Of a stretch of 64,000 bases of DNA, positions 1 to 64,000 are shown piece by piece. The position numbers and the translations under genes are program-made. The stretch comes from Candidatus Sulfopaludibacter sp. SbA3 (GTDB taxonomy: Bacteria; Acidobacteriota; Vicinamibacteria; Vicinamibacterales; UBA2999). The notes beneath the pieces were generated by a model that was given only the letters and a program-made list of their open reading frames with translations, did no database searches and was not told the origin of the DNA. Every line of letters begins with the position of its first letter. The first letter of the stretch is position 1. The stretch spans positions 1 through 64,000 of the forward strand of contig CAMDNQ010000003.1 in the NCBI GenBank assembly GCA_945903265.1, in the 5' to 3' direction.

Positions 1-2646
1 CTTGCGGAACGCCGCCAGGAGCTTCGAAATATCGTCGAAATGCAGCCCTGTCGTCGGCTCGTCGAGGATGTACAGGAGCCGCTCGCCCCCGAACGACACG
101 AGGTGCGCGGCAATCTTGATCCGCTGCGCCTCGCCGCCCGAGAGCGTGGTCGCCGGCTGTCCGAGCCGGAGATAACCGAGGCCGATTTCATCGAGCACCT
201 GCAGCCGGCGCAGCACCTTCGGCGTGGAGCTGAAGAACGCGAGCGCCTCGCGCACCGTCATGTTGAGCACCTGGTGCACGTTCTTATTGCGGTAGCTCAC
301 GTCCAGCACCTGCGGCTTGAAACGCATGCCGTCGCACGCGTCGCATGGCACGAAGACGTCGGCCAGGAACTGCATTTCGACCCGCACTTCCCCTTCACCC
401 TGGCACGCCTCGCAGCGTCCGCCAGGCACGTTGAAGGAGAAGTGGCTCGCCGACAGCCCGCGCGACTTGGCGTCCTTGGTGAGCGAAAACAGCTCGCGAA
501 TCGGATCGAACGCCTTCAGGTACGTGACAGGATTCGAGCGCGGCGTCCGGCCAATCGGATTCTGATCCACGAGTACGACGTCGCTGATGTAGTCGAGCCC
601 TTCGAGAGTCTCGAACGAACCGACGCGCCGATCCCAGCTGCCTTTCGCACGCTTGATCGCGGCGTACAGCACGTCGTGAACGATCGTCGACTTCCCGGAT
701 CCGCTGACACCAGTCACGCACGTCAGGGTGTTCAACGGAATGTCGATGTCGACGTCCTTGAGGTTGTGCTCCGTCGCGCCGCGCAACCGGATTTTCTGGC
801 CCGTACCGCGGCGGCGGGTCGCCGGCACGGGGATCGCCAGCTCCTGACGCAGGTATTTTGCCGTGAGCGACCGCGGCTCCTGCAGCAGTGCGTCGAGATC
901 GCCCGCGAACACCACGCGGCCGCCCTGCTCGCCCGCGCCAAGACCCATGTCGACGATGTAATCGGCGACGCGGATCATGTCCTCGTCGTGCTCGACGACG
1001 AGCACGGTATTCCCCTGGTCCCGCAGCTGGCGAAGGATGTCGATCAGCCGCTGGTTATCGCGCGAGTGCAGGCCGATGGACGGCTCGTCCAGCACGTAGA
1101 GGGTGCCGACGAGCGCCGATCCGAGCGACGTCGCCAGGTTGATGCGCTGGGCCTCGCCCCCGGAGAGCGTGGACGACAGGCGATCGAGCGTCAGGTAGTC
1201 GAGGCCGACGTCCACCAGGAACGAGAGCCGGCGCCGGATTTCGCGGAGCACCTTGTCGGCGACCGCCGCGTCCTTCTCCGACAGCTGCAGGTCGGTGAAG
1301 AACTGCCTCGCCTCCCGTACCGTGAGCCCCGACGCACGGTCGATGGTGCGATCCCCGACGCGCACGTCGCGCGCTTCGCGCCGCAGGCGCGCGCCGCCGC
1401 AGTCGGGGCAGGTGAGATACCCGCGATAGCGGCTCAGGAACACCCGTACGTGCACCTTGTACTTCTTGCGCTCGAGCCAGCGGAAGAACCCGCGGACGCC
1501 GTCGAATTCCTCGTCCCCGTCGACGACGAATGTCCGTTCCTCGTCCGTGAGCTCCGACCAGGGGACGTCGAGCCGGACGCGGCCCTTGCGCGCGGCGCGC
1601 TTCAGGTCGGCAAGCTGGGTCCGGTAATGCGGCTTGGTCCACGGCTCGATGGCGCCCTCGTTGATCGACTTGGCGGCGTCTGGCACGACGAGCGCCATGT
1701 CGAGCTCGATGACGTTGCCGAACCCGTGACAGGTCGGACAGGCGCCGAACGGATTGTTGAACGAGAAGAGCCGCGGCTGCGGCGCTTCATACGCGATCGC
1801 GCACGTGCGACATTCAAACTTTTCGGAAAACAGGAGCCGCTGGGGCGGTTCGTCCAGCACGATCGCGAAGGCCGAGCCCCCGCCTTCGCGATACGACGTT
1901 TCGATCGAGTCGGTGAACCGGCTCCGCAGATCGCCTTCCACGCGGATGCGATCGACCACCACCTCGATGGTCGCCCGGCCGCGCAGCGTTTGTGGATCGA
2001 CCTCGTCGAGCGCGACCGCCTGGTTCTCGATCAGCAGCCGCCCGAAACCGCGCCGGCGCAGCACATTCAGCGTTTCGACAATGGGATCGGCCAGCCGGTC
2101 CACGTGGGCCTCATCGGCGTTCTCGGTGGCGCTGTCGGCGACGCTCTCGGGTTCCACGGCGGGCAGCGCCACGACGGGCATCTCGTAGCCGATGAGCACG
2201 CGGCTGCCTTCCGGAAGCTCGCCGAGCCGCCTTGCCACGACTTCCGCCGTCTCGCGGGTGACCTCCACGCCGCACTGCCGGCAGAACGTGCGGCCAACGC
2301 GCGCGTACAGCAGCCGCATGTAGTCGTGGATTTCCGTCATCGTGCCGACGGTCGATCGCGGGTTGCGGACGCTGTTCTTCTGCCGGATGGCAATGGCCGG
2401 ACAGATCCCTTCGATCTTGTCGACGTCGGGCTTTTCCATCCGCTCGAGGAACTGGCGCGCATAGGCCGACAGCGATTCGACGTACCGGCGCTGCCCCTCC
2501 GCGTAGATCGTGTCGAAGGCGAGCGACGACTTCCCCGACCCGCTGACGCCCGTGATGATCACCAGCTTGCCGGCGGGCAGCGTGACGTCGACGTTCTTCA
2601 GGTTGTGCGTGCGTGCGCCGCGGACGACAAGGGGTCTTCGATTCAT
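1..2646 (-). CDS. uvrA: UvrA, excinuclease ABC subunit A (3' end beyond the window)
   Basis: ATPase subunit that recognises DNA damage and loads UvrB in nucleotide excision repair; cytoplasmic. Read leftward from ATG at 2646 the frame is open for 882 codons to the window edge. It shows two ABC modules: Walker [10 protein letters not shown] with Lys39 and a second GVSGSGKST near 690-715, and two LSGGEAQRI signatures near 1145-1170 and 135-160. The N-terminal [16 protein letters not shown] and the zinc-binding CPTCHGFG and CEACQGEGE motifs are UvrA hallmarks. The family is usually about 940-1000 residues, so roughly the last 60-100 are missing off the edge. It is divergent from the antiporter gene, 81 bp away. 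The long forward frame over this region is its antisense shadow. Confidence 0.96.
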
Positions 2647-2727
2647 GCGGGTCACGCTGCTGCCTTTTTGGGACAGCGCGTAAGTACACGATGTTACTAC
2701 GGGCGCGACGCGGTACCATCGCTACAG

Positions 2728-4437
2728 GTGCCAGAATTCGGCCTCATCCTCACGCTTGCGACGAGTCTCGGAGCGGCGCTGATCTTTGGCTACATCACCC
2801 ACCGCATCGGGCTGTCCCCGATCGTCGGCTATCTCCTGGCTGGTGTCGCGCTTGGACCGAACACGCCGGGCTTCATCGCCAATCCCGAACTGGCCGAACA
2901 GCTCGCCGAAGTGGGCGTGATCCTGCTGATGTTCGGCGTCGGACTCCAGCTTCATGTGGAAGAACTGCTCGCGGTGCGCCGTGTGGCCGTCCCGGGCGCT
3001 GCTGCGGGCATCGCGGCCGCGGCAATGCTGGGCGCGGCGGTTGCGGCCGCGAACGGCTTCAGCTGGGGGGCGGCCGCTGTCTTCGGTCTCACACTCTCGG
3101 TGGCCAGCACGGTGGTCCTGGTGCGCGTCCTCTCGGACCGGCATCAGCTGCATACGTCGAGCGGTCACATCGCCGTCGGGTGGCTCGTCGTCGAGGACAT
3201 CATCACCGTCATCCTCATGGTGCTGCTGCCGACGATGGCGTCCGGGACGGCATCCTGGGCGGCGCTCGCGACGGCCTCGGCCCTGACGCTCGGAAAGGTG
3301 GGCGTCCTCGTCGCCCTCGCGATGGTCGTCGGGGTGCGGGCCGTGCCGAAGATCCTCGACCGCGTCGCCGCAACGCGATCACGCGAGCTCTTCACGCTCA
3401 CGGTCCTGGCGCTCGCGCTCGGCATCGCGGCGCTCTCGGCGACCGTATTTGGCGTCTCTATGGCACTCGGCGCCTTTATCGCCGGGATGACCGTGGGGCG
3501 ATCGGACTACAGCCTGCGCGCGGCCACGGATGCGTTGCCGATGCGCGACGCGTTTGCCGTGCTCTTTTTCGTGTCCATCGGGATGCTGCTGGACCCGCTG
3601 GCGCTGCTCGACGCCCCGTGGATGATGCTCGGCGCGCTGGCGGTCGTCATCATCGGCAAGCCGCTGGTGGCGGCGATCGTCCTGGCCCTCATGCGGTATC
3701 CGCTGCATACCATCCTGACGGTACCCTCGGCGCTCGCGCAGATCGGCGAGTTCTCCTTTATCCTGGCGGCGCTTGCGCGGGACCTCGGCGTCCTTCCGCA
3801 GATGGCCGTCAACATCATCGTGGCCGTCTCCATCGTCTCGATCGTCAGCAATCCGCTCGCGGCGAGAGCGATCCCGCCTGTCGAGCGATGGCTGGCGTCA
3901 CGGAGATTGTTCCGGCGCGTCACCTCGGAGGTGTACCCCGAACGGGGCGCCGTGTCGTCAATCTCGCCGGAGGATCGTGCGGTGGTGATCGGGTACGGCC
4001 CCACGGGACGGACGGTGACGCGGCTGCTCAAGGACAACGGCATCGATCCGACGGTGATCGAGCTGAACATCGACACGGTGCGCGCGCTGCGCCAGGACGG
4101 CATCTCCGCCGTGTACGGCGACGCGCGCGATCCCGACACGCTCGTGACCGCCGGCGTCCGCCACGCCGCGAATCTGATCGTGAGCGGCGCCGACAGCGGC
4201 GCGGCGGAGACCATCCGCACCGCCCGCGAACTGAATCCGCACCTGCACGTCTTTGCGCGGGGCGCCTATCTGCGCGATGTGCCGCAGCTGCGGCAGGCGG
4301 GCGCGGACCAGGTCTTTTCCGGCGAGGGAGAGGTCGCGCTCGCCATGACGGAGGCGGTGTTGCGTCGGCTCGGCGCGACGGATGACCAGATCGACGGGGA
4401 GCGCCGGCGTCTCCACGGCGAACTGCACACGAGGTGA
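2728..4437 (+). CDS. Kef/YbaL-type monovalent cation:proton antiporter with TrkA-N domain
   Basis: CPA2-family inner-membrane exchanger of K+ or Na+ for protons, 569 residues, close to E. coli YbaL in length. The first about 390 residues are strings of hydrophobic helices, including the family stretch GYLLAGVALGPNTPGF. The C-terminal part is a Rossmann-type RCK/TrkA-N domain with the nucleotide-binding motif VVIGYGPTGRTV near residue 415, which gates such transporters in response to NAD(H) or similar ligands. I chose GTG at 2728 because the conserved N-terminal helix begins right after it. The frame stays open far upstream only because it is antisense to uvrA. No strong ribosome binding site is visible. 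The ion actually moved cannot be told from sequence. Confidence 0.9.
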   Translation: MPEFGLILTLATSLGAALIFGYITHRIGLSPIVGYLLAGVALGPNTPGFIANPELAEQLAEVGVILLMFGVGLQLHVEELLAVRRVAVPGAAAGIAAAAMLGAAVAAANGFSWGAAAVFGLTLSVASTVVLVRVLSDRHQLHTSSGHIAVGWLVVEDIITVILMVLLPTMASGTASWAALATASALTLGKVGVLVALAMVVGVRAVPKILDRVAATRSRELFTLTVLALALGIAALSATVFGVSMALGAFIAGMTVGRSDYSLRAATDALPMRDAFAVLFFVSIGMLLDPLALLDAPWMMLGALAVVIIGKPLVAAIVLALMRYPLHTILTVPSALAQIGEFSFILAALARDLGVLPQMAVNIIVAVSIVSIVSNPLAARAIPPVERWLASRRLFRRVTSEVYPERGAVSSISPEDRAVVIGYGPTGRTVTRLLKDNGIDPTVIELNIDTVRALRQDGISAVYGDARDPDTLVTAGVRHAANLIVSGADSGAAETIRTARELNPHLHVFARGAYLRDVPQLRQAGADQVFSGEGEVALAMTEAVLRRLGATDDQIDGERRRLHGELHTR

Positions 4438-4608
4438 GAGTGCCTGGTGCTTCGTGCCAGGTGCTTGGTCCGTGCGCGGGGGTTGGTGCTTGGCCGGTGC
4501 TTGGCCGGTGCCTGGCGGCGCCTGGCGTGCGCGGTGGTTGGCGTCGGGGGTGCGGCCGAAGGACCAGCGGCCGATACCCACCAGGCACGAGGCACAAAGC
4601 ACGAGGCA
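4438..4608. repeat. Degenerate GTGCCTGG/GTGCTTGG repeat tract with inverted copy
   Basis: The gap between the antiporter and the peroxiredoxin is filled with 8-10 bp units such as GTGCCTGGTGCTTCGTGCC and GGTGCTTGGCCGGTGCTTGGCC. The 3' end (about 4578-4608) carries the same units in inverted orientation (CCAGGCACGAGGCACAAAGC). The two ends could pair into a long imperfect hairpin. No coding frame here looks real. It resembles short dispersed intergenic repeats of high-GC environmental genomes, but I cannot assign a family. Confidence 0.6.
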
Positions 4609-4637
4609 CTGACACCGGCGGGTGCCTACGCTATACT
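4609..4637 (+). promoter_or_regulatory. Sigma-70-type promoter for the secreted peroxiredoxin
   Basis: CTGACA at 4609-4614, a 17-bp spacer and TATACT at 4632-4637: close to the housekeeping consensus. Transcription would begin near 4644, giving a short leader that contains the strong AGGAGG site just upstream of ATG 4664. Confidence 0.7.
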
Positions 4638-4663
4638 CCCCCCCGAAGGCAGGAGGATTTTTG

Positions 4664-5242
4664 ATGAAAGCACTGATGACGTTCGGCCTGGCCGCGATAC
4701 TCGTGGCGGGTGTAATGACTCAGACTGCGGCGGCGCAGGGTGCGGCGGAGCTGAAGGTCGGCGACATGGCGCCTGACTTCACGCTGCAGGGCACCGACGG
4801 CAAGACACACAAGCTGTCCGACTACCGCGGCAAGCAGGCGGTCGTCGTGGCATGGTTCCCGCGCGCGTTCACGCAGGGCTGCACGATCGAGTGCAAGTCG
4901 CTCGCGGACAACGGCGACAAGATCAAGCGCTACAACGTGACCTACTTCATGGCCAGCGTCGACGCGCTCGAAGAGAACATGAAGTTCGCGAAGGCGACCT
5001 CTGTGAAGCTCGGCGATCGGATCGTCGAGAAGAAGGAAGCCGACTTCCCGATGCTGAGCGATCCGACGAAGGAGACCGCCAAGGCGTACGGCGTGCTCAA
5101 CGAGCGCGGGACCGCCAGCCGCTGGACCTTCTACATCGACCGCAACGGCCGCGTCGCCGCCATCGACAAGATGGTGCGCCCCGACACGTCAGCCGAGGAC
5201 ATGATTGCCAGGCTCGGCGAGCTGAAGGTCGCGACCCGATAA
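4664..5242 (+). CDS. Exported peroxiredoxin (AhpC/TSA, BCP-like)
   Basis: Thiol peroxidase of 192 residues that reduces H2O2 or organic hydroperoxides, probably in the periplasm. A signal peptide (hydrophobic stretch ending ...TAAAQG) precedes a thioredoxin-fold domain beginning with [11 protein letters not shown]. The catalytic loop reads [12 protein letters not shown], matching the peroxiredoxin P-x3-T-x2-C pattern, with a second Cys four residues later as in some BCP proteins. ATG 4664 is preceded by AGGAGG at ideal spacing and the signal peptide begins exactly there, so the longer upstream frame is not used. It is a single-gene unit with its own promoter and terminator. The electron donor is unknown. 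Confidence 0.9.
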
Positions 5243-5257
5243 CCTTCCGGGCTACGC

Positions 5258-5292
5258 AAAGCCGCCTGGACTCCTGTTCAGGCGGCTTTTTT
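5258..5292 (+). terminator. Rho-independent terminator after the peroxiredoxin
   Basis: AAAGCCGCCTG pairs with CAGGCGGCTTT across a 10-base loop and is followed by a run of six T (5287-5292). Confidence 0.9.
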
Positions 5293-5319
5293 CTTGTACA
5301 ATTGGTTTTTTCACGCCTT

Positions 5320-5395
5320 GCCGGCGTAGCTCAGTTGGTAGAGCAGCTGATTCGTAATCAGCAGGTCGATGGTTCGAGCCCATTCGCCGGCTCCA
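5320..5395 (+). tRNA. tRNA-Thr (anticodon CGT)
   Basis: Full cloverleaf: acceptor GCCGGCG/CGCCGGC, D arm with GCTC/GAGC, anticodon stem GCTGA/TCAGC with the seven-base loop TTCGTAA (anticodon CGT at 5353-5355, reading ACG codons), T arm with GGTTCGAGCC, discriminator T and encoded CCA at 5393-5395. No integrase or attachment-site duplication is seen beside it. Confidence 0.97.
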
Positions 5396-5429
5396 TTTTC
5401 CCTCAGTCAAAGAGCACAATCATCTCGCT

Positions 5430-5504
5430 AGTCTGCGTTTACACACGGCTAAGAACAGCGCTGAAATCGTCCAGTACGCGATCCGGAACGACCTGGTGAT
5501 TTGA
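5430..5504 (+). pseudogene. Remnant: C-terminal end of a LuxR/NarL-type response regulator
   Basis: About 24 codons ending in TGA at 5502-5504 read as ...AKNSAEIVQYAIRNDLVI. This closely resembles the extreme C-terminus of NarL/FixJ-type regulators (pattern ..TAEIVQYAIRHGLI). Upstream of 5430 the similarity stops and no start codon or receiver domain is present. The rest of 5396-5680 shows no other gene. I read it as the tail of a deleted or recombined regulator just after tRNA-Thr. Confidence 0.5.
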
Positions 5505-5680
5505 CCGGCCTTCAGCCTCCCTGTAAGACAAGCACCGACACCCCTTTCAGCCTGCCCCCTATAACAGCTTCAGCCTCAGGCTGATTTTCACGGCTGGCGT
5601 CCGGACTTACTCTCCACTCCGACACTGGAACCCGTCGAGATTGTCACGACGGACTTAATGCGGAAAGGGAGCTTAGAACA

Positions 5681-6421
5681 ATGACCAAACCTCTCATGTG
5701 GACCACGGCTTTAGTGATCATGGCCGTCTCTGGCAGCGCCAGCGCACAAGGTAACAGCGGCCTCGGTCCGATGCCCGTGAACCTTGGCACTGCCGGCGCT
5801 TTCGCCATCCTGAGCAAGAGCGGAATCACCGACGTCTATGCCTCCGCGATTGTGGGGGATGTTGGTACGAGCCCCATCACTGGTGCAGCCCTGCTGCTGA
5901 CGTGCGGGGAAGTAACGGGGAAACTGTACGTCGTCGACGCGGCTGGACCGCTCCCCTGCGCGATAAATGATGCCACGTCCCTGGACTCGGCGGTGCTCGA
6001 CATGGGATTCGCCTACGACGACGCGGCCGGACGAGTCTTCCCAGATTTCACTGAACTGGGCGCGGGCGAGATTGGCGGGCTGACGCTCCAGCCCGGCCTC
6101 TATAAATGGGGCACCAGCCTCTTGATTACGACCGATGTCACGCTCACCGGCGGCCCAGACGATGTCTGGATCCTCCAGGTGGCGGGCACCTTGAACCAGG
6201 CCAACGGTACGCGCGTGACCCTGGCCGGCGGCGCACGGGCCAAGAACATCTTCTGGCAGGTCGCTGGAGCGGTAACGCTGGGAACCACCGCGCACTTCGA
6301 GGGCATCGTGCTGGGCAAAACAATGATCGCGGCCAACACCGGCGCATCGGTGAACGGCAGACTGCTGGCGCAGACAGCGGTGACGCTCCAGATGAATGCG
6401 GTGACCCAGCCCGCCCGGTAA
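5681..6421 (+). CDS. Ice-binding-like secreted protein (DUF3494)
   Basis: A 246-residue exported protein. A signal peptide (MTKPLMWTTALVIMAV...SASAQG) is followed by a single DUF3494 beta-solenoid domain covering almost all the rest. Family landmarks include VNLGTAGAFAILSKSGIT, the G-D-V-G-T-S-P-I segment and the C-terminal IFWQVAGAVTLGTTAHFEG and GRLLAQTAVTL. DUF3494 proteins include bacterial, algal and fungal ice-binding/antifreeze proteins, but many homologues occur in non-polar bacteria and may be adhesins, so ice binding here is not proven. ATG 5681 has AAAGGGAG nine bases upstream. It stands alone, followed by an 11-bp hairpin. Confidence 0.88.
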   Translation: MTKPLMWTTALVIMAVSGSASAQGNSGLGPMPVNLGTAGAFAILSKSGITDVYASAIVGDVGTSPITGAALLLTCGEVTGKLYVVDAAGPLPCAINDATSLDSAVLDMGFAYDDAAGRVFPDFTELGAGEIGGLTLQPGLYKWGTSLLITTDVTLTGGPDDVWILQVAGTLNQANGTRVTLAGGARAKNIFWQVAGAVTLGTTAHFEGIVLGKTMIAANTGASVNGRLLAQTAVTLQMNAVTQPAR

Positions 6422-6470
6422 GCACGCATCCTTCGGCGCAGGCTCATGCTCACCCACGCCGACAATGGCA

Positions 6471-6499
6471 AAGGGTTACAGATTCGGGCTGTAACCCTT
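6471..6499 (+). terminator. Hairpin after the ice-binding-like gene
   Basis: AAGGGTTACAG and CTGTAACCCTT pair perfectly (11 bp) around a 7-base loop, 50 bp after the DUF3494 stop. No clear T-run follows, so it is a probable terminator or processing hairpin rather than a textbook one. Confidence 0.6.
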
Positions 6500-6549
6500 G
6501 TCCTTGCCAGGCACAGACGGTTGCTTGCGAGTCTCCTGAAGGACATCCC

Positions 6550-7458
6550 ATGACACACTGGACCCTCCGCGAACCAAGACCGCGCACAGGTGATTCGCGC
6601 GGCACGACGGCCACGGGCGCGCCGCGGACCGGGAAGCGTTCACCTCGCGCGGCGATGTCCAGGAATATTCCCCATAACGCCACGCTCACCTCCGCCGCGG
6701 GCACGGAGGAGGGCATCATCGAGGCCCGACGCCAGGAGACCCTGCTCAAGACCGGGCCGTTACAGAACGCGATTCTCAACAGCGCGACTTTCTCCAGTAT
6801 CGCCACTGACGCGACGGGCGTCGTTCAGATCTTCAACGTCGGCGCCGAGCGGATGCTGGGCTACGCCGCCGCCGAGGTGATGAACAAGATCACGCCGGCC
6901 GATATTTCCGATTCGGACGAAGGGATCATCCGCGCCAAGGCACTCAGCGTCGAGTTCGGTACGCCGATTGCCCCCGGGTTCGAGGCGCTGGTCTTCAAAG
7001 CCTCGCGCGGGATCGAGGACATCTACGAGCTGACCTATATCCTCCACATAGAGCAGGGTTCGCAGCCGGGCGCCCGTGGGCACTTGCGGTTGGGCAGCGG
7101 CCGTGGGCCCAGGCCTTTCCTGATCAACGTATGGGGCGGCAGTCGCGAACTCGATCCAGAACACGCTTCCCACGCCGACGGTGCTCTCCACGCCGATCAC
7201 GCCCCCCATCAGTTCGACCAGTCGCTTGCTCACGACGAGGCCGATGCCTGTGCCTTCCTCGGCACTGGCCTCTTGTCCGAGGCGATTGAACGACTGGAAC
7301 AGCTGCGCCAGCTTCTCCGGAGGCAACCCCGCACCTGTATCCCTGACGCTGATGCGAACGCGTTCAGGAATGGTCGTGGTGCACTCCACGGCTACCGTTC
7401 CACCCGCCTGGTTATATTTGAGCGCGTTGGACAGAAGGTTGATGACCACCTGCTTTAA
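6550..7458 (+). pseudogene. Truncated PAS-domain protein fused to antisense sequence
   Basis: From about 6738 to 7038 this frame encodes a PAS domain clearly paralogous to the two PAS repeats of the facing kinase (shared FNVGAERMLGY, AAEVMNKITPADIS and GFEALVFKASRGIEDIYEL). The segment MSRNIPHN at 6655 resembles the kinase N-terminus MSKKRYIP, so the 5' end is probably intact. ATG 6550 has a GAAGGA site; ATG 6655 is the alternative start. Homology stops exactly after the Tyr codon at 7036-7038. The remaining 139 codons are simply the reverse strand of the facing histidine kinase. The downstream signalling domains of the original gene are gone, so the product is unlikely to work as a kinase. 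Sequence divergence from the kinase copies shows it is an old paralogue. Confidence 0.7.
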
Positions 7459-9207
7459 CCGGGTCCGATCGGCATCGACAAGACAGGGGACGTCGAATCG
7501 GGGAAAGGTCATGCTGATGCCACGCCTCTGGCGCTGCGGCTCGATCATGGCCTGGCATTCGTCCATGACGTCGGACAGTAGAACCCGCTCCGTCGACAGC
7601 GACAGTTTTCCGGACTCGATCAGCGCCAGATCGAGGATTTCGTTGATCAGCTCCAGCAGATACCACCCGGCATGGAGAATCTGACCGATGCTCGCCTTCT
7701 GAGAGGGCGTGGTGGTTGTGGCGTCGATCTCCAACAACTGGGCGAAGCCGAGGATCGCATTGAGCGGTGAACGAAGCTCGTGGCTCATGCTGGAGAGAAA
7801 ATCCGATTTCGCGAGGTTGGCTTTTTCCGCCGCAGACTTGGCGCTCTCCAATTCGACATTTTGTTCGTGCAGAACCTGATCCAGGCGTTTGCGCTCGGTG
7901 ACGTCGCGCGCCGCAGCGAACACGCCCTGTAGCTTCCTATCCCGATCGTAGAAGGTGGTCGCGTTGTAGGACACCACGGTTTCCTTGCCGTCCCTGGCCC
8001 GCGCGGTGAGTTCGTAGTTGGTGACCTTTTTTTCGGTCAGCACCAGTTTGATGGTCGTCTCGGCCCGCTCTGGATCGGTGAAGTAGTTCTTGAACGGCGC
8101 GCCGATCAATTCGTCGCGCGTGCAGCCGGTCAGCGCCTCCATCTCCTTGTTGACGTCGGTGATAATGCCGGACGGATTAGTGGTCATCAGCGCATCGATG
8201 TTTGACTCGATGAGCGAGCGCGTGTAGAACTGCTGGTCGCGCAGGCGCTGATCGAGCTGCTTCTGGTCCGCTTCGACCTGCTTGCGCGCGGTGTTGTCGG
8301 TGCCGATGAGCAGGTAGCCGATGATGGCGTCCTGCGCATCGCGGAGTGCGGTGACCGACACGACCGCCGGGAACCGGCTCCCATCCTTGCGGAAGTAGGT
8401 CAGCTCGTAGATGTCCTCGATCCCGCGCGAGGCCTTGAACACCAGGGCCTCGAAGCCCGGCGTAATCGGGGTCCCCAGCTCCACGCTGAGCGCCTCGGCG
8501 CGCGCGATCACTTCCTGCGGATCCGAGATGTCGGCCGGCGTGATCTTGTTCATCACCTCGGCGGCCGTGTAGCCCAGCATCCGCTCGGCGCCGACGTTGA
8601 AGATCTGGATCACGCCCTTCGCGTCGGTCGCGATGCTCGAAAAGTTGGCGCTGTTGAAGATCGCGCTCTGCAGAGCCCCCGCCTTGAGCAGCGCCTCTTC
8701 CGCCTGCTTGCGCGCGGTGTTGTCGGTCCCGATCAGCAGGTAGCCGATGATGGCGTCCTGCGCGTCGCGGAGCGCCGTGACCGACACGACCGCCGGGAAT
8801 CGGCTCCCGTCCTTGCGGAAGTAGGTCAGCTCGTAGATGTCCTCGATCCCGCGCGACGCCTTGAACACCAGGGCCTCGAAGCCCGGCGTAATCGGGGTCC
8901 CCAGCTCCACGCTGAGCGCCTTGGCGCGCGCGATCACTTCCTGCGGATCCGAGATGTCGGCGGGCGTGATCTTGTTCATCACCTCCGCGGCCGTGTAGCC
9001 CAGCATCCGCTCGGCGCCGACGTTGAAGATCTGGATCACGCCCTTCGCGTCGGTCGCGATGCTCGAGAAGTTGGCGCTGTTGAAAATCGCGCTCTGCAAG
9101 GCCCCCGCCTTGAGCAGTGCCTCTGTGCGCCGGACTTCGGCGCCGACATTCAGCGTGCCGACGACGTCGTTGTCGAGAACCGCGGGAATGTAGCGTTTTT
9201 TGGACAT
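6760..9207 (-). CDS. PAS-PAS-PAS hybrid sensor histidine kinase, receiver domain cut off
   Basis: Sensor kinase of 815 codons with no transmembrane segments, probably cytoplasmic. Order: PAS (residues about 30-168), a nearly identical second PAS (172-310), a diverged third PAS (about 330-440), a HisKA domain with phospho-acceptor His476 in SHELRSPLNAILG, and an HATPase domain with N box (VVINLLSNALKYNQ), DTGAGL and GTGIGLVVSKRL. A receiver domain then begins (TLLYVED) but ends at Asp723, at base 7039. The last 92 residues are antisense of the facing PAS gene and carry no homology. Originally this was probably a hybrid kinase. In its present form it can autophosphorylate in principle but lacks its internal acceptor. 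Confidence 0.85.
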   Translation of the reverse strand: MSKKRYIPAVLDNDVVGTLNVGAEVRRTEALLKAGALQSAIFNSANFSSIATDAKGVIQIFNVGAERMLGYTAAEVMNKITPADISDPQEVIARAKALSVELGTPITPGFEALVFKASRGIEDIYELTYFRKDGSRFPAVVSVTALRDAQDAIIGYLLIGTDNTARKQAEEALLKAGALQSAIFNSANFSSIATDAKGVIQIFNVGAERMLGYTAAEVMNKITPADISDPQEVIARAEALSVELGTPITPGFEALVFKASRGIEDIYELTYFRKDGSRFPAVVSVTALRDAQDAIIGYLLIGTDNTARKQVEADQKQLDQRLRDQQFYTRSLIESNIDALMTTNPSGIITDVNKEMEALTGCTRDELIGAPFKNYFTDPERAETTIKLVLTEKKVTNYELTARARDGKETVVSYNATTFYDRDRKLQGVFAAARDVTERKRLDQVLHEQNVELESAKSAAEKANLAKSDFLSSMSHELRSPLNAILGFAQLLEIDATTTTPSQKASIGQILHAGWYLLELINEILDLALIESGKLSLSTERVLLSDVMDECQAMIEPQRQRRGISMTFPRFDVPCLVDADRTRLKQVVINLLSNALKYNQAGGTVAVECTTTIPERVRISVRDTGAGLPPEKLAQLFQSFNRLGQEASAEEGTGIGLVVSKRLVELMGGVIGVESTVGVGSVFWIEFATAAPYVDQERPGPTAAAQPQVPTGARLRTLLYVEDIGQLVDVLDPARGFEDQRLEPGGNRRTELDAECLGADDPFVRIGNIGRRDLVHHLGGGVAQHPLGADVEDLNDARRVSGDTGESRAVENRVL
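8278..9120 (-). repeat. Tandem 426-bp duplication encoding two near-identical PAS domains
   Basis: Copies at 8704-9120 and 8278-8694 are spaced 426 bp (142 codons) apart and differ at only a few positions, most of them silent (for example Lys versus Glu in the RAKALSV/RAEALSV segment). Such similarity implies a recent duplication or ongoing gene conversion. A third, diverged, inverted copy lies at 6738-7038. Confidence 0.9.
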
Positions 9208-9383
9208 CTCTCCTAGAAAGAGCTCCGGACCGAATCAGAAATGAATATGGGGGCCTCGAGCGGCGCCGAATCAGTGAGGGAATGATGTCTCGAAATCCGA
9301 ACCCCACGTCGAGGAAACAACAATACTGATGAGGCTCTGGCAAAAACGGAGCACAAGGGCCCGTCAGTACGGTTTAGAGCGAT

Positions 9384-9412
9384 TTGATCGGGTCCCTAGA
9401 ACCCATTACAGT
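9384..9412 (+). promoter_or_regulatory. Probable sigma-70 promoter of the small OB-fold protein
   Basis: TTGATC at 9384-9389, a 17-bp spacer and TACAGT at 9407-9412. The predicted transcript start is essentially at the ATG (9419), so the mRNA would be leaderless. The spacer holds a short inverted repeat GGGT...ACCC. Confidence 0.45.
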
Positions 9413-9418
9413 CGCGCG

Positions 9419-9814
9419 ATGCCACGATTCACGGCCCTGATCTGCCTGCTGCTGGCCGCAAGCGGCCTGCTGCACGCCCAACAGGCGCCGGAAGAACCCA
9501 CATACCGGACCGACACCGAGGTCGTCGTCACCGGCACGGTCTCCAAGGCGTTCTTCCACACCGGCAACCGCGGCACATCGCGCTCACGCGCCACGCTGAC
9601 GCTCAGTGACGGCTCGGCAGTCGACATTCACATCGGCCCCACAAGTTTTCTGCGCGAGAAGCAGATGGAGCTCGCCATCGGCGACCGCGTCACCGCTACG
9701 GGATCACGCACGGGAGCCGGCCTCGTTATCGTCCGCCGATTCACTCGCGGTGACCGGACGCTCGAGATGAGGAATGCCGCGGGTCGGCCGCTGTGGGAAG
9801 ACCGCCACAAATAG
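9419..9814 (+). CDS. Small secreted protein with predicted OB-like fold
   Basis: Protein of 131 residues with a signal peptide (hydrophobic stretch ending LLHAQQ). The mature part alternates beta strands (EVVVTGTVSKAFF, ATLTLSDGSAVDIHIGP, GDRVTATGSRTG) in the manner of small exported OB-fold or DUF5666-like proteins, ending RTLEMRNAAGRPLW. Similar conserved hypothetical proteins occur in respiratory and metal-related operons, but no activity is known. ATG 9419 is chosen because the signal peptide begins there; the 30 upstream codons look non-coding. It may be co-transcribed with the hydrolase 24 bp downstream. Confidence 0.75.
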   Translation: MPRFTALICLLLAASGLLHAQQAPEEPTYRTDTEVVVTGTVSKAFFHTGNRGTSRSRATLTLSDGSAVDIHIGPTSFLREKQMELAIGDRVTATGSRTGAGLVIVRRFTRGDRTLEMRNAAGRPLWEDRHK

Positions 9815-9838
9815 CTGTGTGAGATAAGATCCCGCACC

Positions 9839-10522
9839 ATGAGTCAGATCACGTTCACGCGTCCAGATGGAAAAGAGTGTTCCGGGTATTACGTCGAGCC
9901 GAAGGCCGGAAAAAATGCGCCCGGCCTCGTCGTCATTCAGGAATGGTGGGGGCTGAACGACCAGATCAAGGGCGTCGCGCAGCGCTATGCGGACCAGGGA
10001 TACCGCGCACTCGTCCCGGACCTCTATCGCGGCGAGAAGACGCTCGAGGCGAAGGAAGCCGAGCATCTGATGAACGGCCTCAACTTCGCGGATGCCGCCT
10101 CGCAGGATATTCGCGGTGCGGTGCAGTACCTGAAGAAGACCAGCGCGAAAGCCGGCGTGACGGGCTACTGCATGGGCGGCGCGCTGACACTTCTGACCGC
10201 CTGCTTCGTTCCCGAATCGGACGCGAACACCGTCTGGTACGGCTATCCGCCGCTCGACTATGTCGATGCGTCCAAGATCAAGGCGCCGCTACTGGGGCAT
10301 TTCGGGACCGACGACAAGATCTTTCCGATCGCCGGTGTCGATCAGCTGGAGGAGAAGCTCAAAGCGGCGGGCGTGAACTACACGTTCCACCGCTACAAGG
10401 CGGAGCACGCGTTCGCGAACGAAGAGGCGATCAACAAGCCGATTCCCGTGGAATACAACAAGGCCGCTGCCGAGACCGCCTGGACGCGGACGATCGAGTT
10501 CTTCAACTCGAACCTGCGCTGA
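9839..10522 (+). CDS. Dienelactone hydrolase family protein
   Basis: Cytoplasmic alpha/beta hydrolase of 227 residues, the usual length of the family. It has the DLH fingerprint: oxyanion region VVIQEWWGLNDQIK near residue 32, the nucleophile motif GYCMGG with the catalytic Cys, the Asp in GHFGTDDKIFP and the His in AEHAFAN. Classical members open dienelactone in the chlorocatechol pathway, but no other chlorocatechol gene is nearby, so the substrate is open. Start ATG 9839. It runs convergent to the BNR protein gene with only two bases between the stops. Confidence 0.9.
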   Translation: MSQITFTRPDGKECSGYYVEPKAGKNAPGLVVIQEWWGLNDQIKGVAQRYADQGYRALVPDLYRGEKTLEAKEAEHLMNGLNFADAASQDIRGAVQYLKKTSAKAGVTGYCMGGALTLLTACFVPESDANTVWYGYPPLDYVDASKIKAPLLGHFGTDDKIFPIAGVDQLEEKLKAAGVNYTFHRYKAEHAFANEEAINKPIPVEYNKAAAETAWTRTIEFFNSNLR

Positions 10523-10524
10523 CT

Positions 10525-11805
10525 CTACGGCAGCCGCGCGACGCCGATCGTCGTGCGGCTGTCCTCTCCAGATGTCCACGCGATCAGCGTGCCGCCCTCT
10601 ACTGCCGCCACCGCCGGGTATTGACCGGACGCCGCCACATCGCGGCGGCGAAACGCCACCTGCCCGGCTTCGTCCGCACGCCCAGACGCCGCGGCGACTC
10701 GCCGGCTTCCGTCGGAAAGCTGTTCATCCCATGTCACGACGAGATCGCCGCCGGCGCCGAGCGCCAGCTGCGGATGCTTTGGGAATCCCTCGGTGGGAAT
10801 CCGCTCGCGCGCGCTGAAGTTTCGCCCGTCCGTCGACGATGCATAGAACAACGCCATCGTCGGCTCCCGCCCCGGCACATCCATGTCCACCAGCGTCGGC
10901 CACACGATATGCACGCGGCCGTCGCCGGCAACGGCCATCGAGGGGCCGTTTTCCGGACATCCGTCGATTGCCCATCCATCCTCGCTGATGCGCGAAGGCG
11001 GTGAAAAGTTTCGGCCCTCGTCGGTGGACATCGTGAGTGCAATGTCCCGAAGGCTGCCTGGATAGACATGGCGCCAGGCCGCGTAGATCGTGCCGTCCGC
11101 CCCAACAGCCGTTGTCGTCTTGCAGCAGTAGCAGACGCCGCCGGTGATTGGAGTGCCGGCCACTGCTCCGTCGAGGGTGGCCACAAACAGCTTGGACAGC
11201 TGTGCACGCGCAACGCCGTCCCGCACCGGCATCGCGTGCGCGCCGTGCTGATGCGGCGCGACAGGCGCGCTGCCCGGTGCCGGCGCCGTTTCCCGATGAT
11301 CCAGCCAGAACACGAAGGCGCGCGAGGCCGCATCGGTGGCTACGGCGTGCCAGCCGCGATTGCCTCGCGCGACGCTTCCCGGCACGTCCTCAGCCGGACC
11401 GAACGTGATGCCCATGTCGCCTGAACGGGCCGACACGAGACGCGTTCCTTCCGAACCGCGCGACGTCCAGACCACGATGAGCTCAGGATCGCCATGCTCA
11501 CGCGGCGTCAGTGAGGCTCGTGGCGGCTGCTCGCCTGCGAGATTCGCCAGAGTCGTCTCGTCGTTGACCCGCCGCGGGACGCCGAACGTACGGCCGCTGT
11601 CACGACTGACCGCTACGAAGACCTCGCTGCCCCCGGCACCGTCGGAGGCGCCCCATGCGACGACCGCATAGCGCCCATGCGCCGCGAGTGAAGGATAGGC
11701 ATTGGTCTTACCGTCAATGCCTAGGCTGGTGTTTCCCTCTGGCCTGAACGCCACCGCGGCAAGCACCACCGCCGCGGTCGCCAGAAGAACTCGTGATGCT
11801 CTCAT
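10525..11805 (-). CDS. Secreted BNR/sialidase-fold protein with a CYCC motif
   Basis: Exported beta-propeller protein of 426 residues with signal peptide MRASRVLLATAAVVLAAVAF. Asp-box-like repeats (SRDSGRTFGVP, STDEGRNFSPP, SSTDGRNFS) mark the sialidase/BNR superfamily. No catalytic sialidase residues are evident, so the common automatic name exo-alpha-sialidase is probably misleading. A cluster GGVCYCCKT near residue 224 and a further Cys in AIDGCPENGP could bind a metal; HQHGAH near residue 186 adds histidines. It is the last gene of the leftward operon, 8 bp after the TonB receptor gene, which suggests a shared role in outer-membrane uptake. Confidence 0.75.
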   Translation of the reverse strand: MRASRVLLATAAVVLAAVAFRPEGNTSLGIDGKTNAYPSLAAHGRYAVVAWGASDGAGGSEVFVAVSRDSGRTFGVPRRVNDETTLANLAGEQPPRASLTPREHGDPELIVVWTSRGSEGTRLVSARSGDMGITFGPAEDVPGSVARGNRGWHAVATDAASRAFVFWLDHRETAPAPGSAPVAPHQHGAHAMPVRDGVARAQLSKLFVATLDGAVAGTPITGGVCYCCKTTTAVGADGTIYAAWRHVYPGSLRDIALTMSTDEGRNFSPPSRISEDGWAIDGCPENGPSMAVAGDGRVHIVWPTLVDMDVPGREPTMALFYASSTDGRNFSARERIPTEGFPKHPQLALGAGGDLVVTWDEQLSDGSRRVAAASGRADEAGQVAFRRRDVAASGQYPAVAAVEGGTLIAWTSGEDSRTTIGVARLP

Positions 11806-11813
11806 TCTCTTCC

Positions 11814-14600
11814 TCAGAAACTTACCCGTAATCCGAGTTGGGCGCTTCGCGGCTCGCCGACGGCGGTCGCCTGACCGAACGATGGCACCGGACTGTCCGG
11901 ATATGCTCCGCCTCCGAAATTCGTATTGCGCGCAACGACGTTTACCCGGTTCGTCAGGTTGAATCCTTCAACGATGGTTTCGAGGCGCACGGATCCGCGT
12001 AGCGCAAATGTCCGGCTCACGCGCGCGCTCACGTTGAAGAAGTCGCTGCCGGTGCCCGCATTCCGTTCGATGAACTCACCGTTGACGATGGGCCGCCCCG
12101 CAGTGCCCTGGATCGTCGTCACGCCAGACGTGATGTTGAACGGCAGGGCCGAGTAGGCCTGGACCACCCCGCTCACCTGGAATCCCCCTGGCACCTGGAG
12201 CGAGCCGTTGGCGACCAGCCGGTGGCGCTGGTCGTCGTCCGATCGCCCCCAGTCCTTGTTCAGATCGAAGGGATCGATCGGCGAGCTGAAGAAGAACTCG
12301 CCGACGTTGTTCATCGACTTCGACAGCGTGTACGAAAGGCGGTAGCCCCCCCAGGCTCCAGGCCGCTGCAGGAACGCCAGGTGGAGTCCGTGGTAGTTCG
12401 ACTCGCCCGCCGATGAGAACTGCCCGTTGTTCGCGTAGTCGGGAATCGGACGGCAGCCGTTGTTGGTGCCGGCCGGCACGCACGATGGCACGTTCTGATT
12501 GATCGACATCAGAAGGTTCAGCCCGCGCAGGTACTGATACCCGGCGCTGACGGTCACGCGCTCGCCGACCTGCTGTTCGAGCTCCACGCTCGCCTGCCGC
12601 GAATACGCGTTCTGCAGACGCCGATCCATCGTCGCAAGATTCGGCAGCGTCACGGCAGGGACAAGGGCGGCGAGTGTGGCTGGAAACACAGGCGCTCCGG
12701 ACTGGCCCGGCGAAAGGCTAATCGCGATCTGGCGCAGCTTCGTGACCTCCGTGGTATTCCCCGCCGACAGCAGGGCGTTCGCGAGCGCGCGCAGCGGCAC
12801 ACGATCGTAAAAGAGTCCGGCGCTGCCCCGTACGACCGCCCGGCCTGACGCCGACGGGGACCATGCGACGCCCAGGCGCGGTGACAGGTTGTTCGTATCG
12901 GTCTCGAGGGTCTCCAGGTACTGCAGGTCGTAGCGAACGCCGAGGTTGAACGTCAGACCGGATACGGCCTTCCACTCATCCTGCGCATAGATGCCGACGT
13001 TGGGATTCACTTGTTCAACCCCGGGGACGCCGAACGTCTGGCTGAATCCGGTGTTGTTGTAGACGCCGGTCAGGAACGTGGCGAGCGAAGAAAACGTATA
13101 CGCGCCGCCGGCGGCTCTTGGAAACCGAATACCGTTCTCGTTATGGAGAAAGTCGACACCCGCCCGCATCGCGTGCGTGCCACGCTGGTGCGACACGTTG
13201 TTCACGATCTGATACATGCGGTTGCGCCGGCCCGTGGGGCTGTTCGACAGCCGCCCGAATGAGGCGACGCCCGCAATGCTGACCGCGGGACCAATCGGAT
13301 CGGTCGGTGGCGCCTGGAGACCGCTCCTGGCGAGCTGGGCACGCGTTTCAAGGACGGTCCGGAAGCCGAACGTCAGGGTATTGGCGGCAGCCACCGCCTG
13401 ATCGACGTTGTCCAGCGCGGACGAGGCGCTCGGGGCATTCAGCCCGCCGGCGCCTCTCGCGTTGCTCGCGTCAGCGTCGTAACGCCCGTAGCGGAGCGAT
13501 AGCTGATCGCGCCCACTCACCTGGTGGTCCACCTTCGCCAGAAGGTTCAGCGAGTCGACCGGGTTGCGGTACTCACCGGTGGTGACGAGCGGCCCGCGAT
13601 ACCCGACCGATAGCAGCCGATCGTTGATGGCGGCCACGGCTGACGGCGCGATTGTCACGAGTCCCGTCTGATCGAGCTCACGCCGTTCCGCGTTGACGAA
13701 ATAAAACGCGCGGTTCCGGACAATCGGACCGCCCACGCTGCCGCCGTACTGGGTCTGCTGCATCGGCAGCGTCGAGCCCGAAAGCGCGTGTGCCGCGTTG
13801 AGGGCATCGTGCCGTCCGTACACGTACCCCGCTCCGCGCAGAGCATTCGTTCCGCTTCTCGTCACGACGTTGATGTAGCCACCGAGCGCCCGGCCAAGCT
13901 CGGCCTGCGCGCCCGAAGTAATCACCTGAAACTGCTCCACGGCGTCGACGCTGTAGGTCATCCCGCTCAATCCAGCCGCGTCGTCGTTGGCGGACAGGCC
14001 GTCGACGATGAAGTTGTTCGAGAGATTGCGCTGGCTGCCGATGGAGAGGCTGACGCCCGGCACGGCCGACGTCTCCGGAAAGAGCTGGGTGCTGGCGACA
14101 TTGGTCGGCGAGACCCCGGGTACGAACAGGGCGAGTTCCAGGAACTGCCGGCCATTGAGCGGAATGCTGGCCACTTCTGCCTGCGGCAGCGTGCCGGCCA
14201 CCTGGGACCGGGCGGTCTCGAGGACGGTAGCCTCGGCGCTGACGGTCACGCTGCTGTCGATCCCGGCGATCTGCAGGGTCACAGGGAAATCGTGCGCGGC
14301 GCCGGCGCCAAGCGTGAGCCGCATCGAAGCGGCGCGGAATCCGTCCTGCTGCACCGCGATCTCATACGGACCTATGCGCAGGTACGGAAACCGGAAACGG
14401 CCAGTCTCGTCCGTGTCCGCCGTCACTGTGACGTTCGTCTCGGTCTGTCTCGCGGCGACGTGTGCGCCAGCGATCGCGGCGCCGGACGGGTCGGCGACCC
14501 GGCCTCCGACGCTTGCATATTCAATCGACTGCTGGCCGTGTATGGGCTGCGCCCAGGCGATCACCAGGACCGCCACCGCCAGCATTCCTACACGAATCAT
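11814..14600 (-). CDS. TonB-dependent receptor with N-terminal carboxypeptidase-regulatory-like domain (Oar-like)
   Basis: Outer-membrane receptor of 928 residues that would import a ligand using TonB energy. A signal peptide (MIRVGMLAVAVLVIAWAQPIHGQQ) is followed by an Ig-like regulatory domain (GGRVADPSGAAIAGAHV...), a plug domain (about residues 110-240, with LNGRQFLELALFVPGV and the NNFIVDGLSAND segment) and a 22-strand barrel ending in an aromatic C-terminus (GLRVSF). ATG 14600 is preceded by GGAGG at good spacing and starts the signal peptide, so I prefer it to the upstream in-frame start at 14645. Ligand unknown; the neighbours with Cys and His clusters hint at a metal or metal complex. 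Confidence 0.9.
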   Translation of the reverse strand: MIRVGMLAVAVLVIAWAQPIHGQQSIEYASVGGRVADPSGAAIAGAHVAARQTETNVTVTADTDETGRFRFPYLRIGPYEIAVQQDGFRAASMRLTLGAGAAHDFPVTLQIAGIDSSVTVSAEATVLETARSQVAGTLPQAEVASIPLNGRQFLELALFVPGVSPTNVASTQLFPETSAVPGVSLSIGSQRNLSNNFIVDGLSANDDAAGLSGMTYSVDAVEQFQVITSGAQAELGRALGGYINVVTRSGTNALRGAGYVYGRHDALNAAHALSGSTLPMQQTQYGGSVGGPIVRNRAFYFVNAERRELDQTGLVTIAPSAVAAINDRLLSVGYRGPLVTTGEYRNPVDSLNLLAKVDHQVSGRDQLSLRYGRYDADASNARGAGGLNAPSASSALDNVDQAVAAANTLTFGFRTVLETRAQLARSGLQAPPTDPIGPAVSIAGVASFGRLSNSPTGRRNRMYQIVNNVSHQRGTHAMRAGVDFLHNENGIRFPRAAGGAYTFSSLATFLTGVYNNTGFSQTFGVPGVEQVNPNVGIYAQDEWKAVSGLTFNLGVRYDLQYLETLETDTNNLSPRLGVAWSPSASGRAVVRGSAGLFYDRVPLRALANALLSAGNTTEVTKLRQIAISLSPGQSGAPVFPATLAALVPAVTLPNLATMDRRLQNAYSRQASVELEQQVGERVTVSAGYQYLRGLNLLMSINQNVPSCVPAGTNNGCRPIPDYANNGQFSSAGESNYHGLHLAFLQRPGAWGGYRLSYTLSKSMNNVGEFFFSSPIDPFDLNKDWGRSDDDQRHRLVANGSLQVPGGFQVSGVVQAYSALPFNITSGVTTIQGTAGRPIVNGEFIERNAGTGSDFFNVSARVSRTFALRGSVRLETIVEGFNLTNRVNVVARNTNFGGGAYPDSPVPSFGQATAVGEPRSAQLGLRVSF

Positions 14601-14678
14601 GGGAATGCCTCCGCAAACAAGAAACACCATCGGCTGCGCGCACAACCACGTGCGCGAAGCGCGCTGATTGACGGTGCG

Positions 14679-15053
14679 TCAGCCGCGAGGCGGCGGAGGG
14701 TCGGGAGGTGCGGGGCGACGCGACGCTGCGGTCGCGTCCACCGCCAGGGACAGCCGGGCACGGGGCGCCGCGGCTGGCAGTGCCCGCCCGACGATCGGGC
14801 CGGATGGGATGAGAATCGAGGAGAGCGCCGACAGTGCCGGGGCATCGGCGCTTCCAATGACGCAGGTCTTACCGTCGCGGACGGGCGCGTGGTGCATCGG
14901 ACAGACGGTGTGATCGCCGTGAATGCAGCGGCACTCGACAGCCGCCTGGCCAGCCGTCGTCGACAGTACGAGGGGGACGGCGACGAGCGTGGCCGTCTGA
15001 CAAAACAGCCAGACGACCGCCGCCGTGCCGATCCGCCGACGCACCAGTCCCAT
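14679..15053 (-). CDS. Small membrane/secreted protein with a Cys/His cluster
   Basis: 124 residues: an N-terminal hydrophobic segment (about 12-40) followed by CRCIHGDHTVCPMHH and then a Pro/Ala-rich tail. The C-x-C-x2-H-x2-H-x3-C-x2-HH arrangement looks like a metal-binding site, reminiscent of small proteins found near copper and TonB-receptor genes, though I cannot name a family. Its ATG (15053-15051) overlaps the stop codon of the NHL gene by one base (TAATG), so translation is probably coupled. The TonB receptor gene follows after 78 bp. Confidence 0.65.
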   Translation of the reverse strand: MGLVRRRIGTAAVVWLFCQTATLVAVPLVLSTTAGQAAVECRCIHGDHTVCPMHHAPVRDGKTCVIGSADAPALSALSSILIPSGPIVGRALPAAAPRARLSLAVDATAASRRPAPPDPPPPRG

Positions 15054-16144
15054 TACTTCAATACTATCTTCTGGACGCGCCAGTTACCGAGCTCGCCGAC
15101 ATACAGCTCGTTCGTCGTGCGGCAGTCAATCGCGTTGACCGTCCCGAACTCCTTGAGAAGTTTCCCCGCGCGGCCGAACTTCCCGACAATCTTGCCGTCG
15201 AGCGTCATCTTGAGAATCTCGCCGTCGTAGTCGAGATTGTTCGGCGGATTCGAGTTCGACACGTACAGGAACTGGTTCGGCCCCGGCGTGATGCAGATCG
15301 CCCACGGCGCTCCCACATTGCGGAACTGGGTCTTGAAGTTGCCTTCGGTATCGAAGACCTGGATGCGGCGGTTGTCCCGATCGGCCACGTACACGTTGTT
15401 GGCCGCATCGATCTGGATGCCGTGGACGACGCGGAACTGGCCCTCGCCGGAACCCATCGATCCCCAGTTCTTGACCCACTTGCCGTTCGCGTCATATTTC
15501 GCCACGCGTGAATTGCCGTAACCGTCCGCGACGTAGACGTTGCCGGCGGAGTCCCACGCGACGTCTGTCGGCCGGTTGAACTGCTCGCCGTTCGCTCCGC
15601 GTCCCTCCGCGGGCTTCTGCGGCGGCGCCGGCGGCACGAGGGCATACGTATCGGCTGGCACGTTCATCGGCAGCGCGGGCACGCGCATGGCCTCTGGCTT
15701 CCGGCTGAACACCAGCTGAATCCGCCCGTTCGGGTCGAACTTGATGACCTGGGTCGACATCTGATCGACGACCCACACGTTGTCCTGGCGATCGACACGC
15801 ACCTGCTGCGCCTGCAGGAACCCGTAGACGCCCTGCCCGATCTCGCGGACAAATTTACCCGTGCGATCGAATTGAAACAGCCGCGATCCCCCGTGCGACA
15901 CCGCCCGCGCGCCGGCAATCGTGATCACCGGATTGCCGGTCCGCGTGTACACGAAGATGTCGCCCTTTGAGTTCGTGGCGACGCCCGCGGCCTCACCCAG
16001 GTGCAGATTCGGCGGCAGCCGCAGCGGCTCCGTCGCGTCGTACGGGATGTCAGGGAAGTTCAGCTGCGCGGAGACGGTCGTGCTGAAGACGGCGCCGAAG
16101 ACGGCGGTCACCGCGAGCAGCGCTGCGAGTACAAGACGTGTCAT
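15053..16144 (-). CDS. Secreted NHL-repeat six-bladed beta-propeller protein (1)
   Basis: Exported protein of 363 residues with a signal peptide ending in TTVSAQ. NHL-type blades recur (GIQIDAANNVYVADRDNRRIQVFD, with similar motifs for each blade), as in peptidyl-alpha-hydroxyglycine lyase-like and other scaffold propellers; no lyase active site can be claimed. ATG 16144 is chosen because GGAGG lies five bases upstream; GTG 16147 is the alternative. It is a paralogue of the next gene upstream (shared LGE..GVA.NSKG.IFVY, DNVWVVD, PWAICITPGPNQFLYVSNSNP) and lies 9 bp after it in the same operon. Confidence 0.82.
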   Translation of the reverse strand: MTRLVLAALLAVTAVFGAVFSTTVSAQLNFPDIPYDATEPLRLPPNLHLGEAAGVATNSKGDIFVYTRTGNPVITIAGARAVSHGGSRLFQFDRTGKFVREIGQGVYGFLQAQQVRVDRQDNVWVVDQMSTQVIKFDPNGRIQLVFSRKPEAMRVPALPMNVPADTYALVPPAPPQKPAEGRGANGEQFNRPTDVAWDSAGNVYVADGYGNSRVAKYDANGKWVKNWGSMGSGEGQFRVVHGIQIDAANNVYVADRDNRRIQVFDTEGNFKTQFRNVGAPWAICITPGPNQFLYVSNSNPPNNLDYDGEILKMTLDGKIVGKFGRAGKLLKEFGTVNAIDCRTTNELYVGELGNWRVQKIVLK

Positions 16145-16153
16145 CACGGCCTC

Positions 16154-17206
16154 CTATCTCGCCGCCGTCTGCGGCGACGTCGCACGCAGCCGGATCTTCT
16201 GGACGCGCCAGGCTGAAATCTCGGAGACGATCAGCTCGTCAGGATTGCGGCAATCGATGCCGTGGACCGTCTGGAACTGCCCCACGGCCTTTCCAGCGCG
16301 GCCGAACTTGCCGATGATGCGGCCGTCGAGCTCCATCTTGTAGATCTCGCCGCTCGTCTCCCATGACGCTGCCGGGTTGGCGTCGGGATTCGAGTTCGAC
16401 GAAAACAGGTACTGGTGCGGGCCCGGGGAGATGCACACTTCCCACGGATTGCCGACGTTGTCGTAGATGGCGCGGAGGACCAGGTTGTTGTCGAACACCT
16501 GAATGCGCGCATTGCCGCGGTCCGCCACGTAGACGTTGCCCTGGCCGTCCACCGCAATCGAGTGCGGCGTGTTGAACTGGTAGGGCTCGGAGCCTCTCAG
16601 GTGGCTGCCCACCTGCCGGACGAACCGGCCGTTCTTGTCGTACTTCACGACGCGGTGATTGATGTACCCGTCCGGCACGAAGATATTGCCCTGCGGGTCC
16701 CAGGCGACGTCGGTCGGCCGGGCGAACAGGTACCGCTCGGCGGGCGGCGGGTCGCCCTGCGGCGTCTCGACCGCGCCTTCCACTGCTTCAGGCCGGCGGC
16801 CGAGCACCATGACGACGCGCCCTTCGGGGTTGAACTTGATCACCATGTTGGTGCCTTCGTCCACGACCCACACGTTGTCCTGGGCATCGACGCGCACCTT
16901 GTGGGCGAACTCGAAGCCGTACACCCCTTCGCCCCATTCCTTGACGAACGTGCCGTCCGGCGCGAACTCGAACAGCCGCGTGTCGTCGCGGCGGTGATAG
17001 ACGAATATGCTGCCCTTCGAATTGCGGGCGACCCCCATGCTCTCGCCCAGGTACACGTCGGCGGGCATCTTAAGGAAATTCGGCACCGACTCGAACGGAA
17101 TCTCGGGAACGTTCTGTGCCGTCGCGCGCGACTGCGCAAACACGGTCGCGGTCGCCGCCGCAACCAGCACCGCAACCACCAGGCATCCGCCAACGTATCG
17201 TTTCAT
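16154..17206 (-). CDS. Secreted NHL-repeat six-bladed beta-propeller protein (2)
   Basis: Exported propeller of 350 residues with signal peptide MKRYVGGCLVVAVLVAAATATVFAQ. Repeats include PTDVAWDPQGNIFVPDGYINHRV and HSIAVDGQGNVYVADRGNARIQVFD. It heads the leftward operon of NHL, NHL, Cys/His protein, TonB receptor and BNR protein. The start ATG 17206 has GGAGG six bases upstream and a promoter at 17228-17256. Proteins of this kind are very common in Acidobacteriota and their roles are largely unknown; extracellular binding or scaffolding is the safest reading. Confidence 0.82.
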   Translation of the reverse strand: MKRYVGGCLVVAVLVAAATATVFAQSRATAQNVPEIPFESVPNFLKMPADVYLGESMGVARNSKGSIFVYHRRDDTRLFEFAPDGTFVKEWGEGVYGFEFAHKVRVDAQDNVWVVDEGTNMVIKFNPEGRVVMVLGRRPEAVEGAVETPQGDPPPAERYLFARPTDVAWDPQGNIFVPDGYINHRVVKYDKNGRFVRQVGSHLRGSEPYQFNTPHSIAVDGQGNVYVADRGNARIQVFDNNLVLRAIYDNVGNPWEVCISPGPHQYLFSSNSNPDANPAASWETSGEIYKMELDGRIIGKFGRAGKAVGQFQTVHGIDCRNPDELIVSEISAWRVQKIRLRATSPQTAAR

Positions 17207-17227
17207 GTGAGGCCTCCCACGGCGGCT

Positions 17228-17256
17228 AGCCTAGTCCCCGTGCGCTGGACCGTCAA
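17228..17256 (-). promoter_or_regulatory. Promoter of the NHL/TonB/BNR operon
   Basis: On the minus strand TTGACG (17256-17251), a 17-bp spacer and TAGGCT (17233-17228). Transcription would start near 17221, leaving a leader of about 15 bases that contains the GGAGG site of the first NHL gene. Confidence 0.6.
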
Positions 17257-17293
17257 GGCGCGGCGGTGTAGGATCCGGCCCGGAGGAAGCACC

Positions 17294-17995
17294 ATGCGTT
17301 TGCTCATACTCGCCCCGGCGGCCCTCATCATGCTCATGGCGAGTCCCGCGTTCGCCCAGGACTGGGCGCGCTTCGTCAGCGCGGAGGACGGTTTCAGCGC
17401 GACCTTCCCCGGCAAGCCGTCCGTCCAGACGACGACCTGGACCACCGAATACCGCCAGACGCTGCCCGCGCGCGTCTACAGCGCGGAAGACGCGCTCGGA
17501 CGGTACTCGACAACGGTCGTGGACTATCGCGGCGTTGAAAAACTGCACATCGATGCCGTCGCGAAATGCCGCGCCGCCAAGGGCGACGGCGACTCGTGCC
17601 AGAACGACTTCCGCGTCGACGTGGCCGGCGCCATGGACTACGCCGCCTGGACGTTCATGCGCAAGGACGGCGTCAAGACGACGCACTACATGTGGTACTT
17701 CCTCGAGATCGTCGCGGGAAAACTCCTGCAGCTCACGAATCCCGACCTGTCCCGCACCTTTGTCGTCATCCATCAGCACGACGGCCGGCTCTACATCCAC
17801 CAGGCGAGCGTGAAGCCGAAGATGCCCGAGCCAATCCTGTTCATGCAGAATCTCGGATTCGTGAACGAGAAGGGCCTGAACATCCGCTACAAGACGTTCT
17901 ATACGGAAGGCTACGCCGCTGAATGGCAGTTCCCGACGGTTCCGAAGCCGCCGCGGACCGAGCGCGATCAGACGGCTGACGATTACGCACCGTAG
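17294..17995 (+). CDS. Secreted protein of unknown function
   Basis: 233 residues with a clear signal peptide (MRLLILAPAALIMLMASPAFAQ). The mature protein begins with DWARFVSAEDGFSATFPGKPSVQ, a pattern seen in many exported proteins of unknown function (F-x-V-x-FPG-x-P), and has no recognisable catalytic motif. Two Cys (KCRAAKGDGDSCQND) could form a disulphide. ATG 17294 follows GGAGGAAG at good spacing. It is divergent from the NHL operon and upstream of the DUF6152 gene, from which it is separated by a repetitive 60-bp gap. Confidence 0.8.
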   Translation: MRLLILAPAALIMLMASPAFAQDWARFVSAEDGFSATFPGKPSVQTTTWTTEYRQTLPARVYSAEDALGRYSTTVVDYRGVEKLHIDAVAKCRAAKGDGDSCQNDFRVDVAGAMDYAAWTFMRKDGVKTTHYMWYFLEIVAGKLLQLTNPDLSRTFVVIHQHDGRLYIHQASVKPKMPEPILFMQNLGFVNEKGLNIRYKTFYTEGYAAEWQFPTVPKPPRTERDQTADDYAP

Positions 17996-17996
17996 A

Positions 17997-18046
17997 ACAC
18001 GTTCTGAGTTCCGCGTTCCACGTGCCGGGTTCGTGTTCGATGTTCT
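17997..18046. repeat. GTTC-rich direct-repeat tract
   Basis: Short units (ACGTTCTGAGTTCCGCGTTC, then CACGTGCCGGGTTCGTGTTC and GATGTTCTGAG) repeat with small changes between the two genes. It looks like an intergenic simple-repeat insertion of the same general style as the GTGCCTGG tract at 4438-4608, though with a different unit. Confidence 0.5.
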
Positions 18047-18059
18047 GAGGAGCCTGATT

Positions 18060-18452
18060 ATGCAGTTCAAGTCGTTCGGCATCGCAATCTTCTGTGCGCT
18101 CGCGCTAACGCTGCCCGTCGCCGCACATCATTCGCACGGCAACTACGACCTCTCGAAGTGGACGCCCATGGAAGGCGTTGTCAAGCAGGTCATCCTCGTC
18201 GTCCCCCACTCGATCGTGTATCTGGACGTGAAGGATCAGAAGGGTGAAGTCACGGTCTGGTCGCTTGAAGCGACGAGCGTTCGTGGCGTGCTCGCCAACG
18301 GGGTGAAGCGGGAGGATGTGAAGGCGGGCGACCGCATCAAGGTGCGGTGCCACCTGCTGCGGGACGGTTCGCCGGGGTGTCTGCTCGGATTCGTCACGCC
18401 CGACCATGGCGATGTGGCGCGCGGCCATGGGGTCGAGCGCGAGTGGGACTGA
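18060..18452 (+). CDS. DUF6152 family secreted protein
   Basis: 130 residues. A signal peptide ends just before AHHSHGNYDLSKW, the hallmark AHHS/AHHP start of mature DUF6152 proteins, followed by an OB-like beta domain (GVVKQVILVVPHSIVYLDVKD, VWSLEATSVRGVLANGVKREDVKAGDRI). Function is unknown. The exposed HH near the mature N-terminus makes metal binding plausible. ATG 18060 has GAGGAG upstream. A second member of the family is at 50554-50964. Confidence 0.8.
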   Translation: MQFKSFGIAIFCALALTLPVAAHHSHGNYDLSKWTPMEGVVKQVILVVPHSIVYLDVKDQKGEVTVWSLEATSVRGVLANGVKREDVKAGDRIKVRCHLLRDGSPGCLLGFVTPDHGDVARGHGVEREWD

Positions 18453-18472
18453 AATCAGGGATCAGGGATTAG

Positions 18473-18685
18473 TTAGCGCTTCGTCCGGCCGGGCGCGCGC
18501 GGACCTTTGGGTTTGTCGTGCGCCCGGTCCCGTCCAGGCTTCCCGTCCAGGAACTCCGCCCACCCCTCGGCAATCAGCGTACGAGCGTCCCTGTCCGTGA
18601 GGTCCAGTGTGTCTCCGGTATGCGCCTTCGAGAGATCGACGCCGTTGATGAGTTCCGCGAGCTTTTGCGTCAGCCGGACTTTCAT
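18473..18685 (-). CDS. Small conserved protein of unknown function
   Basis: 70 residues: MKVRLTQKLAELINGVDLSK, then a segment with DTLDLTDRDARTLIAEGWAEFL, then a basic tail. Small proteins with the pattern M-K-V-R-L...LA...DG-D-L...G-D-x-I-D-L...A-x-x-L-I-A-E-G-W-A recur in high-GC bacteria without known function. The start at 18685 fits that pattern. No good Shine-Dalgarno sequence is seen (the upstream bases are C-rich), so it may be expressed weakly. Confidence 0.55.
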   Translation of the reverse strand: MKVRLTQKLAELINGVDLSKAHTGDTLDLTDRDARTLIAEGWAEFLDGKPGRDRAHDKPKGPRAPGRTKR

Positions 18686-18766
18686 GGGAGGGGGCCCGGC
18701 ATCCTGATGCAAGTCGCAAACCAATTAAGGACGGAAGGAAATGTCTGAATGTCGGTCTTCCGAACC

Positions 18767-19276
18767 TCAGCGTCGCTGCGATGCGAAAACCGCCGATTGG
18801 CCGAAGTTTTCTTCGACTTCCATCTCGATACCGCTGATGTTGTGCGCCCCTTGAGACGCGATCGCGGCCTCGAGCTTGGTGGACAGATATTGCGCGAGCA
18901 ACTCGACCGTAGTGTTCTGAATAGGTAACAACGCGCAGTCGGCGCGCGGAAATGTGTACCGGCGCACACCGTCCACAGACACGTGTACGGCATCTCCGGC
19001 CTCGGCAACCGTGATGCGCGAGCTGCGCATCGGAAGCAGGACCAGGTGATCGATTTCCTCGCACAGCTGCCGCATCAGCCGCTTCAGCTCGAGGAAGTCG
19101 AAGACGAGCCCGTCCTCCGCGTTCAACGCCCCTTCCACGGTCACCCGCACGCGGTAGTTGTGGCCGTGCAGCCCTTCGCACCGATGACCGGCAAACGTGA
19201 TGAAGTGCGCGGATGAGAAGACGAGGTCGTCCTTGCTGACGGAGACAGAAAACGTGGAAGATCCGCTGCGCGCCAT
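18767..19276 (-). CDS. 6-pyruvoyltetrahydropterin synthase / QueD family protein
   Basis: 169 residues, T-fold enzyme that converts 7,8-dihydroneopterin triphosphate to a tetrahydropterin (QueD in queuosine biosynthesis, or PTPS). It has the zinc ligands in SSAHFITF and HGHNY, the catalytic Cys in CEGLHGH, and the C-terminal Glu region ISGIEMEVEENFG. The start at 19276 leaves the usual few residues before FSVSVSKDDLVFSSAHF. No other que genes are visible here, so its pathway is not settled. Its ATG overlaps the ATG of the divergent DUF2182 gene within one CATG. Confidence 0.85.
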   Translation of the reverse strand: MARSGSSTFSVSVSKDDLVFSSAHFITFAGHRCEGLHGHNYRVRVTVEGALNAEDGLVFDFLELKRLMRQLCEEIDHLVLLPMRSSRITVAEAGDAVHVSVDGVRRYTFPRADCALLPIQNTTVELLAQYLSTKLEAAIASQGAHNISGIEMEVEENFGQSAVFASQRR

Positions 19277-20036
19277 GCGTCGTCCGGGCATCGTACCACT
19301 CATCGCGGCCACGCTTGCCGCGCTCGCAGCCGTCACCATCCTCTGCTGGATCTGGATCGTGCCGATGGCGCGCGACATGTACGGGCCGATGACCGGCCCG
19401 TCCGCCTGGATGATGCGGCCGACGTGGGACGTGCGATACGTCGCGCTGACGTTCGCGATGTGGAGCGTCATGATGGCGGGGATGATGCTGCCGTCGGCCT
19501 TTCCGCTCCTCGTGTTGTATGCAGGCCGGCTGCGTGGCGATACCGGCCGTGCGCGTGCCGCGCTGCAGCTCGTCGCGCTCGCCACCGGATATCTGCTCGT
19601 CTGGGTGGCGTTCAGCGGCGCCGCAACCGCGCTGCAGCGACTTCTGAGCGGATGGTTTGTGCTTACGCCGATGCTGGAGATGGCCACCCCCCGCGCCGAG
19701 GCTGTGGTGCTGCTGCTCGCCGGCGCGTATCAGTTCACGCCGCTGAAGCGGGCATGCCTGACCGCATGCCGGTCGCCGCTGTCATTCGTCATGGCGGTCC
19801 GCGGATCCGGCGCACCCGCGGCCCTGCGGCTCGGGATCACGCACGGAATCTACTGCGTGGGATGCTGCTGGGCGCTGATGCTGCTGCTGTTCGCGGGCGG
19901 GATTATGAACCTGTGGGTGATCGTCACGCTGACCACCCTGGTCCTCGTCGAGAAAGTGCTGCCCTTCGGAGAGCACACGAGCCGCGCGATCGGCGTGGCT
20001 CTTCTCGGGCTGGGCGTCTGGAGGCTCTGGTCCTGA
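19275..20036 (+). CDS. DUF2182 integral membrane protein
   Basis: About 253 residues with several transmembrane helices (near residues 8-30, 50-75, 85-110, 125-150, 185-205 and 210-250). Family landmarks: MWSVMMAGMMLPSAFPLLVLY, QFTPLKRACLTACRSP and GITHGIYCVGCCWALM. The conserved Cys and Met suggest a metal-handling role and annotation pipelines often call it a predicted metal-binding membrane protein; its function is unproven. I chose ATG 19275 because the first helix starts a few residues later; GTG 19251 and ATG 19197 are alternatives that would overlap the divergent PTPS gene. The convergent neighbour encodes DUF1326, a common partner of DUF2182. Confidence 0.82.
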   Translation: MRRPGIVPLIAATLAALAAVTILCWIWIVPMARDMYGPMTGPSAWMMRPTWDVRYVALTFAMWSVMMAGMMLPSAFPLLVLYAGRLRGDTGRARAALQLVALATGYLLVWVAFSGAATALQRLLSGWFVLTPMLEMATPRAEAVVLLLAGAYQFTPLKRACLTACRSPLSFVMAVRGSGAPAALRLGITHGIYCVGCCWALMLLLFAGGIMNLWVIVTLTTLVLVEKVLPFGEHTSRAIGVALLGLGVWRLWS

Positions 20037-20046
20037 CAGGCCCCGA

Positions 20047-20670
20047 TCAGGCGTTCGACCAGTCGAACTCGTAATAGATCCAGTTCGACTTCTCAGCGCC
20101 CACGGAAACCCCGTCGGAACTGGCTCGGAACGTCCCCTGGCCGCATTGGCCATGCTTCCAGATGAATCCATCCGGCAGATCGACGTTTGCCAGATGTTCT
20201 TCGCCCGTGACGGGATTCTTGAATGTGTCGCCGCGGCCTTCGCCGATTCCTTCGGCCGTGAAGGTACTTTTGGGTCCGGCGCCTTCGATGGTGATCCGGG
20301 CTTTCTGCAGACCGACGACCTGGAACGTGGGGCCTAAAAGCTCCCACGGCATGCCGCCCAGCTTGCCCGAGAATACCCCCGCCAATGCCTCGATCTGCTT
20401 GTCTGAAGTGGAGGGGTCCACGACGAACACGCACTTCCCATTCCCCTCGTGAATCGCCTTCGGCCAGTCGATCACGGCGGCGCACTTCACTCCTGACACG
20501 TCCACGTCACCGACCTTGCCCGACGTGATCTGCAAGCCCACGAGGGCGCGGCAGCTGCCGTCCTTGGAATTGGGAAACCCGCCGAAGTTGCACCCGCACC
20601 CGAAGTCACAGTTGCAGAATTCGTAACCACGGCCAGTCATGGCCCACCGTGTCGCTGTCGCTGTTGCCAT
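20047..20670 (-). CDS. DUF1326 domain-containing protein
   Basis: 207 residues, probably cytoplasmic, with the N-terminal cysteine-rich motif EFCNCDFGCGCNFGG typical of DUF1326 and further beta-rich sequence (GVFSGKLGGMPWELLGP). Members frequently sit next to DUF2182 genes, as here (10 bp convergent). The clustered cysteines suggest metal or redox binding, but no activity is established. Start ATG 20670 with GGGAGG upstream. Confidence 0.85.
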   Translation of the reverse strand: MATATATRWAMTGRGYEFCNCDFGCGCNFGGFPNSKDGSCRALVGLQITSGKVGDVDVSGVKCAAVIDWPKAIHEGNGKCVFVVDPSTSDKQIEALAGVFSGKLGGMPWELLGPTFQVVGLQKARITIEGAGPKSTFTAEGIGEGRGDTFKNPVTGEEHLANVDLPDGFIWKHGQCGQGTFRASSDGVSVGAEKSNWIYYEFDWSNA

Positions 20671-20703
20671 CGCTCACCTCCCGCGCGTTATCCCCTCGGT
20701 ACG

Positions 20704-21375
20704 TTATCCCCTGGGTTCCATCGGCTGCGGCACGATCCGCAGGTAGGGCCTCGGCGCCTTCCACCCCTTGGGATAGGTCTTCTTTGCCTCTTCGTCCGAG
20801 ACAGAACCGATGATGATCACATCCTCGCCATGTTTCCAGTTCACCGGCGTCGCGACCTTGTGCTTCGCGGTGAGCTGGAGCGAGTCGATCACGCGGAGCA
20901 CCTCATCGAAGTTGCGGCCCGTCGTCATCGGATACGCGATGATCAGCTTGATCTTCTTGTCGGGACCCACGACGAACACGTTGCGCACCGTGGAGTTGTC
21001 GGCGGCCGTCCGGCCATCGCAACTGCCAACCAGATCCGCGGGGAGCATGCCCCACGCCTTTGCGACCTCGAGTTTCGTGTCGCCGATCATCGGATAGTTC
21101 GGCGCGTGGCCCTGCGTTTCCTTGATGTCGACGGCCCACTTCGCGTGATTCTCGACGGGATCGACGCTCAGGCCGATCACCTTGACGTTGCGCTTGTCGA
21201 ACTCCGGTTTCAGCTTGGCCATGTAGCCCAGCTCGGTCGTGCAGACAGGCGTGAAGTCCTTCGGATGCGAGAACAGCACCGCCCAGGAATCGCCGATCCA
21301 TTCGTGGAACCGGATTCGGCCTTCCGTGGTATCCGCTTCGAAATCCGGCGCCGTGTCACCAATCCGTAGACTCAT
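20704..21375 (-). CDS. 1-Cys peroxiredoxin (Prx6 type)
   Basis: Cytoplasmic peroxidase of 223 residues. It has the Prx6 signature: SHPKDFTPVCTTELGYM with the single peroxidatic Cys, the Thr two residues before it in the TPVCT motif, and a long C-terminal extension (SVSDEEAKKTYPKGWK...PYLRIVPQP) characteristic of the Prx6 class. ATG 21375 has GGAGG seven bases upstream. A minus-strand -10 box TATAAT (21406-21401) sits just ahead. It is divergent from the TonB receptor, with 36 bp between. Confidence 0.93.
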   Translation of the reverse strand: MSLRIGDTAPDFEADTTEGRIRFHEWIGDSWAVLFSHPKDFTPVCTTELGYMAKLKPEFDKRNVKVIGLSVDPVENHAKWAVDIKETQGHAPNYPMIGDTKLEVAKAWGMLPADLVGSCDGRTAADNSTVRNVFVVGPDKKIKLIIAYPMTTGRNFDEVLRVIDSLQLTAKHKVATPVNWKHGEDVIIIGSVSDEEAKKTYPKGWKAPRPYLRIVPQPMEPRG

Positions 21376-21424
21376 TGCACACCTCCATCAGTTACGGGAG
21401 ATTATATCTGTGTGCGGACGCACA
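21376..21424. promoter_or_regulatory. Compact divergent promoter region with TGTGCG-GA-CGCACA palindrome
   Basis: Between the peroxiredoxin and the TonB receptor lies a consensus TATAAT on the minus strand (21406-21401) and an inverted repeat TGTGCG (21411-21416) and CGCACA (21419-21424). The repeat falls in the -20 to -30 zone of the leftward promoter and over the start of the rightward gene, so it could be a regulator site. Confidence 0.45.
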
Positions 21425-23370
21425 GCTTCGTGATGCTCGCGGTGTTGTTGTGCAGTATGTCCACGGCGGCGGCGCAGGAAGCACCCCCGCAGACGCCGCC
21501 GGAGGAGACGCCCGAGTTCGAGGAGACGATCGTCGTCTCCGCGACGCGGTCCGAGCGCCGCGTGGAAGACGAGCCGCTGCGCGTCGAGGTCGTCCCTGCC
21601 GAGGAGGTGGAGGAAAAGGTCGTCATGACGCCGGGGGACGTCTCGATGCTCCTCGCCGAGACCAATGGCCTCCGCGTCCAGACGACATCGCCCTCGCTCG
21701 GCGGCGCGAGCGTCCGTATTCAGGGCCTCAGTGGGCGGTACACCCAGGTGCTCGCCGACGGGCTCCCGCTCTACGGAAGCCAGTCCGGATCGGTCGGCAT
21801 CCTGCAGATTCCTCCGATGGATCTGGGCCAGGTCGAAGTCATCAAAGGTGTCGCGTCATCCCTGTACGGAATGTCGGCTATCGGCGGCGTCGTCAATCTG
21901 GTATCGAAGCGCCCCACGCTCGGCGAGCCGGAGCGGGAGATCCTCCTCAATCAGACCAGCCATGGCGGCACAGATGCCGCGCTCTGGATTGCGCAGGCGC
22001 TGAACGAGCGATGGGGCGTCAGCCTGATTGGCGGCACGTACTTGCAACGGCGCTCCGACCTGGACGAGGACGGCTGGACCGACCTGCCGACGTTCCGCCG
22101 CGTGCAGGCCCGCCCCCGTCTGCTCTGGGACAACGGCGCCGGACGCTCGGTTCTGGTGACTGCCGGCGTCATGGACGAGCGCCGGCGCGGAGGGACGATG
22201 CCCGGGGCGAACGCACCTGATGGACGTCCGTTTACCGAGCAGCTCGATACCACGCGACTCGATGGCGGCGCGCTCGGCCGCTTTCTGCTGGCGGGGACGC
22301 GCATCCTCTCGGTCCGCGCGAGCCTGTCGTCGCAACGTCATCGCCGCCGGATCGGCGAGGCGCTCGAACGTGACCGCTCCGTGACGTGGCTGGGCGAGAC
22401 GTCGGTGACAGCCACCAATGGCAGGCACACCTGGGTCGCGGGCGCAGCGGTCCAGGGCGACCGGTTCCGTGCGGCCGACGTGCCGCGATTCAATTTCTCC
22501 TATCTCACGCCAGGCGTGTTCGCGCAGGATGACTACGCGCTCACGCCGCGTGTCACCCTCTCCGGCGGCGCAAGGGTGGACATCCACAACGAGTTCGGCG
22601 CGTTCCTCAGCCCGCGCGCGGCACTGCTCTGGCGCCCCGCGCCCGTCTTCACGACGCGGCTGTCGGTCGGGCGCGGCCACTTCGCGCCGCTGCCGTTCAC
22701 CGATGACACGGATGCGACCGGTCTCACGCCGGTGGCGCCACTTGGCGATCTCGATCCCGAAGATGCGACGAGCGTGGCCGGCGACGTGACGTGGGCGGCG
22801 GCGCCGTGGGAGGTCACGGTCACCCTCTTCCAGAGCCGGATCGATCGTCCTCTGATGTTTGAACGCCTCGATGCCGGCCCGTATCCTGCGCACATCGTGA
22901 ACGCCGGCGAGCCGACGCGGACACGCGGGTCGGAGCTCATCGGGCGATATCGCAAAGGCGGCTTCATTGCGATCCTCTCGCACATGTACCTGTGGTCGAC
23001 CGAGTCGGATGGCGATGCCGGACGCCGCGAAGTGCCGCTGAATCCGCGCCACACCGCGACGTTCGACGCGATGTACGAATTCGGAGAAACGCGCATCGGC
23101 TTCGAGGCGTTCTACACCGGCAGTCAGCGTCTCGAGGAGACGCCGTATCGAACGGAGGGGTCCCCGTATGTCTTGTGGGGTGGTCTCCTCATGCAGAACG
23201 TCGGACCTCTCGTGCTGTTCATCAACAGCGAAAACCTGGGTGACGTCCGACAGACGAAAACCGAACCGCTTGTGTTCGGTATCCGCCAGCGCGACGGCCG
23301 GTGGGCCACCGACGCATGGGCGCCGCTCGAAGGACGCACCGTGAATGCCGGCGTTCGAGTGAGGTTTTAA
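21412..23370 (+). CDS. TonB-dependent outer-membrane receptor
   Basis: Receptor of 652 residues. A short signal peptide is followed by a TonB-box-like EETIVVSATRSERRVED, a plug domain (VRIQGLSGRYTQVLADGLPLYG, GQVEVIKGVASSLYGMSAIGGVVNLVSKRP) and a beta-barrel that ends VNAGVRVRF. The plug resembles the BtuB/FepA class for cobalamin, siderophores or metals more than the Oar class at 11814-14600. GTG 21412 gives the full signal peptide; ATG 21433 is a possible shorter start. Substrate unknown. Confidence 0.88.
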   Translation: MRTHSFVMLAVLLCSMSTAAAQEAPPQTPPEETPEFEETIVVSATRSERRVEDEPLRVEVVPAEEVEEKVVMTPGDVSMLLAETNGLRVQTTSPSLGGASVRIQGLSGRYTQVLADGLPLYGSQSGSVGILQIPPMDLGQVEVIKGVASSLYGMSAIGGVVNLVSKRPTLGEPEREILLNQTSHGGTDAALWIAQALNERWGVSLIGGTYLQRRSDLDEDGWTDLPTFRRVQARPRLLWDNGAGRSVLVTAGVMDERRRGGTMPGANAPDGRPFTEQLDTTRLDGGALGRFLLAGTRILSVRASLSSQRHRRRIGEALERDRSVTWLGETSVTATNGRHTWVAGAAVQGDRFRAADVPRFNFSYLTPGVFAQDDYALTPRVTLSGGARVDIHNEFGAFLSPRAALLWRPAPVFTTRLSVGRGHFAPLPFTDDTDATGLTPVAPLGDLDPEDATSVAGDVTWAAAPWEVTVTLFQSRIDRPLMFERLDAGPYPAHIVNAGEPTRTRGSELIGRYRKGGFIAILSHMYLWSTESDGDAGRREVPLNPRHTATFDAMYEFGETRIGFEAFYTGSQRLEETPYRTEGSPYVLWGGLLMQNVGPLVLFINSENLGDVRQTKTEPLVFGIRQRDGRWATDAWAPLEGRTVNAGVRVRF

Positions 23371-23428
23371 CCAGTACGTCGTTGACACAGCTCTGGCATG
23401 AAGTCAGCATAGGGTTGAGGTTGGGCGC

Positions 23429-24817
23429 GTGACAGTGAAAGGGGAACCCGGAACTCCAGGCGACTTGGCGGCGGCGCCCGAACAGGGACGGCCTCCAGCC
23501 CCTTTTCTACGCCGTTTCTGGACCCGCGCCGCGACCAAGCTTCGCAACGACGGCGGCAAGGCCGTCGAGGTTCTCCGTCTCGGCGAAGCCCTCCTCTCCG
23601 AGCGTGGCGAGGTGTCCGGCGCACGCGTCGGCGCCGAGCTGCTGACGGCCTACCGCAACCTGTCCCCGTCCGGCCGGGAAGCGTTCTTCGAACTCCTCGC
23701 CGATTCCTTCATTCCAGATCCCGACCAGGTCGCCGTGGCCGCCGAGGCCTATCAGCGCGCGCCCTCGTCCAGCACCCTGGCGCGACTTCACTCAGCGACC
23801 GAACCGCTGCGGCAGGAGCTGTTCCGCCGCCTGAACCTGGCCGAGGGAGGCACCGAGGCGCTGATCGCGATGCGGCGCGATCTGCTGCGGACGCTCAAAG
23901 AGCATCCGGAGCGGTCGGGCATCGATTCGGACCTCCAGCACCTGTTCCGCTCCTGGTTCAACGGCGGGTTCCTCGTCCTTCGCCGTATCGACTGGAGAAC
24001 GTCGGCGGTCGTGCTCGAGCGCCTCATTCATTACGAAGCGGTCCATCAGATTCAGGGATGGGACGATCTGCGCCGGCGGCTCGAGACGGATCGCCGCTGC
24101 TATGCGTTCTTCCATCCGGCGCTCCCAGAGGAGCCGCTGATCTTCATCGAAGTCGCGCTGACCGAGCGCCTGAGCAGCACGGTGCGTCCGCTCCTCGATC
24201 CCAAAGCGGACGTGCTCGACCCGAAGCTGGCACGGTTCGCGATCTTCTATTCGATTACGCACTGCCAGGAAGGGCTGCGCGGCGTATCGTTCGGAAGTCT
24301 GCTGATTAAGCAGGTCGTCGAAGACCTGCGCCGGAGCTTTCCGAAGGTCAAGACGTTCGCAACGCTGTCGCCGATTCCCGACTTCCGCAAATGGCTGGCG
24401 GAAACGGCGAACGCGGGCACCGGCTCGGAGGAAAGCCGCGTGAGCGACTTTCTCGCGCGGGTGGATTCCGGCTCCGGTGATGTGGCGCCGACGGGTTCCT
24501 CGCCCGCCGACATCAAGGACGAGCTCGTACGGCTCTGCGCCTATTACCTGACCCACGCGCGCAAGGGCAAGCTTCCGTACGATCCGGTCGCCCGGTTCCA
24601 TCTCGCCAACGGTGCCCGGCTGGACCGCCTGAACTGGCTTGCCGACGTCTCCGAGGCCGGCATCCGCCGGTCGTTCGGCGTGATGTGCAACTACGTCTAC
24701 GACCTCGATGACCTCGAGCGGAATCACGAGGCCTTCGCGCGCGAATACCACGTGGTCGCCTCCAGCGACATCGAGCGTCTCGCGCGGCAGTCGATGCTCG
24801 CCGCCCGCCCCGCCTGA
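23429..24817 (+). CDS. Malonyl-CoA decarboxylase
   Basis: 462 residues, converting malonyl-CoA to acetyl-CoA and CO2. The N-terminal helical domain (about 30-160) and the C-terminal GNAT-like catalytic domain are both present, the latter with RRCYAFFHPALPEEPLIFIEVALT, FYSITHCQEGLRGVSFGSLLIKQV (active-site Ser/His region) and FATLSPIPDFRKWL. GTG 23429 with GAGGT upstream; the length agrees with bacterial MCD. No mat-type transporter or malonyl-CoA synthetase is adjacent, so it may serve fatty-acid or propionate metabolism rather than malonate growth. Confidence 0.93.
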   Translation: MTVKGEPGTPGDLAAAPEQGRPPAPFLRRFWTRAATKLRNDGGKAVEVLRLGEALLSERGEVSGARVGAELLTAYRNLSPSGREAFFELLADSFIPDPDQVAVAAEAYQRAPSSSTLARLHSATEPLRQELFRRLNLAEGGTEALIAMRRDLLRTLKEHPERSGIDSDLQHLFRSWFNGGFLVLRRIDWRTSAVVLERLIHYEAVHQIQGWDDLRRRLETDRRCYAFFHPALPEEPLIFIEVALTERLSSTVRPLLDPKADVLDPKLARFAIFYSITHCQEGLRGVSFGSLLIKQVVEDLRRSFPKVKTFATLSPIPDFRKWLAETANAGTGSEESRVSDFLARVDSGSGDVAPTGSSPADIKDELVRLCAYYLTHARKGKLPYDPVARFHLANGARLDRLNWLADVSEAGIRRSFGVMCNYVYDLDDLERNHEAFAREYHVVASSDIERLARQSMLAARPA

Positions 24818-24820
24818 CGA

Positions 24821-24890
24821 TAAATTCAGAAAAACTTCAGTTTTCAGAGCACAGACCCCGCATAGCCTGAGGTCCGGACTCGTCCGAACC
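24821..24890 (+). promoter_or_regulatory. Leader with TTCAG repeats and hairpin before the siderophore receptor
   Basis: The 87-bp gap holds three TTCAG units at 24825, 24836 and 24843 with an embedded inverted repeat AAAAC-TTCA-GTTTT, and a hairpin GGTCCGGA (24871-24878), loop CTCG, TCCGAACC (24883-24890). The AGGAG ribosome site starts four bases after the hairpin. This is a plausible iron- or ligand-responsive control region, but no canonical Fur box is seen. Confidence 0.4.
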
Positions 24891-24904
24891 TTCAGGAGTC
24901 ATTC

Positions 24905-27259
24905 ATGCGCGTGTTTTCCCGGGCTCTCTGGATTGTGCTCTTCGCCGTTCTTCCCACCGCCGCACTGGCTCAAACGGGGTCACTGCGCGGGACCGTCGCC
25001 GACCGCCAGGGCGGCGTCGTCGTTGGCGCCGTCGTCGTTCTGACCACCGACGCGGGGATGATGCGGGAAGCCGCGTCGACCGCCGAGGGCACGTTCGTGT
25101 TCGACGGCCTGCGGGCCGGCTCCTACACCATGATCGTCACCTCCCCGGGCTTCTCCACCTGGAGCCAGGTCGTGCGCGTCGCCGACGCCCCGCTCGATTT
25201 CATGGTCACCCTCGACATTGGCGGGATCAGTGAAGTCGTCGGCGTCGTTGGCACCGGCGTCTCGCCAATGGCCGTGCCTGCCCCGACGGCGACGCGGCTT
25301 GGTCTCACGCCGCTGGAAACGCCCGCGAGTCTGGTCATCGTGACCGGCGAGACCATGCGTCAGCGCGGCGACGTGACCGTCGAGGATGCGGAAGTCCGCA
25401 TGGTGGGCGTGACCTCAGGCGGCTCTCCTGGAAACGGCTTTGCGTCCCGCACGACGCGCGGGTTTGGCGGCTTGAATTCGGTGATGAAGCTCTACGACGG
25501 GGCGCAGCTCTTCGTGGCATCCGGGACGCTGACGTTCCCGTTCGACACGTGGAGCGTGGAGCGGCTCGAGTTCCTCGGTGGTCCGGCATCGGTGATGTAC
25601 GGCAACGGCGCGGTCGGCGGCGTGATCAATGTCATTCCGCGGCGGCCGAACCGCTTCACGACCGAAAACGCCGCGCGCGTGGCGATTGGTTCGAACAACA
25701 CATTGCGGGCGGCATTCGGGCGTGGAGGCCCGGTCAACAGCCGCGTGGCTTACCGGTTCGACATCAGCCACAACCGCTCCGATGGCTGGGTCGATCGCGG
25801 TGAGTCAACCGGCACCGCCGTGTCGGCCTCCGTCAGCCTCGTGGCGACGCCGCGCCTCGACCTGACGGTGTCAGAGGATTTCGGCTATCAGGAGCCTCAG
25901 CGCTACTTCGGCAGCCCCCTCGTGAACGGGCAGCTCCTGGAATCGCTGCGTGAGAAGAACTTCAACGTCTCCGACGCGGACATGCACTACAAGGACAGCT
26001 GGACGCAGTTCAAGGCTGACTGGCGCCCGCTCCAGAACGTCGTCGTCCGCAACAACTTCAACGTGCTGACCTCGAACCGCTATTGGAAGAACCTCGAAAC
26101 CTACACGTTCGTCCCGGCGACCAACCTCGTCAACCGGACGGACTTCGTCCAGATCTTCCACGATCAGCTCCAGTTCGGCGAGCACGCGGAGGCGACCATC
26201 AACTCGTCGCTGGGGGGCCGATCGAACACGATTTCGGCGGGCTTTGACTATTCGTGGACGCGGTTCCAACACACGAACAATTCGCCCTACGGCGGCGCCA
26301 GCGCGGTGCCGCTCGACCTCCCGTCGCCCGGCCTGTTCCTCGACCTCGCAGGCATGAGCAAGGACTTCCGCGCGCTGCAGAACCAGTACTCGGTGTTCGT
26401 GGAAGACCGGCTGGCGCTCACGCCGCAGTGGTCCCTCGTCGGGGGCGCGCGTCTTGACCGCTACGTTGTGGAGCGCGAGGCGCAGCGCCTCGGGACGACA
26501 GCTTCCCGTGACTTCGCACCCGTGAACTGGCGAGGCGGCGTGGTCTACGCGCCGCGGTCCGATGTCTCCTTGTACAGCCAGTACGCGACCGCGACGGATG
26601 CGGTCGGAACGCTCCTGACGCTCAGCCCGGCACAGCAGCTCTTCGATCTGACGCCGGGACGCCAGATCGAGGCCGGTTTCAAGCAATCGCTGGCGGGCGG
26701 TCGCGGCGACTGGACCCTGGCGGCGTACCACATCGTCAAGGAGAAGCTGCTGGTTCCTGATCCGAACAATCCGACCCTTCGGCTGCAGATCGGACAGCAG
26801 TCATCCCGCGGCATCGAGTTCGCCTGTGCGGTGAACATGGGCTACGGCCTCCGGATGGACGGCAATATCGCGATCCTCGACGCGCGCTACGACGACTTCA
26901 CCGAGGTGATTTCGGGCGTGCTCACACAGTGGGCCGGAAATACACCCACCAACGTGCCCGAGCGCGTGAGCAGCCTCTGGCTGACCTGGAGCCTGCCGCA
27001 GCAACTCCAGGTGCAGGGTGGCATGCGGTACATCGGCATGCGCTATCTCAACAACGCCAACACGGCGACCACTCAGCCCGCCACGGTGGTCGACGCCAGT
27101 ATCCGCCGGCAGCTGACCAGCAAGGTCAACGTGGATCTACGGGCCACGAACCTGCTCGACAAGTTCTATCTGCAGAACGTGTCCGGATCGCCGATTCCTG
27201 TCCGCGGGCGCTTCGGAGCGCCCAGGCAGATCGAGCTCACATTGAACACCCGGTTCTGA
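24905..27259 (+). CDS. TonB-dependent siderophore receptor with N-terminal regulatory-like domain
   Basis: 784 residues. A signal peptide ending ALAQT precedes a carboxypeptidase-regulatory-like domain (GSLRGTVADRQGGVVVGAVV), then a plug of the siderophore type (TPLETPASLVIVTGETMRQR, FASRTTRGFGGLNSVMKLYDG, VERLEFLGGPASVMYGNGAVGG) and a barrel with a C-terminal NLLDKFYLQNVSGSP and the final RQIELTLNTRF. Barrel motifs resemble FpvA/FhuE-type receptors. Start ATG 24905 with AGGAG. The PepSY reductase gene follows after 4 bp; this pairing of receptor and PepSY protein is typical of ferric-siderophore uptake. Confidence 0.92.
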   Translation: MRVFSRALWIVLFAVLPTAALAQTGSLRGTVADRQGGVVVGAVVVLTTDAGMMREAASTAEGTFVFDGLRAGSYTMIVTSPGFSTWSQVVRVADAPLDFMVTLDIGGISEVVGVVGTGVSPMAVPAPTATRLGLTPLETPASLVIVTGETMRQRGDVTVEDAEVRMVGVTSGGSPGNGFASRTTRGFGGLNSVMKLYDGAQLFVASGTLTFPFDTWSVERLEFLGGPASVMYGNGAVGGVINVIPRRPNRFTTENAARVAIGSNNTLRAAFGRGGPVNSRVAYRFDISHNRSDGWVDRGESTGTAVSASVSLVATPRLDLTVSEDFGYQEPQRYFGSPLVNGQLLESLREKNFNVSDADMHYKDSWTQFKADWRPLQNVVVRNNFNVLTSNRYWKNLETYTFVPATNLVNRTDFVQIFHDQLQFGEHAEATINSSLGGRSNTISAGFDYSWTRFQHTNNSPYGGASAVPLDLPSPGLFLDLAGMSKDFRALQNQYSVFVEDRLALTPQWSLVGGARLDRYVVEREAQRLGTTASRDFAPVNWRGGVVYAPRSDVSLYSQYATATDAVGTLLTLSPAQQLFDLTPGRQIEAGFKQSLAGGRGDWTLAAYHIVKEKLLVPDPNNPTLRLQIGQQSSRGIEFACAVNMGYGLRMDGNIAILDARYDDFTEVISGVLTQWAGNTPTNVPERVSSLWLTWSLPQQLQVQGGMRYIGMRYLNNANTATTQPATVVDASIRRQLTSKVNVDLRATNLLDKFYLQNVSGSPIPVRGRFGAPRQIELTLNTRF

Positions 27260-27263
27260 AGCC

Positions 27264-28946
27264 GTGGGCGCGCGCAAGCTCCTGAACTGGAAGACGTTCC
27301 TCATCTACCTTCACCGGTGGACGGGGATCGTCTTCGGTCTCGTCTTCGTCGTCTGGTTCATCTCAGGCGTCGCCATCATGTACGTGGGGCTGCCGCACCT
27401 TTCGGTGCGCGAGCGCCTGGGGCACATGCCGGCGCTCGACTTCTCGAGTGTCACGGTCACGCCGGCGGAAGCGGCGGCGCGCCACGATCTGACCCCCGCG
27501 CGGCTTGGCGTTGAGATGTTCTACGACGGACGGCCGATCTATCGATTTCCCGACGGCACGAAGGTCTACGCGGACACGGGCGATCGTGTCGGTCGCGCGT
27601 CGCGCGAACAGGCGATCGAGATGATTCGCCGCTGGGTACCGCAGTTCGCCGGCACCGTGCAGTACGACGCGTACCTGACGGAGCCGGATCAGTGGACGGT
27701 CGGCCCCTCGCGCCGTGCGGCGCTGCCGCTGCATCGCATCGCTCTTGGCGATCCTGCCGGCACGATGTACTACGTGTCGGAACAGCTTGGCGAGCCGACG
27801 ATGAAGACCGACCGGAGAGGACGGGTACTCGGGTACGTGGGCGCCGTCCTGCATTGGACGTACTTCACCTCGCTCCGGCGCAACCAGCCCCTCTGGATCG
27901 CGGTGGTCGGCTGGGGAGCGGTGGCCGGCGTCCTGATGTGCGTCGCGGGGATGGTGGTGGGCTTCGTGCGCCTGGGTTACAGGAAAGTGTATCGGCTCCG
28001 CGCCGGCACGTCGCATTCGCCGTATTCGGGCTGGATGAAGTGGCACCACTACTCCGGGCTGATCTTCGGCGTCGTGACCATGACCTGGGCGTTCAGCGGG
28101 GCGATGTCGCTGTCGGTCCCGTTCCCGTCGATACGCAACGCCCCCGCGACGGACGCGCAGCGCACGGCGGTCGCCGGGTCGCCGCTCGATCTGGAACTGA
28201 TCACGATCGACCGGATGCGCACGGCGCTGGCGACATTGGGCCTTTCCTTCGTCCCCAAACAAATCGACGTCCACCAGTTCCGCGGACAGCCGTATTTCAT
28301 CGGGTACCGCCCGCCAGGCCCATACGCGTACGCGGACGAAATCGGCGCGAACGAGGAGCAGGCGGCGCCGCGTCCCGAGCATCGGATTATCCCCGTCGGA
28401 AATCCGACCGTTGCCTTCACGAGATTCACGGGGGACCGGATGTGGGACGTCGCCAAGGCGGCGATGCCGGGCGTGCCGATCCGCGATGCCGCATGGCTCC
28501 AGGAGTACGACGCCTACTACTACAACCAGGATGGCATCAGGCCGCTGCCCGTGCTCCGCGTGCGATACGCGGATGAGCGCAGCACATGGCTATACCTGGA
28601 TCCCAACCTCGGGACGATGACGAAGCAGGACATCGGCGGCCGCTGGCTGCGGTGGCTGTACCACGGCCTGCACAACCTTGATTTCCCGTTCTGGTATTAC
28701 CGCCGGCCGCTCTGGGACATCGCGGTCATTCTGCTCAGCATCGGCGGCCTGGTCCTCAGCGCGACGACGCTCCTGCCCTCCTGGCGCCGGCTCGTCCGTC
28801 ACGCGCACCACTGGAAGGGTGCCCTCGTGACCCCGAAAACGGATTCCCGCCTTCGTCTGGCTGATCGTGGTTGGAGTGCTCGCGTCGGGGGGCTCGAACA
28901 GAGTCGCGGCGACAACAGCGCCGACGCAGATCCGGCGTTGAGATGA
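27264..28946 (+). CDS. PepSY-associated transmembrane protein (ferric-siderophore reductase-like)
   Basis: 560 residues, inner membrane. An N-terminal helix with conserved His (LHRWTGIVFGLVFVVWFISG), large periplasmic PepSY-type loops (WVPQFAGTVQYDAYLTEPDQW), an HW segment (GAVLHWTYFTSL), a further helix with WMKWHHYSGLIFG and a C-terminal helix after HGLHNLDFPFWYYRRPLWD. Conserved His pairs on the helices could hold heme, as in FoxB/PiuB-like reductases of siderophores. GTG 27264 lies four bases after the receptor stop. The last about 40 residues are polar and unlike the family; a reading-frame slip near 28840 is possible. A paralogue starts at the right end of the window. Confidence 0.85.
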   Translation: MGARKLLNWKTFLIYLHRWTGIVFGLVFVVWFISGVAIMYVGLPHLSVRERLGHMPALDFSSVTVTPAEAAARHDLTPARLGVEMFYDGRPIYRFPDGTKVYADTGDRVGRASREQAIEMIRRWVPQFAGTVQYDAYLTEPDQWTVGPSRRAALPLHRIALGDPAGTMYYVSEQLGEPTMKTDRRGRVLGYVGAVLHWTYFTSLRRNQPLWIAVVGWGAVAGVLMCVAGMVVGFVRLGYRKVYRLRAGTSHSPYSGWMKWHHYSGLIFGVVTMTWAFSGAMSLSVPFPSIRNAPATDAQRTAVAGSPLDLELITIDRMRTALATLGLSFVPKQIDVHQFRGQPYFIGYRPPGPYAYADEIGANEEQAAPRPEHRIIPVGNPTVAFTRFTGDRMWDVAKAAMPGVPIRDAAWLQEYDAYYYNQDGIRPLPVLRVRYADERSTWLYLDPNLGTMTKQDIGGRWLRWLYHGLHNLDFPFWYYRRPLWDIAVILLSIGGLVLSATTLLPSWRRLVRHAHHWKGALVTPKTDSRLRLADRGWSARVGGLEQSRGDNSADADPALR

Positions 28947-28947
28947 T

Positions 28948-29904
28948 CTAATCCGTGGCGGCGGCGACCGGGGCGAACGCTTCGACGATCGCGTCACCGT
29001 CCCACGCGTCAGGCTGGTCGACACCGAGCAGCCAGAGCACCGTCGGCGCCGTATCGAACGTATCGATTTTTTCGTCGATCACGCCGGCGGTCACCCCGCG
29101 GCCCCACGCAATCCACGGAATCGTGACGTCCTCCAGAGTGCTGCTGCCATGGCCATAACCGTGGCCGCCATGATCGGCGGTGACGAGCAGTGAGTAATTG
29201 CCGGCGCCGTACGCCGTGTCGGCCGCCTGCATCAGGTTCTTCACCGCCAGGTCCGCGTCGATCACCGCGCGGCCGTACTCGGCGCTCATCCAGCCGGAGC
29301 TGTGCCCCGCGCGGTCCGGATCGGAGAGATGCACGAACAGCAGGTTCGGCTTTTCTGTCTGCAGATGGGTTCGCACGTCGGCGACGGTGCGCGTGCTCGG
29401 CCAGCGTCCCCACCAGCCGCCTGGCGCCTGTGAGTAGTCGAGCGTCCCCGGCTGCTGCAACGCCCCGAACTTCGCCTTGCTGAAAAACGCCGCAGTGCGG
29501 TAGCCGGCCTTGCGCGCCACGCCGAACACCGTGGAGACGCCGACGTGCTCGCGCTCGGCCGTCTGCACGTTGTTCCAGAAGACGCCGTGTTCATCGGGAG
29601 GTTCCCCGGTGAGCATCGATGTATGCGACGGCAGCGTCGTGCTCGGCATGATCGTACGGGCCGTCATCGACGAGCTGCCCTCGCGAATCAGCCGCTGCAG
29701 GGTGCTGGCCTTGAAGTGGTTGATGGCGTCCGGCCGGAGTCCGTCAATGGAGACCAGCACCACGTTGCGCGTGACGCCCGCCGCCGGCGAGGCCATGCCG
29801 GCCAGCTCCATCGCCTTTGACGTGACGTACCGGGGGGCGCACGCCATCGCGGCTGTAACGGCAATCGACAGGAGTGCAAGAGACAGGTATGCGCGCATAC
29901 GCAT
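28948..29904 (-). CDS. Alkaline-phosphatase superfamily protein (type I phosphodiesterase/nucleotide pyrophosphatase-like), exported
   Basis: 318 residues. The N-terminal signal ends TAAMAC, compatible with a lipoprotein. The core shows the NPP-family metal and nucleophile motifs: VVLVSIDGLRPDAI (first Asp), PSTTLPSHTSMLTG (Thr nucleophile), then VHLSDPDRAGHSSG and VTADHGGHGYGHG with Asp and His metal ligands. It would hydrolyse phosphodiesters or phosphomonoesters in the periplasm. Substrate not predictable. Start ATG 29904 with AGAGGA upstream. It converges on the PepSY gene with one base between the stops. Confidence 0.87.
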   Translation of the reverse strand: MRMRAYLSLALLSIAVTAAMACAPRYVTSKAMELAGMASPAAGVTRNVVLVSIDGLRPDAINHFKASTLQRLIREGSSSMTARTIMPSTTLPSHTSMLTGEPPDEHGVFWNNVQTAEREHVGVSTVFGVARKAGYRTAAFFSKAKFGALQQPGTLDYSQAPGGWWGRWPSTRTVADVRTHLQTEKPNLLFVHLSDPDRAGHSSGWMSAEYGRAVIDADLAVKNLMQAADTAYGAGNYSLLVTADHGGHGYGHGSSTLEDVTIPWIAWGRGVTAGVIDEKIDTFDTAPTVLWLLGVDQPDAWDGDAIVEAFAPVAAATD

Positions 29905-30003
29905 GAATGCCGTATTCCTCTGGAAAAATCTGGAAAGAGTGGCTTCAGGGTACGCGCGGGGAGCGGCCGAGTCAATCAGCTCGGCCGTATTCCCCCGGGG
30001 AGC

Positions 30004-30573
30004 TTATTCGTCGTCGACGGTCGCGCGGATGCTGGTCAGCCTGATTGGCGCTGACGTGAAGTTCTCGAGCTCGAGGATATTGCTGTAGGTCAGGATTTTC
30101 GTCGCCGGCGTCAGCGTGCCGGTGCCCGTTCCCTCCGGCAGGATATCCATCTGGACGACCATGAACGGATACTCCACCGACCGCGAGTTCGACCAGGCCT
30201 CCTGAAAACCGATGTGCCGATCCGTCACCAGGAGGACCTCGCGGCCACCATCCTCGCCCACCGTCTGATAGGCGAAATGCACCGGATGTCCCAGGGCATC
30301 CCCCGTGCGGATATAGCCCGCCTTCCGCAGGTCCTGCAGGACGCGCATCATCGCGCGCGGACCTTTCTCGCGCAGCGCCGTCATGAGCTGCGTGCGCTCC
30401 GCCTCGGTGGACCAGCGGTCGACCGACATGAGCAGCGTCCCCGCACCGCTTCCGTAGTTGTCGCTGGCGATGGCAAACGCCGTGAAGTCTTCGGGTTGTC
30501 CGTGTGTCTGTGCGGCGAGTCCGGCGCTGAGGGACACGATGAGCGCAGGGATGAGCAGTAGTCCTTTGTGCAT
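30004..30573 (-). CDS. Secreted protein of unknown function
   Basis: 189 residues with a signal peptide (MHKGLLLIPALIVSLSAGLAAQ). The mature protein has the segments FTAFAIASDNYGSGAGTLLMSVDRWSTEAER and VLQDLRKAGYIRTGDALGHPVHFAY. Proteins with this V-x-RWS-x-x-x-E motif recur in Acidobacteriota as conserved hypotheticals; I cannot assign a role. It is the distal gene of the leftward metal-efflux cluster, 60 bp after the preceding small protein. Confidence 0.7.
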   Translation of the reverse strand: MHKGLLLIPALIVSLSAGLAAQTHGQPEDFTAFAIASDNYGSGAGTLLMSVDRWSTEAERTQLMTALREKGPRAMMRVLQDLRKAGYIRTGDALGHPVHFAYQTVGEDGGREVLLVTDRHIGFQEAWSNSRSVEYPFMVVQMDILPEGTGTGTLTPATKILTYSNILELENFTSAPIRLTSIRATVDDE

Positions 30574-30633
30574 GCTCGCCCAGGTTTCACAAAGGGTGCC
30601 GATGCGTCCCCGGCGATTCCCGGGGCATTCTGC

Positions 30634-30945
30634 CTATCGAGCGGCGATGGGCGGGACGATGCGAATTTCGAGGGCAAGAGAATCGTCCTCGTAATCGCCA
30701 TAGGCGTCCACAACGACGGTCAGCCCGGCCGTCAACTCGGCAGGCGTGATCTTCTTCTTGTCCCGCGTGATCAGCGTCTGTTTGTCGAGGCGCACCGACA
30801 CCGTCTGCCCCTCCTTCTTCTTCACCGCCATCACGTTCGCCTTGTAGGACGCCACCGTGCCGATGATCCGGAACTCGTCGTGGGCGAACAGGGCCCCGCC
30901 TGCGAGGACCGGGACAGCGAGCAGCGCGATGATGAGCCGTGTCAT
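30634..30945 (-). CDS. Small secreted OB-fold-like protein (DUF5666-like)
   Basis: 103 residues: signal peptide MTRLIIALLAVPVLAGGALFAH, then a short all-beta domain (FRIIGTVASYKANVMAVKKK, VSVRLDKQTLITRDKKKITPAELTAGLTVVVDAYGD). The pattern G-T-V...V-x-L...T...G...V-x-V is typical of small periplasmic OB-like proteins next to copper and RND efflux genes. ATG 30945 has AGGAG eight bases upstream; the GTG nine bases earlier is disfavoured because it would overlap the ribosome site. Confidence 0.72.
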   Translation of the reverse strand: MTRLIIALLAVPVLAGGALFAHDEFRIIGTVASYKANVMAVKKKEGQTVSVRLDKQTLITRDKKKITPAELTAGLTVVVDAYGDYEDDSLALEIRIVPPIAAR

Positions 30946-30957
30946 GACTGTCACTCC

Positions 30958-31569
30958 TCAATTGTCGGATGGAATTGCGTCGAGCGCACGCACCTCGTGT
31001 GTTTCACGGGTGCGATCCGAGTTGAACTGATAGCCGGTGCTGTAGAAACCGGCCGTGTGGAGGCTGATGGTCACGTCCTCCCCTCCGGGGTTCTCCCAGT
31101 ACCACCCGTGAATCCCGGTAAACGGCGCCGTGAAGCTGCCGTCCGCCTGCCGGCGCGCCGCCGCGTCGTAGGACTGCGCGGCGTCCGGGGGCGCTCCCTC
31201 GCGGTCTCCGTGAAAATCGTGCATCACGGCGCCGCTGGCGGCCCATGCGAACAGCATGGTCGCGCCTTCCGCGAGGTGGTACTTGAACTCGACATACTCA
31301 TACGGGCCCAGCACGATCTCGCGCGCGTCGAACTTGTACTGGCCCGGGTACAGCGCGATCGGGCCCAGTGCCACCGGCGCGAGCGTGTCTCCCTGCGGCG
31401 GTGGGATGGGCGCGAGCCCAGGCGCCGCGATCGCGGTCAGACCGAGCGCCCCACCTACCCCGGTCGGATCGATTCCGTACTCCGCCGGCATCACGAACAA
31501 CACGAGGACGATGACCGCCGCCACAAGCGCGGCCGCCATCGCCTTAAACAGATTCCGACGTGAATCCAT
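30958..31569 (-). CDS. GOLD-like anchored exported protein, family member 1
   Basis: 203 residues. An N-terminal transmembrane anchor (about 10-30) is followed by MPAEYGIDPTGVG, a linker, and a beta-rich C-terminal domain with VEFKYHLAEGATMLFAWAA, HDFHGDREG, and FTAPFTGIHGWYWENPGGED ending SLHTAGFYSTGYQF. The GIHGWYW-E/Q/M-N motif and the preceding TAPF are shared with proteins at 38448-39044, 49012-49551 and 62347-62850. Such proteins are usually named transmembrane anchor protein with no known function; the fold suggests a GOLD/emp24-like beta sandwich (inference). It lies 4 bp downstream of the DUF1775 gene in the efflux cluster. Confidence 0.75.
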   Translation of the reverse strand: MDSRRNLFKAMAAALVAAVIVLVLFVMPAEYGIDPTGVGGALGLTAIAAPGLAPIPPPQGDTLAPVALGPIALYPGQYKFDAREIVLGPYEYVEFKYHLAEGATMLFAWAASGAVMHDFHGDREGAPPDAAQSYDAAARRQADGSFTAPFTGIHGWYWENPGGEDVTISLHTAGFYSTGYQFNSDRTRETHEVRALDAIPSDN

Positions 31570-31573
31570 CCGA

Positions 31574-32026
31574 TTACCTGGTCGCGCTCAGCTGCGTCAC
31601 GGCCGTCGGCCGCGTCTGCCCTTTTGCGTCGACGGTCCAGTTCTCCATCGTGCCATCGGCAAATTTCTGCCGCAGCCCCCAGACGATCCGGGCGCCCTGA
31701 CGCGGATTGCGCGCGACGAACGCGACATCGACAAACTCGCCCGGCGGCACATTCACGTGCCAGACGACCGACACGATGCGGTCGTCGGCCCGCTTTACCT
31801 CGTGCTTCCATCCCATGGGCGACTGCAGCACTTCCACGATCACGCCCTCCGGCACGTCCATCTCCGCCGCCACGGTGGCGACCTTGCCCTCCGAGGGGAT
31901 TCGCACGGTGTACTTTTCCGTCGCGCCGTGAATCGAGGCGCGCGGGGTGATGCTGACGTGCGCCAACAGTAGCGCCGGCATCGACACGAAGGCCACGGCG
32001 GCCACTCCGAGTAAACGGATTCTCAT
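31574..32026 (-). CDS. YcnI-like (DUF1775) exported copper-associated protein
   Basis: 150 residues: a signal peptide (MRIRLLGVAAVAFVSMPALLLA) cleaved to expose HVSITPRASIHGATEKYTVRIPSE, the hallmark of DUF1775/YcnI. The family N-terminal His plus a Trp form a copper site in B. subtilis YcnI; here the mature protein would begin with that His. Later WKHEVKRADDRIVSVVWHVNVPPGEF also fits the family. The gene is directly downstream of the RND pump (start one base after its stop), so a role in delivering or sensing copper for the pump is plausible. Confidence 0.85.
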   Translation of the reverse strand: MRIRLLGVAAVAFVSMPALLLAHVSITPRASIHGATEKYTVRIPSEGKVATVAAEMDVPEGVIVEVLQSPMGWKHEVKRADDRIVSVVWHVNVPPGEFVDVAFVARNPRQGARIVWGLRQKFADGTMENWTVDAKGQTRPTAVTQLSATR

Positions 32027-35000
32027 CTATCTCTCTCCTCCTGCGTAACGCAGATACATGGTGGGCACGACAATCATGTTCAACAACGTCGACGTCGTCA
32101 GTCCGCACAGGATGACGATCGCCATGGGGGTCTGAATCTCGCTTCCGGACTGGCCGCCGCCGAGCGCCAGCGGAATCAACGCCAGGCCAGCGGCCATGGC
32201 GGTCATGAGAATCGGGATCAACCGCTCGTGCGCGCCGCGTTCGACCGCTTCACGGAAGTCGGTCACTCCCTCCTGCTCCATGAGATGGCGGATGTGCGTG
32301 ACGAGCATGATGCCGTTCCGCGTGGCGATGCCGAACAGCGTAATGAAGCCGATCATCGACGCCACGCTGAGGACGCCGCCCGCGAGGAACACGCCCGCCA
32401 CCCCGCCAATCAACGCCAGCGGGAGATTGAGCATCACGAGCAACGCGTCGCGCGCGCGCCCGAACGCGGTCACGAGAATCATGAAGAGCCCGGCGATGGC
32501 GGCGATGCCGAGGATCAGTAGCCGCTGGCTGGCGCTCTGCTGGCTCTCGAACTGGCCGCCGTATTCGACGCGATAGCCCTCCGGTAGCGTCACCTGCTCC
32601 GAGACGGCGGTGCGGATGTCGTCGATCACGCTGCCCAGGTCGCGGCCAGCCACATTGCACGAGACCACGATCCGGCGCTGGACGTTCTCGCGCAGGATCA
32701 TGTTCGCGCCCACTTCGCGCCGGACGTCCGCCAGCATGCGGATGGGCACCGACTCCCCGGACGGCGTGTGCACGGGAAGATCGGCGATCCGCTCGAAGTC
32801 GACGGATGCGACCGGATCGAGCTTCACCACGAGATCGAAGGCGGTGGCGCGGTCGAACACGCGCCCGACGGTCGTGCCGGCGAAGCTCGTTTCGATCGCC
32901 TCCGCGACGTCCCGGACCTGCAGTCCGTGGCGGGCGATGGCCTGCCGGTTCAGCACGAACCGCACAAACGGAATGTCGGTCAGCGGTTCGAGAGACAGAT
33001 CGGCGACTCCATCGACGCCAGCCATCGCGTCGCGGACCGCCGCACCGAGGCGCCGCAACGTCGGCAGATCCTCGCCGACAATTTTCACGGCGATATTCGC
33101 GCGCGTGCCCGACAGCATGTGGTCGATGCGGTGGGAAATCGGCTGCCCGATGGCGACGTTGGTTCCCGGCAGGCCGCCGAAGCCGCGACGCAGCTCCGCG
33201 AGCAGTTCCTCACGCGGCCGCTCGCCCTCGCGAAGGCCCACGTCGATCTCCGCCGCCTCGACCCCCTGCACATGCTCGTCGAATTCCGCGCGGCCCGTGC
33301 GGCGCGCCGTCGCGACGACCTCCGGCTGCTCGAGCAGGATCCGCTCGACGCGTCGCCCGATCTCGTCGGACTTGTCGAGCGACGTGCCCGGCATCGTGTT
33401 GACGCTGATCGTCAGGCTACCCTCGTGGAACTCCGGCAGGAACGCCGAGCCGAACTGGGAGGTCGCCGCCACGGCTCCCACGAGCAGCACCGCCGACACC
33501 GCCATCACCAGCCGCGGCCGATCGAGCGCGCGCGGCAGATCTTTCGCGAACCTCGACTTCAGCGTCCGCGCCAGCCACCCCTCGTGCCCCGCCGTGACCG
33601 CAGACGACCTCGGGAGGAATGCAAAACAGAGCGCCGGCGTCACGACGATCGCGACCGCGAGCGATGCCAGCAGCGCCACGATGTAGGCAAACGCCAGCGG
33701 CGTCATCAGCCGTCCTTCGACACCGGTTAACCCGAAGATCGGCAGGAAGACCAGAACGATGATGAGGGTGGCGAAGACGATTGACTGCCGGATCTCGAGC
33801 GTGGCATCACGGACCACGAGCGCCACCGGAAGCCGGTCTCCCTCTGGCCGCACCGCGTTCTCCCGGAGGCGCCGGACCACGTTCTCGACGTCGATGATGG
33901 CGTCGTCCACGAGCGCCCCGATGGCGATGGCGAGGCCCCCGAGCGTCATGGTGTTGATGGAGGCATCGAACCCGCGAAGAACCAACACCGCCGCCGCCAG
34001 CGACAACGGCATGGCCGTGAGCGTGATCGCGGCCGCCCGGAGGTTGGCGAGAAACAGAATCACGACAATGACGACGAGGACGCCGCCCTCGAGCAGCGCC
34101 GTGACGACGTTGTCCACGGCGACCTGAATGAAATCCGCCTGCCGGAAGATGCGGCGATCGATCGTGATGCCCTGCGGCAGCTGCGCCTGAATCGCGTCGA
34201 GCTCGGCGTCGAGGCGCTCGGTCACGTCGATCGTGTTGGCGCCCGGCTGCTTCTGGACGCCGACAATCACGGCCGGCGCGCCGTTGCGCGACCCCTCGCC
34301 GCGCTTCAGCCCCGCGCCCTCGCGCACCTCGGCCACATCGCGAATGAGCACCGACCGCTCGCCCCGCATGGCCACCAGGCTCTCGCCGATCTCCTCCGCC
34401 GTCCCCACCCGCCCGATGGCCTGCAGCACGTATTCCTGCGGCCCCTCCACGAAGATGCCGGCCGACGCGTTCTCGCTCGCCCCGCGCGCCGCCTCGAGCA
34501 GCTCAGTCAGTGACACGTTGTTGGCGCGCAGCGCCTCCGGATGGGCGATGACCTGGAACTGCCGCTCGGCGCCGCCGATCGGCGTCACCTGCGAGACGCC
34601 GGGCACGGCGAGCAGCCGCCGGCGCACCGTGGTGTCAGCCAGGGTACGAAGCGTCAGCGGGTCGACGCTCTCCGATGACAAGGCGAAGAACAGGATCTCG
34701 CCCATGATCGAGGAGATCGGCGCGAGGATGGGCGGCTCGACCTGGGGCGGGAGCGTCGCGGCGATCGTGCCGAGCCGTTCGGCGACGAGCTGCCGCGCGA
34801 TGTAGATGTCGGTGCCCCAGTCAAACTCGGCCCAGATCACGCCGATGCCGACCGCGGTGGCGGATCGGACGCGGCGGACGCCCGACGCGCCGTTGATGGC
34901 GCTCTCGATCGGGAACGTCACCAGCGATTCCATCTCCTCGGGCGCCATGCCGTGCCCCTCGGCGAGGATGGTGACGGTTGGCGCCGTCAGGTCCGGGAAG

Positions 35001-35110
35001 ACGTCGATCGGCATGTCGCGCGCCGTCCAGACTCCTGCCGCGAGCAGGAGCGCCGACATCGCAATGACGATCCAGTGGTGGTCGATCGACCACGTAATGA
35101 GCTTCTTCAT
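32027..35110 (-). CDS. Heavy-metal efflux RND pump (CzcA/CusA family)
   Basis: 1027 residues, inner-membrane proton-driven transporter of the tripartite efflux system. N-terminal MKKLITWSIDHHWIVIAM is the first helix. The porter domain has DVFPDLTAPTVTI and the helix-4 relay reads LVDDAIIDVENVVRRL, as in HME-RND pumps (Asp-Asp...Glu). The second half repeats the architecture, with GSAFLPEFHEGSLTISV and helices GGVAGVFLAGG and FGIATRNGIMLVTH. The start at 35110 is the conserved helix Met; the longer upstream frame overlaps the adaptor. Whether it carries Cu/Ag or Co/Zn/Cd cannot be told, though YcnI next door favours copper. Confidence 0.93.
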   Translation of the reverse strand: MKKLITWSIDHHWIVIAMSALLLAAGVWTARDMPIDVFPDLTAPTVTILAEGHGMAPEEMESLVTFPIESAINGASGVRRVRSATAVGIGVIWAEFDWGTDIYIARQLVAERLGTIAATLPPQVEPPILAPISSIMGEILFFALSSESVDPLTLRTLADTTVRRRLLAVPGVSQVTPIGGAERQFQVIAHPEALRANNVSLTELLEAARGASENASAGIFVEGPQEYVLQAIGRVGTAEEIGESLVAMRGERSVLIRDVAEVREGAGLKRGEGSRNGAPAVIVGVQKQPGANTIDVTERLDAELDAIQAQLPQGITIDRRIFRQADFIQVAVDNVVTALLEGGVLVVIVVILFLANLRAAAITLTAMPLSLAAAVLVLRGFDASINTMTLGGLAIAIGALVDDAIIDVENVVRRLRENAVRPEGDRLPVALVVRDATLEIRQSIVFATLIIVLVFLPIFGLTGVEGRLMTPLAFAYIVALLASLAVAIVVTPALCFAFLPRSSAVTAGHEGWLARTLKSRFAKDLPRALDRPRLVMAVSAVLLVGAVAATSQFGSAFLPEFHEGSLTISVNTMPGTSLDKSDEIGRRVERILLEQPEVVATARRTGRAEFDEHVQGVEAAEIDVGLREGERPREELLAELRRGFGGLPGTNVAIGQPISHRIDHMLSGTRANIAVKIVGEDLPTLRRLGAAVRDAMAGVDGVADLSLEPLTDIPFVRFVLNRQAIARHGLQVRDVAEAIETSFAGTTVGRVFDRATAFDLVVKLDPVASVDFERIADLPVHTPSGESVPIRMLADVRREVGANMILRENVQRRIVVSCNVAGRDLGSVIDDIRTAVSEQVTLPEGYRVEYGGQFESQQSASQRLLILGIAAIAGLFMILVTAFGRARDALLVMLNLPLALIGGVAGVFLAGGVLSVASMIGFITLFGIATRNGIMLVTHIRHLMEQEGVTDFREAVERGAHERLIPILMTAMAAGLALIPLALGGGQSGSEIQTPMAIVILCGLTTSTLLNMIVVPTMYLRYAGGER

Positions 35111-35111
35111 G

Positions 35112-36686
35112 TCAGTGCACGTGCCCTTCGGCGGGCAGGCCGCCCGCCGCCGAGGCCAGCTGCACGTCGTACGCACCGAGCGTGACCACCCGTTCGCCTG
35201 GCTTCAGTCCGCTGCGGATGCCCACGAGATCGCCGTCACGCGTGGCGATCTCGATGAAGCGGCGCGCGAAGCTCTCGCCGCCCAGCTGCACGAAGACGTA
35301 CGGACGGCCGGCCTCGGTCAGCACCGCTTCCTTCGGCACCGCCGGAAGCTTCTGGCGCATCGACAGATACAGGATTGCCGTTCCGGTCTGGCCAATCAGG
35401 AGCTGCCCTGTGCGGTTGTCGACGTCAAACTGCACCGGGAGTGCGCGGGTTGCCGGGTCGATGATCCCGGCATCGTGCATGTCGTCGGCCTGGAGGATCA
35501 GCGGGTCTGGACGGCCCGGAATCTCTAGGGCAATGTCACGGATGTCGTCGCCCAGCGGCGTCTCCGATGCCGGAACGAGCGCCCGCAGCTCGACGCGATC
35601 GGTGCGCACGATCTTGAACAGCGGCGCTCCCTCGTCGTAGGTAGCGCCAATCGCCGCCGTGACTTCGGCGACGCGTCCCGCGATGGGCGCGCGAAGGACG
35701 AAGGAGTTGCCAGCGGCGGCGCCGCCGCCGGTCCGCAGCGTCTCGTCGCGCTGATCCAGCCCGGCGCGTGCCGCGGCGAGCCGCGCGTCGGCGATTGTCA
35801 CGGCACGCTGCGCCTCCTCGACCCGGCGAGCCGGCACCGCGCGCTCAGCCAGCAGCCGTTCTGCCCGGGCGAGATCCGCCCTGGCAGCCTCGAGAGAGGC
35901 CTCGGCCTCGGCCACTTGCGAGACGAGCGTCGCGCGATTGGCGGTGCCTTCGGCAAGGCGCGGCTGGATGCGCCCGAGCTCCTGGCCTGGCTGCACGCGT
36001 GTCCCGAGCCGGAGGAGCGAGGTCGCCACGAACCGGCCGGCGGCCGGCGACGAGACCACCGCTTCGCCGCCTATCACCGGCTCGACGACGGCAGGCACGC
36101 GGATCCCGCGACGCAGCTCTGCCTCCCGCACCGGCACGACGTTGAAGCCATTGGTCCACTGGGGCTCTTTCAAGTACGTGATGGCGGACGCATCGCCGGC
36201 CGGCCGTGCCTCGGCGTCCGCAACCGCCGCCTCGAGGTCGGCGAATACCGTCTCCATCCCGAGGTCGTGGCGATCGGTGACGTCTGGCGACTCGACGATG
36301 AGCGCCCAGCGGTAGCGGCCCGCGGGCGGCATGGCCCCCTCCACACGGTAGACCCCCGGACGGGAGGGCCCCTGGCCCTGCACGAGGATCGGCGACCCGC
36401 CGGACTCCGGCGTGAACTCCAGGTTCGCGCGCCCGCTGTTCATCGCCGAGAAGTCGCGCAGGTCCGTCAGATGCACGGCAAAGAGCGCGGTTTCACCCGC
36501 GACGAGCGGCGGATACTCCATGAAGAGCTCGGTGTTACCGGTGTAGGCCGTGATGTCGAGCGTCGGCAGCTCGGCTTCCGGGACCGGAACTCCGCCACGG
36601 CCGCACGAGGCCGTGACCACGAATCCGACAATCACCAATCCGGCAATTCCAATCGTCAATCGCCGATCCTCAATCTTCAATCTCAT
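35112..36686 (-). CDS. RND efflux periplasmic adaptor (CzcB/CusB-like lipoprotein)
   Basis: 524 residues. The signal ends VVTASC with a lipobox-like Cys. An extra Ig-like domain (about 45-165, with GVYRVEGAMPPAGRYRWAL) precedes the usual adaptor: barrel-sandwich hybrid (VVEPVIGGEAVVSSPAAGRF), a coiled coil (EAEASLEAARADLARAERL and onward), VLRAPIAGRVAEV, a beta barrel and membrane-proximal domain. ATG 36686 shares ATGA with the TolC stop, so the genes are coupled. The longer GTG start at 36698 is less likely. The pump gene begins one base after this stop. Confidence 0.9.
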   Translation of the reverse strand: MRLKIEDRRLTIGIAGLVIVGFVVTASCGRGGVPVPEAELPTLDITAYTGNTELFMEYPPLVAGETALFAVHLTDLRDFSAMNSGRANLEFTPESGGSPILVQGQGPSRPGVYRVEGAMPPAGRYRWALIVESPDVTDRHDLGMETVFADLEAAVADAEARPAGDASAITYLKEPQWTNGFNVVPVREAELRRGIRVPAVVEPVIGGEAVVSSPAAGRFVATSLLRLGTRVQPGQELGRIQPRLAEGTANRATLVSQVAEAEASLEAARADLARAERLLAERAVPARRVEEAQRAVTIADARLAAARAGLDQRDETLRTGGGAAAGNSFVLRAPIAGRVAEVTAAIGATYDEGAPLFKIVRTDRVELRALVPASETPLGDDIRDIALEIPGRPDPLILQADDMHDAGIIDPATRALPVQFDVDNRTGQLLIGQTGTAILYLSMRQKLPAVPKEAVLTEAGRPYVFVQLGGESFARRFIEIATRDGDLVGIRSGLKPGERVVTLGAYDVQLASAAGGLPAEGHVH

Positions 36687-37900
36687 TGGATGTCCCACCC
36701 GCTCACGTATTCCAGCTCGATTTCCGCTTCCCTGACCGCGGCGTCAAGCGCCGCCTGGCGGACGCGCGCGGCCGACGCGGTCCGGTACGCGTCGAGCAGT
36801 TCCAGAATGCCCTGCTCGCCCGCCTCGTAACTGACCTGCGCGATCCGCTCGATGTCCTGGGCGTTCCCCCCGACAGCCGCCCGGTACTGGTCCGCCACGC
36901 CGCGGCGCTCGATGACGGCAGCGCGCCAGGCAGACACCTGCGCGCGGACGACCAGCCGCAGCGCATCGGTCTCGGCGCGCACCTGCTGCGCACGCGCCAC
37001 GGCGACGGCGCGCTCCGGGTGCCCGCGATCAAAGAGCGGTATGACGACATGGACGCTGACGACGCTGCCGACGTCACCCGTTCCGGCGGTAGACGACTTG
37101 GTCCCCGCCACGATCTCCGGCTCAGGCATCCCTCGGCGCCCGGCCGCCCGCTCGGAAAACGCGGCGGCGTCGAGCTCGCGCTGGAGGGCGACAAATGCGG
37201 GACGCTTCTCCGCGCTCGCCATCAGCTCGGCTACCGGCGGCACGGCGCCCCTCGGCCAGGTGCCGACGGCTGCCTCGATCCTCTCCTCCGGTATGGCGGC
37301 AAAGAACGTCACGAGGATCCCTTGCGCGCGGGCCCGCTCGGCCGCCGCGGCGGCGCGGTCGGCATCCATGTCGATGACTTCGCGATCCGCGCGCAGGCGA
37401 TCGAAACCGGCCGACTCGCCGGCCGCCTCCCGCTTCCCGAGGATTCCGGCCAGCTCGCGGAGCCGGTCGCGCCCGCGCGCGAGCTCGGCTTCCCGCGTCT
37501 GGGCCACCCAGAGGTTCGTGTAGGCGAGCCGCAGGTCGGCGCGCAGGCGGCTCACCTGATCGTCCACCCGGCTCACGCTCGCATCCACACGCGCCCCCGC
37601 CGCGTCGATCTCGAATCCACGGCGCCCGGACATCGGCAGGATCTGCCCCACCATGAACATGTTTTCCGCGATGCCGGCCACCGACTCGCGGCTGAACGTC
37701 ACGCGCGGATTGGGCCAGCGCGCGGCCGAGAGCACGTCGGCACGGGCGACGTCCACCGACGCGCGAAGCGCCAGCACGCGGGGGCTCTCGCTCGACAGCC
37801 GCGACAGCGCCTGCGCTTCGGTTAGCGTCAACGTTTGAGCGCCCGCAACGGCCGGCAGACATGCCAGGCCAATCGCGGCGCGTAGCACCAGAACGCGCAT
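36683..37900 (-). CDS. TolC-family outer-membrane efflux protein (CzcC/CusC-like)
   Basis: 405 residues; the trimeric outer-membrane duct of the efflux system. Signal peptide (MRVLVLRAAIGLACLPAVAGAQ), then two long helical repeats typical of the family: LTEAQALSRLSSESPRVLALR, and later ISYEAGEQGILELLDAYRTAS, the classical Y-x-x-G-x-x-x-L-L-D motif. It is the first of the three efflux genes and is followed by overlap-coupled adaptor and pump. The 100-bp gap to the His-rich gene upstream holds a 30-bp palindrome that may end or separate transcripts. Confidence 0.88.
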   Translation of the reverse strand: MRVLVLRAAIGLACLPAVAGAQTLTLTEAQALSRLSSESPRVLALRASVDVARADVLSAARWPNPRVTFSRESVAGIAENMFMVGQILPMSGRRGFEIDAAGARVDASVSRVDDQVSRLRADLRLAYTNLWVAQTREAELARGRDRLRELAGILGKREAAGESAGFDRLRADREVIDMDADRAAAAAERARAQGILVTFFAAIPEERIEAAVGTWPRGAVPPVAELMASAEKRPAFVALQRELDAAAFSERAAGRRGMPEPEIVAGTKSSTAGTGDVGSVVSVHVVIPLFDRGHPERAVAVARAQQVRAETDALRLVVRAQVSAWRAAVIERRGVADQYRAAVGGNAQDIERIAQVSYEAGEQGILELLDAYRTASAARVRQAALDAAVREAEIELEYVSGWDIQ

Positions 37901-37920
37901 AACACCTCGATGCGCACGTC

Positions 37921-37963
37921 GTAGGGCGCAGGCTTAAGCCTGCGCGCTACATGCGCTCTACAA
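37921..37963. repeat. REP-like palindromic element, copy 1
   Basis: 37921-37950 is a 30-bp near-perfect palindrome (arms GTAGGGCGCAGGCTT and AAGCCTGCGCGCTAC, one mismatch). It is followed by GCGCTCTACAACTT, whose reverse complement GTTGTAGAGCGC also occurs in the element at 42618-42666. It lies between the TolC and His-rich genes. Confidence 0.75.
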
Positions 37964-38000
37964 CTTGGGAAAACGGACGGACGGCTAGCGAGCCGTCAGA

Positions 38001-38438
38001 TCAGGACGGGAAAACGGGCGGGGCGCGGGGGGCAGACGACGCCCGAGAAGGCGGACCGTGACTTCGCACAACCTGCGGCGGCCGGCGCATGAGCGACTCA
38101 CTGGGTGGCGCCACAAGAAAGAACGTCGGCGCGACCGCCGGCTCGATGCGGGCATCGGCGTGCGTTGCCACGAACAGCGCGAGCGCAACGATGCGTTCGG
38201 GAGCTTCCTCCTCGTGCACCGCTGTGTGCACCGCTGAGTGCACTGCTGCGTACGCCGCTGTGCCGCCCATGTCCTCGTGGTGGTGGCCGGCCGCATGGCC
38301 TCCCATGTGGGCATGCACCTGCGCGGCATCGTGATGATCGTCGTGATGATTGTCGAGGTGGGCGTGAACGAGCGGCGCCGTCAGCGCACCTGCCTGCAGT
38401 GCGACCGCGAGCCCGATGGCGAGAAGGCGCCGACCCAC
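38001..38438 (-). CDS. His-rich exported protein, probable metal binding
   Basis: 145 residues. A signal peptide (MGRRLLAIGLAVALQAGALTAPLVHA) is followed by a very His-rich segment: HAHLDNHHDDHHDAAQVHAH and HMGGHAAGHHHEDMGG, then VHSAVHTAVHEEE and a Pro/Ser-rich tail. The spacing resembles periplasmic metal-buffering or signalling proteins near Ni/Co/Zn/Cu systems; there is no recognisable enzyme domain. It sits between the GOLD-like gene and the RND efflux genes in the same leftward cluster, which supports metal handling. Downstream DNA repeats a GTGCACCGCTG unit that encodes the VHSAVHTAVH stretch. Confidence 0.75.
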   Translation of the reverse strand: MGRRLLAIGLAVALQAGALTAPLVHAHLDNHHDDHHDAAQVHAHMGGHAAGHHHEDMGGTAAYAAVHSAVHTAVHEEEAPERIVALALFVATHADARIEPAVAPTFFLVAPPSESLMRRPPQVVRSHGPPSRASSAPRAPPVFPS

Positions 38439-38447
38439 GGCGTGATT

Positions 38448-39044
38448 CTACTGGAAGGGCTTGTTGTTTACCGACCCGTCGGGACGGAACTCGTGTGAAA
38501 GGTTGTAAAACCCCGAGCTGGTCAGCGTGACCGTAACCGGTTCCGTGCCGGTGTTCTGCCAGTACCAGCCATGGATCCCCGAGAACGGGGCCGTCAGCGT
38601 GCCTGACGCGGCGGTGCCCTGGCTCTTTTCGTAGGTCTGGGCGTAGCCGGCGGGCCCACCGTCGGGCTCTGCGTGGAACTCGAAGTTCACCGTGGTGCCA
38701 GCCGCCCATGAGTACAGCAGGGATTCGCCCTTCTCGAGCCGGTACTTGTATTCAATCCATCCGTCGCCCGGCGGAAGCGTGAACTCCACCGTTTCGCTGT
38801 TGTACGGGCGCTGCTGCGGCACGACGATCGTCGCCTGCCCGCCTCCGGTTGCCCCCGCCTGCTCCAGCGCCTCGACCTGCTGTCCGGTCACACCCAGGTC
38901 CATCAAGCCCACGCGCGCGCCAATCCCAAGCGGATCCACGGCGAATTCGGCCGGCATGATGAACGCGACGAGGACAAGGCCGGCGACCAGAATCGCCGCG
39001 CCGGCAGCCAGAGCCAGCCGTGGTTTCGCCAGAGCTTCTGCCAT
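38448..39044 (-). CDS. GOLD-like anchored exported protein, family member 2
   Basis: 198 residues with the same plan as the protein at 30958-31569: transmembrane anchor (about 10-30), MPAEFAVDPLGIGARVG, then IEYKYRLEKGESLLYSWAAG, FEFHAEPDGGPAGYAQTYEK and TAPFSGIHGWYWQNTGTEPV, ending in SSGFYNLSHEFRPDG. Located between HupE/UreJ and the His-rich protein. The conserved His, Tyr and acidic residues of the last domain could bind a metal or ligand (inference). The two anchored copies are much more alike to each other in their N-terminal third than to the soluble copies. Confidence 0.75.
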   Translation of the reverse strand: MAEALAKPRLALAAGAAILVAGLVLVAFIMPAEFAVDPLGIGARVGLMDLGVTGQQVEALEQAGATGGGQATIVVPQQRPYNSETVEFTLPPGDGWIEYKYRLEKGESLLYSWAAGTTVNFEFHAEPDGGPAGYAQTYEKSQGTAASGTLTAPFSGIHGWYWQNTGTEPVTVTLTSSGFYNLSHEFRPDGSVNNKPFQ

Positions 39045-39048
39045 CTCC

Positions 39049-39759
39049 CTACAAGACCGGCAAGAAGTACCCGGTGAGCTGATACCCGATCAGCAGAAAT
39101 CCACACGCCATCACAACCGCGTTCGCGGTGAATGCCTGCCGCATGAACGAAGGATGCATCCGCCAGTACGTGATGCCGATGAGGATCGCGCCGAGCGCCA
39201 GGAACTGGCCAATCTCGACGCCGACGTTGAAGCTGACGATGTTCACGACGAGACCGTTGGGCGACAAGGTGAACTCCTGGAGCTTCGTCGCCAGACCGAA
39301 GCCGTGGAAGAAGCCGAAGATCAGGACCGCGATGCGCGTATTCGGCTGCCAGCCGAACACTTTCCTGAAGCCGTCCATGTTCTCGAACGCCTTGTAGACC
39401 ACCGAGAAGCCGATGATCGCGTCGATGATGTACGGGTTCGCGTGAATGCCGCCGAGGACGCCGAGCAACAGCGTGACGCTGTGGCCGATCGTAAACAGGC
39501 TGACGTACAGCAGCACGTCCTTCGGCTTGTAGAGGAAGAAGATGACGCCGACCAGGAACAGCAGGTGGTCGTAACCAGTCACCATGTGCTTGGCGCCGAG
39601 ATAGAGCAGCGGCCCGATGGCCTGACCGTCCAGCCCCTGCAGAAACACCGCATCCTTGCCTGATACGCCATGGGCCTCAGCGCCGCCAGCCGACCCGAGC
39701 ACGAGCAGCACGGCCGCGGCCGCCCACGCAAGGACGTTACTGACGCTGATACTGCGCAT
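39049..39759 (-). CDS. HupE/UreJ-family membrane protein
   Basis: 236 residues with a signal/first helix, then LLYLGAKHMVTGYDHLLFLVGVIFFL and FTIGHSVTLLL, the HupE/UreJ motifs with conserved His-Asp-His that bind Ni or another transition metal. Later HGFGLATKLQEF and FNVGVEIGQFLALGAILIG are also family landmarks. Members act as secondary Ni/Co permeases, and large C-terminal HupE domains occur beside many metal genes. I chose ATG 39759, which overlaps the preceding cytochrome-like gene by 23 bp. With an efflux pump and cytochrome nearby, uptake and export may be balanced in one operon. Confidence 0.85.
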   Translation of the reverse strand: MRSISVSNVLAWAAAAVLLVLGSAGGAEAHGVSGKDAVFLQGLDGQAIGPLLYLGAKHMVTGYDHLLFLVGVIFFLYKPKDVLLYVSLFTIGHSVTLLLGVLGGIHANPYIIDAIIGFSVVYKAFENMDGFRKVFGWQPNTRIAVLIFGFFHGFGLATKLQEFTLSPNGLVVNIVSFNVGVEIGQFLALGAILIGITYWRMHPSFMRQAFTANAVVMACGFLLIGYQLTGYFLPVL

Positions 39760-40222
39760 GGCACATGTCACAGGTCTCATTGAGTGGCCCCCCCGTCTCG
39801 AGAACGGCATCCTTGTCCTTCGCCTGCGCGGCCTTGAGGACCGCCTGCCCGCGCTCCATCATCGCCTTCGTCATCGTGACCCACTCGCCGGTGTCGAGCG
39901 CGCGATCGCCGATGAGGAGCAGGTTGCCGGATTCGATGACGGCGATCGCGGCGTTGGCGACGTTCGCCCACTCCTCGTCATTCTTCGGCTCGATCTCCGT
40001 GACGCCATCGGCGTTGATGATCGTGCCGACGGCGTTATAGACGATCGACGCGTTGGGGCCGGTGATCCCGTTCATGATCTGCGCGACGCTCGCGATCGGT
40101 TCGATCGCGGGCGCCTCGACTGCCGGCGCATCGCGTGCCGTCCGGGCCGCCGCAATCACGAATCCGATCCCGCTGATGAACAGCGCGACGCTGACCGCGA
40201 ACAACCAGTAAATGATTCGCAT
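39737..40222 (-). CDS. Membrane-anchored cytochrome c'-like protein with one CxxCH
   Basis: 161 residues. An N-terminal helix (MRIIYWLFAVSVALFISGIG) anchors or exports it. The rest is helical, with ASVAQIMNGITGPNASIVYNAV, EEWANVANAAIAVIESGNLL, and a C-terminal heme c site CDMCH. The four-helix pattern with a C-terminal CxxCH is cytochrome c'-like, but the usual length and helix spacing are not exact. It resembles the lipoprotein at 50998-51579 in layout. Start ATG 40222 chosen for the helix; ATG 40240 is the alternative. It heads the leftward metal cluster, divergent from the CoA transferase. Confidence 0.7.
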   Translation of the reverse strand: MRIIYWLFAVSVALFISGIGFVIAAARTARDAPAVEAPAIEPIASVAQIMNGITGPNASIVYNAVGTIINADGVTEIEPKNDEEWANVANAAIAVIESGNLLLIGDRALDTGEWVTMTKAMMERGQAVLKAAQAKDKDAVLETGGPLNETCDMCHAQYQRQ

Positions 40223-40238
40223 GGGAGAATGAGCGGTC

Positions 40239-40244
40239 ATTATA
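40239..40244 (-). promoter_or_regulatory. -10 box of the metal-efflux cluster
   Basis: Consensus TATAAT on the minus strand in the short divergent gap before the cytochrome-like gene. Transcription would begin near 40232, about 10 bases before ATG 40222. No good -35 box is seen at 17 bp, so an activator is likely. Confidence 0.45.
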
Positions 40245-40251
40245 GAAGACA

Positions 40252-41463
40252 ATGCCCGCCATTCTTTCCGGCATCACCGTCCTCGACTTTACGCGCGTCA
40301 TGTCGGGCCCCTACTGCACGCTGCAGCTGGCCGACATGGGGGCACGCGTCATCAAGATCGAGCACCCGGCACGCGGTGACGATACCCGCGCGTGGGGCCC
40401 ACCGTTTGTGGCCGGGGAAAGCGTCTATTTCCTCAGCGTCAACCGGAACAAGGAAAGCCTGACGCTCGACTTCAAGCAGCCCGAAGGACGGGCCATCCTC
40501 GAGTCGCTCCTGGGCGACGCCGACGTCCTCGTCGAGAACTTCCGGCCCGGCACGCTGGGCGCGGTCGGGCTGGACTACGCGGCGATGGCCACACGCTTTC
40601 CGCGCCTCGTCTACGCCTCGATCTCCGGCTACGGACACACCGGCCCGCTGCGCCATCTGCCGGGCTATGACGCCGTGTCGCAGGCCGAGGGCGGCCTCAT
40701 GAGCATTACCGGCGACGTCGAGGGCGCTCCATTCCGGCTAGGGCTCCCGATCGTCGACCTCGTGTCCGGGCTGTTCGCCGCGCAGGGCATCCTGCTGGCG
40801 CTGCTCGACCGGAAGACGACCGGGAAAGGTCGTCACGTCGATATTTCGATGCTGGATTCGGTCGCAGGCCTGCTGACCTATCAGGCGGCAAACTATTTCG
40901 CCACCGGCGAGAATCCGCCCCGCATGGGGAACGCGCACGCCAGCATCGTTCCGTACGGCACGTTCGACGTTCGCGACGGCCAGTTGATGCTCGCGATTGG
41001 CAATGACGACCAGTGGCGCCGGTTCTGCCGCGTGGCGGGCATCGACGACCTGGCCGGCGAGGCACGGTTCGCGACCAACCCGCAGCGCGTCGCCCACCGG
41101 GACGTCCTCTTGCCGATCCTCACGCCGATCCTGGCGTCACGCGATCGCGATGACTGGACCCGGCAGCTCCGCGAAGCCGGCGTGCCGTGCGGGGCCGTCC
41201 GCACCATCGGCGAAGCGATGGCCGATCCGCAGCTCGCCGCGCGCGGCATGATGACGACGCTCGATCACCCCACGGCAGGGGCGCTGCGTTTTCTCGGAAA
41301 CCCGGTGAAGTTTGCCGATGGCGAGCGCAGCGTTAGTCCCGGCGCTAATCCAGACGCCGACCGCGCCGCGCCCACACTCGGCCAGCACACGGCGTCGATT
41401 CTTGAAGAGCTGGGTATGAACGCCGCGGAGATCGAGGATCTCCGCGGCAAGAAAGTCGTCTAG
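40252..41463 (+). CDS. CoA transferase family III (CaiB/BaiF)
   Basis: 403 residues, moving CoA between carboxylic acids. The N-terminal GITVLDFTRVMSGPYCTLQLADMGA and VIKIEHPARGDDTR are the classic class III signature. The ENFRPGTL motif near residue 97 and GYDAVSQAEGGLMSITGD (with the catalytic Asp) follow. Substrate unknown. It is separated from the ALDH/ACAD operon by two oppositely oriented genes, so linkage to it is only suggestive. Start ATG 40252. Confidence 0.92.
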   Translation: MPAILSGITVLDFTRVMSGPYCTLQLADMGARVIKIEHPARGDDTRAWGPPFVAGESVYFLSVNRNKESLTLDFKQPEGRAILESLLGDADVLVENFRPGTLGAVGLDYAAMATRFPRLVYASISGYGHTGPLRHLPGYDAVSQAEGGLMSITGDVEGAPFRLGLPIVDLVSGLFAAQGILLALLDRKTTGKGRHVDISMLDSVAGLLTYQAANYFATGENPPRMGNAHASIVPYGTFDVRDGQLMLAIGNDDQWRRFCRVAGIDDLAGEARFATNPQRVAHRDVLLPILTPILASRDRDDWTRQLREAGVPCGAVRTIGEAMADPQLAARGMMTTLDHPTAGALRFLGNPVKFADGERSVSPGANPDADRAAPTLGQHTASILEELGMNAAEIEDLRGKKVV

Positions 41464-41496
41464 GCCCCTTTTCTACCAGCAGCGCGACGAACAGCG

Positions 41497-42564
41497 CTAC
41501 GAACAGCGCCGCTCGACGATCTGGGCGCGCTTTTCCTTGAACGCCATCACCCACTCGTCGACGGCCGCCAGCCCCGAACGGGCGTCCTCGGGCGCGCGCG
41601 CCCGCAGGTGGATCCTCGCCGCCTCGAACATCGCGCGCAGCTGATCGTCCGACAGCTGTGTCATGAGGTCGGCAAGAAACTGCCGCCCCTCTTCGCTGAT
41701 GACCGGCTCCTTCAGCGTGCCGGTGAACGACCCGGACAGGTTCCCGACGCACCCGGTGGGGCCCTTCCAGATGTCGACCGCCTGCCACTCCGCGAGGTTG
41801 ACGCTCCCACGCGGCTGCTGGTTCCACCGATTCGCTTTGCCCCAGGTGATGCCAAGGTCATTGATCATCATGAGCGGCTGCGCGCACGCGCCCGCGCTCG
41901 CCGGTTCGAGGCAGACGATCCGCTGCTGCACCGGCTTGCTGTCACTATGCTGCAGGAACACCGCGAGCAGCGTCAGCGCGTCACGTTCGGCGAGAGTCGC
42001 GCCGCCCGATTCCTCGTCTACGAGCTCGAGCTCGCGCCATTTCCAATCGGCAAACAGCTCATCGTGGCCGAATTTCCGCTCGACCGCGGCGGGGTCCAGG
42101 ATGCGGTCGCCGTTGTCCCGGACGATGCCGCCGACCTGCGCGGGACAGCCCTGGCAGATGACCCGCACCGAATACATGCGATCGGCGCCAAACCCGAGCG
42201 CCCAGAGAAGCCGCGAGGACATGACTTCGCCGTACACCTCGCCGTTCGTGCCGCCGTATTTGACTTTCAACTCGTCGCCGTCGGCCGTCACACACGTGAA
42301 CTTCGGCGACATGCCGTTCATCTTCTTGTCGAGGTATTTACACGTAATCGTCGCGCCGAGTGGGAACGAGCCAGGCTCGCTAGGTCCCGCCTTCAGGTCC
42401 AGCGATGCGATATCCATCGGGATCCACACCTTCGATCGCGCGATGACCGTTGCTCGGGTCTCCGCAGCGCGGGTATCTGCCTGCGCGGCGGTCCCCTCGA
42501 CCGACATCAGAACGCCGCCGACGACCGACAACAGCGAGACGAGATACAGGCGTAGCGTCCTCAT
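41497..42564 (-). CDS. Exported protein of unknown function with kinase-like motifs
   Basis: 355 residues with a signal peptide (MRTLRLYLVSLLSVVGGVLMSVEGTAAQ). Conserved-looking features: LLWALGFGADRMYSVRVICQGCP, a segment HSDSKPVQQRIVCLEP and NDLGITWGKANRWN. The HSD-x-K followed 40 residues later by NDLG resembles the catalytic and metal-binding loops of atypical kinases (HipA/Fam20/PI3K-like), but a nucleotide-binding loop is not evident, so this is only a suggestion. Similar conserved hypotheticals recur in Acidobacteriota. Start ATG 42564; no operon partner. Confidence 0.6.
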   Translation of the reverse strand: MRTLRLYLVSLLSVVGGVLMSVEGTAAQADTRAAETRATVIARSKVWIPMDIASLDLKAGPSEPGSFPLGATITCKYLDKKMNGMSPKFTCVTADGDELKVKYGGTNGEVYGEVMSSRLLWALGFGADRMYSVRVICQGCPAQVGGIVRDNGDRILDPAAVERKFGHDELFADWKWRELELVDEESGGATLAERDALTLLAVFLQHSDSKPVQQRIVCLEPASAGACAQPLMMINDLGITWGKANRWNQQPRGSVNLAEWQAVDIWKGPTGCVGNLSGSFTGTLKEPVISEEGRQFLADLMTQLSDDQLRAMFEAARIHLRARAPEDARSGLAAVDEWVMAFKEKRAQIVERRCS

Positions 42565-42617
42565 AACGGTCGAGCCTCCGGCCTAGATCAGTGCAAGCCG
42601 CTTTCCAGATCGCGCGC

Positions 42618-42666
42618 TGAAACGCGCGCTACGTCTGAGTTGTAGAGCGCAGGCTTTAGCCTGCGC
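42618..42666. repeat. REP-like palindromic element, copy 2
   Basis: GTTGTAGAGCGC followed by a perfect hairpin GCGCAGGCT-TT-AGCCTGCGC (42647-42666), preceded by an inverted GCGCGC pair (CGCGCGCTGAAACGCGCGCT). The core GCAGGCTT..AAGCCTGC and the GTTGTAGAGCGC flank match the element at 37921-37963. It overlaps the end of the FMN reductase gene and provides its stop codon (TAA at 42658-42656). Confidence 0.75.
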
Positions 42667-43219
42667 GGAGGGCCGCCAGAGCTGCTGCCCAACGGCCGAG
42701 CTCGTCGAGCATGGCTGCGGCTGACTTGTCGTGCACGTCCGTATGCTTGAAGGCGCCGCCTTCGACCAGCTTGGCGACGAAGGGGATGTTCACCGCCTCG
42801 ACGATCGGCACCATCCTGAGGGCCGCCAGGGTTTGTTTGGTCATCTGTACCGCGCGCATCCCGCCGGACACGCCGCCGTAGCTGACGAATCCCGCCGGCT
42901 TGTACGCCCATTCCGCCGACAGGTAATCCAGCGCATTCAGCAGCGCGGGCGCGGTGCTGTAGTTGTACTCGGGCGTCACGAATACAAACGCGTCGAATCG
43001 CGCGACGATGGCGCTCCAGGCCTTCTGCTGTTCGCTCTCGTACTGCTGCAGACGGGGATGCGTGCGCTCCGCAAACATCGGCAGGCCGATGATCTTCAGA
43101 TCCAGAAGCTCGACGTCGAAGCCCGCATGCTGACGCGCGCGCTCGACGAACCACTCCGCGATCGGCAAGCCGACGCGCCCCTCACGAACACTGCCAATCA
43201 CCACACCAAGCTTCGGCAT
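42656..43219 (-). CDS. NADPH-dependent FMN reductase family protein
   Basis: 187-residue flavodoxin-fold oxidoreductase. The N-terminal phosphate-binding loop reads VVIGSVREGRVGLPIAEWF, and the family motif FVTPEYNYSTAPALLNALDYL is intact, as is KPAGFVSYGGVSGGMRA. Members reduce flavins, quinones or azo dyes. I chose ATG 43219 because the conserved MPKLGVVIGS starts there. The last codons (ending LAALRAG) come from an inserted palindromic repeat, which may have trimmed or replaced the original C-terminus. Divergent from the alcohol dehydrogenase gene. Confidence 0.88.
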   Translation of the reverse strand: MPKLGVVIGSVREGRVGLPIAEWFVERARQHAGFDVELLDLKIIGLPMFAERTHPRLQQYESEQQKAWSAIVARFDAFVFVTPEYNYSTAPALLNALDYLSAEWAYKPAGFVSYGGVSGGMRAVQMTKQTLAALRMVPIVEAVNIPFVAKLVEGGAFKHTDVHDKSAAAMLDELGRWAAALAALRAG

Positions 43220-43228
43220 ACCGCGCAG

Positions 43229-43234
43229 TATACT
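43229..43234 (+). promoter_or_regulatory. TATACT -10 box upstream of the catabolic operon
   Basis: TATACT ends 10 bases before ATG 43245. AGTATACT is itself palindromic, so it can serve the divergent reductase too. The transcript would be nearly leaderless. No clear -35 box. Confidence 0.35.
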
Positions 43235-43244
43235 GAACGTTTCC

Positions 43245-44255
43245 ATGCAAGCTTTAGTGCTGCAGCGCGCCGGTGAGCTGGCGGTCGCAGAAGTCGAGAC
43301 TCCCCAGCCGCGCCGCGATGACGTGCTCGTGCGCGTCCGTCACAGCGGCATCTGCGGCACCGACCTGAAGATTTTTACCGGCGCCGTGCCCGTGACGTAT
43401 CCCCTCATCATGGGGCACGAGATGGCGGGCGACGTTGTCTCTGGCGGGGACGGCCTGGTGACGCCGGGGCAGCGTGTGCTTGTCGATCCGGTGCTCTTCT
43501 GCGGCACGTGTGTGGATTGCCGCGCCGGCCGGACCAACCTGTGTGCCAACGGCGGGATCATCGGCCGAGAAGTCAACGGCGGTTTCGCCGAGTTCGTCAC
43601 GGCACCGCGCACCCACGTGCATGTCCTGCCGGACGCCATCGACACACGGAGTGCGCCGGCGATCCAGGTGCTGACGACCTGCCTCCACGCGCAGCGGCGC
43701 GCCGCTGTCGGGTCGGGGCAGTCCGTGGCGGTGGTCGGCCTCGGGGTGTCAGGCCAGCTGCACGCGCAGCTCGCACGCGCCCGGGGCGCGGCGCTGGTGA
43801 TCGGCTTGAGCCGCAGCGCGTGGAAACGTCAGGTCGCCGAGCGGCTCGGGGCACACCTCACCTCGTCCAGCGGCGACGCGGCGGTCGCCGCCGTCAGGAA
43901 CGCCACGGGCGGCCACGGGGCGGATGTCGTCATCGAATGCACGGGCCACATGAAGGCCCTCGCCGATGCCATCGCCATGGTGCGCCCCGGCGGCACGATC
44001 GTGCTGTTCGGCATCTACACCGACCGCGAGGCCGCCCTGCCGTTCTACCAGCTGTATTTCAAGGAACCCACCATCGTGAGCGCGCGGGCGGCGAGACCAG
44101 AGGATTTCCCGGAGTCGATCGCCCTCGTCGCGGGCGGAGCCATCTCGATCTCCCCTCTTATTACGCACACCGTTCCGGTCACGCAGCTGCGCGAGGCGCT
44201 CGCCATGCTGGAAGACGACGTAGATGGACGGATGAAGATCATCCTGGAGCACTGA
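43245..44255 (+). CDS. Zinc-dependent alcohol dehydrogenase (MDR family), first gene of catabolic operon
   Basis: 336 residues. Catalytic zinc ligands in HSGICGTDLK and MGHEMAG, structural zinc cysteines in CGTCVDCRAGRTNLC, and the Rossmann loop VVGLGVSGQLHAQLA. It would oxidise an alcohol to aldehyde or ketone with NAD(P). The ALDH gene begins five bases after its stop, which suggests alcohol-to-acid conversion in one pathway. Start ATG 43245. Confidence 0.92.
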   Translation: MQALVLQRAGELAVAEVETPQPRRDDVLVRVRHSGICGTDLKIFTGAVPVTYPLIMGHEMAGDVVSGGDGLVTPGQRVLVDPVLFCGTCVDCRAGRTNLCANGGIIGREVNGGFAEFVTAPRTHVHVLPDAIDTRSAPAIQVLTTCLHAQRRAAVGSGQSVAVVGLGVSGQLHAQLARARGAALVIGLSRSAWKRQVAERLGAHLTSSSGDAAVAAVRNATGGHGADVVIECTGHMKALADAIAMVRPGGTIVLFGIYTDREAALPFYQLYFKEPTIVSARAARPEDFPESIALVAGGAISISPLITHTVPVTQLREALAMLEDDVDGRMKIILEH

Positions 44256-44260
44256 TTTCG

Positions 44261-45742
44261 GTGAAGACCTGTGGCCTCTGGATCAACGGCTCTGAAGTCG
44301 CCGCCGCCGCGGGCGCGACGTTCGAGGTCGAAAACCCCGCGAACAAGCAGGTCATCGCGCGGGTGGCCGAGGGACGGGCCGAAGACGTCGACGCCGCGGT
44401 CGCCGCAGCCCGGAAAGCGTTCGAGACCTGGGGCCGCACGTCTGCGACGGAGCGCTTCCACCTCCTGTGCAACGTCGCGGCGCTTATTACCAAGAACGCG
44501 GACGAACTCGCCCGCTGGGAAACCCTCGCGACCGGCCGCCCGATTCGGGAAATGGCTGCCCAGGTCGCGCGTCTGAGCGACTTCTTCGAATATTTCGCGG
44601 CCACGGCCCGAGTTGCGGAAGGCGAGGTGACACCGTTCGCCGGGCCGTACCTCAATTACACGCGCCACGTCCCGCTCGGTGTCGTCGGCCTCATCACGCC
44701 CTGGAACCATCCGCTCCTGATCCTCACGAAAAAGCTGGCGCCGGCGCTCGCGGCCGGCAACACCGTGGTGATCAAGCCTTCGGAACTGACGCCGACGACG
44801 ACCATCGATCTCGCCCGCCTGTTCAAGGAAGCCGGCTTCCCCGACGGCGTCGTCAACGTCGTGCCGGGTTTCGGGCCGACGGCCGGCCGGCGGCTCGCAT
44901 CGCATCCCGTCGTGCAGAAGGTCGATCTGACGGGTGGCGGAGAGTCAGGCGCGCTCGTCGGTTCGCAGGCAGCGGGTCACATTGCCGCTGTATCACTCGA
45001 ACTCGGCGGCAATACCCCGATCCTGGTTTTCGAGGATGCAGACCTGAATGAGGCGGCGGCAGGCGCCGCGTTCGCGGCCTATATCGCGGCCGGCCAGAGC
45101 TGCGTGGCGGGGGCGCGACTCATCGTGCACGAGCGGGTGCACGACGCGTTTGCGGCGGAGCTCGCCCGGCGCGCCAGCCTGATCCGCGTGGGCGACCCGC
45201 TCGATCCCGACACGCAGCTGGGACCTGTCGCGTCCTGCAAGCAGTTCGACCGCGTGCTCGCCTACATCCAGCGCGGCGTGGAGGAGGGAGCGCGGATTCT
45301 CACCGGCGGCCAGGCGGTGACCACACCCCCATTCGATCGCGGTTATCACATCGCTCCGACGGTCTTCGTTGATGTGCGGCCGACCATGACGATCGCGCAT
45401 GAAGAAATCTTCGGCCCGGTCACGACGATCACGAAAGTCTCGAGCGAAGCGGAGGCAATCGCCGTCGCCAACGACAGCCGCTACGGCCTGGGCGCGGCAA
45501 TCTGGACGCGCGACGTCGCGCGCGCTCATCGCGTCGCCCACGCGCTCGAATCGGGGGTCGTCTGGATCAACGACCATCATCGGATCGATCCCGCCATGCC
45601 GTGGGGCGGATTCAAGGAAAGCAGCATCGGCCGAGAGGTGGGGCTCCAGGCCTACCGTGCGTATACCCAGACCCAGACGGTTGTCGTCAAACTGACAAAT
45701 GAACCCTTTGATTGGTACGGAGGCGGATCCCGGTACTCATGA
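44261..45742 (+). CDS. Aldehyde dehydrogenase
   Basis: 493 residues, NAD(P)-dependent oxidation of an aldehyde to acid. Landmarks: VGLITPWNHPLLILTKKLAPALAAGNT, the general base in SLELGGNTPILVF, catalytic Cys in AAGQSCVAGARLIVHE, and EEIFGPVTTITK. It resembles hydroxymuconic-semialdehyde and betaine-aldehyde types. In place of the usual GSTxVG, the coenzyme loop reads GGGESGALVG, which is unusual. GTG 44261 lies five bases after the ADH stop; its own stop overlaps the next start as ATGA. Confidence 0.93.
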   Translation: MKTCGLWINGSEVAAAAGATFEVENPANKQVIARVAEGRAEDVDAAVAAARKAFETWGRTSATERFHLLCNVAALITKNADELARWETLATGRPIREMAAQVARLSDFFEYFAATARVAEGEVTPFAGPYLNYTRHVPLGVVGLITPWNHPLLILTKKLAPALAAGNTVVIKPSELTPTTTIDLARLFKEAGFPDGVVNVVPGFGPTAGRRLASHPVVQKVDLTGGGESGALVGSQAAGHIAAVSLELGGNTPILVFEDADLNEAAAGAAFAAYIAAGQSCVAGARLIVHERVHDAFAAELARRASLIRVGDPLDPDTQLGPVASCKQFDRVLAYIQRGVEEGARILTGGQAVTTPPFDRGYHIAPTVFVDVRPTMTIAHEEIFGPVTTITKVSSEAEAIAVANDSRYGLGAAIWTRDVARAHRVAHALESGVVWINDHHRIDPAMPWGGFKESSIGREVGLQAYRAYTQTQTVVVKLTNEPFDWYGGGSRYS

Positions 45743-46926
45743 CTTCATCAGCTGCGTCGCAATCCCCTGTCGATATCGCCCGTGAATTCGTCCGGACGGT
45801 CGTGGCACCCGCGGCTGCGGGCCTCGATAAACAGGTCAACCCCGAAGATTGCTTTTCCTGGGACATCGTCGAGGAAGGCAGCCGCCGAGGGCTGCGCACC
45901 CTGACGCTCCTGCCCGAATTCGGCGGTGCGGGCGCCGATTGTGCGACGACCGCGAAGGTCGTCGAAGAGATCGCTCGAGGCGACATGGGCGTCTCCGTCG
46001 TGTTTGCGCAGACGCTGAAGCTGATTCAATCGCTCCAGGGCGCCGCCAACGACGACCAGCGCGCGAGGTGGCTGCCGAAGTTGAGAGACGACGATCGTGC
46101 GCTGATGGCGATCGGGATGACGGAGCCGACGAACGCCTCCAACTACATCATTCCGTACGGGCCCGCATCGTTCGTGACCAAGGCGACACGCAAAGGCAAG
46201 GGCTGGGTGATCAACGGCAAGAAGCGGTTCATCTCCAACGGAAACCGCGCGAAGGTGTACCTGCTGTTTGCGCAGACGGATCCGGACGTGGGCCTCAACC
46301 AGGGATCCAGCTGCTTCATCATCGAGCGCGGCACACCCGGCTTCACCACCGGCCACGTCGAAGACAAGATGGGCGAACGGCTGGCCAACAACGCGGAGCT
46401 GATCTTCAACGACTGCTTTGTGCCTGGCGAAGACGTCCTCGGCGAGGTCGACAGGGGCTTCGACGTGATTTCGCAGTTCTTTCCGGCCAGCAACGCGTAC
46501 GCAGCCGCAAGCGTCCTCGGGGTCGCGGTCGCCGCGTACGACCGGTCGCTGAAATGGACCAGCGAGCGGGTCCAGGGCGGCAGGAAGCTGATCGAGCACG
46601 ACATCGTGGCCGCGCAGCTGGCAGAGATGCTGATGAACATCGACGCCGCGCGCGCCTACATCCATCACGCCGCCTGGAAGGCGGACCACCGCGAGACGGG
46701 GTGGGACCCGACGCTCGGATCGCTCCCCAAGGTCTTCGCGTCGGAAGTGTCGTGGAAAGTCGTCACCAAGGCACTCGAGATCCATGGCGCCTGGGGTTAC
46801 ATGCGGGACCTGGGTTTCGAGAAGCTGGTGCGCGACGCGGCCTGCTTCATCCACTCCGACGGCGTGAACAGGACGCTTCTCCTGAAGGCCGCGCAGTCGA
46901 TTCGCGCCAGCGTGCTTGCCGGATGA
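45739..46926 (+). CDS. Acyl-CoA dehydrogenase family protein
   Basis: 395-residue flavoprotein that introduces an alpha-beta double bond into an acyl-CoA. The signature FAD/substrate regions are seen: LPEFGGAGADC, IGMTEPTNASNY (a variant of the usual A-x-TEP-x-AGSD), GWVINGKKRFISNGNRA, and the C-terminal LEIHGAWGYMRDLGFEKLVRDA where the second Gly/Tyr/Arg pattern is normal. ATG 45739 overlaps the ALDH stop by four bases. Substrate unknown; the altered TEP-x-AGSD motif suggests an unusual acyl chain. Confidence 0.9.
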   Translation: MTSSAASQSPVDIAREFVRTVVAPAAAGLDKQVNPEDCFSWDIVEEGSRRGLRTLTLLPEFGGAGADCATTAKVVEEIARGDMGVSVVFAQTLKLIQSLQGAANDDQRARWLPKLRDDDRALMAIGMTEPTNASNYIIPYGPASFVTKATRKGKGWVINGKKRFISNGNRAKVYLLFAQTDPDVGLNQGSSCFIIERGTPGFTTGHVEDKMGERLANNAELIFNDCFVPGEDVLGEVDRGFDVISQFFPASNAYAAASVLGVAVAAYDRSLKWTSERVQGGRKLIEHDIVAAQLAEMLMNIDAARAYIHHAAWKADHRETGWDPTLGSLPKVFASEVSWKVVTKALEIHGAWGYMRDLGFEKLVRDAACFIHSDGVNRTLLLKAAQSIRASVLAG

Positions 46927-47906
46927 TCGACATCCACACCCATTTCATCCCGCCGGAGTTTGTCGGCGATGCGCGGGCCGGGCGCGCGCTCGATCGCATT
47001 ACCGTCGAGCACCGGGACGGCGCCGAATGGCTGGCGCACCCGCAGGGCTACCGGTACCCACTGTCACCGGAGTTCTTCGACGTCCAGGCGAAGCATCGGG
47101 AGATGGATCGGCTCGGCATCGACCGCGCCGTGCTCTCCCTGACCCCGACACTCTTCTTCTACTGGCTCGAAGCGGCGGCCGCGCGGGAGTTCTGCCAGCA
47201 GGCGAATGATTCGATGGCCACCTTCGTGGCGCAGTCGGACCGGCTCGACGGCGTGGCGGTGGTTCCGCTCCAGGATCCCGAAGCGGCGACCGCGGAACTG
47301 CGCCGCGCCGTGACCGAGCTCGGGCTGTGCGGCGTCGAGATCGGCACGACGATGGAGGATGTGCCGCTGGACGACCGGCGGTTCGACGGGTTTTTCGACG
47401 CCGTGGAGGCACTCGATGTGCCAGTGATCCTGCATCCGTATTACGTCGGCGTCCGGAAGCAGCTCGCCGACTTCTACATGACGAACCTCACCGGCAATCC
47501 GCTCGAGACCTGCATCGCTGCCAGCCGGCTGATCCTGTCCGGGTTTTTCGATCGGCACCCGCGGCTGAAGGTCGTGCTGGTGCACTCGGGCGGATTCATG
47601 CCGTTCCAGATTGGCCGGCTCGATCACGGCTTCCGCGTGCGCCCGGAAACGAAAGCGGCGATTCGATCGGCTCCATCCACTTATCTCCGCCGGTTCTGGT
47701 ACGACACCATCACGCACGCCAGCACACCGCTGAAGTTCCTGATCGAGCTGGCCGGCAAGGACCGCGTGGTCCTGGGCACTGATCTCCCCTTCGACATGGC
47801 GGACGTGCGGTTCCAGCAGTACTTTTCCGAGGCGGGTCTCTCGCCGGACGTCCTGAACGCGGTCACCACGGATAACGCGATACAACTCTTTCGCCTGACC
47901 ACATGA
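46923..47906 (+). CDS. ACMSD-type amidohydrolase family protein
   Basis: 327 residues, TIM-barrel metal enzyme related to 2-amino-3-carboxymuconate-6-semialdehyde decarboxylase and other non-oxidative decarboxylases. Metal ligands: HxH in MIDIHTHFIPP, a His in VILHPYYVG, His in VVLVHSGGFMPFQIGRL and Asp in VLGTDLPFDM. ATG 46923 overlaps the ACAD stop as ATGA. With ALDH and ADH beside it, decarboxylation or hydrolysis of an aromatic-ring cleavage product is a reasonable guess, but no ring-cleaving dioxygenase is in the window. Confidence 0.9.
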   Translation: MIDIHTHFIPPEFVGDARAGRALDRITVEHRDGAEWLAHPQGYRYPLSPEFFDVQAKHREMDRLGIDRAVLSLTPTLFFYWLEAAAAREFCQQANDSMATFVAQSDRLDGVAVVPLQDPEAATAELRRAVTELGLCGVEIGTTMEDVPLDDRRFDGFFDAVEALDVPVILHPYYVGVRKQLADFYMTNLTGNPLETCIAASRLILSGFFDRHPRLKVVLVHSGGFMPFQIGRLDHGFRVRPETKAAIRSAPSTYLRRFWYDTITHASTPLKFLIELAGKDRVVLGTDLPFDMADVRFQQYFSEAGLSPDVLNAVTTDNAIQLFRLTT

Positions 47907-48940
47907 AGGTCACCGGCTACCGGATCCACGAGTGGGGCGGCCCGCTCCGCTGGGAGTCGTTCGACATTCCGGCGCCGACAGCCGGCGAGGTGCTGATTCG
48001 CGTGGAGGCCTGCGGCATCGGCCTCACCGTCCTCAATTGCATCCGCGGCGATCTGGCCAACGACACGGCCAGCCTGCCTCGCGTCCCTGGCCACGAGATT
48101 GTCGGGCGCATCGAGGCCATCGGCGACGACGTCGCGGGCCCCACCATCGGCCAGCGCGTCATGGCGTACTTCTATCTCGTCTGCGGGCGATGCCCCGCCT
48201 GCACGGCGGGACAGGATTCGCTCTGCGCCAACCTCGCTGGATGGGTCGGCGTGCATCGTGACGGCGGGTACGCCCCCTTCACGATCCTGCCGGCCGGCAA
48301 CGCGATCCCACTGCCCGATTCGATTCCGGCCGCGCAGGCCACCGCCATTCCCGACGCGATCGCGACTCCCCTTCACGTGTGCAAGACGCGCGCGCGCATC
48401 CAGCAGGGTGACCGCGTGGCCGTCATCGCGGCTGGTGGCGGCGTCGGCATTCACATGGTGGAGATGGCGGCGCATTTCGGCGCCCGCGTCGCAGGGCTCG
48501 AAGCCAGCGAGGCCAAGTTCGACGCCATCCGGACAGCGGGAGGAACTGCAGTGCTCTCGCGCTCGTTTGACGCGGTCGATCTCAGGCCCGCCTGGGACGG
48601 CGAGCCGCCGACGGTGGTCATCGATCTCCTCGGCTCGCGCGACAGCGTCACATGGGCGCTGCAGGTTCTTCCGCTCGGCGGCCGTCTGGTGCTGCTGACC
48701 ACATTCCGGGACGTCGAAGCGATCCTGAGCCCGCGCGACATGGTGCTCCGGGAGGTGACCATCCTCGGATCACGCTACGCCACGAAAGCGGAGCTCCGCG
48801 AATCAGCAGCACTGGTTGCGTCCGGAAAGATTCACCCCGTCGTCAGCGCCGTTGTCGGCCCTGAGGGAATAGAAGAGGTCCACGGCGCATTGAGAAACGG
48901 CACCCTGGTGGGGCGAGGCGCGGTGGATTGGAACGTCTGA
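47903..48940 (+). CDS. Zinc-binding alcohol dehydrogenase, last gene of catabolic operon
   Basis: 345 residues. VPGHEIVGRIEAIG, structural zinc cluster CGRCPACTAGQDSLC, and Rossmann loop AAGGGVGIHMVEMAA. The position of the first catalytic Cys reads EACGIGLTVLNCIRGD rather than the common CG-x-C-x-x-D, so zinc coordination may differ. ATG 47903 overlaps the amidohydrolase stop (ATGA). The stop codon lies within the inverted-repeat element 48935-48965 that serves the next gene. Confidence 0.88.
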   Translation: MKVTGYRIHEWGGPLRWESFDIPAPTAGEVLIRVEACGIGLTVLNCIRGDLANDTASLPRVPGHEIVGRIEAIGDDVAGPTIGQRVMAYFYLVCGRCPACTAGQDSLCANLAGWVGVHRDGGYAPFTILPAGNAIPLPDSIPAAQATAIPDAIATPLHVCKTRARIQQGDRVAVIAAGGGVGIHMVEMAAHFGARVAGLEASEAKFDAIRTAGGTAVLSRSFDAVDLRPAWDGEPPTVVIDLLGSRDSVTWALQVLPLGGRLVLLTTFRDVEAILSPRDMVLREVTILGSRYATKAELRESAALVASGKIHPVVSAVVGPEGIEEVHGALRNGTLVGRGAVDWNV

Positions 48941-48997
48941 AGATTGCCTGAATTCTTCGTCAGACAGCCCGGCATCGTCGAACCATGACCGTATAAT
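48935..48997 (+). promoter_or_regulatory. 31-bp inverted-repeat element A plus -10 box, upstream of GOLD-like member 3
   Basis: The element (48935-48965) begins GTCTGAAGATT, has three variable bases, then TGAATTCTTCGTCAGAC; the outer ends GTCTGA/TCAGAC are inverted. After 26 bases comes a perfect TATAAT (48992-48997), giving a start near 49004 and a leader of about 7 bases. There is no -35 box at 17 bp, so the element looks like an activator site adjoining the -35 position. A copy with two mismatches (element B) lies at 51661-51691 on the other strand. Confidence 0.6.
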
Positions 48998-49011
48998 CGC
49001 GGTAGGCAGCC

Positions 49012-49551
49012 ATGACACAGCACACACGCATCGCCGGGATCATGCTTACGCTTTCATTGCTTGCGGCTCCTGGATTCGCCCAGACCCAGCAGCCACTGAA
49101 CCCGGTCGGCGGTCAGCCGGGAGGCCCTCCGGTCACGCCGAAGCCGGGCGATCCCCTGACTCCGCTGGCCACGCCCTACAAGGTGGACGCCATCGAGTTT
49201 CTGCTCAGGCCGAAACAGTTCGTCGAATACAAGTTCCGCCTGACGACCGGCGCGATGATGGTGTTCAACTGGAAATCGGATTTCCCGATTGACGTGGACT
49301 TCCACACCGTTCCGGATGGCAAGCCGATCTCGGCATCCGAGACGTACCTGCGAGGATCGTTCGCCAGCGGTTCGGGCACGTATCGCGCGCCGTACCCCGG
49401 CCTTCACGGCTGGTACTGGATGAACACCGGCACGGAGGACGTCAAGATCATCCTCAACGCGTCAGGCTTCTTCACGGAAGCGCGCATGTTCAGCGGGGAT
49501 CCCGTCGGCGAGCCGATGGAGGTCCAGGATCCGGCGCCGCCGCAGTATTAG
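49012..49551 (+). CDS. GOLD-like exported protein, family member 3 (soluble form)
   Basis: 179 residues. A cleavable-looking signal (MTQHTRIAGIMLTLSLLAAPGFAQ) replaces the membrane anchor of members 1 and 2. After a Pro/Gly-rich linker the shared domain appears: VEYKFRLTTGAMMVFNWKSD, VDFHTVPDGKPISASETYLR, and YRAPYPGLHGWYWMNTGTED ending ASGFFTEARMFSGD. Function unknown. It is expressed from its own -10 box behind element A. The downstream neighbours (DUF6644 genes) converge with a 4-bp overlap of stops. Confidence 0.75.
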   Translation: MTQHTRIAGIMLTLSLLAAPGFAQTQQPLNPVGGQPGGPPVTPKPGDPLTPLATPYKVDAIEFLLRPKQFVEYKFRLTTGAMMVFNWKSDFPIDVDFHTVPDGKPISASETYLRGSFASGSGTYRAPYPGLHGWYWMNTGTEDVKIILNASGFFTEARMFSGDPVGEPMEVQDPAPPQY

Positions 49552-50021
49552 TAATAGGTAATCAACCTGCCGCTGATGGCCACCGCCATCCAGAGCGCGA
49601 ACGACGCGGCACCGACAGCCCTCGGCACCCACGACGGCATGCGCCCCTCTTCGGCGGCCGCGACCCTCCGCCGCAGCGTTGCCGTGAAGACCACCGCCGC
49701 CACGAGAAGCCACATCTTGAACACGAAGATCGGCGACCGGTAGTAGGTCAGGGCATTTGCCGTGAACTGCGGGATGCCCGTCGCCAGCACGGCGAGGCCG
49801 GCCCAGAACAGGATCCGCTGCGCGTTGCGCGCGATTGCCGCGCGCGACTGACCGATTAACCCCCACCCGAGCAGGCGCAGATCCACGATCAGGATGGCGC
49901 CAACGAACGTCGCAATCGCGACGAGGTGCAGAGCCTGCGTGACCGCGAACAGCCACAGCGACTCACGGTAGACCTGGCTCATCGCCAGGCCTTCGCACCA
50001 TTCGAAGAACGGCTCAAACAC
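49548..50021 (-). CDS. DUF6644 family membrane protein (1)
   Basis: 157 residues with four or five transmembrane helices. N-terminal FFEWCEGLAMSQVYRESLWLFAVTQALHLVAIATFVGAILIVDLRLLGWG is the DUF6644 pattern: a Trp-x-x-G/C-x-x-x-x motif, helix with His, then an ILVDLRLLG motif. The His residues in helices (LHLV) suggest heme or quinone binding but no function is known. Last gene of the cytochrome/DUF6152/DUF6644 operon. Start ATG 50021, nine bases after the preceding gene. Confidence 0.8.
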   Translation of the reverse strand: MFEPFFEWCEGLAMSQVYRESLWLFAVTQALHLVAIATFVGAILIVDLRLLGWGLIGQSRAAIARNAQRILFWAGLAVLATGIPQFTANALTYYRSPIFVFKMWLLVAAVVFTATLRRRVAAAEEGRMPSWVPRAVGAASFALWMAVAISGRLITYY

Positions 50022-50030
50022 TCAGACCCT

Positions 50031-50531
50031 TCAGTTGAACCAGTTGGTTGCGGTGAGCCGGCCCGAGACGATGATTGCGGACCACAACAGCAGCGAGAGT
50101 CCGCCGCCCAGCCGCACCGTCCCCCTGAGCCGTGGATCGTCGTCCCATTGACCGGCCATCGGGTAGGTTTTCAGGTGAAAGACCAGCGCGTTCAGCCCCG
50201 CCAGCGCTAGCAGCACCAGCTTCACCCGAAAAATCACGTTCCCGTAGTAGCGCAGCGGATCGATGCAGCACAGAAGGAGTCCGGTCGCGGTGCTTGGGAC
50301 AAACGCGGCCATCTGCCACGGGAAGAGCCGCCGCTGGATCTGGGTCCGCGGCACGTCCGGGAATGCCACGCCGAAGAGGCGCAGATCCATGACGATGATC
50401 AGCCCGGCGAAGGCGACGATGCTCGCGACGTGCGCCGTCAGGATGATCGGGTAGCCCCAGACAGACTCGCGAATCGCCGTCGTCCAGGCGAGCCCTTCGA
50501 GCCACTCGAGGGTCGGTACTATCGAGGGCAT
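50031..50531 (-). CDS. DUF6644 family membrane protein (2)
   Basis: 166 residues with about five helices, paralogous to the next gene: LEWLEGLAWTTAIRESVWGYPIILTAHVASIVAFAGLIIVMDLRLFGVAF, then FPWQMAAFVPSTATGLLLCCIDPLRYYGN. The conserved His in the second helix and the VMDLRLFG motif are shared with the partner. Two adjacent DUF6644 genes next to a DUF6152 gene recur in related bacteria and suggest a small membrane complex, of unknown task. Confidence 0.8.
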   Translation of the reverse strand: MPSIVPTLEWLEGLAWTTAIRESVWGYPIILTAHVASIVAFAGLIIVMDLRLFGVAFPDVPRTQIQRRLFPWQMAAFVPSTATGLLLCCIDPLRYYGNVIFRVKLVLLALAGLNALVFHLKTYPMAGQWDDDPRLRGTVRLGGGLSLLLWSAIIVSGRLTATNWFN

Positions 50532-50553
50532 CGCGAGGCCGGTATGCCGTGTC

Positions 50554-50964
50554 TCAGCGATCGGCGCCGTCGTTCGGCCCGCCGACCGCGCCGACGTAGA
50601 AGCTGCGTCCGTCGGCCAGCACGAGCGTGCGGCCGTTGGCGAGCGTCGGATCCCTCCGGCTCTGATACCCCTTGATCACGAGAGACATGCCGTCGACCGT
50701 GTCGGTCTTTTTCAGCCCGCGGCGGCTTATCGAGCCCGGACCCGCGACCTCGACTGTCCACTTCTTGACGGTGCCGTCCGGCTGCTTGACGTCCATGTAG
50801 ATCCAGCCGTGCGGGTTTACCCACTCCATTCTGGACAGGGTCCCCGTCAGCGTCACCGGTTTGTTGACGTCGTACTCCGCCGCGAACGGATGATGCGCGA
50901 GTACCGGCTGGACGGCAAAGAGTGCTGCAGCAGCGAGCAACGCGAGAACAATCCCCGTCTTCAT
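50554..50964 (-). CDS. DUF6152 family secreted protein (2)
   Basis: 136 residues. A signal peptide (MKTGIVLALLAAAALFAVQPVLA) is cut to leave HHPFAAEYDVNKPVTLTGTL, the family N-terminus with its HH pair; then MEWVNPHGWIYMDVKQPDGTVKKWTVE and ...LVLADGRSFYVG. ATG 50964 has a GGAGG site eight bases upstream. It is downstream of the cytochrome lipoprotein (33 bp) and 22 bp upstream of the first DUF6644 gene. Confidence 0.82.
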   Translation of the reverse strand: MKTGIVLALLAAAALFAVQPVLAHHPFAAEYDVNKPVTLTGTLSRMEWVNPHGWIYMDVKQPDGTVKKWTVEVAGPGSISRRGLKKTDTVDGMSLVIKGYQSRRDPTLANGRTLVLADGRSFYVGAVGGPNDGADR

Positions 50965-50997
50965 CAGATGCCTCCGGTCAAAAATCACTGCGATGCG

Positions 50998-51579
50998 TCA
51001 GCGAGCCGATGCCACTGCCTGGGGAAACCAGAACACTTGATGGCAGTTCTCACATCTCATGTCGATGTCTTCGCCGGCGACGAGAAGCGCCTGCGGATCT
51101 TTCGCATCGATGGCCGCCAGCGCCGGCGTCAACGAATCCTGCAGCGCCTGCGCGTACGCGTTCCAGGCGTCCTGGTTGCCGTCGATCAGCTTCCGAATCT
51201 CCTCGGGCGGCAGCTCGACGCCCGGTGCCATGGACGCGGCGCCCGGCGGTGCCACCGGCCGGCCGGGCATCAACAGCAGGTTGGCCGCTTCGCTGACGAT
51301 CAGGGCGTGGCGTCGCACCTCGGCCCACTGCTCGTCGGTCGCGGGGGCGTGGTCGGTCATTTTTCCGTCGTCGATGACCGTTTTTACCGAGTCCCACACA
51401 TTGTCGACGGAGGGATCGATCACGCTGCTCATGACCTCCCGGATCGACGCCACCGGACGATAGGGAACGTCCGCGGGCTGTGGCTGCTGGGGAGCCGCAG
51501 CCTGTGAGCAGCCGGCGACCAGCGACGCGGCGATCAGTCCGAGCGCCGCGGCCGCATTCCGAAGACGAAGGTGCGTCAT
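50998..51579 (-). CDS. Cytochrome c'-like lipoprotein with one CxxCH
   Basis: 193 residues. Lipoprotein signal ends LVAGC. The helical mature part includes ASIREVMSSVIDPSVDNVWDSV, EQWAEVRRHALIVSEAANLLL and a C-terminal heme site CENCH followed by QVFWFP. Layout matches the cytochrome-like protein at 39737-40222: a four-helix stretch followed by one CxxCH near the C-terminus. I used ATG 51579 because the lipoprotein signal starts there. It is the first gene of the operon driven by element B. Electron-transfer or gas/metal sensing is possible; no function can be assigned. Confidence 0.72.
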   Translation of the reverse strand: MTHLRLRNAAAALGLIAASLVAGCSQAAAPQQPQPADVPYRPVASIREVMSSVIDPSVDNVWDSVKTVIDDGKMTDHAPATDEQWAEVRRHALIVSEAANLLLMPGRPVAPPGAASMAPGVELPPEEIRKLIDGNQDAWNAYAQALQDSLTPALAAIDAKDPQALLVAGEDIDMRCENCHQVFWFPQAVASAR

Positions 51580-51629
51580 AGCTGGACCATAAACTGAAAC
51601 GTTAAACTCGGTCAATCAACCCTGACGCC

Positions 51630-51691
51630 ATTAGAACATTGCTGCGATGACGCCGGCGCAGTCTGACGAAGAATTCATGGAATCTTCAGAC
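51630..51691 (-). promoter_or_regulatory. 31-bp inverted-repeat element B plus -10 box, upstream of the cytochrome/DUF6152/DUF6644 operon
   Basis: Element B is 51661-51691. On the minus strand it reads GTCTGAAGATT, three bases, TGAATTCTTCGTCAGAC, identical to element A except for two of the three central bases. After 25 bases comes TCTAAT (51635-51630), compared with 26 bases to TATAAT for element A. Both have CCGGC near the -35 position and no consensus -35. The predicted start near 51623 leaves a leader of about 44 bases. Confidence 0.6.
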
Positions 51692-51733
51692 ACCAGGCGT
51701 TGGTGAGATGCGGTTGATTGGAGGCTGTGGAGC

Positions 51734-52600
51734 CTAAAACGGTGGGACGTCCTGGATCGTGACCTGGTAGGCCTCGGCCATCACCCAGGTGCCCTCACGC
51801 AATTCAAACACGCGGCTTCCCCAGAACGGCTTCCCGACCGCGCGCGGCTGCAGGGCCACCATCAGCGCCGAATCCCCGAATTCCCAGATGCGCGCCCAGA
51901 ACAGCGGACTGGGCGCGACGGTCGCGCCTGACTGGCTCTGGAGCAGCTGCACGGCCATGCGCTCGGACTTCGTGTAGGTGCCGTTCGAGGTCCGCGCAAC
52001 GTTGTCGTCGGGCACATGCCTGGCCCAGAGCTCCGGACCCGACTGCTGCGCCTGCCATGCGGCCATCACGGCGCCCTCGGTCGGCGTGGCCGGCACGAAC
52101 GGCACCGTCTCGCACGGATTGATGCACGGAGCACGGCCGATGAGTGTTCCGCCGTAGACGACGCGCTCACCCTCGACGACTTCAGCCGTGTGCAGCAGCT
52201 TCCATCTGTCAGGCCGCTTCACCCAGACGTTCAACGCATGCGTGCTGCCGGAATGGCGCTGCACGACGGCAAGGGAGGTCCCGTACCTGTGCGCCTCGAG
52301 CGTGTAGCTTCCTGCGTCGAGAATGGCAGGTTTGGGCATGAGCGAGAGCACCGACGCGCGGGAGAGCACGACGCCAGCCTGCGTGACCCAGGTGAACTCA
52401 GCATCGAGCACGCGATCGACGCTGGCGGCGTTCCCGTTCTGGAGGGCGCCTGCGAGGGAACCATCGGCGTTCCGTACGGTTCGCTCATCGTCAGCGGCGG
52501 TGACTGGAGCGGGTATGGATGCGACAGGATCGGGGGCCGGGGCCTCGGAGCGGCCGCACGCCGCTCCGAGAATGGTGATAAGGAGAACGACGCGGCGCGT
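51734..52600 (-). CDS. Lipoprotein with two SnoaL/DUF4440-like domains; start codon appears to be ACG
   Basis: About 288 residues. Read from 52600, codons after ACG give RRVVLLITILGAACGRSEAP, a textbook lipoprotein signal with the Cys in LGAAC. The ACG stands where ATG is expected, 8 bases after GAAGG, and no ATG, GTG or TTG precedes it in frame; the first standard start is GTG 52411, which would lose the signal. Two NTF2-like domains follow: about 35-135 (LDAEFTWVTQAG, WKLLHTAEVVEGER) and about 155-285 (AWQAQQSGPELWARHVPDDN, FELREGTWVMAEAY). It sits one base downstream of the preceding gene's stop. Confidence 0.7.
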   Translation of the reverse strand, partial: TRRVVLLITILGAACGRSEAPAPDPVASIPAPVTAADDERTVRNADGSLAGALQNGNAASVDRVLDAEFTWVTQAGVVLSRASVLSLMPKPAILDAGSYTLEAHRYGTSLAVVQRHSGSTHALNVWVKRPDRWKLLHTAEVVEGERVVYGGTLIGRAPCINPCETVPFVPATPTEGAVMAAWQAQQSGPELWARHVPDDNVARTSNGTYTKSERMAVQLLQSQSGATVAPSPLFWARIWEFGDSALMVALQPRAVGKPFWGSRVFELREGTWVMAEAYQVTIQDVPPF

Positions 52601-52601
52601 G

Positions 52602-53246
52602 TTACTGGCCTTCGCCCTTCAGCAGCAGGTTCATGTGCATGTCGGCCTGCTGGAGGCCGCCTTCCCCTGCCTGCCAGCCGATCTGGCCGTTCTTGTCGGC
52701 ATCCACGCCGGACGCAAGCTGCTGCGTCAGCGTGTTGAGGCGCGCCACGTGCCCTGCCGCCACCTTGGCGTCGGTTGAAGCACGCACATCGCCCGCGGCG
52801 GCGAGAACGTCGTCCGACCACTTGACGACGTTGCCGGCCGATGTGGCGACGTGCATCGAGTGCGTCATGACGTTCTTGGAGGCGCCGGGGGCTTTGGCCG
52901 CGAGCTCGATGTGCTGCGCGACGCCCTGCGCCGCGCGTTTCGCGCCGTAGTTGAGTCCGGGACCCTTCATCTCGACGGTCGGGTCAATCGCGTGGATGAC
53001 ATGGCCGGCGTGCAGCTTCATCCCATCCAGATTGCCTTCCGACTTCATCGCGAGCGCGGCATGCTGCGCGGCGATCTTGGCTTCGGCCATCGCTGTCGAC
53101 AGGAGGCCCTGTCCGTTGGGCGTGCCGTTGAACGCGGTCGTCACGTGGCCGATATGAGTCTTGACCATGTCCTGGGCGAAGACGTCCTGCTGCGCGGAAA
53201 CGGCGCCCACCGCCAGGGTGACCAATACGCAGGTTGCGATTCTCAC
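52602..53246 (-). CDS. Secreted protein of unknown function with EF-hand-like loop
   Basis: 214 residues: signal peptide (MRIATCVLVTLAVGAVSAQQ), then a His-containing helical region with regularly spaced HIGHV, HVIHAID, HSMHVATSAGNVV and HVARL motifs. The C-terminal segment GVDADKNGQIGWQAGEGG reads like a calcium-binding loop of the D-x-D-x-N-G type. The GTG start (53246) overlaps the previous stop by four bases (GTGA); ATG 53264 is an alternative. Function is unknown; the H-x-x-H series may bind metal. Confidence 0.68.
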   Translation of the reverse strand: MRIATCVLVTLAVGAVSAQQDVFAQDMVKTHIGHVTTAFNGTPNGQGLLSTAMAEAKIAAQHAALAMKSEGNLDGMKLHAGHVIHAIDPTVEMKGPGLNYGAKRAAQGVAQHIELAAKAPGASKNVMTHSMHVATSAGNVVKWSDDVLAAAGDVRASTDAKVAAGHVARLNTLTQQLASGVDADKNGQIGWQAGEGGLQQADMHMNLLLKGEGQ

Positions 53247-53653
53247 GGCACAGCCACTTTCCATGCGCCCTGGCCCATACCGTCGCCGGTGGAGTCCCCG
53301 GGCTTGGCGTCCTTGATCCAGGTATAGAGCGGCAGACCTTTGTACGCCCACTGCCTCCCGCCATCCTTGCGCGTGACGATCGTCCAGTCGCCCATCGGCT
53401 TGGCGTCGGCCGCGGCCATCAGCGGCGGCCAGTTCTTCGCGCAGTTGTCGTAGCAGTTGGACACGCCGGTCATGTCCTTGGCAAACGTGTACAACGTCAT
53501 CATCTTCGCGTCCGCCAGCACGTTCGCGCCGCTCGCGGACTTCATGGCGTGAACGCCCGCGGGCATCTGTCCCTGCGCACTGACAGGCGCAGGTCCGGTG
53601 ACAATCGCGAACCCGAGCGCAAGCGCCACTCCCAACATCGTTACCTGCCGCAT
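53243..53653 (-). CDS. Secreted repeat protein of the Y-x-F/W/Y-x-x-D family
   Basis: 136 residues with a signal peptide (MRQVTMLGVALALGFAIVTG...VSAQ). The mature part has MTLYTFAKDMTGVSNCYDNCAKNWPPLMA and a later YTWIKDAKPGDSTGDGMGQGAWKV, a match to secreted repeat proteins with the YxFWxxD motif and Cys-x-x-x-Cys in the first repeat. Their role is not settled. ATG 53653 fits the signal; the region upstream to 53741 is a 90-bp gap with no gene. Confidence 0.82.
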   Translation of the reverse strand: MRQVTMLGVALALGFAIVTGPAPVSAQGQMPAGVHAMKSASGANVLADAKMMTLYTFAKDMTGVSNCYDNCAKNWPPLMAAADAKPMGDWTIVTRKDGGRQWAYKGLPLYTWIKDAKPGDSTGDGMGQGAWKVAVP

Positions 53654-53741
53654 GGTCGCACTCCCTTCGAGAAAGAACAGTTTCCGATCGGTCGATCGGG
53701 CGGCTACGTTAGCACGCACCGCTTCAGGGGATCCAGTCGCG

Positions 53742-55139
53742 TCACGGCGCCGCGGACCGGTGCGCGGGGAAGAGCCGTACGAGATCGGCGATCAGTCGTT
53801 CCCTTTCACCGCCGGTGACCGGCGCACCCCATCCGATCATCTTGTCCACTTCGCGCCCCCACCCGGCAGCGTCCAGCCGCTGCTGCGCAATCAGCTCAAC
53901 GTCATGACAGCTCAGGCAGCGCGAGGTGAGCAGGGCACTGTCTCCCCCGGGGGCGATCGGCGGGTCCACCGCTCGTGGCGGCACAGCCGTACCGACATGC
54001 ACGGCGACCGCGTCGACGGCGTTCCAGACGTAACCAGCAGGATTCCAGGCCGCGGTCGCCGGTTGCGTCATGCCGCGCGTGTCAGTGGCGCGCGACAGCA
54101 CCCGGTGCGATCCCGCCGCGGGCGTGCGCCAGACGTACGCGAACTGCCGCCACGCATAGCGAGCGCGATCGCGGCCCAGTTGCGCCGGCTGCCACGTGCC
54201 GCCGCCGTCGGTTGACACCTCGACACGCGCGATCTCCGCCTCGCCGGCCCACGCGAATCCCGCCACCGTGAGCGGTGCCCCGGCCGGAAAGACCGCGTCG
54301 GGGCCGGGCGCGGTGATGATCGATTTCACGGGCATGTCCCGCAGCGGCACGGTGTCGGCCACCGCGACGAGCGCACCGGCGGCGACCGGCTTCCGCGGAT
54401 ACCGGTACCCCGCCTGCACGAACGCGCCATCGTGATCGCGCGTACTGGCCTGGAGATGGGTCAACCATTTCACGGAATAGGCGCCCTCCCACCCCGGCAC
54501 GATCGCGCGGAGCGGAAATCCATGCGACACGGGCAGGGGCTCCCCGTTCATTTCGTACGCGAGCAGCGTTTCACGCTGCATCGCCTTCTCGATCGGCAGG
54601 CTACGAATGAAATCGGGCGCGGCGCCGACTCCGGTATCAGCGCCGTCGAGCCAGATGTACCGCGTGCTCGCCGTCACGCGCGCGCGTTGCAGGACATCGG
54701 CGAGACGAACGCCCGTCCACGTGGCGGTGCCGACTGCGCCTTTGCGCCACTGGACTCCCGGGACCGGCGGTTCAAAAAATGCCCGGCCATTCCCCGCACA
54801 CTCCAGCGTGGCGGTTACGGTCGTCGACGGCATCCGGCGAATGTCGTCGAGGGTGAGGATGAGCACGCTCTCGACGTTGCCGTCGACCTGCAGACGCCAC
54901 GGCGCGGCGTCGACGATAGGCGTGAAGAAATGGGATCGAACGAAGAACACGTCGTTCGGCGTAATCCAGGAGTTCAGGAGGTGAACGGGGGTCTCCAGAT
55001 CCTCGGGCCGCCCTGAGCGGATGATGAGGCGATCGGTCGAGAGCGCCCGCTGCGCGAACGAGGCACCCGGCAGCAGCGCTGCTGCTGCGAACCCGGGTGC
55101 CACTCGACAGACCGTTTCGAGAAAGGACCGCCGACGCAA
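53742..55139 (-). CDS. Sulfite-oxidase-family molybdoenzyme fused to a cytochrome c domain
   Basis: 465 residues, exported by the Tat pathway (RRRSFLE near the N-terminus). The Mo-cofactor domain has LECAGNGRAFFEP with the Mo-ligating Cys and GAVGTATWTGVRLADVLQRA, followed by the Mo-co dimerisation domain (AGEAEIARVEVSTDGGGTWQPA). The C-terminal about 70 residues add a heme c site CLSCH and a Met further on, so the heme is part of the same chain. It would oxidise sulfite, or another substrate, and pass electrons to the fused heme. TTG 55139 is the only sensible start. Third gene of the IorA-IorB operon. Confidence 0.9.
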   Translation of the reverse strand: MRRRSFLETVCRVAPGFAAAALLPGASFAQRALSTDRLIIRSGRPEDLETPVHLLNSWITPNDVFFVRSHFFTPIVDAAPWRLQVDGNVESVLILTLDDIRRMPSTTVTATLECAGNGRAFFEPPVPGVQWRKGAVGTATWTGVRLADVLQRARVTASTRYIWLDGADTGVGAAPDFIRSLPIEKAMQRETLLAYEMNGEPLPVSHGFPLRAIVPGWEGAYSVKWLTHLQASTRDHDGAFVQAGYRYPRKPVAAGALVAVADTVPLRDMPVKSIITAPGPDAVFPAGAPLTVAGFAWAGEAEIARVEVSTDGGGTWQPAQLGRDRARYAWRQFAYVWRTPAAGSHRVLSRATDTRGMTQPATAAWNPAGYVWNAVDAVAVHVGTAVPPRAVDPPIAPGGDSALLTSRCLSCHDVELIAQQRLDAAGWGREVDKMIGWGAPVTGGERERLIADLVRLFPAHRSAAP

Positions 55140-55145
55140 GGGATC

Positions 55146-57503
55146 CTAGGTCCGTCGCGCCGCGAGCGCGGCCTTAACCCGTTCGGGCGTGAACGGTACC
55201 TGCCGCAGCCGGACACCGGTCGCATCGAAGATGGCGTTGCCGATGGCCGCCGCCACCGCGGTAATGGAGGTTTCACCCGCACCAGTGGCCGCGGCGTCCG
55301 GACGATCCATCAGGACAATCTGCATAGCCGGCATGACCGAGCCAAGCGTCAGTGTCCGATAGGTCTGCCAGTCGAACGACGTGACTTTCTGATCGTCCCA
55401 CGTGACTTCTTCGGCGAGGGACCGGCTGATGCCGTGCAGCGCCGCGCCTTCGAGCTGGTTGCGAATCCCGTTCGGATTCGAAATCGGACCCGCATCGGCC
55501 GCGATCGTCAACCGACGGACCACGACCTGCCCGTTGTCCTGATTCACGTCCACATCGGCCGACATCGCGACCCAGCCGTTGCCGCCGTCGCGCGCCACGC
55601 ACGCGAATCCGTGTCCGGACGCGACGCCCGTACGGCGGTTGCCGGGCTTCGGCGACGGACGCGTCTCCCAGGCGGACGTCTTCGCCGCGGAGCGGACGAC
55701 GTCGATCAGGCGCGGATCGCTGAGGTGCTTGAGCCGGTACGCGACCGGATCCGCTTTCACGCGCGCCGCGATCTCGTCCATGAACGATTCGTGCGCAAAC
55801 GTGTTCTGCAGCTGCTCCGGCGCGCGAAGCGGTCCGTTGAAGAACGGCGCCTCGATGCGGTGCGACAGCACGCGTTCGCTCGCCACGGTTCCGGCGCCGC
55901 CCTGCTTGTCGCCCACGCGCCCGGCCACATAGGAGGGCGCGGTGTTGTTGTCACCGACGAACTCCGTCGGCGCCGGCGCCGGCCTCAATGGCTGGAAGGG
56001 CGCAGGCTCGAAGCCCATGTGGAACCCGCTCGCCACGTTCCCGGGACGTGCGCCCGGACGTCCTCCGCGCGACGCCGACCAACCTTCGTAGTCCCACGCG
56101 ATGATGTTGCCCTGCGCGTCGAGGCCCACCTGCTGATCGACGACGAACGCGAGGCCGTAGTTCTCCCACGCCATTTCGTCCTTGCGCGAGAGCTGCACGC
56201 GGACCGGCTTCCCCACCACCTTCGACATCAGCGCGGCGTCGAACGTCGCCGCATCGGCGCCGTTGATCCCGTAGCAGCCGGACCCGCGCGTGAACACGAC
56301 GCGGACGGTATCGGGCGCGACGCCCAGCAGCGTCGCCGTGCTGCCGCGCAGCGCGTACACGTTCTGGCTCGCGGCCCAGACCGTCGTCTTGTCGTTCTGC
56401 ACGTCGGCGACGGCGCACGAGCTGCCGATCGATCCGTGCATCTGGAACGGGTACATGTAGGTGGCGCGCACGACCTCGGCCGCGCTCTTCAGCTTCGCGT
56501 CGACGTCACCCGAATCGACGACCAGCGTGTCCCGCGACGGCTGTTTGCGCATGTAGTCGTAGTACTGCGCGTTGTTCGGAAGGCCCGTGCCCGCCGACCA
56601 CGAGACCTTCAGGCGGGCCGCGGCCTGAATCGCCTGCCACGGCTTCTCCGCGACCACGCCGACGTAGTTCTTCTGCGTGACGACCTTCACGACGCCGGGC
56701 ATGCCGGCGATCGAGCTTTCGTCGACGCCCTGGAGCGTGGCGCCGACGGCCGGCGGACGAACGGGACGTCCGTGCAGCATGCCGGGGACGCGCACGTTGT
56801 GCACGAACTCGGCCTGCGCGGTCACGAGCGACGGAATGTCGACACGCGCGACGGGCTGTCCCATCACGGTCCATTCCTTCGGATGTTTCCGTGGCGCGCT
56901 CGCGTCAATCAGCATCTGGAAGGTGCGGCCGCCGACAAGTTCCGCATACGTCACGCGCCGGGAGGCGTCGCCGGAGACGCTGATTGCGCCGTCACGCGCG
57001 ATCAGTTGCGCCGCGGGAACACCGAGCCGCTCCGAGCCGAGCCGGAGCAGCGCCTGCCGGGCCGTCGCGCCGGCCTGCGCGAGACCCGCTTTATTGAAAT
57101 TCGCCTGGTGGGACTGCGCGCCGGACGTCGTCCCCTGGTTCGGCGTGATCGACGTATCGCACTGGATCAGCCGCACGCGCTGCATCGGCACGCTGAGTTC
57201 TTCGGCCACCAGCTGCATCTGCACGGTCGTCAGACCCTGGCCCAGTTCGCACTTGCCCGTGTACGCGGTGACGATCCCGTCGGCGCCGATCGCCAGCCAC
57301 GAGTCGAGCTGCCCGGGATTCGGCTGCGCCGCCGCCGGCGCGCCCTGCGCCGCCAACGCCGTCTCGAGCCCGATCCGGCCCGCCACGCTGGTGATGCTGA
57401 AGCCGACAATCAGGGCGCCCGATCCTTTGAGGAAGTGGCGCCGCGAGAACCCCTCGCGGTCGAGCGCTTCGCTGGCGTCCGGAGTGAGATTGAGAGGGTT
57501 CAT
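55146..57503 (-). CDS. Xanthine-dehydrogenase-family molybdenum subunit (isoquinoline 1-oxidoreductase beta-like, IorB)
   Basis: 785 residues, Tat-exported (SRRHFLKGSG). It binds the molybdopterin cytosine dinucleotide and forms the large subunit of a two-component aldehyde/isoquinoline oxidoreductase. Landmarks: TGKCELGQGLTTVQMQLVAEEL, GTTSGAQSHQANFNKA, GSGCYGINGADAATFDAALM and the C-terminal GAGETSITAVAAAI with the active-site Glu. ATG 57503 overlaps the small-subunit stop (ATGA). Substrate unknown. Gene order small, large, heme-bearing enzyme suggests the heme domain of the next gene takes the electrons. Confidence 0.93.
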   Translation of the reverse strand: MNPLNLTPDASEALDREGFSRRHFLKGSGALIVGFSITSVAGRIGLETALAAQGAPAAAQPNPGQLDSWLAIGADGIVTAYTGKCELGQGLTTVQMQLVAEELSVPMQRVRLIQCDTSITPNQGTTSGAQSHQANFNKAGLAQAGATARQALLRLGSERLGVPAAQLIARDGAISVSGDASRRVTYAELVGGRTFQMLIDASAPRKHPKEWTVMGQPVARVDIPSLVTAQAEFVHNVRVPGMLHGRPVRPPAVGATLQGVDESSIAGMPGVVKVVTQKNYVGVVAEKPWQAIQAAARLKVSWSAGTGLPNNAQYYDYMRKQPSRDTLVVDSGDVDAKLKSAAEVVRATYMYPFQMHGSIGSSCAVADVQNDKTTVWAASQNVYALRGSTATLLGVAPDTVRVVFTRGSGCYGINGADAATFDAALMSKVVGKPVRVQLSRKDEMAWENYGLAFVVDQQVGLDAQGNIIAWDYEGWSASRGGRPGARPGNVASGFHMGFEPAPFQPLRPAPAPTEFVGDNNTAPSYVAGRVGDKQGGAGTVASERVLSHRIEAPFFNGPLRAPEQLQNTFAHESFMDEIAARVKADPVAYRLKHLSDPRLIDVVRSAAKTSAWETRPSPKPGNRRTGVASGHGFACVARDGGNGWVAMSADVDVNQDNGQVVVRRLTIAADAGPISNPNGIRNQLEGAALHGISRSLAEEVTWDDQKVTSFDWQTYRTLTLGSVMPAMQIVLMDRPDAAATGAGETSITAVAAAIGNAIFDATGVRLRQVPFTPERVKAALAARRT

Positions 57504-57967
57504 GCGTTCCTCCCCTGCGCGTATTTCATGATGGCGCGCACCATCCGCGTGTGGGTGAAGCATCGGCACAGCACGCCGGACATCGCCTGCCGAATCTGCG
57601 TCTCGTTCGCCTTCGGATTCTGATCGAGATAAGCCTTGGCGGTAAGGACGACCCCGCTCAGGCAGAAGCCGCACTGCGCCGCCTGTTCCTCGATGAACGC
57701 CTGCTGAATGGGGTGCGGCTTTTCCGGTGTGCCGAGCCCCTCGAGCGTCGTGATCTGTGCGTTCGCGACAGTGCCGACCGGCGTCGAGCACGACCGGATG
57801 GCCTTGCCGTCGGCAATGACGGTGCAGCTGCCGCACTGCGCCATGCCGCAGCCGAACTTCGGGCCCTTGAGCTCGAGATCGTCACTGAGTACATAGAGAA
57901 GCGGCGTTTGCGGATCGAGGTCGAGGGTATGCCTGCGACCATTCACGTTCAGCGAAATCATGGGCAT
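57500..57967 (-). CDS. (2Fe-2S)-binding small subunit (IorA-like)
   Basis: 155 residues with two [2Fe-2S] clusters. First cluster: GPKFGCGMAQCGSCTVIADGKAIRSC; second: QCGFCLSGVV and VLCRCFTHTRMV. It passes electrons from the molybdenum subunit. Start MPMISLNVNGRRH at 57967. First gene of the operon; the upstream 70 bp up to the peptidase gene forms the divergent promoter region, in which I see no clear promoter hexamers. Confidence 0.95.
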   Translation of the reverse strand: MPMISLNVNGRRHTLDLDPQTPLLYVLSDDLELKGPKFGCGMAQCGSCTVIADGKAIRSCSTPVGTVANAQITTLEGLGTPEKPHPIQQAFIEEQAAQCGFCLSGVVLTAKAYLDQNPKANETQIRQAMSGVLCRCFTHTRMVRAIMKYAQGRNA

Positions 57968-58037
57968 GGCGCGATCCTGCTAGGGAATGGGACGCGTCAG
58001 TCTCTCATAAGAAACGGCAGGCTGCTACACTGCGGCG

Positions 58038-59000
58038 ATGAGCCGCGCCATCGCCGCAGCCGCGCTGACGCTCGGGTTTTTCCTGCTGTGGCGGGCCGAT
58101 CCGCCGGCGTCAGCGACTGCAGGCGCCCCCCAGGCGCGCGTCACCGCTGGACCGGTCGATCGCGCGCAGCTCATGCGCGACGTATCCACCCTCGGCGATC
58201 CGTCCTTCGAAGGTCGCGCAGCCGGCTCCCCGGGGGGCATCCGTGCGCGGCGGTGGCTCGTCGAGCAGTTCAGAGCGGCTCGCATCCCACCGCTCGCCGC
58301 GTCGGGATACGAGCAGCCGTTTACGGCCGACGGCCGTTCCGCCGCCAACATCCTGGGCCGTATCGCGGGGCGCGCCCCGGATGCCGGGGTCATCGTCCTG
58401 ACGGCGCACTTCGATCACCTCGGGGTCCGCAACGGTGTGGTGTACCCCGGCGCCGACGACAACGCGTCGGGTGTCGCGGCGCTGCTCGCCGCCGGCCGCG
58501 ACCTGGCGAAGGTGACGCCGCGGCATTCCTTCGTCCTCGCGGCGCTCGACGCCGAGGAAATGGGTCAGCGCGGCGCAAAGGCGCTGCTGGCGTCAGGGAT
58601 GGTGCCGCGCAGGACGATCGTGTTGAACATCAACCTGGACATGGTGTCGCGGAGCGCGCGGCGCGAGCTGTTCGCGGCCGGGACGTCGTACGCCCCATGG
58701 CTGGTCCCGATTCTCCGCGACGTGCAGGGGCGGTCCTCCATCGCCGTGCGGTTCGGCCACGACCGGCCGACTCCGTCACGCCCCTCGGACGATTGGACGC
58801 ACGCATCGGACCACGGCCCGTTTCACGACGCGGGCATTCCCTTCGTCTATTTTGGCGTCGAGGATCACCCGGACTATCACAAGCCGACCGACACAGCGGA
58901 TCGAATCGAGAGAGCGTTCTTCGGCGATGCCGTGGACACGATCGTGGATGCGATTCGCTCGCTCGACGCCGCTGTCCCCGCCGTGCCGGCGCTGCAGTAA
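58038..59000 (+). CDS. M28 family metallopeptidase, exported
   Basis: 320 residues. Signal peptide (MSRAIAAAALTLGFFLLW). Zinc ligands: AHFDHLG (His, Asp), PGADDNASG (bridging Asp), DAEEMGQRGAK (catalytic Glu pair), NLDMVSR (Asp) and VEDHPDYHKPTDT (His). Like aminopeptidases of the M28 class it would release N-terminal residues in the periplasm or outside. GC-rich DNA; ATG 58038. Divergent from the IorA gene. Confidence 0.92.
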   Translation: MSRAIAAAALTLGFFLLWRADPPASATAGAPQARVTAGPVDRAQLMRDVSTLGDPSFEGRAAGSPGGIRARRWLVEQFRAARIPPLAASGYEQPFTADGRSAANILGRIAGRAPDAGVIVLTAHFDHLGVRNGVVYPGADDNASGVAALLAAGRDLAKVTPRHSFVLAALDAEEMGQRGAKALLASGMVPRRTIVLNINLDMVSRSARRELFAAGTSYAPWLVPILRDVQGRSSIAVRFGHDRPTPSRPSDDWTHASDHGPFHDAGIPFVYFGVEDHPDYHKPTDTADRIERAFFGDAVDTIVDAIRSLDAAVPAVPALQ

Positions 59001-59031
59001 AATAGCCCCCGCTCCCCCAGAGCGAGACACC

Positions 59032-59451
59032 ATGACTGCTGAGCAGGTAGTAAGGCGGCACTACCAGTTTTTCAACGAACGGCGCTTCGACGACGCGATC
59101 GAACAGATCGATCCCCAGGCGGTCTTCCACACCCTGCCCACGCGTCAGCGACTCGTTGGCGTCGCGGGGTACCGTGCGATCGTCGCCGCCTGGCTTCACG
59201 CCTTTGTCGACGCACAGTTGAAAATCGAGAGCCTGTCGGCCCAGGGCGAGATCGTCGACGTCGACTTTGTGGGCCGCGGAACCCATACCGGAGATCTGGT
59301 CCTGGGTGAGGCGCTCTCAGTGCCGGCGACGGGGCTTGTCATCGAACTGCCGTTCCACGATCGCCTGGAGATCCGTGACGGCCGCATCGTCCGAGCCGAG
59401 CTCGATTTCGACGAGCAGGCCCTTCGGCGCCATCTCCTTTCAGGCCGCTGA
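59032..59451 (+). CDS. SnoaL-like / ester-cyclase-like small protein
   Basis: 139-residue NTF2-fold protein: MTAEQVVRRHYQFFNERRFDDA, IDPQAVFHTLPTRQRLVG, GYRAIVAAWLHAFVDAQLKIE, DFVGRGTHTGDLVLG, IELPFHDRLEIRDGRIVRAELDFDEQALRRHLL. The conserved aromatic/acidic pocket of polyketide cyclase-like proteins fits, but the substrate cannot be named. Start ATG 59032; 31 bp after the M28 stop, so possibly co-transcribed. Confidence 0.82.
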   Translation: MTAEQVVRRHYQFFNERRFDDAIEQIDPQAVFHTLPTRQRLVGVAGYRAIVAAWLHAFVDAQLKIESLSAQGEIVDVDFVGRGTHTGDLVLGEALSVPATGLVIELPFHDRLEIRDGRIVRAELDFDEQALRRHLLSGR

Positions 59452-59506
59452 GGGGGGGTGCCAGAAAATGTCGTCTTGCCCGCAAACTGAGGTAGGGTAA
59501 TCCCGC

Positions 59507-60994
59507 ATGCGTGTCCACCTCGTCAATCCGAGCGATGTCTCGTTTGGAATCTCCGTTGTGACGCCCCGATGGCTGTACGTGCTCGCCTCGGCGACGCCGG
59601 CCGACGTGGGCGAGCCTCGGCTGGTCGACGAGGCGCTTGACCCATTCGAGGCCGCGACCGTCGAGGCTGGCGACCTTGTCGGCATTGGCATCCATACGGG
59701 CAACGCACTTCGCGGCTACGAGATCGGCCGCCAGGCCCGCGAGCGCGGCGCGGTCGTCGTGTACGGTGGCGTCCACTCCACCATCTTTCCGGACGAGGTC
59801 CGTGAGTTCGGCCATGCGCACGCGGTCGTCAAGGGCGATGGGGACCTGGTCTGGGGAACAGTGGTACGCGACTGCGCGGCTGGACAACTGAAGGCCGTCT
59901 ACGATGGCGGACGGATCGAAGGCCGCTCGTTCTTCCCCGGCAAGTGGAGCCTTCTGCCGAAGGACAAGTACATGTGGGGATCGGTGCAGACGGTCCGCGG
60001 CTGCCCGAAGCACTATTCGTTCTGCTCGGTCTGGCGCACCGACGGACAGGCGCCGCGCATGCGCGGCCCGGCGGACATCATCGCGGAGATCAAGGAGCTT
60101 CGCACGCACGGCTTCAAGTTCTGCCTGCTGGCCGACGACAACTTCTACCCCGTGACGCTCAAGGATCTCGAAATGGCGCGCCGCCGTTCGGATCCCACCA
60201 CCCTGCAGAACCTGGAGGCGATCCGGCGGGAACGCTTCGAGCTGATGGAGATGCTCGCCGCGCTCCCGGGCGAGATGGTGTTCTTCACGCAGATCACCAT
60301 GGAGGCGGCGGAGGATCCGGCGTTCCTCGATGCGATGTACAAGGCGCGGATCCGCGGCGTACTCGTCGGTGTGGAGTCGGTCACGCCGGAAGGACTCAAG
60401 GATATCTACAAGGATTTCAACCTGGCGGGCCAGGACCTCGTCGACCGGCTCAAGGTCTTCCGTGAGCACGGCGTCCACGTGCTGGCGTCGTTCATCTTCG
60501 GACTGCCGAGCGATACGCCGGCCACGTTCGACGCGACCGCGTCGGTCGCGATGTCAGCCGACGTCGCGTTCGCGCAATTCGTGCTGCTCCAGCCGTTCCC
60601 CGGAACGGTCGACTTCGAGAAGTGGGAAAAGGAACAGGTCAATCCATTGAAGGTGGACGACATCCCGGTAACCCGCCACTGGCTGATCCCCCGGAACAGG
60701 CGTCCGAAGATCTACATGTCGCATCCGAGCATGACGCCGGAGCAGATCCGGAATCAGACGCAGGCGGTCTGGGACCAGTTCTACAGTCTGCCGAACATCT
60801 GGAAGCGCGCCAAGATCGTCAAGTCGCTCAAATCCAGGGTGGCGTTCGTGATGGTGTCGAAGCTGTACCGGCAGATGTACGCGAACACGGGCATCTCGAC
60901 CGACAGCGCCAGGCATTCCAAGGCGAGCCGCATGGCGAGACTCCTCGCCAAGCCGACGCGGCGCTTCTTCGTTTCACCGGTCCGCGCGTCCTAG
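59507..60994 (+). CDS. B12-binding-domain radical SAM protein, one cluster cysteine replaced by Tyr
   Basis: 495 residues. An N-terminal B12-type domain (about 1-140; VYGGVHSTIFPDEV) is followed by a radical SAM barrel (VQTVRGCPKH, GFKFCLLADDNFYPV, RIRGVLVGVESVTPEGLKDIYK, VHVLASFIFGLPSDTPATF) and a C-terminal helical domain. The cluster motif reads C-P-K-H-Y-S-F-C, whereas C-x3-C-x2-C is normal: the middle Cys is Tyr (TAT at 60014-60016), one base from TGT. Either a real loss of a [4Fe-4S] ligand or a base error. Start ATG 59507. Confidence 0.88.
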   Translation: MRVHLVNPSDVSFGISVVTPRWLYVLASATPADVGEPRLVDEALDPFEAATVEAGDLVGIGIHTGNALRGYEIGRQARERGAVVVYGGVHSTIFPDEVREFGHAHAVVKGDGDLVWGTVVRDCAAGQLKAVYDGGRIEGRSFFPGKWSLLPKDKYMWGSVQTVRGCPKHYSFCSVWRTDGQAPRMRGPADIIAEIKELRTHGFKFCLLADDNFYPVTLKDLEMARRRSDPTTLQNLEAIRRERFELMEMLAALPGEMVFFTQITMEAAEDPAFLDAMYKARIRGVLVGVESVTPEGLKDIYKDFNLAGQDLVDRLKVFREHGVHVLASFIFGLPSDTPATFDATASVAMSADVAFAQFVLLQPFPGTVDFEKWEKEQVNPLKVDDIPVTRHWLIPRNRRPKIYMSHPSMTPEQIRNQTQAVWDQFYSLPNIWKRAKIVKSLKSRVAFVMVSKLYRQMYANTGISTDSARHSKASRMARLLAKPTRRFFVSPVRAS

Positions 60995-61017
60995 AGGCCG
61001 GGTCCTGCCGGACCGCC

Positions 61018-61902
61018 TCAATACAACAACCTGGTGTCGGTCAGGAACCGGCGGTGATCCGAGAACCGCTGGGTGATCCGGATGCGCTGCAGGCTGGCAC
61101 CTCGCATCACCGTAATCGTGTCGACCGCCGCGGGAAGGAGCAGCGTTTCCTGGGGCTCCTGAAATTCCACCCGGCGGTATCGGATGGACGATTCGGCGCG
61201 CTCGATGACCATGGATGACGCGGCGCCTCGCCGGATGTATTCACGAGGCACATCGAAGCGGAACGTCCCGACGAGCCGATCGTCGATCCTGAGCACGTCG
61301 TACGTCTCTTCGTCTATCCAGATGCGCCCGCGGGACCGGCCCGGGAGCGAGACGGTGACGCACTCGTCCTTCCACGTGATCTCTGCCGGCTGCGCCGCGA
61401 CGCCGCGGTAATCGAGCAGCAGCGTCCGGCGATCATCGACTTTGCCGCCGCCAGCCATCGAGAACTCCGACTCCGGGAGGCGTGCGGGCAGGAGCATCGC
61501 CAGCGGCTCCGGCGATACAGGCTTCGGATCCATGCAGCCGGCGTTTTCATCCTCGCGCGCAGGTCGGCCGTTCACGCTCAGCACTTCCCGGACGACGGCC
61601 GCCTCGGGCACGCCGCGCGGACCGACGGTCTCGGGATTCCAGGCCACGCGAAGGTCGAACGCCAGGCGTCGCGGCGGTTCTGCCGGGCTCATGTCGGCGC
61701 GAAGTTGCTGGATGGAGACCGTCTCGGTTGAGACGACAGTCTGGGCGCGGGAATACCAATGTTCGACCCGGCTGCTCACACGACGGAGCGTTGCCGCGAG
61801 GTCGGGCGGGGCGGTTTGACTCTCCGCCAGGGGCGCTGACGCCGCCCATCCCGCGCAGATGAGCACCGCAACTCTCGGTATTACGCCCTGAAATGTCTTC
61901 AT
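61018..61902 (-). CDS. Exported protein of unknown function
   Basis: 294 residues with signal peptide MKTFQGVIPRVAVLICAGWAASAP. Beta-rich mature protein with LEHWYSRAQ-type start (VEHWYSRAQTVVSTETVSIQQ), GRIWIDEETYDVLRIDDRLVG and FRFDVPREY, the pattern of exported proteins related to outer-membrane lipoprotein-sorting folds (LolA-like) common in Acidobacteriota. No function known. Converges on the radical SAM gene with a 23-bp gap. Confidence 0.72.
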   Translation of the reverse strand: MKTFQGVIPRVAVLICAGWAASAPLAESQTAPPDLAATLRRVSSRVEHWYSRAQTVVSTETVSIQQLRADMSPAEPPRRLAFDLRVAWNPETVGPRGVPEAAVVREVLSVNGRPAREDENAGCMDPKPVSPEPLAMLLPARLPESEFSMAGGGKVDDRRTLLLDYRGVAAQPAEITWKDECVTVSLPGRSRGRIWIDEETYDVLRIDDRLVGTFRFDVPREYIRRGAASSMVIERAESSIRYRRVEFQEPQETLLLPAAVDTITVMRGASLQRIRITQRFSDHRRFLTDTRLLY

Positions 61903-62009
61903 TCGACTGCGAACGCCCCAGTATCGGCCGAGTTGAGCCGTTTAGCCACTGCTCACCCATTATTTACGGCATTCAGCTTGCCTCTGTAAGCACCGGGAGA
62001 ACGAGTCCA

Positions 62010-62255
62010 ATGCGGGAAGCGGAACGGAGAGACATCAGCACACGCGCCGCGGTCGTCCAGCGGGTGATCAACGGGGTCGTCCAGAACCCGAGCGTCACGC
62101 TCACCGTCGAAACGCTGCAGAAGTGGCTGAATGTTCCGATGGAAGCCGCCCAGCGGATTCTCGAACGCCTCGCCTCTTCCGGCCTGGTGCGTGAGGTGCA
62201 AAAGGGCGTCTGGGCCCGCGGCACGTGGCCGGGCGCGCAGCGCGACTGGTACTAG
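62010..62255 (+). CDS. Small winged-helix-like protein
   Basis: 81 residues: MREAERRDISTRAAVVQRVI then SVTLTVETLQKWLNVPMEAAQRILERLASSGLVREVQKGVWARG. The last part reads as a helix-turn-helix followed by a wing, as in small wHTH DNA-binding proteins. Could regulate neighbouring genes (for example the GOLD-like gene 91 bp downstream). ATG 62010 chosen; the frame is open further up without support. Confidence 0.55.
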   Translation: MREAERRDISTRAAVVQRVINGVVQNPSVTLTVETLQKWLNVPMEAAQRILERLASSGLVREVQKGVWARGTWPGAQRDWY

Positions 62256-62303
62256 CGCCTCCGCCCCCGGGCGGCGCGATGATCCACGCTCAATCGAACA
62301 ATT

Positions 62304-62321
62304 CCTGAATTCTGCGTCAGA
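62304..62321 (+). promoter_or_regulatory. Partial copy (C) of the inverted-repeat element
   Basis: CCTGAATTCTGCGTCAGA matches the second half of elements A and B (17 of 18 bases against element A) and stands 25 bases before the GOLD-like start at 62347. The first half is not conserved and no convincing -10 box follows, so it may be a decayed or alternative site. Confidence 0.4.
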
Positions 62322-62346
62322 AACGGCGCTGATGAGGGAACCTGTG

Positions 62347-62850
62347 GTGAAATCACGCATGTTCCTTTTTGCAGCCGCCGTGGCAGCCGCGCTGATGACA
62401 ACCGTCGCCGTGCATGCGCAGGAGCCGTTGAAGCTCCCGACGCAGCAGGAAACCCTCGCCAAGTGGCCCTGGTCGATCACCGTTCACCCCGCACCCTTCC
62501 AGCAGCAGCGCGTGCAGTTCACGCTCAAGCCGACCGAGGGCATGGAATACAAGTACCGCCTCGAGAAGGGCGGGACGTTCCTCTACTCGTGGACGGCGTC
62601 AAGCGACCTGTATTGGGAGCTGCACAGTGAACCCGAAGGGTCACCGCGAGGCTACGCGGAATTTTTCGATACCAACCAGGGCGCCGCGTCGCACGGGGCA
62701 TACCAGGCGCCCTTCCCCGGGATCCACGGCTGGTGGTGGGAGAACAAGAGCGATCGCGAAGTGACGATCACGTTGTCGACCTCGGGCTTCTACACGGAGT
62801 CGCGTGAGTTCCGACGCGGCCAGCCCGTCAAAATCACGCCCTTGAAATAG
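62347..62850 (+). CDS. GOLD-like exported protein, family member 4 (soluble form)
   Basis: About 167 residues. Signal peptide MKSRMFLFAAAVAAALMTTVAVHA, then ITVHPAPFQQQRVQFTLKPTEG, MEYKYRLEKGGTFLYSWTAS, WELHSEPEGSPRGYAEFFDT, and YQAPFPGIHGWWWENKSDRE ending STSGFYTESREFRRGQ. The motif is GIHGWWWEN instead of GIHGWYW. GTG 62347 has AGGGAA six bases upstream; ATG 62332 and ATG 62359 are other options. Its 3' end overlaps the convergent PepSY gene by 17 bp. Confidence 0.72.
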   Translation: MKSRMFLFAAAVAAALMTTVAVHAQEPLKLPTQQETLAKWPWSITVHPAPFQQQRVQFTLKPTEGMEYKYRLEKGGTFLYSWTASSDLYWELHSEPEGSPRGYAEFFDTNQGAASHGAYQAPFPGIHGWWWENKSDREVTITLSTSGFYTESREFRRGQPVKITPLK

Positions 62851-64000
62851 CTCCAGTCAGAAATCGCCACGCAATAACGAGCGACGTGGCGCTCAGCGCC
62901 AGGCCGCCGAGACTCAAGCCGACGATCAGCGGGTACCAGAGCCACGGCGTCTGATACAGCACCGGAAAATCGAGGCTGTGCAGCGACTGGTACAGCCACC
63001 GCTCCGCGCGGCTGCCCCGCACTTCCCCACCCACGATCGATCCGTCATTGGCGTTCAGGTACAGCCAGGTTTCGTCCGGATCGTCAAACTTCGCACGCAG
63101 AACCGGCAGAGGACGGTCACCGGTCCGGTCGTAGTAGTACGAGTCGTACGCGGTGAGCCATGCGATGTCGGCTGGCGGATGCCCTCCCATCGCCGCGGTG
63201 GCTGCAGCGACCAGCTCCTCCCGGCTGAACGACATGCGGGTACCAGCCGCGCCGCTCCCGGCGGACACCAGCACCTTCCTTCTGCCGTCGGACGCCGCAT
63301 AGAACGGCGTGCCCATGAACTGCACGAACTCGATCTCCCTCGGCTGAAGTGTCTTCTCGAATTCGCCGAGCGCCGCCGCCGGCGGCAGCGTGAAGCGGTC
63401 GAGCGCGACCCCCTCACCCCGAATGGCCTCGATCTGCACGCCACTCGGTCCCTGAGGGAACAGATCCCACGGCGTCATCGTCAGCAGGCCGCTGAATGTC
63501 CAGGTCAAGGTGATGGCACCGAACAACAGGCCGGCATAGTGGTGCCAGCGCAGCCATCCAACGTACGGCGACATCGATGTGGCGCGAAGAAACCGGCGGC
63601 TGACGGAAAACCGGTAGACGCCGATCAGGAGGCCAAGCATGCACAGGAGGCACCCGACGAGGGACCCGTACACGATCAAGTCGTTCCAGAGCGCCGCCCG
63701 GCCCGCGCGCAGCGGCGTGTAATAGAACCAGTGGATGACGGGGCCCGCGTACCCCCAGAACCGGGAGCTGCGATCAGTCTTCTGCACGACCTCGCCGGTC
63801 GCCTCCGCGATGTAGAGCTCCGTCGCTGCCGGGTCGCCCAGCGACACACGATGGAGCGCACCGGTCGCGTTGAATCTGTTCCCGATCGTCCATTGGTCCG
63901 GTTCGGTGCTCGATCCGATCCACCTCGCGGTTCCGCGGTGGTCAGGGAACAGCCCCCCGGCGATCCTCGCGGCGCCGTCTCCATCGACGCGGTCCACATA
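62834..64000 (-). CDS. PepSY-associated transmembrane protein (5' end beyond the window)
   Basis: At least 388 residues, start outside. Paralogue of 27264-28946: shared WIGSSTEPDQWTIG, LHRVSLGDPA, GPVIHWFYYTPLRAG, GWLRWHHYAGLLFG, AYDSYYYDRTGDRPLPVLR and SLHSLDFPVLYQTPWLWYP. Helices near both ends and the His residues on them (HW, WHH) suggest a membrane ferric-reductase-like role. The upstream gene that would show whether a TonB receptor pairs with it is off the window. Confidence 0.82.
   Translation of the reverse strand, partial: YVDRVDGDGAARIAGGLFPDHRGTARWIGSSTEPDQWTIGNRFNATGALHRVSLGDPAATELYIAEATGEVVQKTDRSSRFWGYAGPVIHWFYYTPLRAGRAALWNDLIVYGSLVGCLLCMLGLLIGVYRFSVSRRFLRATSMSPYVGWLRWHHYAGLLFGAITLTWTFSGLLTMTPWDLFPQGPSGVQIEAIRGEGVALDRFTLPPAAALGEFEKTLQPREIEFVQFMGTPFYAASDGRRKVLVSAGSGAAGTRMSFSREELVAAATAAMGGHPPADIAWLTAYDSYYYDRTGDRPLPVLRAKFDDPDETWLYLNANDGSIVGGEVRGSRAERWLYQSLHSLDFPVLYQTPWLWYPLIVGLSLGGLALSATSLVIAWRFLTGAISRA

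Follow-up and report, generated by a model that had tools for sequence, protein, structure and literature searches.

Among the closest described counterparts of the elements analyzed here is the CopR operator of Corynebacterium glutamicum. It repeats TGAAGATTT perfectly and directly across a 2-bp spacer (TGAAGATTT-ga-TGAAGATTT; 11-bp period), binds phosphorylated CopR, and is required to activate copper genes; the CopR site TGAAGATTTgaTGAAGATTT has been proven by EMSA (PMC3140484). In Proteobacteria, the boxes of AgrR, CusR, and CopR combine inverted with direct half-sites and stand at similar places in the promoter (PMC7380067, PMC11195947). Among possible targets of such regulators, pairs of a TonB receptor and a PepSY_TM protein are known from Cu(II) uptake in Bordetella and from ferric-siderophore reduction in Pseudomonas (PMC12914433).

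The window, i.e., the whole stretch of 64,000 nucleotides that was analyzed, corresponds to C3:1-64000 of a 3.52-Mb genome on 45 contigs. An initial annotation had described a pair of 31-bp elements in this stretch (operators A and B in the table). Their coordinates, their identity at 29 of 31 positions, and their distances of 26 and 25 bp from the boxes TATAAT and TCTAAT were reproduced, and dinucleotide-shuffled windows returned 0 matches to the pair, in agreement with the view that such an arrangement is hard to obtain by chance. Of the inverted GTCTGA/TCAGAC ends described for the pair, CTGA...TCAG is conserved, while the outer GT/AC is not conserved in relatives. The supposed partial copy at 62304 belongs to a site that is full-length, though weaker (operator C). 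A fourth site absent from the initial annotation, operator D, precedes a TonB receptor gene by 63 bp. The full 31-mer had no site other than A and B in the 3.52 Mb of the 45 contigs within 3 mismatches, and the motif occurs in six copies in total in this genome.

Table. Putative operators, -10 boxes, and candidate target genes in the window.
Feature	Position	Strand	Remarks
Putative operator A	48935..48965	+	27-bp core 48937-48963; family model E 9e-8; PWM 47.5
-10 box TATAAT	48992..48997	+	28 bp from operator A core
Candidate target of A: exported GOLD-fold protein, 179 aa	49012..49551	+	structure match
Putative operator B	51661..51691	-	27-bp core 51663-51689; PWM 47.2
-10 box TCTAAT	51630..51635	-	27 bp from operator B core
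Operator B operon gene 1: cytochrome c'-like lipoprotein	50998..51579	-	Pfam Cytochrom_C_2 sub-threshold
Operator B operon gene 2: DUF6152	50554..50964	-	Pfam PF19649
Operator B operon gene 3: DUF6644	50031..50531	-	Pfam PF20349
Operator B operon gene 4: DUF6644	49548..50021	-	Pfam PF20349
Putative operator C, weaker, left arm degenerate	62292..62323	+	PWM 37.6; E 3.5e-5
GOLD-fold paralogue adjoining operator C	62332..62850	+	33% identical to 49012-49551
Putative operator D	24811..24842	-	family-typical orientation; ahead of + strand operon
-10-like TAGCCT	24863..24868	+	22 bp from operator D core
Candidate target of D: TonB-dependent receptor, siderophore-receptor-like	24905..27259	+	
Candidate target of D: PepSY_TM protein	27264..28946	+	5 bp past TonB receptor

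The 31-mers belong to a dispersed family of putative operators, CTGAAGAnTTCCTGAATTCTTCGTCAG, made up of two 11-bp direct repeats and an inverted GTCAG. Aligned sites of relatives carry the direct repeats CTGAAGAnTTC and then CTGAATTCTTC with an 11-bp period, followed by GTCAG. A scan with the relaxed core CTGAANANNNNNTGAATTCTTCGTCAG and at most 3 mismatches, covering 43 genomes from the same taxonomic family, yielded 59 matches in 18 genomes, compared to 1 for the reversed pattern, and copies per genome are several, reaching up to 11. Intergenic placement was found for 58 of the 59 sites, although coding sequence makes up 83% of the DNA around them (P ~1e-43, simple binomial), and the gene on the CTGAAG side points away from the motif at 54 sites. 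Flanks outside the core hold little information with the exception of positions -29 to -24, which read TANNAT on the other strand. A -10 hexamer was found exactly 22-23 bp from the core at 71% of sites, with all other same-side offsets accounting for 8% or less each. The random or intragenic distribution that the initial annotation had set against its own reading was therefore not observed, and the fixed -10 spacing, the intergenic placement, and the gene direction together point to a promoter architecture in which the element adjoins the place of a missing -35 box. Beyond the order, a phylum-wide scan gave few matches, near chance level.

At operators A, B, and C, the gene is on the less common side, and a -10-like hexamer is found 27-28 bp away. 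The two orientations would differ by about one helical turn if the 22-bp direct repeat is what is bound. Over all sites, the right-side -10 enrichment of the less common orientation is weak, and the predicted 5' leader of gene 49012 is a mere 8 nt, both of which count against the reading preferred below. The promoter geometry at operator C is doubtful, as its forward -10-like hexamer (62348-62353) overlaps the predicted start region.

A candidate regulator was identified in a relative (G008), in which the motif precedes by 36 bp the gene of an OmpR-family response regulator with TIGR01387 as its best NCBIfam model. The orthologue in the genome of the window is encoded at C6:107751-108431 on a different contig, is 74% identical, and is followed by a sensor kinase gene with TIGR01386 as its best NCBIfam model. 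Assignment to the OmpR/PhoB family is given by the Pfam domains Response_reg and Trans_reg_C in the G008 orthologue and by full-length matches to OmpR-family regulators in the PDB. Scores against TIGR01387 (CztR/SilR/CopR) were 223.7 bits for the genome's own regulator and 236.2 for that of G008, below the curated cut-off of 279.2, so the regulator is classed only as working like the CztR/SilR/CopR type; the kinase scored 274.9 bits against TIGR01386 (heavy-metal sensor kinase), likewise below the curated cut-off of 292.55. An orthologue with 85% identity occurs in NC_groundwater_1576, and orthologues in named genomes are those of Acidobacteria MAGs.

With presence defined as E 1e-62 or better for the regulator and E 0.005 for the motif, the regulator occurred in 20 and the motif in 19 of the 43 family genomes, with both in 17; the regulator was thus present in 17 of 19 genomes with the motif and in 3 of 24 without it. 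Among 162 related genomes of the order, it was found in 37 of 42 motif genomes compared to 42 of 120 others (Fisher P 2e-9, uncorrected for phylogeny), a co-occurrence that is partly confounded by phylogeny. Motif and regulator lie within 5 kb of each other in 19 pairs, while 0.32 are expected, and background loci gave 2 motif matches above score 20 in 697 kb. The motif immediately precedes the regulator gene in G008, G091, G078, L147, and L157, the last of which is a Bacteriovoracaceae MAG, and an order of response regulator, kinase, motif, and target recurs in nine relatives (G006, G031, G039, G054, G074, G091, G094, G511, and L148). Three results count against the preferred reading: no motif was found ahead of the regulator gene in the genome of the window, 42 genomes have a regulator homologue and no detected motif, and five (G009, G014, G131, G506, and G509, most of them incomplete MAGs) have the motif and no detected regulator.

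The most frequent genes on the -10 side of the motif (n = 53) encode a TonB Plug domain (14) and DUF6152 (13), followed by cytochrome c', DUF6644, PepSY_TM, DUF4198, Peripla_BP_2, multihaem cytochromes, and one response regulator. Siderophore-receptor models match among the motif-adjoining TonB receptors. On the opposite side, PepSY_TM proteins, TonB receptors, peroxiredoxins, two histidine kinases, and six ArsR genes were found. Targets following regulator, kinase, and motif are a multihaem cytochrome and an MtrB/PioB porin in G039, G074, and G091, start with the same multihaem cytochrome in G054 and G006, and comprise ExbB, DUF2149, and CobN in G031 and a multicopper oxidase, an outer-membrane efflux-type protein, and an RND pump in L148 (Bryobacterales). 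Homologues of the cytochrome c'-like lipoprotein of operator B adjoin the motif in 7 relatives. DUF6152 has 43 copies in the genome of the window, and a literature search found no paper on it. The product of the candidate target of operator A had no match in Pfam or NCBIfam, while the core of its AlphaFold model, built with three sequences and confident for about residues 53-164 only, fits p24/TMED GOLD domains with a TM of 0.78 by target length.

From these sequence patterns, the elements are most probably (probability about 0.87) operators of one OmpR/PhoB-family response regulator of heavy-metal type (CztR/SilR/CopR/CusR-like), which would activate an envelope metal and redox regulon in a group of Acidobacteria from soil and groundwater. 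The initial annotation had proposed one activator of an envelope redox or metal module, a proposal supported by the intergenic placement, the spacing, and the co-distribution and co-location with the response regulator. We infer that the kinase would sense a periplasmic metal, metal-chelate, or redox condition, and that the phosphorylated regulator would bind as a tandem dimer, with the two 11-bp direct repeats as its site. Positioned just upstream of a promoter with a -10 box and without a -35 box, it would recruit RNA polymerase and thereby activate genes for TonB receptors with PepSY_TM, cytochromes, DUF6152/DUF6644, and GOLD-fold exported proteins.

It is improbable that some other transcription factor recognizes the motif and that the regulator is associated with it by co-occurrence alone. 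In favor of such a factor, ArsR-family genes stand divergently beside the motif in six relatives, but they have an AT-rich palindrome of their own, and the pairing within 5 kb far exceeds expectation, with the motif staying beside the same response regulator in distant genomes. The other heavy-metal-like response regulator of the genome, which lies on the contig of the window (C3:101914) and was used as a control, is present in just 6 of the 43 genomes, on which basis it was discarded as a candidate. Mobile-element ends or REP/REPIN- or MITE-like repeats might be suspected from the two inverted copies flanking 2.7 kb and from a small number of inverted pairs in relatives, spaced by about 30 bp. 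With just six copies in the genome, flanks unconserved save the -10 hexamer at its fixed distance, and an association with one regulator and with promoters of a single gene class, this origin is very improbable. It was rejected on the low information content of the flanks, the number of copies, and the locking to promoters. Hardly more credible is a transcribed RNA hairpin, attenuator, or terminator, which the imperfect palindrome would allow: the conserved part is a direct repeat, and the element precedes the -10 box by 22-28 bp and is thus outside the transcript, on which ground this candidate was rejected.

Under the same regulator and operator, two signals come into question. A regulator that, like PfeRS-type systems, responds to iron supply, to a ferric-siderophore, or to another metallophore and activates uptake is a plausible but tentative reading, given the share of TonB Plug domains beside the motif, the matches to siderophore-receptor models, and PepSY_TM, Peripla_BP_2, ExbB, and CobN among the targets. 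The similarity of the operator to the CopR box, the copper-type families as best models for regulator and kinase, and the multicopper oxidase target in L148 speak against it, and these same three points, the last including the efflux-type protein and RND pump, favor a signal that is specifically copper, in a CopRS/CusRS equivalent. Such a copper signal is possible yet somewhat doubtful, since the dominant targets of the order (TonB receptors, MtrB/PioB porins, CobN/ExbB/DUF2149, and periplasmic binding proteins) fit iron or metallophore uptake or electron transfer equally well or better, and no conserved Cys/His/Met cluster was seen by eye in the alignment of the kinase sensor. Pairs of TonB receptor and PepSY_TM are used for Cu(II) acquisition in Bordetella (PMC12914433), a point in favor of copper, and also serve the ferric-siderophore route, so either signal is possible.

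As a tentative extension, the heavy-metal-type regulator may govern an order-wide acidobacterial regulon, in which a CopR-type system would co-activate metal-chelate uptake (TonB-PepSY-ExbB-CobN) and extracellular electron transfer (multihaem cytochrome and MtrB/PioB porin), with DUF6152, DUF6644, and GOLD-fold proteins as metal or redox parts of the envelope. No description of this regulon was found in the literature searched. For a phylum with few cultured members, the analysis provides a regulator, an operator, and a list of genes that can be tested. It would place several families of unknown function (DUF6152, DUF6644, and the GOLD-fold exported proteins) under a circuit of metal/redox control, and it would bring uptake of the TonB type and electron transfer of the MtrB type under a single two-component switch.

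Compared to known systems, the family repeat resembles the copper-responsive CopR box TGAAGATTTnnTGAAGATTT of C. glutamicum, which scored 25.0 of 38.1 in the family PWM (P ~5e-6, shuffling). The period is the same, and the half-sites agree at 8 of 9 positions in the first and 6 of 9 in the second (TGAATTCTT). Shared with CopRS are also the OmpR-family regulator with its kinase and a motif near the regulator gene, and the two direct repeats are of a similar, TGAAGAnTT-like type. CopRS is a proven activator with metal targets, whereas here we infer activation, with a metal as candidate signal; it has one operator per genome instead of several, lacks the extra inverted GTCAG arm, and serves copper export, in contrast to the TonB, PepSY, cytochrome, and DUF targets found here. 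CusR, CopR, CzcR, and AgrR of Proteobacteria are response regulators of the same type, and their mixed half-sites adjoin the -35 region (PMC11195947, PMC7380067). The half-site CTGAC is common to the P. aeruginosa CopR consensus CTGACAn5GTAAT, although the proteobacterial boxes are mainly inverted repeats (ATKACANNNNTGTMAT, ATTCATnnATGTAAT), while an 11-bp direct repeat dominates here. The TonB receptor-PepSY_TM pair at 24905-28946 is the same as in the CrtA family (PMC12914433) and in FoxB operons; CrtA operons are controlled via the CruR upstream ORF (PMC12914433), while the pair in the window would be under a putative two-component activator.

The DUF6152 family is expanded in the genome of Candidatus Sulfopaludibacter sp. 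SbA3 (3.5 Mb), where 43 places were counted, while the 14 control genomes contained 0 copies. Only two of the 43 occur near the operator, the predicted site of one OmpR-family response regulator. In six relatives (loci L016, L023, L030, L040, L074, and L075), a DUF6152 gene putatively controlled by this motif is divergent from an ArsR-family gene, which has a separate AT-rich palindrome of the type ATATTT...GGAAATAT.

Divergent promoters with two facing operators, spaced 30-40 bp apart, were found in three relatives and perhaps serve double-sided control.

DUF6152 copies in the window and facing operator pairs in relatives
Feature	Genome:contig	Positions	Strand
DUF6152	window	50554-50964	-
DUF6152	window	18033-18452	
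Facing operator pair	G027:C40	4896-4984	
Facing operator pair	G017:C239	13405-13496	
Facing operator pair	G013:C5	161565-161647	

Just upstream of operator D, positions 20047-23370 of the window carry genes for a protein rich in cysteine (CNCDFGCGCNFGG), for a peroxiredoxin-like product, and for a further TonB receptor; no operator of their own was detected for these genes. Elsewhere in the window, a long stretch of coding sequence is directly duplicated, from 8268 and 8694 onward (offset ~426 bp), with an identity of at least 28/31.

At G031:C186 (L316) and G094:C103 (L306), ExbB-DUF2149 genes lie directly behind or close to a unit of response regulator, sensor kinase, and motif, followed in L316 by CobN-Mg_chel. 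Both loci are candidate operons for metal-chelate uptake or processing.
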